A stretch of 64,000 nt of DNA from Sphingomonas quercus (lineage in GTDB: Bacteria; Pseudomonadota; Alphaproteobacteria; Sphingomonadales; Sphingomonadaceae): positions 62,001 through 126,000 of the forward strand of contig NZ_JAHKRT010000001.1 of the NCBI RefSeq assembly GCF_018863195.1. The letters are read 5' to 3'. The translations under genes were made by a program, and so were the position numbers. Below the pieces are notes generated by a model, which saw nothing but the letters and a program-made list of their open reading frames with translations, did no database searches and was not told the origin of the DNA. This document shows, piece after piece, positions 1 to 64,000 of this stretch. Every line of letters begins with the position of its first letter. Position 1 is the stretch's first letter.

Positions 1-1
1 G

Positions 2-1525
<1,524 letters not shown>

Positions 1526-1534
1526 CACGGCACG

Positions 1535-1560
1535 GGGGCCCGGCGTCGCCGCCGGACCCC
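1535..1560. terminator. Hairpin between convergent genes, likely bidirectional terminator
   Basis: An 11-position stem (GGGGcCCGGCG against CGCCGGaCCCC, one mismatch) with a 4-base loop lies in the 54-bp gap between the convergent stops at 1525 and 1580. There is no clear T-run, so function is inferred from position and stem strength. Confidence 0.5.
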
Positions 1561-1579
1561 TGCCGATCCGGTCAACCCG

Positions 1580-2569
1580 TCAATAGGTGCCGGAGAAGCT
1601 GCGGTTGAGATTGCGACCGCCGCTCCAGTCACTGTCATTGTCGCGGCTGGTCTGATCGTCACCGCTCCCGCCGAACAGCCCGCCGCGGCGCTGCTGCTCG
1701 TTATTATCCTGCTCCTCGCGCCACAGGCGTTGGGCCTCGGCGGCGGTCTTGCTGATCGTCACCCGCCCTTCCTCGACCGTTTCCAGCCAAGACGAGGGAA
1801 TGCTGTGGTGATGGCCGCCGGCCGACTGATCGGTCTTGGTCAGCTTGATGCGGTCGCCGCGCACATGATCGACAGTGCCGACATGCTGGCCGTCGGAGCC
1901 GAGCACCTCGGCATGCTCCTTGACCTGTTCCAGCAGCTGGCGCTGGGACTGGCGGCGCGTGCGATAGTTCGAGAACTCGCTCTCGAAGCGCGACTGGTTC
2001 TCCCGGCGATAATCTTCATAGTCGCGGTCGAAGGCGTCCATCTGCCGATCGCGCCACGAGCGATAATGATCGTCGCCCGGACCCTGACCCTGGCCCTGAC
2101 CCTGCTCGGTGCCACGGCCGGAGGAGCGGCCGGCGGAATAAACGCCGAGCCCGCGATCCCCTTCGGACCGGCTGCGGCCCGACTGATCATTCCAGCTCGC
2201 GCCGTAGCTTCCGGAGCCTGAGGGGCCGCCGGCGCGGTAGCCGCCCCGGTCGCGGCCCGGGCTTTGGGCGCCGTAATCGCGGCCATAGCCGCGCTCGCGA
2301 TCGCGACCGCCTTCGTCGCCGTAGCGGGCGTCGTAACGCTCGTCATAGCGGCGGCGACGCTCGGCCTCCTCGTCCCCGAACCAGGAGCGGACCTCGTCGC
2401 CAGCGCGATCGAGGAACCCGCGCTCCTCATAGTCATAGTCGGACGGGCGGCCGCCGCGGTCATAATCCGGGCTGCGGTCGCGCCCGGGGCCGGCGCGATA
2501 GGCGCCCTCGCGCCCTCGGCCCTGCCCGTAGCGGTCGTAATTGCCTCCGCGGCGATCATCATAACCCAT
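1580..2569 (-). CDS. DUF2171 domain protein with low-complexity charged N-terminus
   Basis: 329 residues. The N-terminal two thirds are rich in Arg, Gly, Tyr and Asp and look disordered. They contain the motif RSWFGDEEAERRR, found before BON domains in stress-type proteins of alphaproteobacteria. The last ~100 residues form a DUF2171/PRC-barrel-like region (VLGSDGQHVGTVDHV, then HHHSIPSSWLE). A GQGQGQG tract lies mid-protein. The start at 2569 (MGYDDRRGG) is preferred to an upstream in-frame start because GGGAGAG lies just before it. It has no signal peptide, so it is probably cytoplasmic. The function is unknown; related sphingomonad proteins are only named by domain. Confidence 0.8.
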   Translation of the reverse strand: MGYDDRRGGNYDRYGQGRGREGAYRAGPGRDRSPDYDRGGRPSDYDYEERGFLDRAGDEVRSWFGDEEAERRRRYDERYDARYGDEGGRDRERGYGRDYGAQSPGRDRGGYRAGGPSGSGSYGASWNDQSGRSRSEGDRGLGVYSAGRSSGRGTEQGQGQGQGPGDDHYRSWRDRQMDAFDRDYEDYRRENQSRFESEFSNYRTRRQSQRQLLEQVKEHAEVLGSDGQHVGTVDHVRGDRIKLTKTDQSAGGHHHSIPSSWLETVEEGRVTISKTAAEAQRLWREEQDNNEQQRRGGLFGGSGDDQTSRDNDSDWSGGRNLNRSFSGTY

Positions 2570-2794
2570 GGCATCTCTCTCCCACGTCTCTGCGGTGATC
2601 TGCCGGACCACGCCATCATCGCGGCGCGGGCCCGAGATACGCCGTCAAAAACACGGGAATCGGGGAGCAGGTTCCTCCGCGCGGGGCCGGACGTGGCGGC
2701 ACGGGGACGGATCGTCCACAGAAAGGAAGGGGGGAGATTTTCGGTCGTTGCATCGCGCCGAGAGCCCCGCTAAGGGGTGCGCACCGGCAGGTAC

Positions 2795-2870
2795 GGGGCT
2801 GTAGCTCAGATGGGAGAGCGCTGCAATCGCACTGCAGAGGTCAGGGGTTCGATTCCCCTCAGCTCCACCA
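2795..2870 (+). tRNA. tRNA-Ala (anticodon CGC)
   Basis: 76 bases with encoded CCA. The acceptor stem GGGGCTG/CAGCTCC has the G3-U70 pair that defines alanine tRNAs. The anticodon stem CTGCA/TGCAG closes the 7-base loop ATCGCAC, giving CGC. D and T arms (GGTTCGATTCC) are normal. Confidence 0.95.
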
Positions 2871-3069
2871 AACCCGCCGGATAATCTTCGATCGCCAGTC
2901 CGTGGCGCTCCCCCATTCCCCAGAACCCGATACTCCGCGCTCCGCCTGCGGCGGCGCATACTCATCGATTCTTCCGCTTACTGATACAGAAAAAGTTTGA
3001 ACTCAATACGATTAACGGTTCATATGGATTCATATATTAGACGGGAGACAGGTTGAGGGGAGTGCGATC

Positions 3070-3111
3070 ATGATCGAAACGACGGGCGATGCGTGGTGGG
3101 CCCTCCCGTGA
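3070..3111 (+). other. 13-codon open frame overlapping the start of the GGDEF-EAL gene
   Basis: An ATG with a strong ribosome site (GAGGGGAG, about 8 bases upstream) opens a 13-residue frame, MIETTGDAWWALP, ending in TGA at 3109-3111. This stop overlaps a GTG at 3108 that is in frame with the GGDEF-EAL protein. It is either a coupled leader peptide or the true N-terminus of that protein with one base missing: a C added to the CCC run at 3105-3107 would join the frames. The sequence alone cannot decide. Confidence 0.5.
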
Positions 3112-5399
3112 TCGCGCGCCTTGCCGCCAGCGTCGCCGCCCTGTTCGCGACGCAAAGCCGCAATCCAGAGCTGCTGCGCGAACGGCGCATTGCGCTGTCG
3201 CGGATGGTGCCCCTGCTCTACACGATCCTCATCGCCAACACCTGGGGTCTGGCGGTGACGTTCATCGGCAAGGCGCCTTCGCTGGTGACCTTCTATATCC
3301 CCGTCGTGCTCAGCCTCGTCTGCTGCGTGCGGCTGGTGCAATGGTGGCCGCGGCGAAACGTCGTACCGCCGCCCGAAGTCATCACGCGCGAGTTGCGGAG
3401 CACCGATCGGCTCGGCGTGCTGCTGTCGGCGTGGATCAACGTGTGGTGCTTCACGCTCTTCCCCTATGCCGACGACATCACCAAGGGGCACATCGCGTTC
3501 TTCGTGGCGATCACGCTGCTCAGCTCGATGTTCTGCCTGATCGCCGCGCAATCAACCGCGCTGATCGTCGCGTCCCTGGTCGGAATGGCGAACTTCATCT
3601 TCTTCATGATGACCGGCAACGCCAATCTGGAGAGCATGGCGGTTACCCTGTTCGTGGTGACGCTGGCGGCGGTGGTCATCGTCATCACCCAGAACCAGCA
3701 TTTCACCCACATGGTCAACGCCCGCACCGAGGCGCGGCAGAAGCACGAGGAACAGGGCCGGCTGTTGCGCATGATCGACGACATGCCGATCGCGGCGATG
3801 ACCATCGATCCGGCAAGCTTCGTCATCACCTATGCCAACAAGGCCGCCGTCCGGCTCGTCGAGCAGCTCGAGCATCTGTTGCCGATCAAGGCGAGCGAGC
3901 TGGTCGGCACTTCCACCGACATCTTCCATGCCGTGCCGGACCGGCAGCGCCGCATCATCGACGATCCGGCCAGCCTGCCCTTCCATTCCCGCACGCCACT
4001 CGGCAACGAGATCGTCGACCTCCAGCTCGCGGCGGTAACCGCCAATGACGGCAGCCGCATCGGGCTGATGCTGACGCTGGCGATCGTCACCAAGGAAGTC
4101 GAGGCGGAGCGGCATATCTGGCATCTCGCGCGTTACGACGCCCTTACCCAGCTGGCGAACCGCTCCACCTTCCACGAGGCGCTGCGCCGCCATCTGGAGG
4201 CGCGGCTGCCGGCAGCGCTGCTGTTCATCGACCTCGACGGCTTCAAGCTCGTCAACGACACGCGCGGCCATCGCGCCGGCGACCGGCTGCTCGTGCAGGT
4301 CGCCGACCGGCTGCGCAGCATCTGCGAGGCGCCGGGCGCCAGCCTCGCCCGGCTCGGCGGTGACGAATTTGCGGTGCTGATACCACACAGCGAGGACGCG
4401 GACGCGCGCGCGCTGGCGGTGCGCGTCATCGGCCTGCTCAGCGAGCCCTATGATCTTGACCCCGGTCAGGTGCGAATCGGCGCCTCGGTCGGCATTGCGC
4501 TGGCCCCGGAACAGGGCGAAACCGGCGAACTGCTGCTCGCCCGCGCGGATATCGCGCTCTACGCGGCGAAGTCAGCCGGCAAGGGCGTGGCGCTGGTGTT
4601 CGCGCCGGAGATGGAGGCGCGCATTCAGGAGCGCGTGCTCCTCGAAGGCCAGCTGCGCGAGGCCTTGCAGGACCGGCAGGGTCTTTCCGTCTTCTATCAG
4701 CCGATCGTGTCGATCAAGACCGGTCAGGTGACGGCGCGCGAGGCGCTGGTGCGCTGGTATCATCCGGTGCGCGGCTGGATCCCCCCGTCCGAATTCGTGC
4801 CGGTCGCCGAGCAGAGCGGCCTGATCGACGCGCTCGGCGAGTTCGTGCTGACGACGGCCTGCCGCGATGCCGCCTTGTGGGAGGATGGCGCGCGCGTCGC
4901 CGTCAACGTCTCGGCCGCCCAGCTCGGCCGCGATCTGGTGGCCCAGCACATCCTGTCGGCGCTGGTCAATTCGCGACTCGCGCCCGATCGGCTGGAGGTC
5001 GAGGTCACCGAGACGGCGCTGCTCGACGAGGGCCGCGACGTGATCGGCGACCTGCGTCGCATCCGCGCGCTCGGCGTCCGCGTGGCGCTGGACGATTTCG
5101 GCACGGGCTTCTCCTCCCTCGCCCATCTGCGCCTGTTCCCGTTCGACAAGATCAAGATCGACGGTTCCTTCGTGAAGGAGGCGACCAGCCGGCCGGATTG
5201 CGCGGCCATCGTCCGCGCCGTCGCCGATCTCGGGCGGCGGCTCGGCGTCACCACCGTTGCCGAGGGCGTCGAGACGCGGGCCCAATATGCCTGCGTCCGC
5301 GAGGAGGGCTGTACCGAGGTGCAGGGCTATCTGATCGGCCGCCCCGCTCCCAATGGCGAGGAGGACGAGCTGGAGATGGTCGACAGCTGCCAGGCCTGA
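3108..5399 (+). CDS. Membrane GGDEF-EAL protein (c-di-GMP cyclase/phosphodiesterase)
   Basis: 763 residues from GTG 3108; GTG 3093 is also possible. The first ~215 residues hold about five to six hydrophobic segments, followed by a PAS-like stretch (DDMPIAAMTIDPASFVITYANKAA). The GGDEF domain keeps RLGGDEF near 417, so it could make c-di-GMP. The inhibitory RxxD site normally five residues before GGDEF is absent (APGA). The EAL domain keeps REALVRW, the EVTET glutamate, DDFGTGFSSL, KIDGSFV and AEGVET, so hydrolysis also looks possible. Neither a native ATG nor a good ribosome site is in frame; the strong signal belongs to the overlapping ATG at 3070. Confidence 0.92.
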   Translation: MIARLAASVAALFATQSRNPELLRERRIALSRMVPLLYTILIANTWGLAVTFIGKAPSLVTFYIPVVLSLVCCVRLVQWWPRRNVVPPPEVITRELRSTDRLGVLLSAWINVWCFTLFPYADDITKGHIAFFVAITLLSSMFCLIAAQSTALIVASLVGMANFIFFMMTGNANLESMAVTLFVVTLAAVVIVITQNQHFTHMVNARTEARQKHEEQGRLLRMIDDMPIAAMTIDPASFVITYANKAAVRLVEQLEHLLPIKASELVGTSTDIFHAVPDRQRRIIDDPASLPFHSRTPLGNEIVDLQLAAVTANDGSRIGLMLTLAIVTKEVEAERHIWHLARYDALTQLANRSTFHEALRRHLEARLPAALLFIDLDGFKLVNDTRGHRAGDRLLVQVADRLRSICEAPGASLARLGGDEFAVLIPHSEDADARALAVRVIGLLSEPYDLDPGQVRIGASVGIALAPEQGETGELLLARADIALYAAKSAGKGVALVFAPEMEARIQERVLLEGQLREALQDRQGLSVFYQPIVSIKTGQVTAREALVRWYHPVRGWIPPSEFVPVAEQSGLIDALGEFVLTTACRDAALWEDGARVAVNVSAAQLGRDLVAQHILSALVNSRLAPDRLEVEVTETALLDEGRDVIGDLRRIRALGVRVALDDFGTGFSSLAHLRLFPFDKIKIDGSFVKEATSRPDCAAIVRAVADLGRRLGVTTVAEGVETRAQYACVREEGCTEVQGYLIGRPAPNGEEDELEMVDSCQA

Positions 5400-5438
5400 G
5401 CGGTTGCCAATGCCGGCGCCGGCGGGCATCGCACCGCC

Positions 5439-6161
5439 ATGCCGGACGAGATCGCGCCCATTCCCGCCGCGTCGCTGATCGTGATGCGCGAACGTGTCGG
5501 CGGGCCGCCGGAATTGCTGATGCTCGAACGATCGCCGGCGATGCGCTTCGCGGCAGGCGCCCTGGTATTTCCGGGCGGGCGCGTCGAGCCGGCGGATGGG
5601 CCGCGCGATAGCGACGCCGCCGCCCGCGTCGCCGCGATCCGCGAGACGATCGAGGAAGCGCGCCTCGCCATCGCCGTGACGCCCGAGCCGGGACCGCCGC
5701 AGCTCGCTCGCCTCGCTGAAGGTTTGCGCGGGGGCGGCGCCTTCGCCTCCCTGCTGGCCGCCGAGGGGCTGTCCGCCGATCCGGCGGCACTGGTGCCGTT
5801 CGCGCGCTGGCGGCCGAATTTCCACGAGACGCGGGCCTTCGACGCGCGTTTCTATCTCGCCGTCACCACGACATCGGCGCTGCCCGAGCCGGACGGCACG
5901 GAATGCGTCGCCGCCTTCTGGGCCAGCGCGGCCGAGATATTGACGAGCGGCCGCCCGATGCTGTTCCCGACGCGGCGCAATCTCGAGCGGCTGGCGCAAT
6001 TCGCCAGCTTCGCCGAGGCTGTAGCCGACGCCGGGCGCCATCCGCCGCGCCTGATCACGCCCCGCGTCGAGCGCCGCCCGGATGGCGACTGGCTGACCAT
6101 TCCCGATGACCTCGGCTATCCCGTTACCGCCGAGCCGCTGGCGCGGGCGCGGCGAAGCTGA
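5439..6161 (+). CDS. Nudix family hydrolase
   Basis: 240 residues. The fold begins with PAASLIVMRE and ALVFPGGRVEPAD. The Nudix helix is recognisable as GGRVEPAD, then about 15 residues, then RETIEEARL, giving the metal-binding RExxEE core. The inserted spacer and overall length resemble the NUDT19-like branch, which acts on CoA or other nucleotide-diphosphate compounds. No signal peptide is seen. It follows the GGDEF-EAL gene by 39 bases on the same strand, with a weak ribosome site. The substrate is not predictable. Confidence 0.85.
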   Translation: MPDEIAPIPAASLIVMRERVGGPPELLMLERSPAMRFAAGALVFPGGRVEPADGPRDSDAAARVAAIRETIEEARLAIAVTPEPGPPQLARLAEGLRGGGAFASLLAAEGLSADPAALVPFARWRPNFHETRAFDARFYLAVTTTSALPEPDGTECVAAFWASAAEILTSGRPMLFPTRRNLERLAQFASFAEAVADAGRHPPRLITPRVERRPDGDWLTIPDDLGYPVTAEPLARARRS

Positions 6162-6203
6162 GGCTGCGCCCGCCTTTCGTCGTGCCGAGCATAACCGGTG
6201 CGC

Positions 6204-7064
6204 TCAGGCCCCCGGCTGCCACAGATCATCGACCACGCCAGCACCGGCATAGGCAATGAGCAGGTCGCTCCCCTCGCCCATGTCCAGTTCGACCGGGCCG
6301 TCGACCAGCCAGGCGCCGCCGGATTCGAGCGCCTCGCCGTCCACCGTGCCATGTCCGACGATCGCCACCAGCCATACCGGCCGCCCGGCGGCCGGCGCCA
6401 GCGTGCCGCGCTCCTGCCAGCGCCAGCGCTCCAGCACGAAGGCGGGGCCGTCGGCGAGGATCAGATGTCCCGGCCGATGGCGCTCGCGCGCAATGGTCGT
6501 CGCGACATAGGGCACGGGATTGGAAACGGCGATACCCTCGTCGAGATGAAGCTCCCGCGGGCGGCCATAATCATAGAGGCGATAGGTGAGGTCGACATTC
6601 TGCTGCACCTCGACCAGGGTGAGGCCGGGACCGATCGCGTGGACCGTGCCGGCCGGCGAATAATAGACGTCGCCGACCTTCACCGCCTTCCAGTCGACAA
6701 GCTGCTCGATCGAGCCGTCCAGCGCCGCGGCGCGCAGCGCCTCGCGGTCCATCACCTGCAAGGTGCCGATCGCGATCGAGGCGTGCGGCTCTGCGCCGAG
6801 CACCACCCACGCCTCGTCCTTGCCGCGCGGATAGCCGGCGGCGCGCGCGGCCGCGTCGTCCGGATGGACCTGGATCGACAGTCGTTCGCTGGTGAACAGA
6901 TATTTGATGAGCAGCTCCGGCCCCGGATCGGGCTGACCGGGCACCTCAAACCAGATCTCGCCGATCGGCTCGCCGTCCTCCGGTACGTCCCCGAAGCCGG
7001 GCAGCAGGTCACGGCGGCCCCAGGGCTTTTCGACGCGCTTGGTTTCGAGACGGACAGCAGGCAT
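6204..7064 (-). CDS. Class I mannose-6-phosphate isomerase-like protein
   Basis: 286 residues. Type I phosphomannose isomerases interconvert mannose-6-phosphate and fructose-6-phosphate. The cupin metal-site motifs are present: QVHPDD near residue 75, then KDEAWVVLG, then YSPAGTVHAIGPG. The N-terminal WG motif (EKPWGRRDLLPGF) also fits. It is shorter than the ~390-residue enterobacterial enzyme and lacks the C-terminal extension, as is common in short bacterial homologues. Start 7064 is chosen because GGGAG lies eight bases upstream. It is divergent from the extensin-like gene. Confidence 0.85.
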   Translation of the reverse strand: MPAVRLETKRVEKPWGRRDLLPGFGDVPEDGEPIGEIWFEVPGQPDPGPELLIKYLFTSERLSIQVHPDDAAARAAGYPRGKDEAWVVLGAEPHASIAIGTLQVMDREALRAAALDGSIEQLVDWKAVKVGDVYYSPAGTVHAIGPGLTLVEVQQNVDLTYRLYDYGRPRELHLDEGIAVSNPVPYVATTIARERHRPGHLILADGPAFVLERWRWQERGTLAPAAGRPVWLVAIVGHGTVDGEALESGGAWLVDGPVELDMGEGSDLLIAYAGAGVVDDLWQPGA

Positions 7065-7129
7065 CGACGACGACTCCCGGAAACACATTAACAGGAAACA
7101 CTCTTAACGTCCGAACGTCGTGCAAGGCG

Positions 7130-7864
7130 ATGCGTTTCGTGTCCGTCTTGCGCGCCATGCTGGTGCTCGCGGTGGTCGGCCTGATCGCTCAGGCCTTTTA
7201 TGCCTTCACCCGCGCCCGCCCGCAGGACATGCCGTGGACGGCGCTCGACCTGCGCCAGCCGATCGGCCTGTTCACCGGCCGCAAGCTGACGGCGCTCGGC
7301 GATGCCGAACCGGGCCATTGCCGCGCGCTGCTCGCCGCGGCGGGCGCCCGCGTCACGGCATTGCCGCCACGGCGGGACGGCGCGCGATGCGGCTATGACG
7401 ATGCCGTGCGGGTCGCCACGGGTGTCACCCTGGCGGCGCCGGCGCCGGGCGTCGCCTGCCCGGTCGCGGCCGCGCTGTTCGTGTGGGAACGCGAGGTGGT
7501 GCGTCCCGAGGCGCTCCGCATGTTCGGCGCGGAGCTGCGGCGCATCGATCATTTCGGCAGCTATTCCTGCCGGCGCCTCTATGGCCGCGACAGCGGCGCG
7601 TGGAGCGAGCACGCCGCCGCCGACGCGATCGATATCGCCGGCTTCCGGCTCGCGGACGGGCGCCGCATCACCGTGGCGCGGGATTGGCGGCCGGGCGAGA
7701 GCGAGGAAAGCCGTCGCCGCGCCGCCTTCCTCCACGCGGTGCGCGACGGGGCCTGCCCGCTGTTCGCAACCACCCTCTCACCCGATTACAACGCCGCCCA
7801 CCATGATCATCTCCACCTCGACCAGGCGATACGCGGGGCGATGGGCTGGCGTGCCTGCCGATAA
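7130..7864 (+). CDS. Extensin-like family protein, membrane-anchored
   Basis: 244 residues. One N-terminal membrane helix (about 6-27) anchors an extensin-like C domain. That domain has paired cysteines and the two conserved blocks SEHAAADAIDIAGF and HHDHLHLD, which resemble the zinc-binding histidines of D-Ala-D-Ala peptidase-like folds. The family is widespread in alphaproteobacteria, and a cell-wall role is inferred rather than shown. An AAGG sequence lies just before the ATG. Confidence 0.85.
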   Translation: MRFVSVLRAMLVLAVVGLIAQAFYAFTRARPQDMPWTALDLRQPIGLFTGRKLTALGDAEPGHCRALLAAAGARVTALPPRRDGARCGYDDAVRVATGVTLAAPAPGVACPVAAALFVWEREVVRPEALRMFGAELRRIDHFGSYSCRRLYGRDSGAWSEHAAADAIDIAGFRLADGRRITVARDWRPGESEESRRRAAFLHAVRDGACPLFATTLSPDYNAAHHDHLHLDQAIRGAMGWRACR

Positions 7865-7959
7865 CCGCGCCGTTAAGGATGCTTTCCCGTTGCTGACTGC
7901 CTGATTTCGTCCACGTTCAGCAGGGCGAACATAAACGGGCATGTCACGGGGAGAGAATT

Positions 7960-8184
7960 ATGGACAGTTATCTATCAGTCGCGCGGACGTCCCATCGCCG
8001 ACCATGGAACGAAGAAGACGACAATCTTCTGCGAAATCTTGTAGGGCGCGGCGACTTTATTGGTGAGATCGCTTTGCAACTCGGCCGCACGCGCGAAGCC
8101 GTGCGCAATCGCGCCAATCACCTTGGCCTGTCCGTCCATTCCTCGCCGGGGCGGGGCCGCCGCCGGCTCGACGGGAATAGCTGA
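7960..8184 (+). CDS. Small SANT/Myb-like DNA-binding protein
   Basis: 74 residues. The core RPWNEEDDNLLRNLVGRG followed by EIALQLGRTREAVRNRA is a single SANT/Myb or homeodomain-like helix-turn-helix, in which a tryptophan and acidic pair open the first helix and the RTREAV helix would contact DNA. The tail is basic (GRGRRRL). GGGGAGAG precedes the ATG. Small proteins of this kind are common in sphingomonads; the target is unknown. It converges on the next gene with a 15-bp gap. Confidence 0.7.
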   Translation: MDSYLSVARTSHRRPWNEEDDNLLRNLVGRGDFIGEIALQLGRTREAVRNRANHLGLSVHSSPGRGRRRLDGNS

Positions 8185-8199
8185 TCCGCGCCGGCCCTT

Positions 8200-8748
8200 T
8201 CAGGAGGGCATGCGCGTGTCGACCTTGTCCACCCATTCCGGAAAGAAGCACGGCTCGCGGCCGGACCAGCCGGGCGCCGTCGCCGCCGCCTCGCTGATCG
8301 ACTGTAGCAGCACGCGCCGCCGCTCCGGGTGGAGATGAGGCAACGCCGCCGCCGCGCAGAACGCTGCCGGCAACCACGGCCGCACACCGGCGCCGACCAG
8401 CCGCTCATAGAGGAAGCGATAGGCGGCGAAGCCGTTCAGCCGATCCTGGCCGAGGTCGAACGCGCTCATCGTCACCAGTGGCGCGAAAAACGGCTCGATC
8501 GTGTCTAGGCCGCTGTCGTCTGGAAGCTCGCGGCGGACATGATCGAGCCGCGCATAGACCCGCGCCTGCGCCTTGATGCTCGCCGCCTCGATCGTGTCGC
8601 GCGACCAGCAGGCCAGCGCGTCTCCCCGCTCCAGCCCGACATCGAGCGACCGGCGGATGTAACGCTGCGTCGCCGTCGGAAAGGCGGCGAATTCCTTCAT
8701 TTCCTGGAGGCTCAGCGCGCCGTGCGCCGGCCGAGATTTCTGGCCCAT
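8200..8748 (-). CDS. Hypothetical protein
   Basis: 182 residues, not recognised. Mostly predicted helix, with no signal peptide or membrane segment. Features are an N-terminal basic stretch, a middle FGQDRLNGFAAYRFLYERL-like amphipathic region, a histidine/arginine-rich LPHLHPERRR and a C-terminal WSGREPCFFPEWVDKV. It has normal codon use for the region and lies between a SANT-type gene and tRNA-Thr. Confidence 0.55.
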   Translation of the reverse strand: MGQKSRPAHGALSLQEMKEFAAFPTATQRYIRRSLDVGLERGDALACWSRDTIEAASIKAQARVYARLDHVRRELPDDSGLDTIEPFFAPLVTMSAFDLGQDRLNGFAAYRFLYERLVGAGVRPWLPAAFCAAAALPHLHPERRRVLLQSISEAAATAPGWSGREPCFFPEWVDKVDTRMPS

Positions 8749-8981
8749 AACCCCGATACCCGCTCATTAACTTCGGAATCGGTTATGCGCCCCCTGTCGT
8801 TACCGGCCGCTTAACTCCTCCCGCCCCGATGGGCACGACATCATGCCAAATGGGCTCTGGCAATGCCGAAATGTGGCAGTTCGGTTACGTATCCACAGCA
8901 TTGCGACGAAACGAGGGTTCGCCATCGGGCTGGACGCCGACCGCGGGCTGGCGCATGAGGCGCCGGTCCGCAGCGCGTCGT

Positions 8982-9057
8982 GCCGGGTTAGCTCAGCTGG
9001 TAGAGCAACCGCCTTGTAAGCGGTAGGTCGTCGGTTCGAGTCCGACACCCGGCACCA
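8982..9057 (+). tRNA. tRNA-Thr (anticodon TGT)
   Basis: 76 bases with encoded CCA. The acceptor stem GCCGGGT/ACCCGGC is perfect. The anticodon arm ACCGC-CTTGTAA-GCGGT gives TGT, and the T arm has GGTTCGAGTCC. Confidence 0.95.
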
Positions 9058-9071
9058 TGTCTCCGGGCAGC

Positions 9072-9875
9072 CTAGCGGCGCTCGGCCTGGGCGAGCGCCC
9101 GCCGGAACAGCGGATCCATCTGCCGATAGCCGGCCGGCGTGGGATGCACGCCGTCACCGGCCAGTCCCGCCCGCATGCCGCCCTGGTCGTCGGCCAGCGA
9201 CGCATGATAATCGACATAGACCAGGCCCTCGGCGCGGGCGAGGTCGCGAAGCCAGCCATTCCAGGCGCGGATGCGGGCAGCCGGCCGGATGCCCGGCTTC
9301 CACGGAAAGGCCGCGGCCGGCGGGATGCTGGCGAGGATGACGCGGATGCCATGCGCCTTGGCGAGCGCGGTCATGGCACGGATATTGTCCTGAAACTGCC
9401 GGTCCGTCGTTGGCCCGGTATTCCCGGCGATGTCGTTGGTACCGGCCATGATGTGGACGATCGCCGGACGCAGCGCGATCACATCCTGCGAGAAGCGCAC
9501 CAGCATCTGCGAACTGGTCTGCCCGCTGATGCCGCGCCCGACGATGCCGCCGGTGAACAAGCCCGGATCGAAGGCGCGCCAATTCTCCGTGATGCTGTCG
9601 CCGAACAGCACGACGCGCGGCCGGCCCGTAAGCGCGCGGTTCTCGTCCTGATAGCGGCAGAGGAAGGCCCAGTCGTTCACGCGGATATAATCCATATACT
9701 TGGTGGCGGCCTCGCGCTCCGCGGGCGATGGCGGCGGCAAGGGGGGCGCCGCGTTCCTGCGCTGGGCAAGCCCCTCGGGCAGCGGAGGACAGACATTCCC
9801 TCCCTGCGCTTGCGTGGATTGCCATGGCAGCAGCGCCGCCAGCAGCATCAGCATAGCCAGCCCCTCGCGTCGCAT
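9072..9875 (-). CDS. Secreted SGNH/GDSL hydrolase
   Basis: 267 residues. A signal peptide (REGLAMLMLLAALLPWQSTQAQ) precedes a GDSL-type esterase domain with all four blocks: FGDSITENW (catalytic Ser), GRGISGQTS (Gly), MAGTNDIAG (Asn) and GDGVHPTPAGY (Asp and His). It resembles secreted platelet-activating-factor acetylhydrolase-like GDSL lipases that remove acyl or acetyl groups. Start 9875 is favoured by GAGGAG seven bases upstream. The gene converges on tRNA-Thr. Confidence 0.88.
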   Translation of the reverse strand: MRREGLAMLMLLAALLPWQSTQAQGGNVCPPLPEGLAQRRNAAPPLPPPSPAEREAATKYMDYIRVNDWAFLCRYQDENRALTGRPRVVLFGDSITENWRAFDPGLFTGGIVGRGISGQTSSQMLVRFSQDVIALRPAIVHIMAGTNDIAGNTGPTTDRQFQDNIRAMTALAKAHGIRVILASIPPAAAFPWKPGIRPAARIRAWNGWLRDLARAEGLVYVDYHASLADDQGGMRAGLAGDGVHPTPAGYRQMDPLFRRALAQAERR

Positions 9876-9980
9876 CCCTTTTCTCCTCGGCAAGGATCAT
9901 AAGCGCATCGCACGGTACGGCCAATCGCGCCGATCGATTGACGATTGAGGCGGGCGGCCATTGCCGCCACAGAACAGGCC

Positions 9981-10598
9981 ATGAGCCTGCCGCTCCAATC
10001 GCTGCTACCATGGCTGGACATCGCCGGGCTGACCGTGTTTGCGGCCTCGGGGGTGCTCGCCGCCGCGCGCAGGCGGCTGGATTTTGTCGGCGCCTGCTTC
10101 TTCGCGCTGATCACCGCGACCGGCGGCGGCACGTTGCGCGACGTGCTGATCGGCGCGCCGATCTTCTGGATGCACGACGCCGCGCCCGTGATGCTCTGCG
10201 TCGGGGTGAGCGCGCTCGCCTGGATCGTGCCGCTGCGCTGGTGGCCCGAGCGCGCGCTGGATTGGCTGGATGCGGCGGGGCTCGCCGCCTATGCCGTCTA
10301 TGGTGCCGGCAAGGCGCTCCATTTCGGCATCGCGCCGATCCCGGCTGTCGCGGCGGGCGTGTGTACCGCCTGCATCGGCGGTGTCATCCGCGACATCACC
10401 GCCGGCGTGCCGTCGATATTGATGCGGCACGAGCTTTATGTGACGGCGGCGTTGCTGGCGGCGAGCGCGTTCGTGGGGCTCACCGGGCTGGGCCTCGCCG
10501 CTCCCTGGCCGATGCTGATCAGCGCATCCGTGGGCTTCGCGTTGCGCGGCGCCGCGATCCGGTGGCATCTCGCTCTGCCACCACACCGTGGAAGCTGA
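9981..10598 (+). CDS. TRIC/UPF0126 family cation channel-like protein
   Basis: 205 residues with about seven hydrophobic segments. The UPF0126 domain occurs twice: TATGGGTLRDVLIG in the first half and CIGGVIRDITAGVPS in the second. This internal repeat defines bacterial TRIC channels (YicG-like), which conduct monovalent cations in characterised homologues. ATG 9981 was chosen over an upstream TTG because the protein then starts at its first hydrophobic helix. No operon partner is evident. Confidence 0.85.
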   Translation: MSLPLQSLLPWLDIAGLTVFAASGVLAAARRRLDFVGACFFALITATGGGTLRDVLIGAPIFWMHDAAPVMLCVGVSALAWIVPLRWWPERALDWLDAAGLAAYAVYGAGKALHFGIAPIPAVAAGVCTACIGGVIRDITAGVPSILMRHELYVTAALLAASAFVGLTGLGLAAPWPMLISASVGFALRGAAIRWHLALPPHRGS

Positions 10599-10612
10599 AA
10601 GCCCGGGGCTTT
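10598..10612. terminator. Short hairpin between convergent genes
   Basis: AAAGCC and GGCTTT flank three bases and overlap the end of the TRIC gene. It sits in the 27-bp gap before the convergent zinc-ribbon gene. It is short, so terminator function is only a suggestion. Confidence 0.3.
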
Positions 10613-10625
10613 ACGATTACGGTGC

Positions 10626-10787
10626 TTAGCGATGCACCCGGAACACGAAGCCGCTCCGAATTTCCATGCTGATATTGCTACGGCAGCTTCCGCACTTGCG
10701 GCTGACCCTGCCATTTCCATTGGGAAGTCCGTGAAAGAACATCTCGGTCGTCCCGCAACACGGGCAAGTAACTGAGGCATTAGCCAT
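10626..10787 (-). CDS. Small zinc-ribbon protein
   Basis: 53 residues. Two CxxC knuckles, CPCC at 9-12 and CGSC at 33-36, separated by a glycine- and aromatic-containing loop, form a probable zinc ribbon. GGAG lies eight bases before the ATG. The middle (FHGLPNGNGRVSRK) is basic and the protein ends RSGFVFRVHR. No family name is assigned. A perfect 10-bp inverted repeat ends just upstream of the ribosome site. It might bind nucleic acid, but that is only inferred from fold type. Confidence 0.6.
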   Translation of the reverse strand: MANASVTCPCCGTTEMFFHGLPNGNGRVSRKCGSCRSNISMEIRSGFVFRVHR

Positions 10788-10803
10788 ATCTATTACTCCG
10801 GTC

Positions 10804-10826
10804 CCCCGATATTCTGAATATCGGGG
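10804..10826. promoter_or_regulatory. Perfect 10-bp inverted repeat before the zinc-ribbon gene
   Basis: CCCCGATATT and AATATCGGGG flank a 3-base loop. It lies between the stop of the GST gene and the ribosome site of the zinc-ribbon gene on the same strand. No T-run follows in that direction. It may be a terminator for the GST gene, an mRNA stem or an operator. Confidence 0.5.
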
Positions 10827-10863
10827 CCGGGATTGCGAAAACGTTAATTCACAGACTTGCCGT

Positions 10864-11568
10864 TCAGGGGCGCGGCGGGATGTTGAGGCCGCGCTGAACG
10901 GCCGGCCGCGCCAGCCCGCGATCCAGCCACGCCCCGACATGGGCGAAGTCCTTGAAGCCGACGAGCTCGCCCGCCTCGTAGAAACCGATCAGGTTGCGCA
11001 CCCAGCCCAGCATTGAGATATCGGCGATGCTATAGTCCTCGCCCAGGAACCAGGTGCGCCCGGCCAGCCAGCCGTCCATGACGCCGAGCAGCCGCTTCGC
11101 CTCGGCGACATAGCGATCGCGAGGGCGCTTATCGTCATAGTCCTTGCCGGCGAACTTGTGGAAAAAGCCGACCTGCCCGAACATCGGCCCGACGCCGCCC
11201 ATCTGGAACATCAGCCACTGAATGGCCTGCCAGCGCGCGGCGCCATCGGCGGGCAGGAACTTGCCCGACTTCTCGGCCAGATAAAGCAGGATCGCGCCGG
11301 ATTCGAACAGCGGCAGCGGCTCGCCGCCCGGGCCGTCGGGGTCGATCATCGCGGGTATCTTGCCGTTCGGGTTGAGCGAGAGGAATTCGCTGCTCTTCTG
11401 ATCGTCCGTGGCGAAATCGACGAGGTGCCATTCATAAGGAATCCCCGTCTCCTCCAGCATGATCGACGCCTTCACCCCGTTGGGGGTCGGCAGCGAGTAG
11501 AGCTGGATGCGATCAGGATGCTGCGCGGGCCAGCGGCGGGTGATTTCGAAGGCGGACAGGTCGGTCAT
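10864..11568 (-). CDS. Glutathione S-transferase family protein
   Basis: 234 residues. The N-terminal thioredoxin-like domain starts LYSLPTPNGVKASIMLEE and carries LNPNGKIPAMIDP with the cis-proline, then FESGAILLYLAEK for the glutathione gamma-glutamyl contact. The C-terminal all-helical domain includes WLMFQMGGVGPMFGQ and DYSIADI. These features match the Ure2p/YghU-like bacterial class, which often has disulfide reductase activity. AAGGAAG precedes ATG 11568. It lies 76 bases downstream of the FMN reductase gene and may be co-transcribed as a redox pair. Confidence 0.88.
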   Translation of the reverse strand: MTDLSAFEITRRWPAQHPDRIQLYSLPTPNGVKASIMLEETGIPYEWHLVDFATDDQKSSEFLSLNPNGKIPAMIDPDGPGGEPLPLFESGAILLYLAEKSGKFLPADGAARWQAIQWLMFQMGGVGPMFGQVGFFHKFAGKDYDDKRPRDRYVAEAKRLLGVMDGWLAGRTWFLGEDYSIADISMLGWVRNLIGFYEAGELVGFKDFAHVGAWLDRGLARPAVQRGLNIPPRP

Positions 11569-11644
11569 CGGGCAGTTCTTCCTTGGGCAGCGGGAGAGTT
11601 CGATGGCGTTCGGCACGACGGCCGAACAGGATGTCGCGCCGTGC

Positions 11645-12247
11645 TCAGGCCGGCGCGCTGTGCGCCTCGTCCTCGGCGATGACGGCACGACCGCGCAGGA
11701 TCAGCCCCACCCAGCCGGCAAAAGCATCCGCAATGCGGACGACGACATCCTTGAGCGGCCCCTCCTTCAGGCAGCCGTCCGCGTCGAACTTGTCGTCGGT
11801 GACGTTGCCGAGATAGGCTTCGGGCTGCTGCATCGTCGGCATGTTCAGGAACACGCAGAGCTGGCGAAGCTGGTGATTGGCGCCGAAGCCGCCGATCCCG
11901 CCCGGCGAGGCGCTGACGATGGCGGCGGGCTTCTTGTCCCAGACGCTGGCGCCGTAGGGGCGCGAGCCGACGTCGATGGCGTTCTTGAGCGCGCCCGGCA
12001 CGCCGCGATTATATTCCGGCGTCACGAACAGCACGCCCTCCGCCGCCGCGATCGCCTCCCGGAAGCGGACATAGGCGGCCGGCGGCTCGCCATCGAGGTC
12101 CTGATTGTAGAGCGGCAGATCGCCGATCTCGACGATCTCGCATTCCAACGTGGTGCTCGCGAAGGACTGGATCGACAGCGCGATCCTGCGGTTGACGCTG
12201 CCCTTGCGCAGGCTGCCGACGACGATCGCGATCTTGTGCCGGGACAT
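11645..12247 (-). CDS. NADPH-dependent FMN reductase
   Basis: 200 residues with a flavodoxin-like fold. The phosphate-binding loop is GSLRKGSVNRR near residues 11-21. The second flavin loop FVTPEYNRGVPGALKNAID and third SPGGIGGFGANHQLR match the ChrR/YieF/azoreductase-type NADPH:FMN or quinone reductases. The first ATG has AAAGGAG seven bases upstream. It is a cytoplasmic dimer or tetramer in relatives and is followed on the same strand by a GST gene. Confidence 0.9.
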   Translation of the reverse strand: MSRHKIAIVVGSLRKGSVNRRIALSIQSFASTTLECEIVEIGDLPLYNQDLDGEPPAAYVRFREAIAAAEGVLFVTPEYNRGVPGALKNAIDVGSRPYGASVWDKKPAAIVSASPGGIGGFGANHQLRQLCVFLNMPTMQQPEAYLGNVTDDKFDADGCLKEGPLKDVVVRIADAFAGWVGLILRGRAVIAEDEAHSAPA

Positions 12248-12429
12248 GGGGGAGCTCCTTTGTGTCGACGGAGTGATGGTCTAGCCGCGCGGGGGACGCT
12301 CCGGAATAGACGATTTTCGACACGGCCACGGCGCCATCTCATCCGGCCTTTTTCTCAGTGATTTTAATAACATCTGGAACCCAGGCGGCGCTTGGGCGTA
12401 TCCGTTCCGACAGGCATGGGAGACGGACG

Positions 12430-12612
12430 ATGGCGATATGGGGCCTTTTTTCCGGCGGACAGATCTCCGTGGACGAGACCATAGCGGTGGAGCATGTTCC
12501 GCCGATGCCGATTGGCGGCCTGACGCTTGCCGAGGAACAGCGCCGGCACGAGGCTGCGATGCAGCCGCCGCGCGCGCAGCGACGTGAACCAATGCCATTG
12601 CTGCGGAACTAA
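12430..12612 (+). CDS. Hypothetical small protein
   Basis: 60 residues, not recognised. It starts MAIWGLFSGG, has a mid-section VEHVPPMPIGGLT and a charged, proline- and arginine-rich tail. GGGAG lies about seven bases before ATG 12430, and the stop is five bases before the next start, suggesting co-transcription with the secreted protein. An upstream in-frame ATG at 12358 lacks a ribosome site. Existence is likely but unproven. Confidence 0.45.
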   Translation: MAIWGLFSGGQISVDETIAVEHVPPMPIGGLTLAEEQRRHEAAMQPPRAQRREPMPLLRN

Positions 12613-12617
12613 CGGAT

Positions 12618-13040
12618 ATGAACGCACCGATCATCCGCATCCTGATCGCCGGCCTGGCGGGCGTGGCCTTGGCGACCACGGCCACAGCCGCCGCGCCGCG
12701 CTCCAAGGCCGATGGCGAAGCTGAGCTGGCCAAGCTGCTCGACGGGCGCGTTGCCGGCAAGCCGGTCGACTGTATCAGCCTGCCGTCGACCGGTTCCAGC
12801 CGGATCATCGAGGGCACCGCCATCGTCTACGGCTCCGGGCGGACGCTCTATATCAACCGCCCTCAATCCTCGGCCGACCTGCTCCATGATGACGATATCC
12901 TCGTCACCCGCACCTTCGGCAGCCAGCTGTGCCGGATGGACACGGTAAGGTTGACCAACCGCTTTTCTCGCATCCCCGGCGGGTTCGTGATCCTCGATCG
13001 CTTCGTCCCCTATAAGCGAGCCCAGCCGCGCAGGCGCTGA
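12618..13040 (+). CDS. Secreted hypothetical protein
   Basis: 140 residues. A signal peptide (about 1-25, cut after ATTATAA) is followed by a small domain with two cysteines in VDCISLPS and SQLCRMD that could form a disulfide. Other blocks are IIEGTAIVYGSGRTLYIN and DDDILVTRTFG. Similar short periplasmic proteins occur widely in sphingomonads without known function. It probably forms a two-gene unit with the small gene just upstream. Confidence 0.7.
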   Translation: MNAPIIRILIAGLAGVALATTATAAAPRSKADGEAELAKLLDGRVAGKPVDCISLPSTGSSRIIEGTAIVYGSGRTLYINRPQSSADLLHDDDILVTRTFGSQLCRMDTVRLTNRFSRIPGGFVILDRFVPYKRAQPRRR

Positions 13041-13092
13041 GGCAGCGCCGGCCGCATGGTGTCGGCCGCCGCCTTCGGGCATGAAGGGCGCC

Positions 13093-14399
13093 ATGGCCCT
13101 CACTGATATCGCCACCCGCACCCCTATGATCATAATTGGCGGCTCGACCCGATCGTCCGCAGCCTGCTCGACACCGATTTCTACAAGCTGCTGATGTTGC
13201 AGATGATCCGCCATCTCCACCCGGACGTGGCGGTGACGTTCGAACTGATCAACCGCTCGCGCTCGGTGCGCCTCGGCGAGGTGATCGACGAGGCCGAGCT
13301 TCGCGCGCAGCTCGATCATGCCCGCACCATCCGCTTCACCAAGAAGGAGCTGATCTGGCTGGCCGGCAACAGCTTCTACGGGCGGCGGCAGATGTTCAGC
13401 CCCGGGTTCATCGCCTGGCTCGCCGACTTCCAGCTGCCGGATTACGAGCTTCGCAAGGAGGACGGGCAATACAGGCTCCGCTTCCACGGCCCGTGGACGC
13501 ACAGCACGATGTGGGAAATCCCCGCGCTCGCCATCGTCAACGAGCTGCGCTCTCGCGCCGCGATGAAGGATCGCGGCCGCTTCGCGCTGGACGTGCTCTA
13601 TGCCCGCGCCAAGGCGAAGCTGTGGGAGAAAGTGGAGCGGCTGCGGCGCCTGCCCGATCTCGTCCTGTCCGATTTCGGCACGCGGCGTCGGCACGGCTTC
13701 CTGTGGCAACGCTGGTGCGTCGAGGCACTGAAGGAGGGGCTGGGCGATCGCTTCATCGGCACATCCAATGTGCTGCTGGCGATGGACGCCGACCTTGAGG
13801 CGATCGGCACCAACGCGCACGAATTGCCGATGGTCGAGGCGGCGCTCGCGCCCGACGACGCCGGCATCGCCGCCGCGCCCTATCGCGTGCTGGAGGATTG
13901 GCGCGATCATTATGGCGGCAACCTCCTCATCGCCCTGCCGGATGCCTTCGGCACCGCCGCCTTCCTCCGCCACTCCCCCGACTGGGTGGCGGACTGGACC
14001 GGCTTCCGCCCGGACAGCGCGCCGCCGATCCCGGGCGGCGAGCAGATCATCCGCTGGTGGCAGGACAAGGGCCGCGATCCGCGCGACAAGCTGCTGATCT
14101 TCTCCGACGGCATGGACGTCGACACGATCGAGGCGACCTGTCGCCATTTCCACGGGCGCGTGCGGCTGAGCTTCGGCTGGGGCACCAACCTCACCAATGA
14201 TTTCCGCGGCTGCGCGCCGTTCGAGACGGCGGGACTCGATCCGATCTCGCTTGTCTGCAAGGTGGTCGCGGCAAATGGCCGGCCGGCGGTGAAGCTTTCC
14301 GACAATCCGGCCAAGGCGACGGGTGATCCCGCCGAGATCGCGCGCTATCTGCGCATCTTCGGCGAGGATGGCCGCCGACCGGCGCCGGTCGCGGTCTGA
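13093..14399 (+). CDS. pncB: Nicotinate phosphoribosyltransferase, start-proximal frameshift
   Basis: PncB condenses nicotinate with PRPP in NAD salvage. The body matches the family along its length: [15 protein letters not shown] at the N-terminus, FELINRS, GNSFYG, then [11 protein letters not shown] and [10 protein letters not shown] near the end. The natural start is ATG 13093 ([10 protein letters not shown], with AAGGG upstream). After 10-11 codons the frame is lost in a C4 run at 13121-13124; one more C would continue into [15 protein letters not shown] and give 435 residues. Without it, the first in-frame ATG is 13194, which removes the conserved TDFYK motif. A sequencing error or a real null mutation are both possible. 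Confidence 0.85.
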
Positions 14400-14419
14400 A
14401 CACGGAAAAAGGGGTGGGC

Positions 14420-15691
14420 ATGCGCTGGTTGACGATCGCGACATCATTGCTGCTGGGCGCGGGCAGCGCGCTGCACGCCGCTGCGCCCGCGCCGCTGTTG
14501 CTCAAGCCGGCAGGCGTCTTCGACGGGATCGACGGCAAGGTCCACGCCGGGTGGCAGGTGCTCGTCACCGGCGACAGGATCACGGCGGTCGGGCCGGCGC
14601 TGTCGGCGCCGGCCGGGACACGCACCATCGACCTGCCCGGCGACACGCTGATCCCCGGCATGATCGAGGGGCATGATCACCTGTTCCTCCATCCCTATAA
14701 CGAGACGAGTTGGGACGATCAGGTGCTGCACGAGCCGCTGGCGTTGCGCACCGCGCGCGCCGTCGCCAATGCGAAGGCCACGCTCCTCGCCGGCTTCACC
14801 AGCGCCCGCGATCTCGGCACCGAGGGCGCGGGCTATGCCGATGTCGGGCTGAAGGAGGCGATCGACCAGGGCATCGTCCCCGGCCCGCGCATGGCCGTCG
14901 CCACCCGCGCCATCGTCGCGCTCGGCGCCTATGGCCCCAAGGGCTTCGAGCCGGGGGTCGCGATTCCGCAGGGCGCCGAGGAAGTGTCCGGCGTCGACGG
15001 CATCGTCGCCGCCGTGCGCCGTCAGATCGCCGCCGGCGCCGATTGGGTGAAGCTCTATGCCGATTATCGCTGGCGCCCCGGCGAGGACAGCCGCCCGACC
15101 CTCAGCAGCGACGAGATGAAGGCGGCCGTCGCCGCCGCTCACGATGCCGGCCGGCCCGTCGCCGTCCACGCCTCGACCGCCGAGGGCATGCGTCGCGCCG
15201 TCGCCGCCGGCGTCGACACGATCGAACATGGCTATGGTGGCACAGCGGAGATTTTCGCGGCGATGGCGGCGAAGAATATTGCGCTATGCCCGACCCTCGC
15301 GGCGTCCGATGCCACCTCGCATTATCGCGGCTGGGACGGCAGCGAGCCGGCGCCGGCCGCGGTGCAGATCAACCGCAGGAGCTTCCAGCTCGCGCTGAAG
15401 GCGGGCGTGCCGATGTGCGTCGGCGGGGATGTCGGCGTATTTGCCCACGGCCAGAATGCGCGCGAAATGGAGCTTATGGCCGCCGCCGGAATGACCCCGG
15501 CGCAAGTCCTCGCCGCCGCCACCTGGGGCAATGCGCGCTGGCTGCACCTGTCCGACCGGCTCGGCGCGGTGAAAGCCGGGCTGCTCGCCGACCTCGTCGC
15601 TGTCGCCGGCGATCCGACCCAGGACATCGCGGCGGTACGCCGCGTGCGAATGGTGATGAAGGGCGGCGCGATCGTCTCGCCGGGATTGTGA
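14420..15691 (+). CDS. Secreted metal-dependent amidohydrolase
   Basis: 423 residues with a signal peptide ([22 protein letters not shown]). TIM-barrel amidohydrolase of the imidazolonepropionase/prolidase-like group. Metal ligands are visible: HDH in [11 protein letters not shown], a lysine in [10 protein letters not shown], His in VAVHAST, His in TIEHGYGG and Asp in [12 protein letters not shown]. It ends with the usual beta-sandwich segment [13 protein letters not shown]. Related secreted enzymes cut Xaa-Pro or other dipeptides or amides. AAAGGGG lies before the ATG. It follows pncB by 20 bases. Confidence 0.88.
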
Positions 15692-15718
15692 CCCCGCTCG
15701 GGCGATCGCGCCGGAGGA

Positions 15719-16018
15719 TTATTGCGGCTTCTGCTTCGACTTGCCGGTCTTCGCCTTCGGATCGGACGCGGCAACCGGGCCGTTGGCGTTGTTGGGGTCC
15801 GGGCTGCGGTTGCCGTCAGCGGTGATGCGCGTTCCGGAAGTATCGGGCGCCATGGGCTGGTCGGCGCTCGTCGCGGCCGATCCGGACATGGATGTATCGC
15901 CCGGCCGCGTCGGATAGGTGGTTCCGCCCGGCGCTTGCGGCGCGGTCTGGCTGAATGCGGGGGCGGACATCGCGGTGGCGATAAGGCCCGCCCCGATCAG
16001 CAGCATGTGTCTGGGCAT
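15719..16018 (-). CDS. Small secreted hypothetical protein
   Basis: 99 residues. A signal peptide (MPRHMLLIGAGLIATAMSAPAFSQ) is followed by a disordered Thr/Pro/Ser/Asp-rich chain ending in lysines. ATG 16018 is favoured over 16024 since AGGAG sits seven bases before it. There is no recognisable domain. It converges on the amidohydrolase gene. Confidence 0.6.
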   Translation of the reverse strand: MPRHMLLIGAGLIATAMSAPAFSQTAPQAPGGTTYPTRPGDTSMSGSAATSADQPMAPDTSGTRITADGNRSPDPNNANGPVAASDPKAKTGKSKQKPQ

Positions 16019-16092
16019 CGTCATTCTCCTGAAAACCGAAGAACGGCCGAGGAGAGGCGATGTTCATAAGATTACGTCCGGCCAACGAACTG

Positions 16093-16773
16093 CTAGCGGT
16101 CGCGCCCGCCATGCTGGCCGCCACGGTCGCCACGTGGCCCGCCGCCCCAGGACCGCGGCGCGCCGCCGCCGCCGTTGCCGCCGGAAGTGCCGGGCGGACG
16201 ATTGAAGCGGGGCTGCGCGTCGGCAGCCGGGTTGGTCACGCCCGGATTGCCGTCCGGACGATTGGGGCGCGGCGGGCGGATATCGTTGCGCGGCGCCACG
16301 CCCGGCCCCCTGCCCTGCTGATTGGTGAAGGCGCGCCGATCCTGGCGGCGGTCCTGCCGGAAATCCTGCCGCGCGTCGCGGCGCTGCTCGCGGAACTGAT
16401 CGCGGTTGATCGTGCCGTTGTCGAGCGCGGCGCGGTCGCGGCGGCGATCCTGGGCAAAGCCGCGGCGGTCGTCCCGACGCTCGTGGAGATAATCGCGACG
16501 CGCGCTCCAGTAGCGGCGCTGGTCGTCATTCCAGCGGCTGCGGCGGCCGCTGCGATCGAACACATAGATGCCGGAGCCGGGATAATAATAATCCCCATAC
16601 CAGCCATAGCCGGGGCCATAACCATAGCCGATGTCATCGCCATAATAGCCGCCGGCATAGCTGTCATAATAGCCGCTCGGCCCATAGCCATAGCCGTCGG
16701 TCACGCATCCGCCGAGCATGGTGGAGCACGCGATCAGGGCGGCGGCAAGCCCATGTCTGGGAGAAATGGTCAC
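16093..16773 (-). CDS. Putative lipoprotein, Gly/Tyr-rich then Arg/Asp-rich
   Basis: 226 residues from GTG 16773, preceded by GGAAGAGG. The lipobox is MLGGC near residue 23. A tyrosine/glycine tract (YGYGPSGYYDSYAGG) follows, then an arginine/aspartate-rich helical region with repeats such as RRDYLHERRDDRRG and DARQDFRQDRRQDRR, resembling the acidic/basic repeats of RcnB- or Spy-like periplasmic proteins. The tail is glycine- and proline-rich. Probably a surface or periplasmic lipoprotein; function unknown. Confidence 0.65.
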   Translation of the reverse strand: MTISPRHGLAAALIACSTMLGGCVTDGYGYGPSGYYDSYAGGYYGDDIGYGYGPGYGWYGDYYYPGSGIYVFDRSGRRSRWNDDQRRYWSARRDYLHERRDDRRGFAQDRRRDRAALDNGTINRDQFREQRRDARQDFRQDRRQDRRAFTNQQGRGPGVAPRNDIRPPRPNRPDGNPGVTNPAADAQPRFNRPPGTSGGNGGGGAPRSWGGGPRGDRGGQHGGRDR

Positions 16774-17042
16774 GTCCTCTTCCAATCTGTCCTTCCAGCG
16801 AAAAGACCATAGCGCGCTTGAACATAGCGTGAACCTCGCGCCACATGGAAAGGCCAACGCGCGACTGAAGTTGAAGGCTTCATATCCAATACGGCGACGT
16901 CGCATTGTCGCGGATTTCGATTAGGCATAACCTTGCCGTCGGGCGGCGGGGAAAGGGCCGAGACACGTCGGCACTCTCCTTGTTCGCTCGCGTCCATAAG
17001 CTTTTGCGACAGAGGATCCGGGCCAAGACAAGGGAGCGAGGA

Positions 17043-17762
17043 ATGGGAAAGCGACTTGCGGCAGAATTCATCGGCACGCTCTGGCTGGTGCTGGGCGGCT
17101 GCGGAAGCGCGGTGCTGGCCGCGGCCTTTCCGGAATTGGGCATCGGCTTTGCGGGCGTCTCTCTTGCTTTCGGCCTGACGGTGCTGACCATGGCCTTTGC
17201 GATCGGGCACGTCTCCGGCTGCCATCTCAATCCGGCGGTGTCGGTCGGCCTGTGGGCCGGCGGGCGGTTCCCGGCGGGCGACCTGCTCCCCTATATCGTG
17301 GCACAGGTGCTCGGCGGGATCGCGGGCGCCGGCATTCTCTACATCATCGCCAGCGGCCATGCCGGCTTCGACCTGTCCGGCGGCTTCGCTTCCAACGGCT
17401 ATGGCGATCATTCGCCCGGCGGCTATTCGCTGACGGCGGCGCTGGTCTGCGAAGTGGTGATGACCTTCGCGTTCCTGTTCGTGATCATGGGCGCCACCCA
17501 TGGCCAGGCGCCCAAGGGCTTCGCGCCGATCGCCATCGGCCTGTGCCTGACGCTGATCCATCTGATCAGCATCCCCGTCACCAACACCTCGGTGAACCCC
17601 GCGCGCAGCACCGCGCCGGCAATCTTTGTCGGCGGCTGGGCGCTGGCGCAGCTCTGGCTGTTCTGGGTCGCGCCGCTCGTCGGCGGTGCTTTGGGCGGCT
17701 TCGTCTATCGCTGGATCAGCGACGATCGCCCAGTTCCGGTCGCGGTCACCGGCGAGAACTGA
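17043..17762 (+). CDS. aqpZ: Aquaporin Z
   Basis: 239 residues, six membrane helices plus two half-helices with NPA motifs at N63 (HLNPAVS) and N185 (SVNPARST). The pore-narrowing residues expected of a water channel are present at nearly E. coli AqpZ numbering: Phe43, His173 and Arg188. The block [19 protein letters not shown] is characteristic of AqpZ rather than glycerol facilitators. Start 17043 follows GGGAGCGAGG. It converges on the ybbP-like gene. Confidence 0.95.
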
Positions 17763-17779
17763 TCGGACCGGCGTGGGAC

Positions 17780-17795
17780 GGCGGCGGGGGCCGCC
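17780..17795. terminator. Hairpin between convergent aqpZ and ybbP-like genes
   Basis: GGCGGC and GCCGCC flank GGGG in the 39-bp gap between two convergent stops. Short stem, no T-run; terminator function inferred from position. Confidence 0.35.
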
Positions 17796-17801
17796 CCGCG
17801 C

Positions 17802-20300
17802 TCACAGATCGCGCAGCGCGCGTGCCGGCCTGGCATTGAGCGCCGGCAGCGTGGCGAGCAGGCCGATGACCAGCGTGCCGACGCCGCCAAGCGCCAGCGT
17901 GGCCAGCACCACGCGCCAATCGGGCGCCCACTCCAGTTCCAGCACCCGCGTCACCACATACCAGCCGCCCGCCGCGCCGAAGACCAGCGCCAATATCGCC
18001 AGCGCCAGCGCCAGCAAGGCGAACTCCAGCGCCTGCGCCGCCAGCACTTGCGCGCGCGTTGCGCCGAGCAGCTTGAGCAGCACCGCGTCATAGACGCGCT
18101 GCCGCCGCGACGCCGCCACCGCGCCGACGAGCACGGCAATGCCGGCCAGCACCGCAACGGAGCCCGCGGCGCGGATGGCAAGGCCCATCTGGCCGAGCAC
18201 CGTCGCCACCTGCCCGATCACATCCTTCACCCGGATCAGCGAGGCGGACGGGAAGTCCGCCGTCACTGCGCGCGAAATCGCCGGCTCCTCGCTCGGCGCC
18301 ACGGCAATCGTCGCCGAGACGGTGTGCGGCGCCGCCTCCAGCACGCCGGGCGCGAACAGGATGGCGAAGTTGAACCCCATCGTGTCCCACTCGATCTCGC
18401 GGAACGAGGCGATATGGGCGGGGATCTCGACGCCAAGCACCGACACGGTGAGGCTGTCGCCGATCTTCAGGCCGAGGGCGCGCGCGGCCTGCACGTCGAT
18501 CGAGACGAGCGGGGGCCCGCGATAATCACCCGGCCACCATTTGCCCTCCACTACCCGGCTGCCGGCCGGCAAGCTCGCGGCATAGGTCAGGCCCCGGTCG
18601 CCGCGCAGCATCCAGGCGTCGGACGGAATATCCTTCATTTCCTCGACGCGCCGACCGCCTATCTCGACGACCGCGCCGCGCAGCATCGGCACGGTACGCA
18701 CCTCGGCGCGAGGCGCGCGAGCGGCGACGAGTTCGCGGAAGCGCGCCGCATCATCCTTGGGCAAGTCCAGCACGAAGAAGCTCGGCGCCCGGGCCGGAAT
18801 GGCACCGGTGAGGGAGGCACCGAGGCTTGTCTCGATCACCGCCAGCGTCGCGAACAGGGTCAGGCCGAGGCCGAGGGCGACCACCAGTTGGCCGGTCGGC
18901 GCGCCCGGGCGATGAAGGTTGGCGATGGCAAGGCGCGCCAGCGGCCGGCGCGGTCGCGGCAAGGCCGCGGCGATCCGCCTGACCGCGACGCCGATGCCCG
19001 CCAGCAGGGCGAGCAGCCCCGCCACCCCGGCAATGAAGCCCGCCGCGATCATCCTGTCGTCGGCACCGAGAATCGCCAGCGCCGCGATGGCCAGCGCCAG
19101 CCCGCCCTGCAGCAGCCGCACCCGCCCGCCCGGCGCCGCCATCGGCTCGACCCCGCCGCGAAACAGCGAGGCCGCCGTCACCGCCCGCGCCCGGGCAAGC
19201 GGCGCCAGCGAGAACAGCAGTGCGACGAGCAGCCCATAGGCCGCCGCCACCACCATCGGCAGCGGGTGCAGCGCGAAGCCCGGCCGCACCGGCAGCGCGT
19301 CTCCGGCAAGCGCGCCCACGGCCGGCGGCACCAGCGCCCCGATGACGAGGCCGGCTGCCACCCCGATCGCGGCGACGATGCCGATCTGGGCGAGATAGGC
19401 GAGGAAGATGGTCCGCGAATCCGCGCCCAGCGCCTTGAGGACGGCGATGCCGCGGCGCTTGCCGTCCAGCCAGGACGACACGCCATTGCCGACGCCGATT
19501 CCGGCCACGGCCAGCGCCGCCAGCCCGACCAGCGACAGGAATTGCCCGAGCCGCGTGATGAAGCGGCGCAGCGACGGCGCGGCGTTGGTGCGGTCGCGCG
19601 TCTCCCAGCCGCCGAGCGGGAAGCGCCGCTCAAGCGCCTCGGCAGTGGCGTGCGCATCGGCGATCGCTGGCGGCAGCTTGATGCGGTAGCGCGCCTGATA
19701 AAGGCTGCCGGGCATGACCAGGCCGGTCTGGTGCAGCGTGTCCATGCCGGCGATCGCCACCGGACCGAGGGTGAAGCCCTCGCCCAGCCGGTCCGGCTCC
19801 TCGGCGACGAAACCGATCAGCCGCAGACGGGCATCGCCGATCCTGACGCTGTCGCCGATGCGCAGGCGCAGCCGGTCGGCCAGCGCGGGCGCCACGGCCA
19901 CCTCGCCCGGCCCCGGCCGCGCCCGCAGCGCGCCCGGCGCCAGCCGGAAACTGCCGTAAAGCGGGTAACGCGCATCGACACCCTTGAGCTCGACCAGGGC
20001 CGTCTCCGCCCCATCCAGCCGGCTGGCCATGGCACGCATGCGGATCGTTTCCGAAACCAGGCCGGTACGGGCGAAGGCGGCCAGCTCGTCGGGGGCCGCG
20101 CGGCGCTGCGACACGCGCATCTCTATATCGCCGCCGACGATCCCCTGACCGGCCGCGGCCAGCCCCGAAAGGATCGCGGCCGACAGGCTTCCGACCCCGG
20201 CCAGCGCGGCGACGCCGAGCAGCAGGCAGATCGCCAGCAGCCGCAGCCCGCCAATGCCGCCGCGCAGATCGCGCAAACCCAGCCTCAGTGCGGCGTTCAC
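17802..20300 (-). CDS. ybbP: ABC transporter permease, YbbP/FtsX family
   Basis: 832 residues with around ten membrane segments and two MacB/FtsX-type periplasmic-domain modules (GGDIEMRV...LKGVDARYPLYG near 55-115 and a second after 480). Known relatives pair with YbbA and are thought to export or extract lipids or release substrates from the membrane. The GTG start overlaps the upstream ATPase stop by four bases (GTGA), so translation is probably coupled. E. coli has the same ybbA-ybbP pair next to divergent tesA, as here. Confidence 0.9.
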   Translation of the reverse strand: MNAALRLGLRDLRGGIGGLRLLAICLLLGVAALAGVGSLSAAILSGLAAAGQGIVGGDIEMRVSQRRAAPDELAAFARTGLVSETIRMRAMASRLDGAETALVELKGVDARYPLYGSFRLAPGALRARPGPGEVAVAPALADRLRLRIGDSVRIGDARLRLIGFVAEEPDRLGEGFTLGPVAIAGMDTLHQTGLVMPGSLYQARYRIKLPPAIADAHATAEALERRFPLGGWETRDRTNAAPSLRRFITRLGQFLSLVGLAALAVAGIGVGNGVSSWLDGKRRGIAVLKALGADSRTIFLAYLAQIGIVAAIGVAAGLVIGALVPPAVGALAGDALPVRPGFALHPLPMVVAAAYGLLVALLFSLAPLARARAVTAASLFRGGVEPMAAPGGRVRLLQGGLALAIAALAILGADDRMIAAGFIAGVAGLLALLAGIGVAVRRIAAALPRPRRPLARLAIANLHRPGAPTGQLVVALGLGLTLFATLAVIETSLGASLTGAIPARAPSFFVLDLPKDDAARFRELVAARAPRAEVRTVPMLRGAVVEIGGRRVEEMKDIPSDAWMLRGDRGLTYAASLPAGSRVVEGKWWPGDYRGPPLVSIDVQAARALGLKIGDSLTVSVLGVEIPAHIASFREIEWDTMGFNFAILFAPGVLEAAPHTVSATIAVAPSEEPAISRAVTADFPSASLIRVKDVIGQVATVLGQMGLAIRAAGSVAVLAGIAVLVGAVAASRRQRVYDAVLLKLLGATRAQVLAAQALEFALLALALAILALVFGAAGGWYVVTRVLELEWAPDWRVVLATLALGGVGTLVIGLLATLPALNARPARALRDL

Positions 20301-20989
20301 GCGGCGAGACGGTCGCTGATGATGCGCCCGTCGCCCATTTCGACGACCCGCGCACAGCGGGCGGCGAGCGCTGGATCATGGGTGATGACGAACAGCGTGG
20401 CGCCGCGCTCGCGCTGGCGGGCGAAGAGCAGGTCCATGATCTGGGCGCCGGTGGTGGCATCGAGGTTGCCGGTCGGCTCGTCGGCGAAGATCAGCTCCGG
20501 CGCCGGCGCGGTGGCGCGGGCGATGGCGACACGCTGCTGCTCGCCGCCGGAAAGCTGGGCCGGATAATGGCCGAGACGCCCGCCGAGCCCGACGGCCACC
20601 AGCTCGGCCTCGGCGCGTGCGAAGGCGTCCGGGGCGCCGGCCAGCTCAAGCGGCACCGCGACGTTTTCGAGCGCAGTCATCGTCGGCAACAGATGGAAGG
20701 CCTGCAGCACGATGCCGATGCGGCCCCGGCGGGCGCGGGCGAGGCCGTCCTCGTCCAGCGCGGCGAAGTCCTGGCCGGCGACGCGGATCACGCCGCGGTC
20801 CGCCCGTTCCAGCCCCGCCAGCACCGCCATCAGCGACGATTTGCCAGAGCCGGAAGGGCCAAGGATGGCGATGCTCATGCCTCGCGGCACGGCAAGGTCG
20901 ATGCCCTTCAGTATCTCGGTGCGCGCGCCGCCACTGCCCAGCGCGAGGGTGACATTGTGCGCGTCGATGACGATATCGGCGTCCGGCAT
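20297..20989 (-). CDS. ybbA: ABC transporter ATP-binding protein, YbbA type
   Basis: 230 residues. Stand-alone ATPase of the MacB/LolD class: Walker A GPSGSGKSS near 45, signature LSGGEQQRVAIARA near 145, Walker B LIFADEPTGNLD near 168, H-loop ITHDPALA. The FADEPTGNLD form is typical of LolD/MacB/YbbA. Start 20989 gives the usual length; the upstream ribosome site is weak. It energises the adjoining permease and is divergent from tesA. Confidence 0.9.
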   Translation of the reverse strand: MPDADIVIDAHNVTLALGSGGARTEILKGIDLAVPRGMSIAILGPSGSGKSSLMAVLAGLERADRGVIRVAGQDFAALDEDGLARARRGRIGIVLQAFHLLPTMTALENVAVPLELAGAPDAFARAEAELVAVGLGGRLGHYPAQLSGGEQQRVAIARATAPAPELIFADEPTGNLDATTGAQIMDLLFARQRERGATLFVITHDPALAARCARVVEMGDGRIISDRLAA

Positions 20990-21004
20990 GATGGGAGGAT
21001 CTCG

Positions 21005-21679
21005 GTGAGGCGTTATGGCAATGCATATGGCGCTGCGCGACAGCTTGTCCAACTCGCGCTGGCGATTCTTCTTGTCGGCGCCGCGCCCGCCCTCGCCCAG
21101 CCCCGGCCGGCGGCCACCGCGCAGCCGCTGGTCGTCGCTTATGGCGACAGCCTCAGCGCCGGCTACCGGCTCGGGCCGACGGAAGGGTTCGCGCCGCGGC
21201 TGGAGGCGGCGCTGCGCAAGGCCGGCATCGCCGCCAGGGTCCATAATGCCGGCGTTTCCGGCGATACCAGCGCCGCCGGGCGCGCGCGCCTCAACTGGGT
21301 ATTGTCCGCGCTTGGCCGCAAGCCCGATCTCGTCATTCTGGAACTCGGCGCGAACGACATGCTGCGCGGCCTGCCGCCCGCGCAGACTCGTTCAAATCTC
21401 GACGCTATTCTTGCCGACATGAAACGACACAATATTCCGGTACTGCTCGCCGGTATGCGCGCGTCGGGTAATCTTGGAGTCGTCTATCGCCGCCAGTTCG
21501 ACGCCATCTATCCCGATCTGGCACATGTATATCGGGTGCCGCTCTACCCCTTTTTCCTCGACGGGGTCATCGGCCAACGCGCGTTGCAGCTCGACGACGG
21601 AATGCATCCCAATGCACGCGGCGTTGATCGCATTGTCACCGGCATCCTTCCTCTGGTTCGCCGCGCGTTGGGCAAATAA
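21005..21679 (+). CDS. tesA: Arylesterase / lysophospholipase / acyl-CoA thioesterase I family
   Basis: 224 residues from GTG 21005, preceded by GGGAGGA with good spacing. A signal peptide (to APALAQ) leads to an SGNH hydrolase: YGDSLSAGY (Ser), AGVSGDTSAAG (Gly), ELGANDMLRG (Asn) and DGMHPNARG (Asp, His). These match TesA, a periplasmic thioesterase/protease/lysophospholipase. Its divergent placement beside ybbA-ybbP is conserved across proteobacteria and hints at shared lipid handling. Confidence 0.9.
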   Translation: MRRYGNAYGAARQLVQLALAILLVGAAPALAQPRPAATAQPLVVAYGDSLSAGYRLGPTEGFAPRLEAALRKAGIAARVHNAGVSGDTSAAGRARLNWVLSALGRKPDLVILELGANDMLRGLPPAQTRSNLDAILADMKRHNIPVLLAGMRASGNLGVVYRRQFDAIYPDLAHVYRVPLYPFFLDGVIGQRALQLDDGMHPNARGVDRIVTGILPLVRRALGK

Positions 21680-21783
21680 TGAGGCAAAGCGGCGGGAAGG
21701 CGCGATTTCAGGGCCATTCCGGGATAGACGCCGGCATGCAAACCCGCCTATCTGCCGCCTCCAATCAACAAAGGGCTCTCCCT

Positions 21784-22059
21784 ATGAACAGCAATGACCT
21801 CGCAGACCACGTCGCCGGTATCGCCAGCGTTTCCAAGTCCGACGCGCGCAAGATTGTTGACGCCGTCTTCACCGCGCTGACCGACGCTGCGTCGAAGGGC
21901 GAGGAGGTCTCCATCAACGGCTTCGGCAAGTTCAAGGTGAAGGAAAGTCCGGCCCGCGATGGCCGTAATCCCGCCACCGGCGAGCCGATGAAGATCGCCG
22001 CTTCGAAGAAGCTCGGTTTCTCCGCCGCCAAGGCGGTCAAGGATCGCCTGAACGGCTGA
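21784..22059 (+). CDS. HU-family nucleoid protein
   Basis: 91 residues, the normal HU length. The dimer core (NDLADHVAGIASVSKSDARKIVDAVF) and the DNA-clasping arm with GRNPATGEPMKI, including the NPxTG proline, are present. Start 21784 has AAAGGG upstream. A strong hairpin follows the stop. Likely an abundant homodimeric DNA-bending protein; the genome may hold other HU/IHF genes. Confidence 0.95.
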   Translation: MNSNDLADHVAGIASVSKSDARKIVDAVFTALTDAASKGEEVSINGFGKFKVKESPARDGRNPATGEPMKIAASKKLGFSAAKAVKDRLNG

Positions 22060-22066
22060 TTCCTCG

Positions 22067-22094
22067 CTTGGGGGACGGTGCGCCGTCCCCCAAG
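22067..22094 (+). terminator. Strong hairpin after HU gene
   Basis: A perfect 12-bp stem, CTTGGGGGACGG against CCGTCCCCCAAG with loop TGCG, begins eight bases after the HU stop. The nearest T-run is about 30 bases further. Probable terminator. Confidence 0.65.
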
Positions 22095-22224
22095 ACCCCG
22101 CCTAGACTGGCCGTGATCCTTTTTTTGGGTAGCGCCTGCGGATTTTGATTTATCGCGCTAGCATTCCGCTGTATTTGAGCTATTGGGCTTTGTTCAAGAT
22201 ATGCTCACGGCAGAGGAACGTGCC

Positions 22225-22752
22225 ATGGCCGATAATGAAACACTCATCACACTGACCGCCGACATCGTGGCGAGCTTCGTCGCCCATAATCATGTCGGTG
22301 TCGCCGAGACGCCCGATCTCATCCGCAGCGTGCATGATGCGCTCAGCCGACTTGGCCAGCCGGACGCCGCTCCCGAGCCGGAGAAGCCGAAGGGCGCCGT
22401 TTCCATTCGCGCCAGCATCAAGCCGGACGGCATCATTTCGATGATCGACGGCCGCAAGTATCAGACGCTGCGCCGCCACATTTCCGGCCACGGTTATACG
22501 CCGGAAACCTACCGCGACACTTTCGGCCTGCCGCGCGATTATCCGATGGTTTCCGCCAATTATTCGGAAACCCGCCGCGCCATGGCGAAGAAGATCGGCC
22601 TGGGCCGCAAGCGCGCCGCCGAAGCTGCCCCCGCCCCTGTGGCTGAGGCGCCCAAGAAGGCCGGTCGCAAGCCGCGCGCTGCTGCCGCCGCCGCGCCGGT
22701 CGAGACGCCGAAGGCCCCCGCTCGCCGCCGCGGTCCGCGCAAGTCGAGCTGA
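22225..22752 (+). CDS. MucR/Ros family transcriptional regulator
   Basis: 175 residues. The MucR domain covers about 5-130: TADIVASFVAHNHV, then the DNA-binding core RKYQTLRRHISGHGYTPETY, then GLPRDYPMV and RRAMAKKIGLG. Classical Ros proteins hold zinc with two Cys and two His. Here the Cys positions read IISMID, so only the histidines remain. The tail is Ala/Pro/Lys/Arg-rich (KKAGRKPRAAAAAAP), like H1-type tails. AGAGGAA precedes ATG 22225. MucR proteins act as H-NS-like silencers and cell-cycle or exopolysaccharide regulators. An AT-rich leader of about 100 bp precedes it. Confidence 0.9.
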   Translation: MADNETLITLTADIVASFVAHNHVGVAETPDLIRSVHDALSRLGQPDAAPEPEKPKGAVSIRASIKPDGIISMIDGRKYQTLRRHISGHGYTPETYRDTFGLPRDYPMVSANYSETRRAMAKKIGLGRKRAAEAAPAPVAEAPKKAGRKPRAAAAAAPVETPKAPARRRGPRKSS

Positions 22753-22920
22753 TCGGATCAACTATCGCCCGCTCCACGCCTGCGGGCGCGGGGCGGGCGG
22801 GTGATCCAATTTGACTGCATCATGTTGAATCCTTCGACAGGCCCAGAACGGGCTTGTTTCAGCATGCACTGAGCTACGCACACCTGTGCTTGTGAAGGAC
22901 GGAGCTTGTGAAGAAGCGGC

Positions 22921-22950
22921 CCCTGACATGTTCAGGGCGTGCCCCCCCCC
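22921..22950. repeat. Degenerate REP-like hairpin and C9 run
   Basis: CCCTGA and TCAGGG around CATGT (22921-22937) form a small palindrome similar to the core of the array near 42.3-42.7 kb. Nine consecutive C follow at 22942-22950. It lies in the 277-bp gap between mucR and the aminotransferase, which holds no gene I can support. Confidence 0.45.
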
Positions 22951-23029
22951 GAACGAGTACAGGGTGACGACAGTTAGACCGCGCACCCGCGCGATCTGGC
23001 TGAATTAAGCATCGCGAGAGGCTGATCGC

Positions 23030-24382
23030 CTAGTCAATCTGTCCAAGGACGGTTGCGATCCGCGACACGATCTCATCAATCTGTCCGTTTTCGACAATCA
23101 ATGGCGGCGACAGGGCGATGATGTCCGCCGTTACCCGAATCAAAAGCCCTTCGTCGAAGCAGCGGTGGAACGCCTCCATCGCCCGCGCGCCCACGGCGCC
23201 TTCGCGCGACGTCAGCTCGATGCCGGCGACGATGCCGATATTACGGATATCGACGACATGGCGGGCGCCCCTCAGTCCATGCACCGCCTCCTCCCAGCGG
23301 CGGGCGAGCCCGCCGGCGCGATCGAACAATGCTTCCTCCGCATAAAGGTCGAGCGTCGCAATGCCGGCGGCAGCGGCCAGCGGGTGGCCGGAATAGGTGT
23401 AGCCATGGAAGAATTCGATGCCCGGCCCGGCGCCGTCGACCACCGTGTCGTGCACCTCGCGGCTCGCCGCCACCGCGCCCATCGGCACCGCGCCGTTGGT
23501 CAGGCCCTTGGCCACCGTCAATATATCGGGGGTCACACCGAAATAGTCCGCCGCCGTCGCCGACCCGAGCCGGCCGAAAGCAGTGATCACCTCGTCGAAG
23601 ATCAGCAATATGCCGTGCGCGCTGGTGATCTCGCGTAGCCGTTGCAGATAGCCGCGCGGCGGCACCAGCACGCCTGTCGAGCCGGCCACGGGCTCGACGA
23701 TCACCGCCGCGATCGTCTCGGCGCCATGCAGGGCGACGAGCTCTTCCAGCTCACCGGCGATATCCTGGTTGGTGGTGCCCATGCCGCGCGTGAATGGGGC
23801 AGTGCCGCCATGGGTATGGGACAAATGGTCGACGCCCCACAGCTGCGCGGAAAAGCCCCGGCGATTGCCGCCGATGCCGCCCACCGACATGCCGCCGAAA
23901 TTGGTGCCATGATAGCCGCGTTGGCGACCGATCAGCCGGGTGCGCCCGGATTGGCCCCGTGCGCGGTGATAGGCGAGCGCCATCTTCAGCGCCGTATCCG
24001 CCGATTCCGATCCGGAATTGGTGAAGAAGATGCGGTCCAGCCCCTTGGGCATAATCGCCGCCAGCTTGTTGGCCAGCACGAACGGCAGCGGATGGCCGAG
24101 CTGGAATGTTGGCGCGAAATCGAGCGTTGCCGCGGCGTCCTGGATGGCGCGGACGATGGATTCCCGGCCATGGCCGGCGTTGACGCACCACAGGCCCGCA
24201 GTTCCGTCGAGAATCCGGCGACCGTCCGGCGTCCGGTAATACATGCCGTCCGCCGAGACGAGCATGCGCGGAGCAGCCTTGAACGAGCGATTATCCGTGA
24301 ATGGCATCCAGAAGGCGGACAGGTCCGCATCGCCTTCCCGGTTTATTTCCGGCGCAGGCATGCGCCCTGCAACTCCCGTCAT
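23030..24382 (-). CDS. Class III omega-aminotransferase (beta-alanine--pyruvate type)
   Basis: 450 residues, PLP-dependent. Early block FWMPFTDNRSFKAAPRM is typical of omega-amino acid:pyruvate aminotransferases. Further motifs are NSGSESADTALKMA (phosphate-binding), YHGTNFGG, LIFDEVITAFGR (Asp contacts the PLP nitrogen) and TVAKGLTNG with the Schiff-base lysine. It would move the amino group of beta-alanine or similar amines to pyruvate. Start 24382 (ATG) is uncertain; 24361 and GTG 24391 are alternatives. A LysR gene lies 120 bases upstream on the same strand and may control it. Confidence 0.9.
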   Translation of the reverse strand: MTGVAGRMPAPEINREGDADLSAFWMPFTDNRSFKAAPRMLVSADGMYYRTPDGRRILDGTAGLWCVNAGHGRESIVRAIQDAAATLDFAPTFQLGHPLPFVLANKLAAIMPKGLDRIFFTNSGSESADTALKMALAYHRARGQSGRTRLIGRQRGYHGTNFGGMSVGGIGGNRRGFSAQLWGVDHLSHTHGGTAPFTRGMGTTNQDIAGELEELVALHGAETIAAVIVEPVAGSTGVLVPPRGYLQRLREITSAHGILLIFDEVITAFGRLGSATAADYFGVTPDILTVAKGLTNGAVPMGAVAASREVHDTVVDGAGPGIEFFHGYTYSGHPLAAAAGIATLDLYAEEALFDRAGGLARRWEEAVHGLRGARHVVDIRNIGIVAGIELTSREGAVGARAMEAFHRCFDEGLLIRVTADIIALSPPLIVENGQIDEIVSRIATVLGQID

Positions 24383-24502
24383 CCGCTCCACCCCCCTGGC
24401 CGCCTTGGCCCGACCATCAGGCCCCGGAAGGCGATCGGCAAGTTGCGATCACAGTCATGCTCGGTGCATTGGTTGCACCGGGCATGAAATGCCGGCCGTC
24501 GC

Positions 24503-25425
24503 TCAGCCCCTGGTGGCAAAGCGGACCACCTCCGCCTGGAGGAAACGGCGGAATTGCAGGATAGCGTCCGCCGACCAGCGATCCTCGCGGCTGACATAGG
24601 CATAGGCGCCGATCACCACCGGCCGCGTCCCCGGCACGCGCAGCTCGACGAGGCTGCCATTCTTCAGATCCGCATCGACCAGATAGGCGCTGGCAAGGGC
24701 GAGGCCGCGACTGTTGCGCGCGGCGGCGATGGCGAGATGGGCGTGCCACAACAAGGGCCCGGGCAATTTGGGCGGCGTGGCAACGCCGTTGCGTTCGAGC
24801 CAGGAGCGCCATTGCTGGTCATGCTCCTCGTGCAGCAGCGGCGCATGCACGAGATTGTCGGCGGTGATCACGCCTTCCAGCTGGGCGGCGAGGGCCGGGC
24901 TGGCGACGATCATCACCTCCGGCCGCGCCAGTTCGACATGCTGGAGACCGCGGCCACCCGGCTCGGGCGGCGAGCCGTCGAGGTAGAAGCGGATGTCCAC
25001 GTCCGCTTCATGGGCAAGGAGATTGGCGCGCGCGTCGGTGGGGCGCAGCTCGACGCTGTAGCCGGGCCGCTCCTTCTCGAACAGGGCGACGCGCTCCGTC
25101 ACCCACTGCGCGGCGAAGCCCGGAACGCACCAGACGAGCAGCTGCTTGTGATCATCCGCGCCGCGGATCTCGGCGGTGGCGAGCGCCAGCTCGGCGAGCG
25201 CTGCCGAAATGCGCTCGTGATAGCGCCGGCCGAGTTCGGTCAGCGCGACATGGCCGGCGACGCGCTGGACCAGCGCCACGCCGAGCCAATCCTCCAGCTG
25301 GCGCAGATGCCGGCTGACCACGGAATGATCGAGATTGAGGCTCGCCGCCGCCCGCCTTATTCCGCCGAGCCGCCCGACCGCTTCGAAAGCGCGGATCGAG
25401 GCGACCGGCGGCAGCGCCCGCGCAT
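24503..25425 (-). CDS. LysR-family regulator, start-proximal frameshift
   Basis: GcvA-like LysR regulator. The conserved body reads LPPVASIRAFEAVGRLGGIRR, then SLNLDHSVVSRHLRQLEDWLG (helix-turn-helix), then a substrate-binding domain. That frame has no ATG, GTG or TTG before the stop upstream, except one at 25321 that would cut the helix-turn-helix in half. ATG 25425 has AAGGAAG upstream but is one base out of frame; one extra G in the GGG run at 25417-25419 would give MRGALPPVAS and a 307-residue protein. So either the sequence lost a base or the gene is broken. It probably regulates the downstream aminotransferase. Confidence 0.82.
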
Positions 25426-25534
25426 CATGTGCTTCCTTCGGTTTGATCGGCGCCTGTCCCGTCCTCGAGCTCTGTCTGCGACCAGCCTACAGGAGCACCC
25501 GGCCGGATGGAACAGCATTGGGGCAATTCGCCGA

Positions 25535-26908
25535 TCAGGATTTGAGCCCGAGCAACACCGTCGGGATCAGCTCCGACACGGTCGGGTGAATCGGCACCGC
25601 CCAGCGCAGCGCCGACACCAGCTGATCGGCGTTCATCATGTCGAGTATGCCGTGGATCGCCTCGTCGCCGCCGGTGCCGAGGATCGCGGCGCCGAGGATG
25701 CGCTGGGTGTCGGCGTCGGCGACGATCTTCATGAATCCCTGAGTCTCGCCCTTCTCGACGGCGCGGCCGACCCTCGTCATCGGCCGGGTGGAAACCCAGA
25801 CATTGCGGCCGGCCTTGCGCGCCTCCGCCTCTGACATGCCGACACGGCCGAGCGGCGGATCAATGTAGAGCGCGTAGCCCGGGATGCGCTGCGACAGGCG
25901 GCGGTCTTCCCCATCCAGCAGATTGGCGGCGACGATCTCGAAGTCGTTATAGGCGGTGTGGGTGAAGGCGCCGCGACCGTTGCAGTCACCGAGCGCGAAG
26001 ACGCCGGGCACGCTGGTCTGCAGCCGGTCGTCGACCTGGATATAGCCGCGCGCGTCCGTGGCGACGCCGGCCACGTCGAGGCCAAGGTCGTCGGTATTGG
26101 GCCGCCGCCCGACAGCGAGCAGGACATGGCTGCCGACGACCTCCGGCGCGCCCTCTTCGCAATCGACGCCGACGGCGACGCCGCCATCGTCCAGCTTGCG
26201 GAAGGCGATGCACTTCGCATTGGTGCGCACCGCGATGCCTTCCGCCTCGACGATGCCGCGCACCGCCGCCGAGATATCCTCATCCTCTCGGCCCACCAGC
26301 CGCGGGCCCATCTCGACCACGGTCACCTCCGCGCCGAAGCGGCGGTACATCTGGGCGAATTCCAGCCCGATATAGGAGCCGCCGACTACCACCAGATGCC
26401 GCGGCAGGTCATCGAGCGCGACGATGCCGGTGTTGGTCAGGAAGGCGATGTCATTGACGCCCGGCATGTCGGGCACGCTGGCCCGTCCCCCGACATTGAG
26501 GAAGATGCGCGGCGCCCGCAGCTCCTCGCCGTTGACGGCGATGCGATCCGGCCCGGTGAAGCGCGCGTGGCCGCGGATGAAGTCGAGCCCGGCCATCCCT
26601 TCCAGCCAGCGCTCGTTATTGCCGCGCGCCGTCAGCGTCACCTGTCCGGCGCGGGCGGCGACGGCTTTCATGTCGACCCCGATGTCGCCGCCGATCGTGA
26701 CCCCGAAATCGCCGTGGCGCCGGGCGAGGTGCGCGGCATAGGCGCTGGCGACCAGTGCCTTGGTCGGCATGCAGCCCGTGTTGACGCAAGTGCCGCCGAC
26801 GAGATGCCGCTCGATCAGCGCGACCTTCATTCCCGCTTCGGTGAGCCGGCCGGCTAGCGACGGCCCCGCCTGTCCGGCGCCGATGATAATCGCATCGAAC
26901 TGCCGCAT
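25535..26908 (-). CDS. Pyridine nucleotide-disulfide oxidoreductase, mercuric reductase-like
   Basis: 457 residues. FAD motif IIIGAGQAGPSLAGRL at the N-terminus; redox-active cysteines in GGTCVNTGCMPTKAL (CVNTGC); NAD(P) motif VVGGSYIGLEFAQ; FAD motif FALGDCNGRGAF; C-terminal dimer domain with VPIHPTVSELIP, supplying the catalytic histidine. It lacks the HMA domain and the C-terminal cysteine pair of true mercuric reductases, so it is an uncharacterised flavoenzyme of that group. Its ATG overlaps the preceding stop (TGATG), so it is coupled to the DUF4126 gene. Confidence 0.88.
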   Translation of the reverse strand: MRQFDAIIIGAGQAGPSLAGRLTEAGMKVALIERHLVGGTCVNTGCMPTKALVASAYAAHLARRHGDFGVTIGGDIGVDMKAVAARAGQVTLTARGNNERWLEGMAGLDFIRGHARFTGPDRIAVNGEELRAPRIFLNVGGRASVPDMPGVNDIAFLTNTGIVALDDLPRHLVVVGGSYIGLEFAQMYRRFGAEVTVVEMGPRLVGREDEDISAAVRGIVEAEGIAVRTNAKCIAFRKLDDGGVAVGVDCEEGAPEVVGSHVLLAVGRRPNTDDLGLDVAGVATDARGYIQVDDRLQTSVPGVFALGDCNGRGAFTHTAYNDFEIVAANLLDGEDRRLSQRIPGYALYIDPPLGRVGMSEAEARKAGRNVWVSTRPMTRVGRAVEKGETQGFMKIVADADTQRILGAAILGTGGDEAIHGILDMMNADQLVSALRWAVPIHPTVSELIPTVLLGLKS

Positions 26909-27366
26909 CACAGCGCCTCGACGATGAGGATCGCGGCGAGGATGGCGGCCGCATCCTCGATCAGCGCCGCCGGACGATCGCGCCCGAACAGCGCCGCCAT
27001 CCGGGCGCGCGCCGACGCGCCGCCCAGCGTGCCGATCACCGCGCCGATTGCCCCGAGCACCAGCCCCGGCAGCCACGCCCCCGCCCGCATGCCGATCGCC
27101 GCACCGCATAGCCCGCCGACGAGGACGCGCGTGCCGAACTGCGCCGCCACCTTGCGGCTCGGCGTGGCGGGCAGCTGATCCGTGATCAGTTCTGCGATCG
27201 CAAGCAGGGTGAACACCCACGGCGTCCAGCGATAGCCGAGAAAGGCGAGCCAGCTGCCTTCCAGCGGCAGCAAGCCGCCCGCCGCGGCCCAGCTGACCGC
27301 CGCGGGCGCCGTCATCGCCCTGAGGCCGGCGACGATCCCGATGAGCAAGGCAAGCGCGTAGATCAT
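26908..27366 (-). CDS. DUF4126 family membrane protein
   Basis: 152 residues with four or five hydrophobic segments. IVAGLRAMTAPAAVSWAA near the N-terminus and GGLCGAAIGMRAG mid-chain fit DUF4126. It is followed with one-base overlap by the flavin oxidoreductase gene, implying a shared role. Function unknown. Confidence 0.8.
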   Translation of the reverse strand: MIYALALLIGIVAGLRAMTAPAAVSWAAAGGLLPLEGSWLAFLGYRWTPWVFTLLAIAELITDQLPATPSRKVAAQFGTRVLVGGLCGAAIGMRAGAWLPGLVLGAIGAVIGTLGGASARARMAALFGRDRPAALIEDAAAILAAILIVEAL

Positions 27367-27551
27367 TGGCCTCTCCCCCCTTTAGCCGGAGCGAGTGTGT
27401 CGCGAGTCCGGGGCGGCGGCAAGCTAGGATATGGGGTGATTCGCGGAGGCGAGGTCTGCATAGACGGCGAGGGTATGGGCCGGCTCATGCTCGACCTGTG
27501 CGGCATCCATCGCCCCTCACGCCCCCGAACGCGCGAAAGGGGGGCGCCGGT

Positions 27552-30500
27552 TCAGAGGTTCAGCAGCGCCGGGTCGCCGCCCTGGGCGGTGATGTTGATC
27601 GATACCGCGCGCTCCACCGCGTAGCGAAGCAGCGCGTGCGGGCCGCCGGCCTTCGGGCCGGTGCCGGACAGGCCCTCGCCGCCGAAGGGCTGGACGCCGA
27701 CTACCGCGCCGATCATCGAGCGGTTCACATAGAGGTTGCCCGCCGGCACCAGCGCTCGCACCTCCTCGGCGAAGCGCTCGATGCGGCTATGCACGCCGAG
27801 CGTCAGGCCATAGCCCCGCGCCGCCAGCCGGCCCGCGACCCTGGGCAGGTCGGCCGGATCATAGCGGTAGACGTGGAGGATCGGGCCGAACACCTCCCGC
27901 TCCAGATAATCGGGCTCGGGCACCTCGGCGATCACCGGCGCGAAGAAATCGCCCCGCTCGGCCAAGGCGCCGATGTCGCGGCGGGCGATGACGCGCCCTT
28001 CTTGCTCCAGTTTCTGCGCATGCGCTTCCAACGCGGCGCGCGCCTCGGCGTCGATGACCGGGCCGATATCGGTGGCCGGGTCCGCCGGGTCGCCGACGAC
28101 CAGCGTGTCCAGCGCGCCGGCCAGCGTCTCGATCAGCGCATCGGCGCTGTCCCTGGGCAGGAACAGCACGCGCAGTGCCGAGCAACGCTGGCCCGCCGAG
28201 CCGACCGCGGACAGGAGCACGTCGTCGACGACCTGCTCGCGAAGCGCCGTCGTGTCCACGAACATGCCGTTCAGGCCCCCGGTCTCGGCGATGAACGGCA
28301 GGATCGGCCCGTCGCGCCCGGCGAGCGCGCGGTTGATGGCGCGAGCGGTGTCGGTGCCGCCGGTGAAGGCGACGCCGTCGATGCCGGGATGCCCGACCAG
28401 CGCCGCGCCGACCGTGCCGCCCTCGCCCGGCAACAGCGCGAGCAGCGCCGGATCGAGCCCCGCCCCGTGGAAGAGGCGCACCGCCTCAGCGGCGATCAGG
28501 GGCGTCTGCTCGGCAGGCTTGGCCAACACCGCGTTACCGGCGGCGAGCGCCGCGGCGATCTGTCCGGTGAAGATGGCGAGCGGGAAATTCCACGGGCTGA
28601 TGCAAGCGAACACGCCGCGTCCGCGCAGCTCCAGCCGATTGGTCTCGCCGACCGGGCCGTTCAGCAGCTCCGGCTGGGAGAATTGCTTCTCTGCGAGATG
28701 GGCATAATAACGGCAGAAATCCACCGCCTCGCGCACCTCGGCGACGCCGTCGTTGAGCGTCTTGCCGCCCTCCAGGGACAACAGCGCAACCAGCCGATCC
28801 ATATCGGCCTCCAGCGCATCGCCCATCGCGCGCAGCACCGCCGCGCGACCCGCGCCGCCGGACGCATCCCAGCCCGGATGGGCGGCGCGCGCCAACGCCA
28901 CGGCGCGATCGATATCGGCCGGCGTGGCGCTGCTGACGTCGCCGATGACGCGTGCCCGATCAGAGGGGCTGGTCACCGGCCGGGAACCGCCTTCGACCAG
29001 CGCGCCGCCGATAATGGCGCCACCGCGCCAGCGCTCGGCCTCGGCGCGCGCGCGGGCGCTGGCCGCCTTCTCGCGGGTCAGCACCAGAGAGTAATCACGG
29101 CCCTCGGGATTGCGGCGGGTGGCGCCATAAAGCTCGAGCGGCACCGGAATGCGGGGATGGCGACCGGGCTGCGCCTCGACCAGGGCGATGGGATCGCGCA
29201 CCACATCGGCGGCCGGCACGCGCTCGTCGAGCAGTGCGCTGACGAAGCTGGTGTTGGCGCCATTTTCGAGCAGGCGGCGGACCAGGTAAGGCAGCAGCTC
29301 CTCATGCCCGCCGACTGGGGCATAGGCGCGCACGGTGAGCGGGCCGTAGCGATCGACGGCGGCGGCATAGAGCCCCTCGCCCATGCCGTGCAGCCGCTGA
29401 TGCTCGATCTCGACCCCGGCGGCGGCTGCCATGCGCCGCACCGCGGCGAGCGTGTGCGCGTTGTGGGTGGCAAACTGCGGATAAAGCGCCGGGGCGGCGT
29501 CGATCAGCGCGCGGGCGCAGACCAGATAGGAAAGGTCCGTTCCTGCCTTGGTGGTGAACACCGGATAATCGGGGCGGCCGGAGACCTGGGCGCGCTTGAT
29601 CTCGCTATCCCAATAGGCGCCCTTGACGAGGCGGACCATGATCCGCCGCCCGCTTTCGCGGGCCAGCCGTTCCAGCCCGTTGATGACCAGAGGCGCGCGC
29701 TTCTGATAAGCCTGTACAACGACCCCAAGGCCCTGCCAGCCGGCCAGAGCCGGCTCGCGCACCAGCCGCTCGACCAGCTTGAGCGACAAGGTGAGCCGAT
29801 CCGCCTCCTCGGCGTCGATCGCGAAGTTGAGGTCGTAGGCGGCGGCCGCCTCGGCGAGCCGGCGGATGCGCGGATAAAGCTCCTCCCATACGCGCGCCTC
29901 CTGCACCGCCTCATAGCGCGGGCTGAGCGCGGAGAGCTTGACCGAAACGCCGTGGCCCCGGTCCGGACCGGCGCCGCCGGCCGCCTTGCCGACGGCCTCG
30001 ATCGCGGCGGCATAGATTTGCTCGTAACGCTCGGCATCGGACGCGGTGCGCGCGCCCTCGCCCAGCATGTCGAACGAACACAGCATCTTCTCGCGCCGGG
30101 CGCGGGCGAGCGCGTCGCCGATCGTGCGGCCGAGGACGAACTGTTCGCCCATCATGCGCACCGCCGCGCCGACCGCCTGGCGGATCACCGGCTCACCGAT
30201 GCGGCCCGCCAGCCGGCGCAGGAAGCCGCCAAGATCGCGCTTCGCCTCATCATCGACATCGACCAGCCGGCCGGTGAGCATCAGCCCCCAGGTGGAGGCG
30301 TTGACGAACATGCTGTCCGATTTGCCGAGATGGCTGGCCCAGTCGGCCGAGCCGATCTTCTCCGCGATCAGCCGGTCGCGCGTGTCGTTGTCGGGCACGC
30401 GCAGCAACGCCTCGGCAAGGCACATCAGCGCCAGCCCTTCACGGGTGCCGAGCGAGAATTCCTGAAGGAAGCTCTCGACGACGCCCTGCTTCTTCGCCGA

Positions 30501-30659
30501 CGCGCGGGCCGCCGTGACCAGCGCCGCCGCCTCGTTCACCACCGCCACGCGGTCATCGCCATCGAGCGGGCGGGCGGCGAGCAACATGCGCACGACATCA
30601 CCTTCGGGGGCATATTTGAGAGAATCAATCGCATCCCAGGGCGACAGCGGATCGGGCAT
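27552..30659 (-). CDS. putA: Bifunctional proline dehydrogenase / glutamate-semialdehyde dehydrogenase
   Basis: 1035 residues. Oxidises proline to P5C (FAD domain) then to glutamate (NAD domain) with substrate channelling. The dehydrogenase half includes VSVKLSALSPRY, FAIDAEEADRL, KGAYWDSEIKRAQ and TKAGTDLSYL. The aldehyde dehydrogenase half includes CISPWNFPLAIFTGQI, FTGGTDTARAIN, ETGGLNG and SAGQRCSALRVLF, holding the catalytic Cys. It lacks the ribbon-helix-helix domain of enterobacterial PutA, so it cannot repress its own gene. A divergent Lrp-type gene 75 bp away is the likely regulator. Confidence 0.96.
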   Translation of the reverse strand: MPDPLSPWDAIDSLKYAPEGDVVRMLLAARPLDGDDRVAVVNEAAALVTAARASAKKQGVVESFLQEFSLGTREGLALMCLAEALLRVPDNDTRDRLIAEKIGSADWASHLGKSDSMFVNASTWGLMLTGRLVDVDDEAKRDLGGFLRRLAGRIGEPVIRQAVGAAVRMMGEQFVLGRTIGDALARARREKMLCSFDMLGEGARTASDAERYEQIYAAAIEAVGKAAGGAGPDRGHGVSVKLSALSPRYEAVQEARVWEELYPRIRRLAEAAAAYDLNFAIDAEEADRLTLSLKLVERLVREPALAGWQGLGVVVQAYQKRAPLVINGLERLARESGRRIMVRLVKGAYWDSEIKRAQVSGRPDYPVFTTKAGTDLSYLVCARALIDAAPALYPQFATHNAHTLAAVRRMAAAAGVEIEHQRLHGMGEGLYAAAVDRYGPLTVRAYAPVGGHEELLPYLVRRLLENGANTSFVSALLDERVPAADVVRDPIALVEAQPGRHPRIPVPLELYGATRRNPEGRDYSLVLTREKAASARARAEAERWRGGAIIGGALVEGGSRPVTSPSDRARVIGDVSSATPADIDRAVALARAAHPGWDASGGAGRAAVLRAMGDALEADMDRLVALLSLEGGKTLNDGVAEVREAVDFCRYYAHLAEKQFSQPELLNGPVGETNRLELRGRGVFACISPWNFPLAIFTGQIAAALAAGNAVLAKPAEQTPLIAAEAVRLFHGAGLDPALLALLPGEGGTVGAALVGHPGIDGVAFTGGTDTARAINRALAGRDGPILPFIAETGGLNGMFVDTTALREQVVDDVLLSAVGSAGQRCSALRVLFLPRDSADALIETLAGALDTLVVGDPADPATDIGPVIDAEARAALEAHAQKLEQEGRVIARRDIGALAERGDFFAPVIAEVPEPDYLEREVFGPILHVYRYDPADLPRVAGRLAARGYGLTLGVHSRIERFAEEVRALVPAGNLYVNRSMIGAVVGVQPFGGEGLSGTGPKAGGPHALLRYAVERAVSINITAQGGDPALLNL

Positions 30660-30734
30660 GGCAGGTCTCGCTTGTATGATGTCTCCTTTCGTATATCACC
30701 GCATTTTCAAAAGGTGTTTCGTCATTCAGGCGTC
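30660..30734. promoter_or_regulatory. putA / Lrp divergent promoter region
   Basis: 75 bp, AT-rich for this genome, between divergent putA and lrp-type genes. CACC and GGTG at 30697-30716 flank a TTTT/AAAA core, a weak imperfect dyad compatible with an Lrp/AsnC site. Proline-responsive Lrp control of divergent putA is known in Agrobacterium (PutR); here it is inferred. Confidence 0.45.
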
Positions 30735-31202
30735 ATGACCGAAGAAATTGTAGATCAAACTGACCGCCGCATCCTGAATATTCTGCAAGATGATGGCCGG
30801 GTCACCAATCAGGAGCTGTCGCGTCGCGCCGGCCTGTCGCCGGCGGCCTGTTTCGAGCGCGTGAAGCGGTTGCGCGAGCGCGGCATCATCACCGGCTACA
30901 TGGCTCTGCTCGACCCTGCCAAGCTCGGCCGGGCGATGACGATCTTCGTCGAGGTGATTCTCGACCGCACCACCGGGGACGCGTTCAGCGCGTTTGCCGA
31001 ACACGCCGCCAAGATCCCCGACATACTGGAATGCCATATGGTCGCAGGCGGCTTCGACTATCTGCTCAAGGTGCGGGTGGCGGACATGACCGCTTACCGC
31101 GTGTTTCTCGGCGATATCCTCGTCGCCATTCCCGGCGTGCGCGAGACGCGCACCTATGCGGTCATCGAGGAGGTGAAATCGACGCAGCGGGTACCGCTGT
31201 GA
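30735..31202 (+). CDS. Lrp/AsnC family regulator, PutR-like
   Basis: 155 residues. The N-terminal helix-turn-helix reads QTDRRILNILQDDGRVTNQELSRRAGLSPAACFERVKRL and the C-terminal RAM ligand/oligomer domain includes PDILECHMVAGGFDYLLKVRV. Length and layout are standard. Divergent orientation beside putA indicates a proline-sensing activator. Start is ATG 30735; no strong ribosome site is visible. Confidence 0.9.
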   Translation: MTEEIVDQTDRRILNILQDDGRVTNQELSRRAGLSPAACFERVKRLRERGIITGYMALLDPAKLGRAMTIFVEVILDRTTGDAFSAFAEHAAKIPDILECHMVAGGFDYLLKVRVADMTAYRVFLGDILVAIPGVRETRTYAVIEEVKSTQRVPL

Positions 31203-31269
31203 ACGGGGCGCTTGTCCCTCCGGCAGGGCTGGGCCACTCTGCAAGGGGTTGAGGACAAGGAGAGAGACA

Positions 31270-32277
31270 ATGAAGCTGGCCTCGCTGAAGGGAGGACGCG
31301 ACGGGCGCCTCGTCGTCGTCTCGGACGATCTCGCCTGGTGCGCGGATGCCGCCCACATCGCCCCGACCCTGCAGGCCGCGCTCGACGACTGGGCGGAGGC
31401 GGCGCCGCGGCTGGAGGCCCTGGCCACCGATCTCGCCCACGAAGTCATCCCCATGATGCGCTTTCACGAGCGGATGGCGGAATCGCCTTTGCCGCGCGCC
31501 TTTCAGTGGGCGGACGGATCGGCCTATGTGAACCATGTCGCGCTGGTCCGACAGGCGCGCGGCGCGGAGATGCCGGAGAGCTTCTGGACTGACCCGCTCA
31601 TCTATCAGGGCGGCTCGGACCGGTTCCTCGGGCCGCGCGATGCGATCCCGCTGGCCGATCCGGAATGGGGCTGCGACCTCGAGGCGGAGGTGGCGGTGAT
31701 CACCGACGAAGTGCCGCAGGGCGCAGACCGGGAAACGGCGCTGGCGGCGGTCCGCCTGGTGATGCTCGTCAACGACGTGTCGCTCCGCAACCTCATCCCC
31801 GGCGAGCTTGCCAAGGGGTTCGGCTTCTTCCAGTCAAAGCCGGCCTCGGCCTTCTCGCCGGTCGCGGTGACGCCGGAGGCGCTCGGCGAGGCATGGCGCG
31901 ACGGCAAGCTGCACGGCGCGCTGCTCGTCTCGCGCAACGGGACGGCGCTCGGCCGGGCGGACGCCGGTGCCGACATGACCTTCGATTTCGGCACGCTCGT
32001 CGCCCATGCGGCGAAGACGCGGCCGCTGGCGGCCGGCACGATCATCGGCTCGGGCACCGTCTCCAACCGCGATGCCGACGGCGGACCGGGACGCGCGGTG
32101 GCCGAGGGCGGGGTCGGCTATAGCTGCCTCGCTGAGCTGCGCACGGTGGAAACGATCCGCGGCGGCGCGGCGGCGACGCCGTTCCTTTCCTATGGCGACG
32201 TGGTGCGCATCGAGATGCGTGACGCCGCCGGCCACTCCATCTTCGGCGCGATCGAGCAGGAGGTCGCGCGCCCATGA
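31270..32277 (+). CDS. Fumarylacetoacetate hydrolase family protein
   Basis: 335 residues. The FAH fold is shown by the metal-site block [13 protein letters not shown] (E-x-E) and by [50 protein letters not shown] and a final GDVVRIEM. True FAH cleaves fumarylacetoacetate in tyrosine degradation; family members also act on acylpyruvates. AAGGAG precedes ATG 31270. Its stop overlaps the start of a pterin dehydratase gene (ATGA), which supports a phenylalanine/tyrosine catabolic role. Confidence 0.88.
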
Positions 32278-32564
32278 TCCGCCGCCTCGACGCCGAAGAG
32301 CGCGACAGCTTCCTTGCCGACCTGCCGGGCTGGAGCCACGAGCCCGGTCGCGACGGCATCCGCAAAAGCTTCAGTTTCGGCGATTTCGTTACCGCCTTCG
32401 CGTTCATGACGCGGGTCGCGCTGCTCGCCGAGAAGGCGGATCATCACCCGGAATGGTCCAACGTCTACAACCGCGTCGACATCCTGCTCACCACCCATGA
32501 CGCCGGCGGGCTGACGATGCGCGACATCAACCTCGCCACCGCGATCGAAGCCGCCGCGGCATGA
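32274..32564 (+). CDS. phhB: 4a-hydroxytetrahydrobiopterin dehydratase
   Basis: 96 residues, the usual length. It recycles the carbinolamine pterin formed by phenylalanine hydroxylase. The active-site motif [18 protein letters not shown], with two adjacent histidines, and the later histidine in [14 protein letters not shown] are intact. It overlaps both neighbours by four bases, so all three are probably one mRNA. No phenylalanine hydroxylase gene is in the window. Confidence 0.92.
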
Positions 32565-33529
32565 GCCTGCCGGCGGTGCTGGCGGGGCGGTTGCGGCTGC
32601 CGGTCATCGCCGCGCCGATGTTCATCGTGTCGGTGCCGGAGCTGGTCATCGCCCAGTGCAAGGCGGGGATCGTCGGCGCCTTCCCGGCGCTGAACGCGCG
32701 GCCGGCGGCGCTGCTCGACGAATGGCTGCACCGCATCCGCGAGGAACTGGCCGCCTGGGACCGCGACCATCCCGAGCGGCCGGCCGCGCCTTTCGCCGTC
32801 AACCAGATCGTGCATCGCTCCAACGCCCGGCTGGACGAGGATGTCGAGACCTGCCGACGCCATCGCGTGCCGATCGTCATCACCTCGCTCGGCGCGCGCG
32901 AGGACCTCAACGCGGCGGTGCATGGCTGGGGCGGCATCACCCTGCATGACGTCATCGACGATCGCTATGCCCGCAAGGCGATCGACAAGGGCGCGGACGG
33001 GCTGATTGCCGTCGCTGCCGGCGCGGGCGGCCACGCCGGGCGCCAGTCCCCCTTCGCGCTCGTGCAGGAGATCCGCAGCTGGTTCGCCGGGCCGCTGGCG
33101 CTGTCCGGCGCGATCGCCACCGGCGGCGCGATCCTCGCTGCCGAGGCAATGGGCGCGGACCTCGCTTATATCGGCTCCCCGTTCATCGCCACCGACGAGG
33201 CCAACGCTGTCGCCGCCTATAAGCAGGCGATCGTCGACGGCCGCGCCGAGGACATCGTCTATTCGAGCTATTTCACCGGCGTCCACGGCAACTACCTTCG
33301 CGGCTCGATCCTCGCCGCTGGCCTCGATCCGGACGACCTGCCGCGCGACCAGGACATCAGGATGGATTTCGCCCGCGCCCACGAGGCCAAGGCTTGGCGC
33401 GACATCTGGGGCGCGGGACAGGGCATCGGCGCGGTCGACGCGATCGTGCCGGCGGGTGAACGGGTGGCGCGGCTGGCGGCGGAGTATGACGCGGCGCGGG
33501 CGCGGCTTGGCGCAAGTGCCGCCCTCTGA
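32561..33529 (+). CDS. Nitronate monooxygenase-like FMN protein
   Basis: 322 residues, TIM barrel of the NMO/2-nitropropane dioxygenase family. [12 protein letters not shown] at the N-terminus and the phosphate-binding glycines in AAGAGGHAG and [32 protein letters not shown] match. The family oxidises nitronates with FMN, but many members have other flavin roles. The start overlaps the phhB stop (ATGA), an unusual partner that may reflect a different substrate. Confidence 0.85.
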
Positions 33530-33605
33530 GCGCCGCGATAGGGGCTAGGCTGTCGAAATAGCTGCTCAGGCAACCGGAAATAGGCGCGGATAGGCCCGGT
33601 GGGAC

Positions 33606-34067
33606 TTAGAACCGCGCCACCTCGAGCCGGCCGAGCAGGTCGCGGGCCGGACTGACCGGCTCGACCGCGTCGAGCTCGGCATCGAGGCGGGCGACGCGGG
33701 CGTAGAGATCGCTGCTCGACGCGATCGTGTCGCGGGCGCCCTTGGGAAGCGGAGCGATGGAGTCGGCTTCGCTCGGCGCGGCGAAGCCAAGCCGCCGCTC
33801 CGGCGAGGTTGCCTCGCTGCGATCGAGCTCGCCGGCGGCCTCGGCGCGGCGGGTGAGCAACCAGGCGACGACATGCATCAGCCGGGTCGTCACCTTCAGC
33901 GACTCGCAGGCGAAGGTCACGCGCAGTTCCGGCGAGAGCGTCTCGCGCTCGCTAAGCTCGCGCGCGTCGAAATAGGCGCGCGCCTCATCCGCGAGCACCA
34001 TCGCCTCGACATAGAGCGAATCGATCAGCCGCGATGTCATCGCGCTGCGCTGGAACAGGTTGCTCAT
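33606..34067 (-). CDS. DUF1465 protein, RcdA-like
   Basis: 153 residues, all-helical. RLIDSLYVEAMVLADEARAYFD, then FACESLKVTTRLMHVVAWLLTRRA, then LYARVARLDAEL match DUF1465, the family of Caulobacter RcdA, an adaptor that helps ClpXP degrade CtrA. Here the family match is by pattern, and a cell-cycle role is inferred. Start 34067 has only a weak GCGGGA upstream. It is divergent from hsp20. Confidence 0.8.
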   Translation of the reverse strand: MSNLFQRSAMTSRLIDSLYVEAMVLADEARAYFDARELSERETLSPELRVTFACESLKVTTRLMHVVAWLLTRRAEAAGELDRSEATSPERRLGFAAPSEADSIAPLPKGARDTIASSSDLYARVARLDAELDAVEPVSPARDLLGRLEVARF

Positions 34068-34125
34068 TCCCGCGGCATGACATGAGCGCGCGCCGGGCGG
34101 AAGCGCATTAACCCACTTTCCCGAT

Positions 34126-34153
34126 CTTGCGGGCCACGCGGCAACACCTATCT
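34126..34153 (+). promoter_or_regulatory. Candidate sigma-32 promoter of hsp20
   Basis: CTTGCG at 34126-34131 and CCTATCT at 34147-34153, 15 bases apart, roughly fit a heat-shock sigma-factor promoter. They lie about 100 bp before the hsp20 start. The match is partial. Confidence 0.35.
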
Positions 34154-34256
34154 CACCGCCGTCGATCGCGTTGCCGGCTACGGGGCGCGACCGGCCGACC
34201 CGGCGGGACGCCCGCGGGCCTGATTTGGACTCACTCGCCAGAAAGGGATTGAGAAC

Positions 34257-34727
34257 ATGCGTGCCTATGATTTCGCGCCGCTGCTGCGCTCCTCGATCGG
34301 CTTCGAGAATCTGAACCGCCTCGTCGATTTCGCGACGCGCGGCGAAGGCGATGCCTATCCCCCTTATAATATCGAGAAGCTGGGCGAGGACGCCTATCGC
34401 ATCTCGATGGCCGTCGCCGGCTTTACCCGCGACGAGCTCGATATCGTCGTGCAGGACAACATGCTCGTCATCACCGGCCGGGCCGACGCCTCCGGCGAGG
34501 ACGCCGCGCGCCAGTTCCTGCATCGCGGCATCGCCAAGCGCGCCTTCGAGCGCCGCTTCCAGCTTGCCGACACCATCAAGGTGACCGGCGCCGGCTATGA
34601 GGCGGGCCTGCTCAACATCGAGCTGACGCGGCAGGTGCCCGAGCACAAGAAGCCCCGCAAGATCGAGATCGGCGAGGCCACCCCGGCGCAGCCGACGATC
34701 GAAGGGGAACGGGCCGAAGCGGCGTAA
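34257..34727 (+). CDS. Small heat shock protein Hsp20/IbpA family
   Basis: 156 residues. Alpha-crystallin domain from about 37 to 130: YNIEKLGEDAYRISMAVAGFTRDELDI, LVITGRA, FLHRGIAKRAFERRFQL, and YEAGLLNIELTRQVPEHKKPRKIEI, with the C-terminal IEI anchor. It is an ATP-independent holdase that binds unfolded proteins. The leading MRAYDFAPLLRSSIGFENL is typical of IbpA. AAGGG precedes the ATG. Confidence 0.93.
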   Translation: MRAYDFAPLLRSSIGFENLNRLVDFATRGEGDAYPPYNIEKLGEDAYRISMAVAGFTRDELDIVVQDNMLVITGRADASGEDAARQFLHRGIAKRAFERRFQLADTIKVTGAGYEAGLLNIELTRQVPEHKKPRKIEIGEATPAQPTIEGERAEAA

Positions 34728-34782
34728 CGCCGCTGTCCTGCCCCCGCCCGCCTGCAACGAGGCTGGACGAAGTCGAAGCCTG

Positions 34783-34817
34783 GTATCGAAGGGTCAGCCG
34801 CAGCGACCCTTCGATAC
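34783..34817. terminator. Perfect 13-bp inverted repeat between convergent genes
   Basis: GTATCGAAGGGTC and GACCCTTCGATAC flank a 9-base loop between the hsp20 stop and the end of the DUF465 gene. It is a likely bidirectional terminator. Related CGAAGGGTC text recurs near 52530, so it could also be a dispersed repeat. Confidence 0.5.
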
Positions 34818-34868
34818 GCCTTCCGACGAGCGCGTTGGTTGAGCGGGTGACGGAAAGGACCGGTCGCC

Positions 34869-35069
34869 CTAGGCGATGATGTCCGGAATGCTCTGGTCCT
34901 GAAGGAGCGTGATCTCGTCCTTGAGGCGAAGCTTGCGCTTTTTCAGCCGGGCGATCTGGAGCTGGTCGGGTACGGCGCTGCCTTGCAACGCGGCGATCGC
35001 GGCATCGAGATCGCCATGTTCCTGAGCAAGATGAGCCAGCCGGCGCCGCGCGTCATTTCCGTCCAGCAC
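34869..35069 (-). CDS. DUF465 (YdcH) family small protein
   Basis: 66 residues from GTG 35069, with GGAGG upstream. Helical pattern RRRLAHLAQEHGDLDAAIAAL and LQIARLKKRKLRLKDEITLLQ is the YdcH/DUF465 coiled-coil signature. Function unknown. A second DUF465 gene lies 182 bp away in the opposite direction. Confidence 0.75.
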   Translation of the reverse strand: MLDGNDARRRLAHLAQEHGDLDAAIAALQGSAVPDQLQIARLKKRKLRLKDEITLLQDQSIPDIIA

Positions 35070-35250
35070 GCCTTTGCGCCTCCCTGTCCACCGCCCAGTC
35101 CGGGGGAGTCTAGGCGCCTGCGAAGCCGAGCGAAAGTGTTGATCGCCCCGCGCGCTGAAAGCCACGCTTCATCGATTCGCACGAAATTGTCAGGCGACAA
35201 GCGCTTGGAAAGATGCGTTACTCCATCCCCCAACAAGAGGAGATAGACGC

Positions 35251-35406
35251 ATGGATTCTTCCCATTCGGCCGCCCTCAACGCGAAGCATGCCGGCTTGGA
35301 CGCCCGCATCGCTGCCGAACGCCAGCGCCCCTCGCCGGATGAAGCGCTGCTCGCCCGGCTCAAGAAGCAGAAGCTAAAGATCAAGGAAATGCTGCTCGGC
35401 ATCTAG
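35251..35406 (+). CDS. DUF465 (YdcH) family small protein, second copy
   Basis: 51 residues with AGAGGAG before ATG 35251. HSAALNAKHAGLDARIAAE then LARLKKQKLKIKEMLLGI matches DUF465. Proteins ending in this lysine-rich helix are common in alphaproteobacteria and often sit near regulatory genes. Function unknown. Confidence 0.78.
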   Translation: MDSSHSAALNAKHAGLDARIAAERQRPSPDEALLARLKKQKLKIKEMLLGI

Positions 35407-35421
35407 CCGACCGCTGTCTTC

Positions 35422-35449
35422 GGAGCCGGGCCGGGCTGGACCCGGCTCC
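35422..35449. terminator. Hairpin between convergent DUF465 and PilZ genes
   Basis: GGAGCCGGG and CCCGGCTCC pair across a 10-base loop in the 73-bp gap between two convergent stops. No long T-run; bidirectional terminator is likely by position. Confidence 0.45.
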
Positions 35450-35479
35450 GGGGACGACCGCAAAAGGGGCAAGGATCGC

Positions 35480-35908
35480 CTAGCGAAGCCCCGGCCGCCG
35501 CCCGTCATGGGCCACCACGATCTTCGACGTCATCATGCTGCCCCCGACCGGGCGCCGCGTCGCCTTCGGATCGACGGCGCGATCGAAGGCGATGCCCATC
35601 CGGCCATTGCCGGCCCAGGCGACCACCCCCGTCACCGCGCCGATGCCGCGCAGCTCCACCGCGACGCGCTCACCGCGCACGAAGCACCGCTCGCATTCGG
35701 CCATGAGCCCGCCGGCAGATAGATTGCGGACGCGGATGGAGAGCGGCGCGGCGCCGGGGTCGGCCTCGGCGCGCAGGTTCGCCAGCAACAACATGCTTTC
35801 CCGCACCGAGGCACGCTGCCAGCCCTTGTCCGGCGCGCCGCCATTATCCACGACCTCGGACCCTCCGCCGTCACCGGCATCGGACCCAAGAAGACGCAGG
35901 TCTTCCAT
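35480..35908 (-). CDS. PilZ domain protein (first of tandem pair)
   Basis: 142 residues. The c-di-GMP motifs are recognisable: RASVR (RxxxR) near 33, then VRNLSAGGLMAEC (N-x-S-x-x-G) near 62. The PilZ barrel continues to GIAFDRAVDPKATRRPVGG. After the barrel comes a basic tail with SMMTSKIV shared with the next gene. GGGG lies upstream of ATG 35908. No membrane segment; probably a cytoplasmic c-di-GMP effector. It lies 61 bp downstream of its paralogue's stop. Confidence 0.85.
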   Translation of the reverse strand: MEDLRLLGSDAGDGGGSEVVDNGGAPDKGWQRASVRESMLLLANLRAEADPGAAPLSIRVRNLSAGGLMAECERCFVRGERVAVELRGIGAVTGVVAWAGNGRMGIAFDRAVDPKATRRPVGGSMMTSKIVVAHDGRRPGLR

Positions 35909-35969
35909 CGCTATCACCCCGTGTCTGACAACACGGGGCTAGAGAAGCACGAAAATGCTTAAGAATCCG

Positions 35970-36377
35970 TTAGGAATTCACCCGCGGCATGCGAGGGCGG
36001 CGGGCCATGCGCGGCACCGCCTGGATGGTCGAGGTCATCATGCCGCCGCCGATCGGCCGGCGCGCCGCCTTCGGATTGATCGCGCGATCGAAAGCGATGC
36101 CGACGCAATCCTCATCCGACCAGGCGATCATGCCGCGCACCAGCCCGACGCCGCTCACCTCCAGCGCCACGCGTTCGGCCGGGGTAAAGAGGTGATCGCA
36201 CTCGGCCATCAGCCCGCCGGCGGAGATATTGCGGACACGGATCGAGATCGGCGCGGCGCCGGCATCGCCCTCGACGCGGAGCGTCCACAGGCGCAGCACG
36301 CTGTCCCGTGCGGAGGCGCGCTTGTCGCCGCCTTCCGAATGACCCTGGGCAGCCCCCGAACCGGCCGGCGCGTCCAT
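35970..36377 (-). CDS. PilZ domain protein (second of tandem pair)
   Basis: 135 residues. RASAR near 23 and VRNISAGGLMAEC near 53 are the c-di-GMP-binding motifs. The barrel ends GIAFDRAINPKAARRPIGG and is followed by GMMTSTIQ and a basic proline tail, closely mirroring the first PilZ protein. ATG 36377 has AAGGGG upstream. The pair looks like a recent duplication with diverged ends. Confidence 0.86.
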   Translation of the reverse strand: MDAPAGSGAAQGHSEGGDKRASARDSVLRLWTLRVEGDAGAAPISIRVRNISAGGLMAECDHLFTPAERVALEVSGVGLVRGMIAWSDEDCVGIAFDRAINPKAARRPIGGGMMTSTIQAVPRMARRPRMPRVNS

Positions 36378-36452
36378 TTCCAAAACCCCTTGTTGCGACA
36401 AGGTGCCGGAATGCACGATGAATGTTAAGGAAATGTCAGGGGCGGCGCCGCG

Positions 36453-36920
36453 CTATTCGTCGCGCGAGACCTTCTCGTTGCGTTCGTGGCGCTCCTGCGC
36501 CTCGACCGTCATGGTTGCGATCGGTCGGGCTTCGAGCCGGCCGAGCGAAATCGGTTCGCCGGTGACTTCGCAATAGCCATATTCGCCGTCTTCGATCCGG
36601 CGGAGCGCCGCATCGATCTTGGAGATGAGCTTGCGCTGGCGATCGCGGGTGCGCAGCTCGATCGACCAGTCCGTCTCGCTGGAGGCGCGATCGGTGATGT
36701 CAGGCTCGCGCATCGAATCGACCTGAAGCTGGGCCAGCGTGCCCTGCGCTTCCTTGAGGATCGATTCCTTCCAGGTGAGAAGCTTGTTGCGGAAATATTC
36801 GAGCTGGCGGGGATTCATGAACGGCTCGTCGGCGGCGGGGCGATAACCCTCGCCAGGCCAATGTTCGACGCCGTCGCCCTCCTCGGGATCGTGACCCATA
36901 ACGTCGGTCGTCGTCGCCAT
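36453..36920 (-). CDS. dksA: DksA/TraR family RNA polymerase-binding protein
   Basis: 155 residues. Coiled-coil region MNPRQLEYFRNKLLTWKESILKE and the tip motif ASSETDWS precede the zinc-finger region GYGYCEVTGEPISLGRLEARPIAT. Only one cysteine remains of the usual four, as in other alphaproteobacterial DksA proteins. DksA with ppGpp tunes rRNA and amino-acid promoters at the polymerase secondary channel. GGAG lies six bases before ATG 36920. Confidence 0.92.
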   Translation of the reverse strand: MATTTDVMGHDPEEGDGVEHWPGEGYRPAADEPFMNPRQLEYFRNKLLTWKESILKEAQGTLAQLQVDSMREPDITDRASSETDWSIELRTRDRQRKLISKIDAALRRIEDGEYGYCEVTGEPISLGRLEARPIATMTVEAQERHERNEKVSRDE

Positions 36921-37031
36921 CACGCTCTCCGCACCCGCGGGATTCGCAGGCCAGTTCAGCCCACACCCGATGCCCCGTGGCGCGCCCTATAGCCACCGCG
37001 CACGAGCCATACAAGACGTCATCCGGGTGAG

Positions 37032-37066
37032 AAAAAGGGCCGCGGCGGTTTGTCCCGCCGCGGCCC
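37032..37066 (-). terminator. Intrinsic terminator of the two-repeat secreted protein gene
   Basis: Read on the minus strand, a perfect 12-bp stem (GGGCCGCGGCGG/CCGCCGCGGCCC, loop GACAAA) is followed at once by five T. It lies 40 bases after the stop of the gene ending at 37108. Textbook form. Confidence 0.88.
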
Positions 37067-37107
37067 ATCATTGTATTGCAGATGCTTAGTATTTTGCTGC
37101 GGTGCGG

Positions 37108-37659
37108 TTAGTTGGCACCGGTCTTCGGCTTGGCCGCCTCGGCGGCGGCGTCCAGTTCGGCGGCGCTCATGCCGATGATCGGGCCATTGCCCGCATCCGC
37201 GAACGCGGTGAGCGGCAGCCGAACCTTGTTCTTCTGGGTGGCGACGACGGCGAAGTCGGATTCGACCTCCTCGATCGTGCCGACCGGCTGGCCCTTGGCG
37301 TCGTTCACGGCCATGCCCTTTTCGAGCTTGGCCGGGCCGGGCGCGGCGCTCGCCTGCGGCGCGGCGGCGCCGGCGGCGGCGTCAACCTGCTCGGCGGTCA
37401 TCCCGAGCAACAGGCCCTTGTCGCCCTGCGCGAATGCGCTCACCGGAATCTTGACCTTGCTCTTCGTGGTGGCAAGGACGGCGTTGGTGCCTTCCACGGA
37501 TTCGATGGTGCCGACAGTGCCGCCCTGCACGTCAAAGACGGAGGCGCCCTGCGTCACGTTCGGAGCGGCGGCGGCCGGCGCCGCAGGCTGCTGCGCCACC
37601 GTTGCGGTGGCGGTCAGTGCTCCGACGATCGCCGCGGTCGAATAGAAAAAGCCTCGCAT
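37108..37659 (-). CDS. Secreted protein with two internal repeats
   Basis: 183 residues. A signal peptide (cut near ATATVAQQ) is followed by two copies of a ~55-residue PRC-barrel-like unit. The first runs from GASVFDVQGGTVGTIESVEG to GMTAEQVDAAA, the second from GMAVNDAKGQPVGTIEEVES to GMSAAELDAAA. The copies share VxTIExVE, AVVATxKxKVxxPLxAF and GMxAxxLDAAA. An Ala/Pro linker joins them. Function unknown; probably a periplasmic protein of sphingomonads. Confidence 0.75.
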   Translation of the reverse strand: MRGFFYSTAAIVGALTATATVAQQPAAPAAAAPNVTQGASVFDVQGGTVGTIESVEGTNAVLATTKSKVKIPVSAFAQGDKGLLLGMTAEQVDAAAGAAAPQASAAPGPAKLEKGMAVNDAKGQPVGTIEEVESDFAVVATQKNKVRLPLTAFADAGNGPIIGMSAAELDAAAEAAKPKTGAN

Positions 37660-37714
37660 TTCAACTCCTTTCCAAGATTTGCGTTCAATATAAGCGACGA
37701 ATCGTGGTTGATGA

Positions 37715-39576
<1,862 letters not shown>

Positions 39577-39577
<1 letters not shown>

Positions 39578-40344
39578 TGCGCATCCTGCTCACCAATGAC
39601 GATGGCATCGAGGCGCCGGGCCTCAAGGTGCTGGAGGCGATCGCCGCGACGCTCTCCGATGATGTCACTGTGGTCGCGCCCGCCGAGGAGAATTCCGGCG
39701 CCGGCCACTCGCTCACCCTCACCCGCCCGCTGCGGCTGCGCGAACGCGGCGCGCGGCGCTTCGCCGTCACCGGGACGCCGACGGACGCGGTGATGATGGG
39801 CCTGGGCCTGATCATGAAGGACAATCCGCCGGACCTGATCCTGTCCGGCGTCAATCGCGGCGCCAACCTCGCCGAGGACGTCACCTATTCGGGCACCGTC
39901 TCGGCGGCGATGGAAGGCGCGCTGGCCGGCGTGCCCTCGATCGCGCTCAGCCAGGTCTATTCGCAGGAGGGCATGGGCGATCGCGTGCCGTTCGACGCCG
40001 CCGCCCGATGGGGCGAGCGGGTGCTGCGGCCGCTCATCGCCGAGCCCATGCCGCGCCACACGCTGGTCAACGTCAACTTCCCGGCGCTGCCCGCCGAACA
40101 GGTGCGCGGCATCCGGGTCTGCCGGCAGGGCATGCGCGACTATGGCCGGCTGCGCATCGTGCGCGGCACCGACCCGCGCGGCTATGACTATTACTGGTTC
40201 GGCCTCGGCATTCTCGAGGATACGACCGTCCCGGAGAGCGACCTTGCCGCCGTGGCCGAAGGCTATGTCGCCGTGACGCCGCTCCATCTCGACCTCACTC
40301 ACGAACCGTCGCTGGCGGCGCTGGCGGCCCGTTTCGAAGCCTGA
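39577..40344 (+). CDS. surE: 5'/3'-nucleotidase SurE
   Basis: 255 residues. The metal-binding NDDG at MRILLTNDDGIEAPG, the VAPAEENSGAGHSLT block and LSGVNRGANLAEDVTYSGTVSAAMEGAL are all intact. SurE removes phosphate from nucleotides and is linked to stationary-phase survival. It overlaps serS by one base. The usual partner pcm is not next to it but about 20 kb away at 60 kb. Confidence 0.96.
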
Positions 40345-40820
40345 CGACACCCGCCGACACGGCTTCGACAGGCTGTGGCGGCATGGACGCTGGACCGGCC
40401 AAGCTCGGCGTACGGCGAACGAGAGCGGCGCACGGATGGCGGCCGCTTTCGACGGCCGAACGTCAATAAGGCGCGCCGCTTTCGGACGCCATCGTCATGC
40501 GCGGGATGCGGGGCCGGGCAATTGCCACACGCCTGCTCGACCATGACGGCGAGGACCGCCTGCGCCAACGGCCAGATGGGGCGGATGAATCGCGCCCGCC
40601 CCGGCCCGACCACGGATCGCCCCGTCCCCCCGAGCCTGAACGCATCCCAGTGGATGCGCCCCGGAAAGCGACGGCGCATCTCCAGCTCGCCGGGATGGCC
40701 CAGCGCCGAGTCGCCGCCGCCATTGTCCGCCCTCGTCAGCCACGCCGCGCACCCGCCCCGGTTTCGGCACGCGCGCCCCCTCGAAATGCGCCGCGTCTTC
40801 GACTATATGCGCGCCTTCTC
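40345..40820. other. 476-bp gap between surE and rimO
   Basis: Several open frames cross this stretch on both strands, but none has a recognisable domain, a good ribosome site and consistent codon use. A minus-strand frame (stop near 40299, from about 40679) is the most protein-like and overlaps surE. I see no clear gene, tRNA or repeat. Confidence 0.4.
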
Positions 40821-42170
40821 ATGGAAATCACTCTGCCCCCCGCGCCCAAAGTCGGCATGGTCTCGCTCGGCTGCCCGAAGAATCTCGTCGACAGCGAGCG
40901 TATCCTCACCAAGCTCCGCTCGGACGGCTATGCCATGTCGCCAGACTATGCCGGTGCCGACGTGGTGCTCGTCAACACCTGCGGCTTTCTCGACAGCGCG
41001 AAGGAAGAGAGCCTGGAGGCGATCGGCGAGGCGATCGCCGAAAATGGCCGCGTCATCGTCACCGGCTGCATGGGTCAGGAGGCGGAGACGATCCGCGCCC
41101 GCTTCCCGCAGGTGCTCGCCGTTACCGGCGCACATCAATATGAGCAGGTGGTCGGCGCCGTGCACGAAGCCGCGCCGATGCCGGCCTCGCCCTATCTCAA
41201 CCTGGTGCCGGATCGCGACCTCAAGCTGACACCGCGCCATTACAGCTATCTGAAGATCTCCGAAGGCTGCAATCACCGGTGCAGCTTCTGCATCATTCCG
41301 GCGCTGCGCGGCGATCTCGTCAGCCGCCGCCCGGATGCGATCCTGCGCGAGGCGGAAAAGCTGGTCGCCGCAGGCACGCGCGAGTTGCTGGTGATCAGCC
41401 AGGACACCTCCGCCTACGGCCTCGACCTGAAGCATGCCGAGTGGCCGTGGAAGGGCGCGCCGGTACGCGCGCACATGACCGATCTCGCGCGCGAGCTGGG
41501 CAAGCTCGGCGCGTGGGTGCGGCTCCATTATGTCTATCCCTATCCGCATGTCGACCGGGTGATCCCGCTGATGGCCGAGGGGCTGGTGCTGCCTTATCTC
41601 GACATCCCGTTTCAGCACGCCGCGCCGAATGTGCTGCGGGCGATGAAGCGCCCGGCCAACGAGGCCAGGGTGCTGGAGCGGCTGAGGAGCTGGCGCGCCA
41701 TCTGCCCGGACATCGCCATCCGCTCGACCTTCGTGGTCGGCTTCCCCGGCGAGACCGAGGCGGATTTCCAGTATCTGCTGGATTGGCTGGACGAAGCCCA
41801 GCTCGACCGCGTCGGCGCGTTCCGGTTCGAGCCGGTCGCCGGCGCTGCCGCCAACAGCCTGCCGGACCCGGTGCCTGAGTCAGTGAAGGAGGAACGCTAT
41901 CAGCGACTGATGGCGAAGACCGCCGCCATTTCCGCGGCCAAGCTGGCCGCCAGGGTCGGCCGCGTTCTGGACGTGATCATCGACGAGGTGGGCGAGCCGG
42001 ACGAGGACGGCGCGCGCGGCGCAACCGGCCGCTCGCAGGCCGACGCGCCGGAGATCGACGGCGCGGTCTATCTCCGCGATGTCGGCGATGTCGCGCCGGG
42101 CGATATCATCCCGGTGACGATCGAGGATGCGGACGAACATGATCTCTACGGAGTGCCCGCCGCGCGCTGA
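40821..42170 (+). CDS. rimO: Ribosomal protein S12 methylthiotransferase
   Basis: 449 residues, radical-SAM enzyme that methylthiolates an Asp of S12. The N-terminal MTTase domain starts [17 protein letters not shown] with further Fe-S cysteines in NTCGF and TGCMG. The radical-SAM cluster motif CNHRCSFC has Cys150, Cys154 and Cys157. The C-terminal TRAM domain ends the protein. [12 protein letters not shown] and IPALRG(D/K)LVSR are RimO hallmarks. ATG 40821 begins the conserved region, though no strong ribosome site precedes it. Confidence 0.95.
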
Positions 42171-42224
42171 GACGAGGCCGGGCTGACCGGTGGTGATGGG
42201 ACGCTCGGCCGCACCCCTCAGCCT

Positions 42225-42690
42225 TGGCATCAGGATCCACTCCGCCGCGCACGCCGGCGCCTGTGGCGGAATGCTGGCATGACGGGAGGGACGGAATGGA
42301 CGTCCGGTCGCCTCCGCCCACCCGTCACCCTGAACTTGATTCAGGGTCCATCCAGCCACGCTCGCCGGCGCCTGTGGAGCCGTGGATGCTGGAATCGCGT
42401 TCAGCATGACGGGCGGGACGCCATGGACGCCCGGTCGCCTCCGCCCGATCCGTCACCCTGAACTTGATTCAGGGTCCATCCAGCCACGCCCGCCGGCGCC
42501 TGTGGGGCCGTGGATGCTGAATCAAGTTCAGCATGACGGGCGGGACGCCATGGACGCCCGGTCGCCTCCGCCCGATCCGTCACCCTGAACTTGATTCAGG
42601 GTCCATTCAGCCGCGCTCGCCGGCGCCTGTGGAGCCGTGGATGCTAGAATCGCGTTCAGCATGACGAGAGGAAGGGAATGGTCGCCCGGT
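42225..42690. repeat. Tandem array of ~127-bp units with paired palindromes
   Basis: Three near-identical units plus a degenerate partial first unit fill most of the gap between rimO and the PEP-CTERM gene. GTCACCC marks start at 42324, 42452 and 42579, giving a period of 127-128. Each unit holds one palindrome CCCTGAACTTGATTCAGGG and, about 55 bases on, a second (ATGCTGAA and TTCAGCAT around TCAAG, more degenerate in some copies). Their cores are the same sequence in opposite directions, like bacterial interspersed REP pairs. Short frames inside are not genes. Confidence 0.85.
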
Positions 42691-42735
42691 CTCCCCATCC
42701 TCCTCGCCACGCTGGGCCGGTTCGGCCGCCCCGTG

Positions 42736-43593
42736 TCAGGCGAGGCGAGGCGTCAGTCGGCGGCGACGCATCCCCGTGCCGACCACCCCGAAACCGAGGA
42801 TGAGCATTGCCCAGGTCGCCGGCTCCGGCACCGCCGACGGCGGGACGACGATGCACGAGCTGTCGCCGCTCTCGCAAAGCTCGGGATCGATAAGGCCGCC
42901 CGGGTTCTCCTTGGTGTTGAACCAGCCAACCGTGTGATTATCGGATTCATAGCCCGCGGTGGAGGTCGGCTCGGAGAATATGATCTCGTCAAACCCGGCG
43001 CCGGCCAGATCGAGGAAATTGAGGAAGACATAAGGCTCGCCGGCATTCAGCCCGGTGTACGGATTGCCGTAATAATCCGGCATCGTGCTGACCAGCGCGA
43101 GCACATCGGCCTGCGCGAACGTCGCGACGGTAACGCCGCCGTCCCGGAATATCAGGGTGTTATACTGGTCCAGCGCGGACAGCCAGAAGCCAAAATAATT
43201 GACGTTGCCATTGTCCGACTGTGTGTCATTCAGGCTCAACGAATAGGATGTCTGGCCGCTCGACAATCCAGCGACGACGTAGTCGCTGCCGCCCGCGCCA
43301 CCGAACTGATCGGCATTATGGGCGTAGACGTCATGATAGGTGCCGTTGATGGCGCTGCCACCAAAGTCCGTCGCCCTCTCCGCATAATAAGTGGTCACGC
43401 CGACCGAACTGTCCGTCGCCCACCCGTCAAACGTCTCGCTGCCGTAGGAATCGAAATATTTTGCGGCCGGGCCAGTCGTCGCCTTCGGCGCCTCGATGGT
43501 CACCTGCCATCCCGCCGGCAGCGCCGCCGGCGCCGCGGACGCACCCAGCAGCGCCATGGCGGCCGCCGACGTCAGCAAAATCCGATTACGCAT
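42736..43593 (-). CDS. PEPxxWA-CTERM secreted protein
   Basis: 285 residues. A signal peptide (MRNRILLTSAAAMALLGASAAPAA) leads to a beta-rich domain with the NYFGFWLSALDQYNTL and YVFLNFLDLAGAGFDEIIF blocks. The C-terminus is VPEPATWAMLILGFGVVG plus RRRR, the sphingomonad PEPxxWA sorting signal recognised by exosortase-type machinery. GAGGGGAG precedes ATG 43593. Probably surface- or matrix-associated. No exosortase gene is in the window. Confidence 0.88.
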   Translation of the reverse strand: MRNRILLTSAAAMALLGASAAPAALPAGWQVTIEAPKATTGPAAKYFDSYGSETFDGWATDSSVGVTTYYAERATDFGGSAINGTYHDVYAHNADQFGGAGGSDYVVAGLSSGQTSYSLSLNDTQSDNGNVNYFGFWLSALDQYNTLIFRDGGVTVATFAQADVLALVSTMPDYYGNPYTGLNAGEPYVFLNFLDLAGAGFDEIIFSEPTSTAGYESDNHTVGWFNTKENPGGLIDPELCESGDSSCIVVPPSAVPEPATWAMLILGFGVVGTGMRRRRLTPRLA

Positions 43594-43877
43594 TCTCACT
43601 CCCCTCTCGCATCGCATGGAGGCGGAGCCGGCGCACTCCAAAATCCCCGTTCCGTGACGGACGATTCATATGAGGATTTTACGCATTCTTATCAACGCAG
43701 ATTACGATGCATTGCGTGTATGATTTCGATACATCGGTTTCGATTTTTTGTACTTGATCTGTCGCCCGTCACTGCGCAGCCGCCGTTTCCGCTCCGCGGG
43801 CGGACATGGGCTGGATCAATGGCGCGCGATCGCCCACATAAGCGAAACCCCTTCCCTCCGATCCGACCGAGCCGCCG

Positions 43878-45260
43878 ATGACCGACTTCGCCGCCCTCCT
43901 CCAGCCCGACCTCGGCCAGCCTGCCCACCGTCTCCATTTGCTGCGCAAGGATGATCTGGACGGCTGGCTGCGCGGGCAGCCGGAGCGGGTGCGCGCCGCT
44001 GTTGCCGCCCAGCGCTTCGAGGCAAAGCCGGGGGAGTTCGCGATGCTGCCGGGCGATGGCGCCGATGATTGGGAGGCGGCGCTCGGCCTGCCGGCCAAGC
44101 CCGGCCCCTGGGATATCGCGCCGGCAGTGGCCAAGCTGCCCGCCGGCACCTATCGCGCCGCGCCGGCCATCGCGCCGCTGGCCGGGCTCGGCTGGCTGCT
44201 CGCCCAGCATCGTTTCGAACGTTATCGCCTGTCGCCCGATCCACAGCCCGAGCGCGTGCTGATCGTCACCGATGTCGCGCGCATCGAGGAGACGGTGCGT
44301 CTCGCGCAGGCGGTGGCGCTGGTCCGCGATCTCGTCGACACCCCGGCCTCGGACATGGGGCCTGCCGATCTCGTGGCGGCGGCGCAGCAGGCGGCGGCGG
44401 GGTGCGGGGCGGAACTGACCGTCACCGACGGCAAGGCGCTCGCCGAGGGCTATCCGATGATCCACGCCGTCGGACGCGCCGCGACCGCGGATCGCGCGCC
44501 GCGGCTGATCGAACTCGACTGGGGCAATCCCGATCACCCGCGCCTCGCCATCATCGGCAAGGGCGTATGCTTCGATTCGGGCGGGCTCGATATCAAGCCG
44601 TCCTCGGGCATGCGCCTGATGAAGAAGGATATGGGCGGGGCGGCGCACGCCATCGCCCTCGCACGGCTGGTGATGGAGGCGCGCTTGCCGGTGCGGCTGC
44701 ACATGCTGGTGCCAGCCGTGGAGAATGCAGTGTCGGCGGCGTCCTTCCGTCCCGGCGACATATTGGCCAGCCGCAACGGCGTCACCGTCGAGATCGGCAA
44801 CACCGACGCCGAGGGCCGGCTGATCCTTGCCGACGCGCTGACTAGGGCGCTGGAGGGCGAGCCGGATTTGATCGTCGACTTCGCGACCCTCACCGGTGCG
44901 GCGCGGGTCGCGCTCGGCCCGGACCTGCCGGCGCTTTTCTCCAATGACGACAGCCTCGCCGCCGACCTGCTCGCCGCCGCCGACGCCTCTGGCGACCCGT
45001 TATGGCGACTGCCGCTGTGGCAACCCTATGCCGAAATGCTGAAATCCGACCTGGCGGACATCGGCAATGCGGCCGACGGGCCGTTCGCCGGCGCCGTCAC
45101 GGCGGCGCTGTTCCTCAACCGTTTTGTGCCCGACGGCACGCCATGGGCGCACCTCGACACGTTCGCCTGGATGCCCGCCGCCAGGCCGGGCCGCCCGCGC
45201 GGCGGCGAGGCGCTTGGCCTGATGGCGGTGTGGGAGATGCTGCGCCGGCGCTTCGGCTAG
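43878..45260 (+). CDS. Leucyl aminopeptidase family (M17)
   Basis: 460 residues. Two-zinc aminopeptidase with IIGKGVCFDSGGLDIKPSSGMRLMKKDMGGAA (lysine and Asp ligands) and the M17 signature NTDAEGRL near 308-315. VRDLVDTPASDMGP is also typical. It releases N-terminal residues in the cytosol. The ~170-residue N-terminal domain is less conserved, which is why I give no symbol; relatives are annotated as PepA/PepB-like. Converges on the small membrane gene with a 4-bp overlap. Confidence 0.92.
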   Translation: MTDFAALLQPDLGQPAHRLHLLRKDDLDGWLRGQPERVRAAVAAQRFEAKPGEFAMLPGDGADDWEAALGLPAKPGPWDIAPAVAKLPAGTYRAAPAIAPLAGLGWLLAQHRFERYRLSPDPQPERVLIVTDVARIEETVRLAQAVALVRDLVDTPASDMGPADLVAAAQQAAAGCGAELTVTDGKALAEGYPMIHAVGRAATADRAPRLIELDWGNPDHPRLAIIGKGVCFDSGGLDIKPSSGMRLMKKDMGGAAHAIALARLVMEARLPVRLHMLVPAVENAVSAASFRPGDILASRNGVTVEIGNTDAEGRLILADALTRALEGEPDLIVDFATLTGAARVALGPDLPALFSNDDSLAADLLAAADASGDPLWRLPLWQPYAEMLKSDLADIGNAADGPFAGAVTAALFLNRFVPDGTPWAHLDTFAWMPAARPGRPRGGEALGLMAVWEMLRRRFG

Positions 45261-45493
45261 CCGCCGCTCCTTCGCGGCCCGAAGCAGAAGACGACCGCAA
45301 GGATCAGCGCGATCATCCCGGTGACGAGGCCGCCGAATCCGGGAAGCCGGGCGAAGAAAAACCAGCCGAGCCCGACGCACAGCGCCCCCATCCAGTAGCA
45401 TCGGACAAGACCGAGGCGCAGCAGCACCCGGTCCTCTTCGCTGAGCACCCTTTTGCGCCGCGATCCCCGGCGCCCCGGCTTCACCACACTCAT
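45257..45493 (-). CDS. Small membrane protein, unknown
   Basis: 78 residues. A basic N-terminus (KPGRRGSRRKRVLSEEDR) precedes two hydrophobic segments (YWMGALCVGLGWFFFARL and GFGGLVTGMIALILAVVFCF). GGAGGAG lies upstream of the ATG. Positive-inside charge suggests a cytoplasmic N-terminus. No family recognised. Confidence 0.65.
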   Translation of the reverse strand: MSVVKPGRRGSRRKRVLSEEDRVLLRLGLVRCYWMGALCVGLGWFFFARLPGFGGLVTGMIALILAVVFCFGPRRSGG

Positions 45494-45712
45494 GTCGCTC
45501 CTCCCTGTCTCACCCCGGATTGCGACCGGGGCAGGGTGCGGGATCAGTTCCTAAGGCAAGGTAAATTGACATGCGGCGCGAACGCCATCGAGATGACCGC
45601 CCTCGCCAATATGCCGTGCCGCGTTCGTCGCCGGCCTTGCGCAAATCACCGTTCGCGCCGATCAGATGGGCCTGGGGAGGTCGTGCCGCCCTTCAGCAAT
45701 CGGGGATACGAG

Positions 45713-46666
45713 ATGGGATGCCGCAAGTTCGTCGTAGTGATGATGACAACGATTGCGGCGCTGCCGCTCCACCCTGCGCTGGCGGATGACGCGCCGCGCC
45801 TCAAGGCAGATCACTCCTACTATACCTCGATCACCGAGCTTCCGAGCAACCAGGAGAGCGGCGTCGATATCGATCAGTTCATCGGCTATCCGCAAACCGC
45901 GTTCGCCAGGATCTTCAACGGGCTGATGACGCAGTCGATGTTGCGCGCGGGCGACCCCTATAAGCCCGGCCCCGCCGGTGCGGTGCTCGAATATCGTGAC
46001 GACCTTTCGCTCGCCACGCTGGAGCCGCATTACGAGACCGGGACCGAAGCGTCCTCAAAGGTCATGTTCTATTATGTGCAGGACGGCGTCGGCAGGGTCG
46101 ATACCGGCCCGGGTACCCAGGCCTATGATCTTCATAAAGGCGTCGGCATTCTTCTCGCCCCCGGCACCGCGCAGCATTTCGTCAACACCGGCGACGGCAA
46201 GTTGAGCATGATCATGCTAAGCTGGTCGAAGAATGACGGGCTGAAGGTGGCCCAGCCGATCAAGGTGATCGACAGCGACAAATCGCCGCTGAACGAGCGC
46301 CGCGCCCATTGGGTGCATTCGGGCAAGCCAATGTTCGGGTTGAGCGACGGCGTCAACATTACCATCTCGCCGATCCTCATCCCGCCCGGCACCTATGCTG
46401 GCCCGCACGCCCATTCGGAAGGGGTCGAGGAGATCTGGGTCAAGGTCGGCGCGGACACCGGCTATGCGATCCTCGGCAGCGAGATCCGCAAGATCGACGG
46501 CACCGGCGCCTTCCTCGCGCCGCCGAACGGCATCACCGTCCACTCGTCGATGAACCTGACGAGCAACCCGGAAATCTGGCTCTATATTTCCTATCGCAAT
46601 CCGAACGAGAAGCGCCCGGGGTGGCCGGGGGGCCCGCCGATGGCGAAGCCGCGCGCCGCGCGCTAG
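45713..46666 (+). CDS. Secreted bicupin protein
   Basis: 317 residues. A signal peptide (MGCRKFVVVMMTTIAALPLHPALA) precedes two cupin barrels. The first has GVGRVDTGPGTQAYDLHKG and LAPGTAQHFVNTGD. The second has ISPILIPPGTYAGPHAHSEGVEEIWVKVG (HxH and E metal-site pattern) and FLAPPNGITVHSS. Cupins of this type may be dioxygenases, isomerases or binding proteins; the function here is unknown. Start 45713 has GGGGA upstream. Confidence 0.82.
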   Translation: MGCRKFVVVMMTTIAALPLHPALADDAPRLKADHSYYTSITELPSNQESGVDIDQFIGYPQTAFARIFNGLMTQSMLRAGDPYKPGPAGAVLEYRDDLSLATLEPHYETGTEASSKVMFYYVQDGVGRVDTGPGTQAYDLHKGVGILLAPGTAQHFVNTGDGKLSMIMLSWSKNDGLKVAQPIKVIDSDKSPLNERRAHWVHSGKPMFGLSDGVNITISPILIPPGTYAGPHAHSEGVEEIWVKVGADTGYAILGSEIRKIDGTGAFLAPPNGITVHSSMNLTSNPEIWLYISYRNPNEKRPGWPGGPPMAKPRAAR

Positions 46667-46672
46667 TTGCGC

Positions 46673-47071
46673 TCAGGCGGCGCGGCGGGCGGCGGCCAGC
46701 CCCTCGAACGTGCCGCGCACATTCGGGGAGGCGGTCGCCACCAGGCGCGACACCTGGGCGAGAAAGGCCTCGGCGTCGTCATGGCTGTGGCGGCTGGCCA
46801 TCGCCCACGATCCGAACTCCCGCGACGCAACGCTCCGGTCCGACAGGAGGACGACGGCGCGATGCCGATCATCGGCGCGGATGCGCATCAGCACCCGGTC
46901 GAGCATCGGCCCGTCGCCCTCGATCGCCTGCAGGAAGCGCCGGCCGTCGAAATAGAGCAGCCCGGTAATGCCGTCGCGGCGGTTGTTCGCCTGCGAGACC
47001 GTCAGGATGCGATCGACCTCGGCCGGCGCGAGCGCGCGCGATGCTGTGCTGATGTAGACGATCTGGCGCAT
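46673..47071 (-). CDS. BLUF-domain blue-light photoreceptor
   Basis: 132 residues, essentially one BLUF domain. The flavin-photocycle residues sit at Tyr6 (QIVYIS), Asn30 (ANNRRDGITG), Gln48 (RRFLQAIEG), Trp89 and Met91 (FGSWAMA). Relative spacing equals that of cyanobacterial PixD/Slr1694 with an offset of two. It binds FAD and changes hydrogen bonding on blue light. There is no output domain, so it must signal through a partner. Start 47071 is ATG with AGGA upstream. Confidence 0.92.
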   Translation of the reverse strand: MRQIVYISTASRALAPAEVDRILTVSQANNRRDGITGLLYFDGRRFLQAIEGDGPMLDRVLMRIRADDRHRAVVLLSDRSVASREFGSWAMASRHSHDDAEAFLAQVSRLVATASPNVRGTFEGLAAARRAA

Positions 47072-47156
47072 GTCGAAATCCTGACTCGCCCCTGTATCGC
47101 CCCAGACGGTTAGCAATTGATGAAGCGGGGGTCGCGGGTGGCGACCCCCAGGCGGT

Positions 47157-47285
47157 CTATTGATAGCCGCCCTCCTTGCGCTCTTCGGCGGCCTCTTCCT
47201 GCGCCTCTTCGAGTGCGCCGCTCTCCTCGTCCTCGGTCGGTTGCTGCTCGGTGTCGGTATTTGCGTTTTCCGGGGTTGTCGCCAT
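47157..47285 (-). CDS. Very small acidic protein
   Basis: 42 residues, rich in Glu, Gln and Thr (DTEQQPTEDEESGALEEAQE), ending KEGGYQ. GAGGAG lies about nine bases before ATG 47285. It looks disordered or helical and resembles small hypothetical proteins in sphingomonads. It lies 85 bases upstream of the BLUF gene on the same strand, so they might share a transcript. Confidence 0.55.
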   Translation of the reverse strand: MATTPENANTDTEQQPTEDEESGALEEAQEEAAEERKEGGYQ

Positions 47286-47459
47286 GATCTCGTCTCCTCT
47301 CGCGGCTCCAACGAACGAATGCAGTTTGGGCTGCGCGAAAAAAGCCAGCGCGGCCGGGCTTCGGCGAGTCGCCCTACGACCAGCCGCCGCAATCCTCGGT
47401 ATTTTGATGACGCCAAGAAATGGGTTAAATAGTATGCATAGATAGATACGGGGGACTTT

Positions 47460-48035
47460 ATGACGTATCTTACGCGTAGCTTGGCTACGACCTCGCTGAT
47501 CATGATCAGCCTTCCCGCTTCGGCGGCGACATTCATCGGCGGGACGATAAGCGAGCAATATTATTATCCCGATCTCGCAACGCCCTATGCGCAGGCCAGC
47601 TATATCCCGCAGTCCTTCACGGTTGGCGCGGGCCAGGAATCGGTCGTCTGGATCGAAAACGTGACGTCTATCGGCGTGGACTTCTCCGCGGCAGCGCTCG
47701 ACCTGGACTTCACGACCAGCCTCGACAACCCGACCTTCGGCGTCCAGCCTTTTAACGGGCTGGTATTCACCAGCGCCGCGTTTGCCCAATTCAACGGCGT
47801 GACGATCAGCGGCATGACGAATCTGTCCGGATTTGACGCCAGCCGGGTGACCTTGTCTGGTAATGAACTGAGGCTCGACTGGGGCGGGCTGACTTACAAC
47901 AGCGACACCGTCATCGAACTGAACTTCAGTTCGGCCGTGCCCGAGCCGGCATTGTGGATGTTGCTCATCATCGGCTTTGCCGCGGTCGGCATTTCCCTGC
48001 GCAAAGACCAGGCGGGCACGGCTGCGATCAGCTGA
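47460..48035 (+). CDS. PEP-CTERM-type secreted protein
   Basis: 191 residues. A signal peptide (to LPASAA) is followed by a beta-sandwich-like domain and a C-terminal sorting signal VPEPALWMLLIIGFAAVG then RK. The WM variant replaces the common WA. GGGGGA lies upstream of the ATG. Probably exported and processed by an exosortase encoded elsewhere. Confidence 0.82.
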   Translation: MTYLTRSLATTSLIMISLPASAATFIGGTISEQYYYPDLATPYAQASYIPQSFTVGAGQESVVWIENVTSIGVDFSAAALDLDFTTSLDNPTFGVQPFNGLVFTSAAFAQFNGVTISGMTNLSGFDASRVTLSGNELRLDWGGLTYNSDTVIELNFSSAVPEPALWMLLIIGFAAVGISLRKDQAGTAAIS

Positions 48036-48135
48036 CCGGCGGACAGACAGGCTCAGGCAGATCCGACGTATTTCCGGCAAAGTGAGCGCGGCGAGGTCGA
48101 ACCCTCAAGCCGCTACCCACGTCGTCATGAAATCT

Positions 48136-48212
48136 TGGCGCGCCCGGAACGATTCGAACGTCCGACCCTCAGATTCGTAGTCTGATGCTCTATCCAGCTG
48201 AGCTACGGGCGC
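48136..48212 (-). tRNA. tRNA-Arg (anticodon ACG)
   Basis: 77 bases with encoded CCA. Acceptor GCGCCCG/CGGGCGC, anticodon arm TCAGA-CTACGAA-TCTGA giving ACG (read as ICG), T arm GTTCGAATC. Confidence 0.95.
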
Positions 48213-48294
48213 GCTGTGGGAGGGGCACTAGCCGCGCCTTCGACGGAGCGCAACCCCGTTGCAATAATCTTTCCTCATCGCCAAAGCCGTGGCC

Positions 48295-49890
<1,596 letters not shown>

Positions 49891-49977
49891 GGGGCGGTCT
49901 CCTTCGCATCGTTGCGGGACAAGAACGTGAACAATGACGGACCGGTTCCGTTGGACCCGGAGCGGCACGGCCGCGTT

Positions 49978-50877
49978 ATGAGCGCAATGGCCAGCCCCCT
50001 TCCCCGCTCCGCGGTGCTCATCGTCAACACCCGGTCCCGCAAGGGGGAGAAGCTGTTCCGCTCGGCGAGGGAAAAGCTGGAGCACGCCGGCATCACGCTG
50101 ATCGCAAGCCATTCGGTTCGCGATCCGCGCCGGCTGCCCGAGCTGGTGCGCGACGCCGTGGCAGAGGGCGCGCCGATGGTCATCGTCGGCGGCGGCGACG
50201 GCTCATTGTCGGCTACGGTGGATCATGTCGCCGGCACGGATACGGTCTTCGCGCTGCTGCCGCTCGGCACCGCGAACAGCTTCGCGCGGACCTTGGGCAT
50301 TCCGATTGATCTCGACGGGGCAGTGGCGGTGATCGCCGGGGGGCGCCGGCGGCGCATCGACCTCGGCATGATCGACAAGGACTATTTCGCCAATTGCGCG
50401 ACGCTGGGCGTGCCGCCGCTGGTCGCAGACACCGTGCCCCACGGCCTCAAGCGCTGGCTCGGCCGGCCGGGCTATCTCGCCTGGGGAGCGTGGAAGATGG
50501 CGCGCTTTCGGCCCTTCCGCCTGACCATCGGCGAGGGCGCCGCGGCGGTGACCATGGACGCGCTGGAGGTGCGCATCGCCAACGGCCCCTTTCACGGCGG
50601 CACGGAGATGGTGGAGGGCGCCGATGTCGCCTCCGGGGAGATCGTGGTCCAGGCGGTCGAGGGCCGCTCGCGTCACCGGCTGATCTGGAGCTGGCTTGCC
50701 AGCCTGCTGCGACTGCGCAGCCGCAAGCAAACGGTGCGGGAGTTCCGCGGGGCGAGCCTGCGCATCGCCACCGAACCCCGCCTGCCGCTGTCGATCGACG
50801 GCGAGGTGCTGGCGCGCACCCCCGTCACCGCCCGCATCGCGGCAGGCGTGATCGAGGTGGCAGCGCCGGCCGATTGA
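49978..50877 (+). CDS. Diacylglycerol/sphingosine kinase-family lipid kinase
   Basis: 299 residues. DAGK catalytic domain with the nucleotide loop GGGDGS at 71-76 and PLGTANSFARTL. FANCATLGVPPLV and IANGPFHGGTEMVEGAD follow, then a C-terminal beta domain ending LSIDGEVL. It would phosphorylate a lipid such as diacylglycerol. ATG 49978 is chosen for fit. A short frame from an earlier ATG ends in TGA overlapping this start, and upstream GTG or TTG starts in frame are also possible. Sphingomonads contain sphingolipids, so the substrate is open. Confidence 0.86.
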   Translation: MSAMASPLPRSAVLIVNTRSRKGEKLFRSAREKLEHAGITLIASHSVRDPRRLPELVRDAVAEGAPMVIVGGGDGSLSATVDHVAGTDTVFALLPLGTANSFARTLGIPIDLDGAVAVIAGGRRRRIDLGMIDKDYFANCATLGVPPLVADTVPHGLKRWLGRPGYLAWGAWKMARFRPFRLTIGEGAAAVTMDALEVRIANGPFHGGTEMVEGADVASGEIVVQAVEGRSRHRLIWSWLASLLRLRSRKQTVREFRGASLRIATEPRLPLSIDGEVLARTPVTARIAAGVIEVAAPAD

Positions 50878-52323
50878 TCAGCCGGCGGGCTTCATTCTCC
50901 CGGCGGGCTCGGCATCGCCCTCGGATTGCTCGCTCGCCTCGTCGGGGTCGGTGACGGTAAGCAGCGGCCCTCCGCGCCATTTGCCCCAGCGATAATAGGC
51001 AAGAGACAGCAGCATCGAGGTCAGCGAACTGATCGGGATCGTCCACCAGATCGCCTCGGCGCCATAATAAGGCAGCAGCGACACCATCAGTCCCAGCCGC
51101 ACCGGGAACAGGGCGATGAACAGAATCACCAGCGGCCCATAGACGGCGCCGTTGGCGCGCACCGTGCCGAACAGCACGAACGTGACGCCGAACAGCACGA
51201 AACCCCAGCTCGCCACCCGCTGAATATGCTGGGCGATCGGCAGCGACGGGCTGTTGGCGCCGAGGAACAGGCCGAGGGCGTGGGCGTCGATCACGGTCAG
51301 CACGGTCACCAGCACGCCCGTCATCACCACGTTGCACCACACGCCCGAGCGGGTGACGCGCTGCACCCGGTCCCAGCGGCCGGCGCCGATATTCTGCGCC
51401 GCCATGGCGCTGACCGCCGCACCCAGCGCCAGCGCCGGCATCTGCACATAGGTCCATAGCTGGGTGGTGACGGCATAGGCGGCCGTGGTCACCACGCCCT
51501 GGCGGTTGACGATGCCGATCACCGAGATCTGGGACAGCGAGACGACGATCATCTGCAACCCCATCGGCAGCCCCTTGGCGAGGATGATGCGGAGCAGCGC
51601 CGGGTCGGGGACCAGATAACGAAGCTCGCGCCCACGCAGCCGCAGCGGCAGGTCGCGCGAGTAGACATAGGTGAGGAGGGCGGCGAGGCTCGCATAGCCG
51701 GCGATCGCCGTCGCCACCGCCGAACCGGCGATGCCGAGGCGCGGCGCCGGGCCGAGACCGAGAATGAAGACGGGGTTGAGGCCTGCATCCAGCACCGCGC
51801 TCAGCCCCATGAACCAGAGAGGGGTGAGTGAATCGCCGGTTCCGCGCAGGCCCATCATCAGCACGACGCTGACGAAGCTGGCCGGCATTACGGCGAAGAT
51901 CACCCGCATATAGGCGGCGGCGAGCGGCATGGCGTGGCCCGGGGTCGCCATCAGCGACAGCAAGGTCGGCGTCGCCAGCCAGCCGGCCACCGCCACCACC
52001 AGCGACAGCATGAACAATGTGCCGACCGCCGTGCCGATGGCACGGCGGGCCATGTCGCGATCCCCCCGGCCCCAATTCTGGCCGACGATGATCGTCGCGG
52101 CCATGCCGAAACCGAAGATGGTGGCGAACATCAGGAACATGATGATGTTGGCATTCGAGGTGGCGGCGAGCGCATCCTCGCCGAGGAAACGGCCGACCCA
52201 CACGGCGTTGATCGACCCGTTCAGCGATTGCAGCACGTTCGACAGCAGGGTCGGCACGGCGAAGGCGAGCAGGGTGCGGGTGATCGGCCCGGTGGTGAGG
52301 TTTGCTCCTGCATTGCCGCGCAT
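50878..52323 (-). CDS. MATE family efflux transporter
   Basis: 481 residues, about twelve membrane segments in two homologous halves. The N-terminal half reads TRTLLAFAVPTLLSNVLQSLNGSINAVWVGRFLG and LRGTGDSLTPLWFM; the second half has KGLPMGLQMIVVSLSQI and FGTVRANGAVYGPL. MATE pumps use Na+ or H+ gradients to export drugs. ATG 52323 has GGAGGGGGA upstream. It abuts the lipid kinase stop with no gap. A strong hairpin lies in the 5' leader. Confidence 0.92.
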   Translation of the reverse strand: MRGNAGANLTTGPITRTLLAFAVPTLLSNVLQSLNGSINAVWVGRFLGEDALAATSNANIIMFLMFATIFGFGMAATIIVGQNWGRGDRDMARRAIGTAVGTLFMLSLVVAVAGWLATPTLLSLMATPGHAMPLAAAYMRVIFAVMPASFVSVVLMMGLRGTGDSLTPLWFMGLSAVLDAGLNPVFILGLGPAPRLGIAGSAVATAIAGYASLAALLTYVYSRDLPLRLRGRELRYLVPDPALLRIILAKGLPMGLQMIVVSLSQISVIGIVNRQGVVTTAAYAVTTQLWTYVQMPALALGAAVSAMAAQNIGAGRWDRVQRVTRSGVWCNVVMTGVLVTVLTVIDAHALGLFLGANSPSLPIAQHIQRVASWGFVLFGVTFVLFGTVRANGAVYGPLVILFIALFPVRLGLMVSLLPYYGAEAIWWTIPISSLTSMLLSLAYYRWGKWRGGPLLTVTDPDEASEQSEGDAEPAGRMKPAG

Positions 52324-52874
52324 GCCGCCATCCCCCTCCCGCGAATCCGGTGCGCCGGGATGGAGCGACGGAGGACGGCTGTCCAGTCGCGTTTGCGGGG
52401 AGGCGCGCGATGGCGCGATGCCTCCCGTCTCGTTAAACGGGAGGCGAGTGGCAGGGCTGTCCCGGAGCACGCGCATTGTCCCCCGATACCGTCGCCCTGA
52501 GGCATCGAGCTTGTCGAAATGCCGTACCGAAGGGTCGTCGCGTCTCGCCCGCCCTTCAATGCGACTTTCGACAGGCTCAGCCTCAACTCAGTACGCACGG
52601 ATAGGTCGGGATACCCCGGCGCGCCCCGGCGTGGCGGACGTCGCACGTGCCAGCGCTGATAGCCGGGACGGTTTTCCCCCGGGCTCAGGGCGAACTCCGG
52701 AAAGGCCAGACATCTCGCCGCGACCTTCTATGCCGGACGGCGGCTCTACCGGCGCCGGATTCCTGACCTCGGCCCGGCGGACTATGGACGTGCCGGCTTT
52801 GACGGGCAGGACGACTCCCCGGCCCCCGAGGCAGATCCTCCCGTAACAGCAGAATCGTTACGGAGCCAGCACGA
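52324..52874. other. 551-bp intergenic region with hairpin and degenerate repeats
   Basis: No convincing gene. It contains a 9-bp stem at 52422-52447 (GCCTCCCGT/ACGGGAGGC, 8-base loop) about 100 bp before the MATE start, and fragments such as CGAGCTTGTCGAAATG and TTTCGACAGGCTCAGCC near 52505-52585 that resemble dispersed sphingomonad intergenic repeats. Confidence 0.55.
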
Positions 52875-53287
52875 TCATGACAGCCGACGCCCCAACACCC
52901 GCACCTCGCTCGGCTCGTAGCCGAGACGTTCGTAAAAGGCCGCGACCGGAGCGTTGTCGGTACGGACCATGAGTCGGACGACCGGGGCGCCCTGCCCGGC
53001 AAGCCAGCCTTCCGCCGCTGCGACCATTTGCCGGCCCAGCCCCTCGCCCTGCCGGTCCCCGGCGACGGCGAGGTAATAGAGCCAGCCGCGATGGCCGTCA
53101 TAGCCCGCCATTACCGTCGCGATCAGCCGGCCGCCCTCGTCATGGCCGGCGAGCACCGTTGACGAGGCGCAGGCCAGCGCCGCGTTGATGTCGGCGGCGG
53201 GATCGTTCCACGGCCGGGTGAGGCCCGCCGCCTGCCACAGGGCAACGGCGGCGGGCGCCTCGGGCGTCAGGTCCGCGATCGACAGGC

Positions 53288-53291
<4 letters not shown>
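52875..53291 (-). CDS. GNAT family acetyltransferase (YpeA-like)
   Basis: 138 residues. The acetyl-CoA loop is [16 protein letters not shown] (R/QxxGxG/A). DIN near the start, YYLAVAGD and a C-terminal [10 protein letters not shown] match the YpeA-type GNAT acetyltransferases. The acceptor is unknown. Its ATG overlaps the valS stop (ATGA), so it is translated with valS. Confidence 0.88.
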
Positions 53292-55936
<2,645 letters not shown>

Positions 55937-56006
55937 GCAGCGGCGGTAGCGGGGTGGTGGATGGCGTTCAAGACAGCTGACTGCCCCTCGAACCGCCGGC
56001 GGCAGA

Positions 56007-58055
56007 CTATCGCGCGGTCCACCTCTTCAGCCAGCCCAGCACTTCCTCATGCCATTGCAGGCTGTTGCGCGGCTTCAGCACCCAATGATTCTCGTCCGGA
56101 AAGACAACGAGCCGCGACGGGATATTGCGCCGCTGGAGCGCGGTGAAGGCGCCGATCCCCTGGGTATAGGGAATGCGGAAATCCTTCTCGCCATGGATGA
56201 CGAGCATCGGCGTCTGCCAGCGATCGACCATGTTGACCGGGTTCCAGCGCTCATAATCGGCCGGCGCTTCATAATAGGGACGGCCGCCATGCTCCCATTC
56301 GTCGAACCACAATTCCTCGGTCTGATAGGCCATGCCGCGCGCGTCGAACACGCCGGCGTGGGTGACGAGGCATTTGAAGCGGTCCGGCCAGTTGCCGGCG
56401 ATCCAGTTGGTCATGAAGCCGCCATAAGAGCCGCCCAGCGCGCAGGCGCGGCTTTCGTCCAGCCAGCCATAACGCGCGGTGGCGGCGGCGAGGCCGAGCC
56501 TGAGATCCTCGAGCGGCTTGCCGCCCCAATCCTGGTTGATCGCGTCCGTGAAGGCCTGGCCATGGCCGGTCGAACCATGGAAATCGATCGTCACCACGCC
56601 GAATCCCGCCTCGGCCATCACCGCCGGGTTCCAGCGATACGACCAGCCATTGCCGAAGCTGCCCTGCGGCCCGCCATGGATAAGGAAAGCGATCGGCAGC
56701 CTGGTGCCCGCCGGCACCCCGGCCGGCTTCACCGCCCAGCCCCACACCGTGTCGCCGCCGGCGCCCTTGAAGCTGAACTTCTCCGCGGTCGGCATGTCGA
56801 CGCCGGCGAGGAGGTCGGCGTTGATCGCCGTCAGCTGCGTTCCGCCGCCACCCGCTGGCGGCAGCCGGTACAGATCCGCCGGCGCGAGCATGGTATCGCG
56901 CGCGACGATCACGCCGCCATCCGTCAATGGCACCATCGCGCTGACTGTGCCGGCGGCGCTCAGGCGGGTGACCTTTCCAGTCGGGATGTCGACGCGAAAC
57001 GCCGGCACGTCGAATTCGTCCTCGGCGGTGACCAGCAGGCTTTTGCCGTCCTTCGCCCATTGGATGGAGCCGACCGAGCGATCCCAGTCCCGGGTGAGCG
57101 CGCGCACCTTGCCGGTGGCGAGCTCGCGCAACTGGAGCACGAGCCGATCCGATTCATAACCGGGCCGCGCCATTGCCGCATAGGCCAGCCACTTGCCGTC
57201 CGGCGAGACGGCCGGCTGGGTGTCCATCGCCTTGTTGGCGGCGGTGAGGTTGGTCGGCTCGGCCGAACCGTCCGCGGGCACCGACCAGATATCGAGATTG
57301 GTGGACAGCGGCTCGATCCGGCCGGCCTCGCGGAGCGTGAAATAGACCGTCTTGCTGTCCGGGCTCCAGTTCAGCTCCTCACGACCGCCATAGGGCCGGG
57401 AGGGCGCGTCGCCGTCGAGCCGCTCGATCGAGATCGCCCGCCCCTGCCCGACGCCATTGGCGAGCGGCAGCACGAACAGCATGTTGCGCGTATCATCCGC
57501 CCATGTGTCCCAGTGTCGGATGAACAGCCGGTCATAGGTGCGCGCCGAGCCGGCTTCCGGCGATTTCGGCGGCACCGGCTCGGCAAGGTTCGCCACGCCC
57601 GGGCGCCGCGCCGCCCACACGACCAGGCTGGCGCCGTCGGGGCTGGGCAGGAAACCATCGACGCCGGCCGGGAAGCGCGTCACCTGGCGCAGATCGCCAC
57701 CGGGTGCGATCGCGAACACCTGTCCTTCGCCGGTACGGTCGGAGAGGAACCAGAGGGTGCCGTCGTCGGTGTAATAGGGATCGGTGGCGTTGTGCGTCGG
57801 ATCGGGGGCGAGCTTGACCGGCCTCGCGCCCTTCACCGAGAGATTCAGCGACCAGAGATCGAAATGGCCCTTGTTGCCGGTCCAGTCGGTTTCGCGCTGT
57901 TGCCAGACAAGGGTGCGCCCATCGGGCGACGCGACCGGCGCGGACAGGCGGCGGAGCGAGGCGAGGTCCTTCGGCGTGAACGGGCGGGAATTGGCTGTGG
58001 TGGCCAACAGGGCCGCAGAAGCTGCGGCAAGGGCCGCGATGGAGCGCATTTTCAT
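56007..58055 (-). CDS. Secreted S9 family serine peptidase (acylaminoacyl-peptidase type)
   Basis: 682 residues. A signal peptide (to ATTANS) precedes a seven-bladed propeller with TolB/WD-like repeats ([34 protein letters not shown]). The C-terminal alpha/beta hydrolase has [12 protein letters not shown], the catalytic Ser in [11 protein letters not shown], Asp in [11 protein letters not shown] and His in DENHWVLK. It cuts short or blocked peptides in the periplasm. It sits between popZ and valS. Confidence 0.93.
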
Positions 58056-58152
58056 GGCTATATTCTAGCCGGTTTGCGTTCGGCTGAAAGGTGTTCCGGG
58101 GCAGACAGGCGGATGGATGGCTCCCCGGCGGACGCGAACCGACGGGGAAAAG

Positions 58153-58554
58153 TCAGCTCCGGTCCGCCGTCAGCCTGGCGATTTCCTGCACGACCAGCCG
58201 CTCGACCAGGGTCGGCAGCTCCGCGTCCAGCCACGCCTTGAGCATCGGCTTCAGCAACTCGCGAACGAGGCCGTGGAGAGTGTCGTCGGCCGGATCGCCG
58301 CTCCTGAGCTTGAGGCTGGAGAGGTAGGTGAGCGCCTGCCGGCTGGCGTCGGCGGCGCCGGGCGATACCAGGGCCGGGGCCGGCCGCGGCGCTGGCGCCG
58401 TCGCAGCTTGAGGCTGCGGCGCGGCGGTGATGTCCAGCGGCTCCGTCAGCTCCAGTTCGTCGTCCGGCTCGGCCTCGGGCGCCACCTCCTCCTCGGTGAT
58501 GACGCGCCGGATCGAGGCCAGGATGTCCTCGATGGATTGTTCGTCCGGTCCCAT
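58153..58554 (-). CDS. popZ: PopZ-like polar organising protein (DUF2497)
   Basis: 133 residues. N-terminal helix EQSIEDILASIRRVI, an acidic proline-rich middle and C-terminal helices LHGLVRELLKPMLKAWLDAELPTLVERLVVQEIARLT match PopZ, the Caulobacter pole scaffold that recruits ParB and cell-cycle factors. It is shorter than Caulobacter PopZ (177 residues), mainly in the linker. Gene order tolC-popZ-(S9)-valS fits alphaproteobacteria. Confidence 0.9.
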   Translation of the reverse strand: MGPDEQSIEDILASIRRVITEEEVAPEAEPDDELELTEPLDITAAPQPQAATAPAPRPAPALVSPGAADASRQALTYLSSLKLRSGDPADDTLHGLVRELLKPMLKAWLDAELPTLVERLVVQEIARLTADRS

Positions 58555-58586
58555 GATGTGCGTTATCGCTCAGCCATGCCGCGCTG

Positions 58587-60044
58587 TCACCTCGGCTGTT
58601 GCGGCCCGGAGACGGTGGTCGGGCCGACCGTGCGCGTCGCCTGGGTCGTCGGCGGGGAACCGAGCGCGAAATCCGAGATGCTGCGCGTAACCCGGTTGTA
58701 GTTCACCGCCGGATCATAGAGCGGCCCGGGATTTTCCAGGTTGAGATTCCTGATCTCGGCCTGTCCCATCGCATTGAGCAGCGCGAAGCCGGCGACGTAG
58801 CGGTCGCGCTCCGCGCTGACCAGCGCGACGCGGCTGTTGAGCAGCTCCTGCTCGGCGTTCAGCACCTCGATGACGGTGCGGGTGCCGACGCTGTTCTCGG
58901 CGCGCGCGCCCTCCAGCGCCAGCTGGTTGGCCGACACCGCCACCTGATTCGCGGTGATCGCCTCATTCGAGGCGCGGAAGCTGGCAAAGCTGGAGCGCGC
59001 CCGGGCGACCACCGATCGCTCGACCAGCACGGTCTGCTCGAACGCCTGCGACTGCAGTGCCCGCGCCTGACGTACCCGGGCGGCGACGAGGCCGCCCTGA
59101 TAGAGCGGCACGTTGAGACGCACGCCGACGTTCGACGTCGTCACCACCTGGTTGCCGGCGACCCCGGGCAGGCCCGACGCCTGCTGCAAGGTGTTGAGAT
59201 AATTGAGATAGGATGTTCCCGCAAAGATCTGCATGCTGGGCAGCAGGCCGGCGCGCGCCGTGCCCACGTCGAAACCGTTGGCGCGCGCAGTGGCGGCGAT
59301 CGAGGCAAGCTGCGGATTATTCTCGATCGCCACCTCGGTGGCGCGATCCGGACTGTCGGGCAGGATCGGCAGCGGCGGCGGCGGCTCGAGGTTGACCGGC
59401 TCGAGGCCCGTCACCCGGCGGAAATTCTCCTGGCTGGAAACGAGGTTGCCCTGCGCGACCGCCAGCTGGCTGCGCGCACCCGACAGACGCGCTTCCGACT
59501 GGGCGACATCGGTGCGGGTGAGGTCGCCAACCTCGAAGCGATCGCGCGAGGCCTGGAGATTGGTCTCCAGCACCTTCACCTGATTCTCGTTGAGCTGGAC
59601 GATCGACTGATCGCGGATCACGTCCATATAGGCGCCGACGGCCTCGGTGAAGAGGTCGGCCTCGACGCCGCGCAGGTCCGCCCGGCCGGCCTCGACGCGC
59701 GCATCGGCCGCCTTGATCGCCGAGCGCACGGCGCCGCCCTGGAACACTGGCACGCTCAGCGTGCTCGTCGCCTGAAGCTGGCGACCGCGGGATGCGAAGG
59801 TGCCGATGCCGTCGAAATTCTGGGTGAAGCCGACCTGCCCGCTGAAGGCCGGACGGCCGTTCGCCTTGGCGATGGCGACATTCTCGTCCACGGCGCGCAA
59901 CTGGGCACGCGCGCCGGTGATGGTCGGATTGGTGTTGTACGACTGGATCAGGGCATCGCGCAGCGTCGTCGCCTCTGCCACCCCGGCCATGGCCGCCAGG
60001 ATCGCCGTCCCCGCGATCAAGGCACCCCGCTTATGCAACACCAT
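58587..60044 (-). CDS. tolC: TolC-family outer membrane efflux protein
   Basis: 485 residues. A signal peptide (to AGVAEA) is followed by two OEP repeats with long helices and beta segments: LRDALIQSYNTNPTITGARAQLRA, GDLTRTDVAQSEARLSGARSQL, then the second NNPQLASIAATARANGFD and NSVGTRTVIEVLNAEQELLNSR. A trimeric channel used by type I secretion and RND/ABC exporters. AGAGGGG precedes the ATG. It lies 27 bp after pcm, likely one operon. Confidence 0.94.
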   Translation of the reverse strand: MVLHKRGALIAGTAILAAMAGVAEATTLRDALIQSYNTNPTITGARAQLRAVDENVAIAKANGRPAFSGQVGFTQNFDGIGTFASRGRQLQATSTLSVPVFQGGAVRSAIKAADARVEAGRADLRGVEADLFTEAVGAYMDVIRDQSIVQLNENQVKVLETNLQASRDRFEVGDLTRTDVAQSEARLSGARSQLAVAQGNLVSSQENFRRVTGLEPVNLEPPPPLPILPDSPDRATEVAIENNPQLASIAATARANGFDVGTARAGLLPSMQIFAGTSYLNYLNTLQQASGLPGVAGNQVVTTSNVGVRLNVPLYQGGLVAARVRQARALQSQAFEQTVLVERSVVARARSSFASFRASNEAITANQVAVSANQLALEGARAENSVGTRTVIEVLNAEQELLNSRVALVSAERDRYVAGFALLNAMGQAEIRNLNLENPGPLYDPAVNYNRVTRSISDFALGSPPTTQATRTVGPTTVSGPQQPR

Positions 60045-60071
60045 CCCCTCTCCCCCTTCTCATTTCTGTTC

Positions 60072-60734
60072 TTAGAAGCTGAACGCCCTCACCTTGGCGA
60101 AACCGGGCAGCACCACCGCCTCCGAATCGGCAAAGGGGAAGAGACCGAACGCCGAGCCCGACTTGCGCCCCAGCGCGAGACGGGTGACGCCGCGTTCGAC
60201 GATGCCGGTGGCGAGCCGCCCGCCATCGACGAGCTGGTCGACGATCGCCTGCGGCACTTCTTCCACCGCTCCGTCGATCAGGATCAGATCATAGGGGCCG
60301 CCGCCGGCATGGCCCTCGGCGAGGGGGCCCTCGTCCACCGCGGTCGCGGCATGATGAAGCGCGCCGCGGGCCTGCGCGACGAGCGCCGGGTCGGACTCCA
60401 CCGCGGTCACCGCCAGGCCGATATCGGCGAGCACCGCGACCGAATAGCCCGTCGCCGCGCCGATGACGAGCGCGCGCTCGCCCGGGCGCGGGCGCGCCGC
60501 GTCGAGCAGCCGCGCGGTGGCGAGGATCGGGTTGAGCTGCCGCCCGCCGCCGAGCGGCAGGGCGCGGTCGATATAGGCCACGGGCTGCTGCCCGGGGCCG
60601 ACGAACGCCTCGCGGGGCACGCGGCCCATCGCGGCCAGCACGCCGGCGTCGGTGACGGCGTTGGTGCGCAACTGGCTCGCCACCATCGCCTTGCGGGCGG
60701 CCGCGAAGTCCTGATCTGTCGCCGGTTCGGTCAT
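60072..60734 (-). CDS. pcm: Protein-L-isoaspartate O-methyltransferase family
   Basis: 220 residues. Repairs isoaspartyl damage with SAM. ARKAMVASQLRTNAVTDAGVLAAMGRVPREAFV at the N-terminus, VIGAATGYSVAVLADIG (SAM loop) and DLILIDGAVEEVPQAIVDQL fit the alphaproteobacterial Pcm-like group found before tolC. That group varies at the catalytic residues, so activity is uncertain. GGAG is five bases before ATG 60734. Confidence 0.88.
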   Translation of the reverse strand: MTEPATDQDFAAARKAMVASQLRTNAVTDAGVLAAMGRVPREAFVGPGQQPVAYIDRALPLGGGRQLNPILATARLLDAARPRPGERALVIGAATGYSVAVLADIGLAVTAVESDPALVAQARGALHHAATAVDEGPLAEGHAGGGPYDLILIDGAVEEVPQAIVDQLVDGGRLATGIVERGVTRLALGRKSGSAFGLFPFADSEAVVLPGFAKVRAFSF

Positions 60735-60932
60735 GAGCACTCCTGTCGCACAAGTGTGTTATACACGCAATACAGTCAAACTGCCTTTGTCTGTATCGCC
60801 AGCGTGCGCGCGCGCCAAGCGTCGGCGGCCGCTTGCCACGAATATGGTTTGCAAAGCGTTTACGGTACGAGCGTGTCCCATGCCGGTTGACAGGCCGGGC
60901 AAAGCCTCGCATCTGCCCCGCTTCCACATCGG

Positions 60933-61006
60933 GGCCCGATGGCGGAGTGGTTACGCAGAGGACTGCAAATCCTTGCACGCCGGTTCGATTCCGGCTCGGG
61001 CCTCCA
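60933..61006 (+). tRNA. tRNA-Cys (anticodon GCA)
   Basis: 74 bases with encoded CCA. Acceptor GGCCCGA/TCGGGCC, U73 discriminator typical of cysteine, anticodon arm GAGGA-CTGCAAA-TCCTT giving GCA. Confidence 0.95.
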
Positions 61007-61125
61007 TTTCCGAACCCGTTCCGGCGCAACGCAAAGGTTTCGGAAAGGAAGTCTGCGTAGCCTACGTGGCTGAAGCGCGACATGGCTCGCGCGAATCAGA
61101 CAATGGTCAAGGGCGGCGAGAACCG

Positions 61126-61773
61126 ATGTTCAACGACGAAAAGAGCGATGAAACGCGCTCCGCTGTCGCCGGCGCGCCCCCGGCCACGCCGATGTCGGCG
61201 CAGGAGCGCCGCTCCGGACAGCGCCACATGTCGATCCTGCGCGTCGGCAAGATGCGCACGCCGCGCGGCGAGGATTTCTGCCTGATCCGCAACATCTCGG
61301 CAGGCGGACTGATGGCGAAGCTCTATCGCCCCGTCCAGGTCGGCGAGCATGTCGTCATCGAGCTGCGCGCCGAGCGTCGGCTGGCCGGCGAGATCCGCTG
61401 GACCAGGGACGACGCCGCCGGCATCCAGTTCGACGAGCCGATCGACGTTGCCGCGCTCCTCGCCGATCGCGAGGAGTTCGTCGACGGCCGCCACCCGCGC
61501 CCGCCGCGCCTCTCCCACCGCTGTCGCGCCACGATGCGCCTCGGCGCGGACTATCACCGCGTCACCGTCGTCGACATTTCGCAGGGCGGCGTGAAGCTGG
61601 CGGTCGACAAGCCGGTCGCGATCGGTGCCGATGCGGTGATCACGATGGAGGGGTTCCGCGCGGTCGCCGGCGTCGTGCGCTGGTGCAGCGACGGCCAGGC
61701 CGGCATCGCCTTCAACCAGGTCATCCCCTATCCGGAGCTGACCGGCTGGCTGCGCGGCCAGTCCCCGCGATAA
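61126..61773 (+). CDS. Tandem PilZ-domain protein
   Basis: 215 residues with two PilZ domains. The first has RSGQR and IRNISAGGLMAKL; the second has RLSHR and VVDISQGGVKLAV. Both keep RxxxR and (D/N)xSxxG, so both might bind c-di-GMP. The first domain resembles the two single PilZ proteins at 35.5-36.4 kb. No membrane segment. It lies 78 bp upstream of the Tad-type locus, suggesting control of surface appendages. Confidence 0.88.
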   Translation: MFNDEKSDETRSAVAGAPPATPMSAQERRSGQRHMSILRVGKMRTPRGEDFCLIRNISAGGLMAKLYRPVQVGEHVVIELRAERRLAGEIRWTRDDAAGIQFDEPIDVAALLADREEFVDGRHPRPPRLSHRCRATMRLGADYHRVTVVDISQGGVKLAVDKPVAIGADAVITMEGFRAVAGVVRWCSDGQAGIAFNQVIPYPELTGWLRGQSPR

Positions 61774-61851
61774 GGCATAAATTGCACATGGTTAGCGGGA
61801 TTTAACCCTGCGCGAACACCGCGGGGCAAGGATCATGCGCGATAAGGCCGC

Positions 61852-63819
61852 ATGGCTCCCGTGTTTTTCTCCGCAATGTCCGGACTCCGTCACCTGTGCC
61901 GGGCGACGCGCGGCGGCGTGAGCGTGATCGGCGCACTCTCGGTAACGGCGACGATCGGCATGTCCGGCCTCGCTGTCGAGGCGAGCCAGGGCTATGCCGA
62001 AAAAGTCTCCAACCAGCGCATCGCGGACGCCGCCGCCCTGGCCGCTGCGATGGCCTATAACGCCAATCGCACCGACCCGAACCTCGCCAGGACGCTGTCC
62101 GACACCGCGCAGGCGATCGCGGCCGCCAATGGCGTGGCGCCATCCGGGGTGTCGCTGGCCGGCCCCACCGCCGACGGGCCGACGCGCAAGCTGATCAGCG
62201 TCACTGTCACCACCAGCGTGCCGCTCCGCCTCACCCGCGTGCTGACGCCGGCGCTCAGCTACGGCGTCAGCGCCAAGGGGGTTGCGGCGGTGTCGGACAC
62301 GGCGCCTGGCGACAAGGGCAGCGGCGGCTGCATCATCGCCCTGTCGTCCACCGCGCAGAATGGCGTGGCGCTGTCCGGCGGCACCGGCATCGTCGCGGAC
62401 GGCTGCGTGGTCGTCGCCAACGCCCCGATCACGCTGAACGAAGGCGGCAACATCACCGCGAGGCAGGTGATTTCCGGCGGTGCGGTGACCCGCAACGGCG
62501 GCAGCTGGATCAAGACCACGCCCGAGGACAACAAGATCTCGGCCAACGTGCCCGGCGCGGCCAGGGATCCGCTCGCCGCCAGCGCCGCGCTGAAGGCCGC
62601 GCTCGACAAGGCGGACGATCCCTCATTCTTTATCCCGTCCGCCAGCATCACCGATCCGGACACGCCCAATGGCGGCAAGGACTGGTATTTCGACTGGAAC
62701 GGATCCAGCAACACCGTGAAGCCCTACCTCGTGGAGGGCGGCGTCTATGTGGTGCCGCCACCGGCAGCGGGACAGACCTACCGGATCAGGAAGCTGACCG
62801 TGGACGGCGGCGTGCGCGTCACCTTTCAAGGGGCGTCCACCGTCACGATCAACAACGGCCTCGTCAACGGCAGCAATCCCCTCACCATCGGCGACGGCAG
62901 CGACTGGAAGGTGAATGGCGGGATCGACACCGGCAGCGGCGGCATGGCCATGGGCAATTCCAGCCTCGCCATTGGCCAGGGCAATGTGCGCTTCAACAAT
63001 TTCTCGATCGGCAATGGCAATCTCATCGTTAACGCCACCGCCAACTTCACCTGGAGCACGATCTCGATCGGCGCGGGCACCCATGCCTTTCGCGGGCTGA
63101 ACGTCAGCGGCACGCTCAACGTCGGCGAGGGCGATTTCATCTCGCCCGGCCAGCTCAAGGTCACCGGCGGCACCGTCCTCAACATCGCCGGCGGCCCGAC
63201 CAGCAGGATCGCCATCGGCGACACAGGCGGCACGTCGATCTTCGTGGACGGCGGCTCGACGCTGAAATTCGGCGCCTCGAAGAGCTTCGTCACCAGCGGC
63301 GGCATCACCACGGCAGGCGGCACGAACCTGATCTTCGGCGCCGCCGCCAACCATTTTATCAAGGGGACGATGAACCTCGCCGGCAGCGCCAGCTTCGGCA
63401 GCGGCGCCTATACGATCAACGGCGACTTCACCAACGGCACCGGCGGCGCGATGACCGGCACGGACGTCAGCTTCTTCATGTCCGGCCGGGTGTCGCTCGG
63501 CGGCGGCAGCGGCGTGGACATGCGCGCGCCGCAGGCGGCGGTCGGCGAGGCACTGCCGGATATCCTGTTCGCGACGCGCACCAGGCAGCCCACCTCCCTC
63601 AGCCACGGCGCCAACATGCTGCTGTCCGGAGTGTGGTGGTCCCCCTATTCGGCGTTCGTGATGGACGGCGGCACCAGCTTCCGGTCGGGCAGCCGCTGCT
63701 TCACGCTGGTCGCCGACACGGTGACGCTCAGGGAAGGCGGCGCGATCAGCGGCATCGGCTGCCCGGCGACGGGCAGCGGCCAGACCGGCGGCCCGGCGAC
63801 CCTTTCGCTGATCCGATGA
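61852..63819 (+). CDS. TadG-like protein with large beta-helix-like insert
   Basis: 655 residues. The N-terminus (RATRGGVSVIGALSVTATIGMSGLAVEAS) and AADAAALAAAMAYN are the Tad/TadG membrane helix and following helix seen in Flp pilus minor proteins. From about 150 the chain is Gly/Thr/Asn-rich with repeated short turns such as INNGLVNGSNPLTIGDGSDW, VSGTLNVGEGDFISPG and TSGGITTAGGTNLIFGAA, suggesting a parallel beta-helix. It has cysteines in GGCIIALS and SRCFTLVAD. It is probably inner-membrane anchored with the repeat domain outside. It overlaps the next start by four bases. Confidence 0.75.
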   Translation: MAPVFFSAMSGLRHLCRATRGGVSVIGALSVTATIGMSGLAVEASQGYAEKVSNQRIADAAALAAAMAYNANRTDPNLARTLSDTAQAIAAANGVAPSGVSLAGPTADGPTRKLISVTVTTSVPLRLTRVLTPALSYGVSAKGVAAVSDTAPGDKGSGGCIIALSSTAQNGVALSGGTGIVADGCVVVANAPITLNEGGNITARQVISGGAVTRNGGSWIKTTPEDNKISANVPGAARDPLAASAALKAALDKADDPSFFIPSASITDPDTPNGGKDWYFDWNGSSNTVKPYLVEGGVYVVPPPAAGQTYRIRKLTVDGGVRVTFQGASTVTINNGLVNGSNPLTIGDGSDWKVNGGIDTGSGGMAMGNSSLAIGQGNVRFNNFSIGNGNLIVNATANFTWSTISIGAGTHAFRGLNVSGTLNVGEGDFISPGQLKVTGGTVLNIAGGPTSRIAIGDTGGTSIFVDGGSTLKFGASKSFVTSGGITTAGGTNLIFGAAANHFIKGTMNLAGSASFGSGAYTINGDFTNGTGGAMTGTDVSFFMSGRVSLGGGSGVDMRAPQAAVGEALPDILFATRTRQPTSLSHGANMLLSGVWWSPYSAFVMDGGTSFRSGSRCFTLVADTVTLREGGAISGIGCPATGSGQTGGPATLSLIR

Positions 63820-64000
63820 TGCGGTTGCTCGCCTTTCTCCGCCGGCTGGCCGACGACCGGCGCGGCGTCGCGGCGCTCGAATTCGCGCTGTGGTCGACCT
63901 GCTTCTTCCTGACCGCGCTCGGCGGGCTCGATTTCGCGCTGTGGCGCACCTACCAGCTCCGCCTGCATGTCGCCGTCGAGCAGGGGGCGATGATGGCGTT
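63816..64000 (+). CDS. TadE-like pilus assembly protein (3' end outside window)
   Basis: 61 residues visible. MMRLLAFLRRLADDRRGVAAL then EFALWSTCFFLTALGGLDFAL is a basic start, the RRGVAALEFAL motif and a membrane helix as in TadE/TadF pseudopilins. It overlaps the TadG-like stop (ATGA). The rest of the locus lies beyond the window. Confidence 0.82.
   Translation, partial: MMRLLAFLRRLADDRRGVAALEFALWSTCFFLTALGGLDFALWRTYQLRLHVAVEQGAMMA

Follow-up and report, generated by a model that had tools for sequence, protein, structure and literature searches.

The closest described relatives of the gene considered here are the alphaproteobacterial PncB proteins, nicotinate phosphoribosyltransferases that are described by the family models NF003704 and TIGR01514 and have a relative of known structure in 1ybe, which we take to be an Agrobacterium protein. 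In the window, the whole stretch of 64,000 nucleotides of Sphingomonas quercus DNA that was analysed, a 430-residue frame shares these features: read from 13107 it matches 1ybe along 421 aligned residues (E 1.5e-218), and it carries both NAPRTase Pfam domains, PF17767 and PF04095. It passes NF003704 with 502.9 bits (cut-off 379), in agreement with the first-pass annotation, which had called the gene pncB, and TIGR01514 with 292.1 bits (cut-off 269.55). Given the strength of the 1ybe match and an N-terminal peptide common to the window and its nearest relative, L006, the match is not due to chance, and judged by its sequence the gene is pncB, the predicted gene for nicotinate phosphoribosyltransferase. 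Since the sequence evidence settles the family, structure prediction was unneeded. In a profile search this was the only PF04095 (NAPRTase-family) match in the 3.64 Mb genome, and the contig that carries the window is 648 kb long. The window differs from the described PncB proteins in that the start codon and the body of the gene are out of frame, an arrangement that the other 93 aligned homologues all lack. The features at the 5' end of the gene are as follows.

13093..13194, + strand: ORF from the native pncB start, 33 codons, stop TGA 13192-13194 (frame reading; the N-terminus matches homologues)
13121..13124, + strand: C4 run, the candidate lesion, where the window appears to have a net surplus of two bases; the usual sequence in homologues has two C (ACC TAT/TAC), and every row inspected is shorter by two bases (88 distinct segments from 93 homologous loci)
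13107..14399, + strand: pncB body frame (nicotinate phosphoribosyltransferase), open after TGA 13104, stop 14397-14399, no usable start before 13194 (frame reading and family models)
13170..13187, + strand: conserved DTDFYK motif, in the body frame and upstream of ATG 13194 (codon listing; conservation in homologues and 1ybe alignment)
13194..14399, + strand: 401-residue ORF from the first in-frame ATG, without the first nine NAPRTase_N positions (frame reading and family models)

Reading of the sequence places ATG 13093 and the pncB body in different frames, as had been proposed, and the coordinates given then for this ATG and for the C4 run at 13121-13124 are correct. The frame of ATG 13093 opens with a ten-residue peptide that is also the N-terminus of L006, reads PMIIIGG... 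past the C4 run and ends at TGA 13192-13194. The upstream stop of the body frame is TGA 13104-13106. The claim that the body frame has no start after this stop also holds, as the 29 codons from 13107 to 13193 include no ATG, GTG or TTG; the first start is ATG 13194, which overlaps the stop of the other frame as TGATG. The DTDFYK motif precedes this ATG, and a protein begun there would lose TDFYK, as predicted. Thus no single open frame in the window pncB leads from a start codon by way of TDFYK to the C-terminus. The C4 run as such is unremarkable in a window of 68% GC that has 219 runs of four or more C. Just upstream of pncB, at 12618-13040, lies an ORF of 140 residues with a signal-like N-terminus (by eye), which has no Pfam or NCBIfam match and has a relative in L147 with 57.8% identity.

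An alignment to other pncB genes, which had been suggested, was made with 94 homologous loci (L003-L096) from outside the genome of the window. Of these, 14 came from searches of genus and family genomes and 80 were others, namely the best 80 of at least 594 relatives, among which 55 are sphingomonads by name; three of the 14 encode the same protein as one of the 80. In 93 of the 94 loci a single frame covers the N-terminus without a break (one of these, L013, stops later at a TAG), and the exception, L016, encodes a divergent protein, 62% identical, with another N-terminus. A strict spacing pattern gave one common length in 90 of the 93 loci, the other three being unmatched by the pattern, and all 88 distinct segments printed for the 93 loci consist of uninterrupted codons without extra bases. 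In its commonest form the homologue DNA has ACC and then a TAT or TAC codon; the window reads ACCCCTAT here, with two extra C. This comparison speaks for a two-base gain and not for the loss of one base. The earlier proposal that one more C would join the frames is formally true, but against the homologues the window has two C too many and is not missing one. Plasmid copies of pncB were found in 20 records, of which 19 bear names of alphaproteobacterial genera and one that of Roseateles. In each of the seven copies examined a single frame stays open over 411 codons counted from the motif, and in both annotated plasmid homologues examined the start lies upstream of the position of the later ATG. 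Plasmid matches without an annotated feature were considered as possible broken pncB genes and rejected: the five examined have intact frames, and the records annotate only one or two features. One locus, L082, from a record titled Bacillus sp. 2B10, has a sphingomonad-type pncB with the same N-terminal peptide as Sphingomonas hankookensis (L065) and Sphingomonas sp. Leaf9 (L073); this record is perhaps contaminated or mislabelled.

The body of the gene is well preserved. Among the 93 homologues, 202 columns are near-invariant (97% or more), two of which lie before the stretch taken, and at the 200 covered columns the window shows no deviations. The median homologue likewise has zero deviations, so the body is intact without being distinctive. 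With four outgroups the window branch has a dN of 0.037-0.042, a dS of 0.233-0.335 and a dN/dS of 0.11-0.18, and the branch of L006 has a dN/dS of 0.17-0.30; these values are whole-branch averages, which cannot closely date a young lesion. A long-dead gene would look different from one with an intact body and a low dN/dS, and this suggests that the lesion is either young or an error.

Our results also suggest that loss of the enzyme would be bearable. The genome has matches to nadB (627.5 bits, cut-off 452.75), nadA (385.6 bits, cut-off 27) and nadC (282.7 bits, cut-off 198.4). A pncB match was found in 4 of the 10 genus genomes searched and in 13 of the 149 family genomes searched, own genome included in both counts, which leaves 6 and 136, respectively, without a match. 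From the presence of the three de novo genes and the absence of pncB from most relatives, loss of nicotinate salvage looks tolerable. The first-pass annotation considered a failure of NAD salvage probable; this is possible only for salvage through nicotinate, but the supply of NAD itself should continue, since nadA, nadB and nadC are present. There is no clear nicotinamidase to feed PncB among the two PF00857 (isochorismatase-family) proteins of the genome, at C13:41307-41867 and C8:508397-508846; neither passes the nicotinamidase model (cut-off 174 bits), on which one reaches 46.3 bits and the other has no match. Two observations were made on NAD genes in related genomes. One genome of the same genus (G007, listed as 98% complete, 90 contigs) has neither a nadA nor a pncB match, which could be a gap or could reflect a need for NAD precursors. 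In another genus of the family, the pncB of L013 (G038:C16:41656-45930) has an in-frame TAG 94 codons from its LLDTDFYK start, with the match continuing beyond it; as it reads in the assembly sequence, this is a second, separate copy of pncB that appears broken. No internal stop is present in the pncB of L010, a locus of the same genus as L013.

We consider it probable that the window holds an ordinary recent null allele of pncB, and an error of sequencing or assembly, with the true gene intact and PncB made normally, is in our view less likely and rather improbable. The absence of decay or relaxed selection in the body, the position of the lesion in a C run within GC-rich DNA and its uniqueness among the 94 homologous loci all favour an error, and the perfect body counts against the null allele to the extent that a faulty reading of an intact gene would leave it just as perfect. 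Two extra bases, however, are more readily explained by a single slippage or duplication event than by the usual homopolymer error of one base, and on general knowledge a two-base gain over the homologues would be an unusual error of this kind. The assembly also looks good (15 contigs, completeness 99.93, contamination 0.66), and no second frameshift was confirmed in 39 sampled genes, pncB included, a small sample in which one borderline flag remains. These genes come from an end-sensitive scan, which considered unaligned ends of 8 residues or more in the window and in a 200-kb sample of contig C8. In the window, 15 distinct genes with 16 ends gave one flag, pncB itself, the positive control. 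In the C8 sample, 24 genes with 19 ends gave four flags, three of which were dismissed, two scoring higher in frame and one having an over-long query start over the upstream gene; the fourth is the borderline one, with an off-frame score of 38 vs 29. Two other scans were less informative. In the first, antisense shadow ORFs led to many false stops (17 rows in one direction and 13 in the other), and there were three forward frameshift candidates and one reverse; by reading, two of the forward ones lie in one region, the glnK-amtB boundary, with both genes open, and the third falls at a boundary between genes, ahead of an open purH-like start. The second scan is blind to lesions near gene ends and passed pncB itself; one match without stops spanned over 85% of 16 of the 23 genes in the C8 sample and, in the window, of 10 of 24 matches, which are not all distinct genes.

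If the lesion is real in the DNA, which is likely when leaky variants are counted with the null allele, some enzyme might still be made in one of several ways. By a -1 slip, tRNA-Pro on CCT 13123-13125 would re-pair with CCC 13122-13124, followed by TAT, and a low level of full-length PncB with one extra Pro would result. The sequence permits this re-pairing, and there is precedent, in that part of a review (PMC5009743) describes translational compensation of 'problem' indels, mostly in mitochondria. The site is, however, absent from all 93 homologues compared and so is not a conserved recoding site there. Nor does 13105-13200 fold better than its shuffles (z 0.18, pseudoknot-free folding), as a stimulatory RNA structure would, and no two-tRNA slippery heptamer was seen on reading the sequence. 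We regard such slippage as very unlikely, and re-initiation at ATG 13194 to yield a functional shorter PncB as a little less likely still. The exact overlap of stop and start in TGATG speaks for re-initiation, and the 401-residue ORF passes NF003704 (462.9 vs 379); it falls under the TIGR01514 cut-off (263.9 vs 269.55), and it lacks the first nine positions of the NAPRTase_N domain, which begins at residue 21 of the 430-residue frame. Homologues appear not to start at the later ATG, the finding that might have overturned the first-pass reading, as the conserved frame continues upstream of it in 93 of the 94 loci. The missing segment is presumably equivalent to that which holds Tyr21 of human NAPRT. 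In the part of PMC9320560 that deals with docking, the grid is centred on active-site residues including Tyr21 of chain B, which argues further against a functional shorter protein. Least probable of all is that the insertion created a new low-level recoding site by tRNA-Pro slippage at C-CCU, from which the enzyme would rarely be made and through which the body would be kept under selection.

Under the recent null allele that we favour, an accessory pncB would recently have gained a two-base (CC) insertion about ten codons past its start. Ribosomes starting at 13093 would translate 33 codons and stop at 13192-13194, and the full-length enzyme would arise only through rare slippage. A shortened protein could be made from ATG 13194 by re-initiation; loss of TDFYK should disable the enzyme, and this product would probably be inactive. 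NAD would be made de novo via nadB, nadA and nadC, and the lost nicotinate salvage would be tolerated. Searches for literature on pncB frameshifts or pseudogenes and on Sphingomonas pncB gave nothing on this case, judged by titles. The wider importance of the lesion is little: if real, it adds one to the cases in which a patchily held NAD-salvage gene is lost from a cell able to make NAD de novo. For annotation, proof would be needed before the 401-residue ORF from 13194 is entered as a working PncB.

In comparison with recently frameshifted bacterial genes with an otherwise intact body, the pncB of the window shows a disrupting difference from its homologues in the two extra bases at 13121-13124, and no feature was found that distinguishes it from them. 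The likeness lies in one small indel with no further decay seen and in a patchy presence of the gene in relatives.
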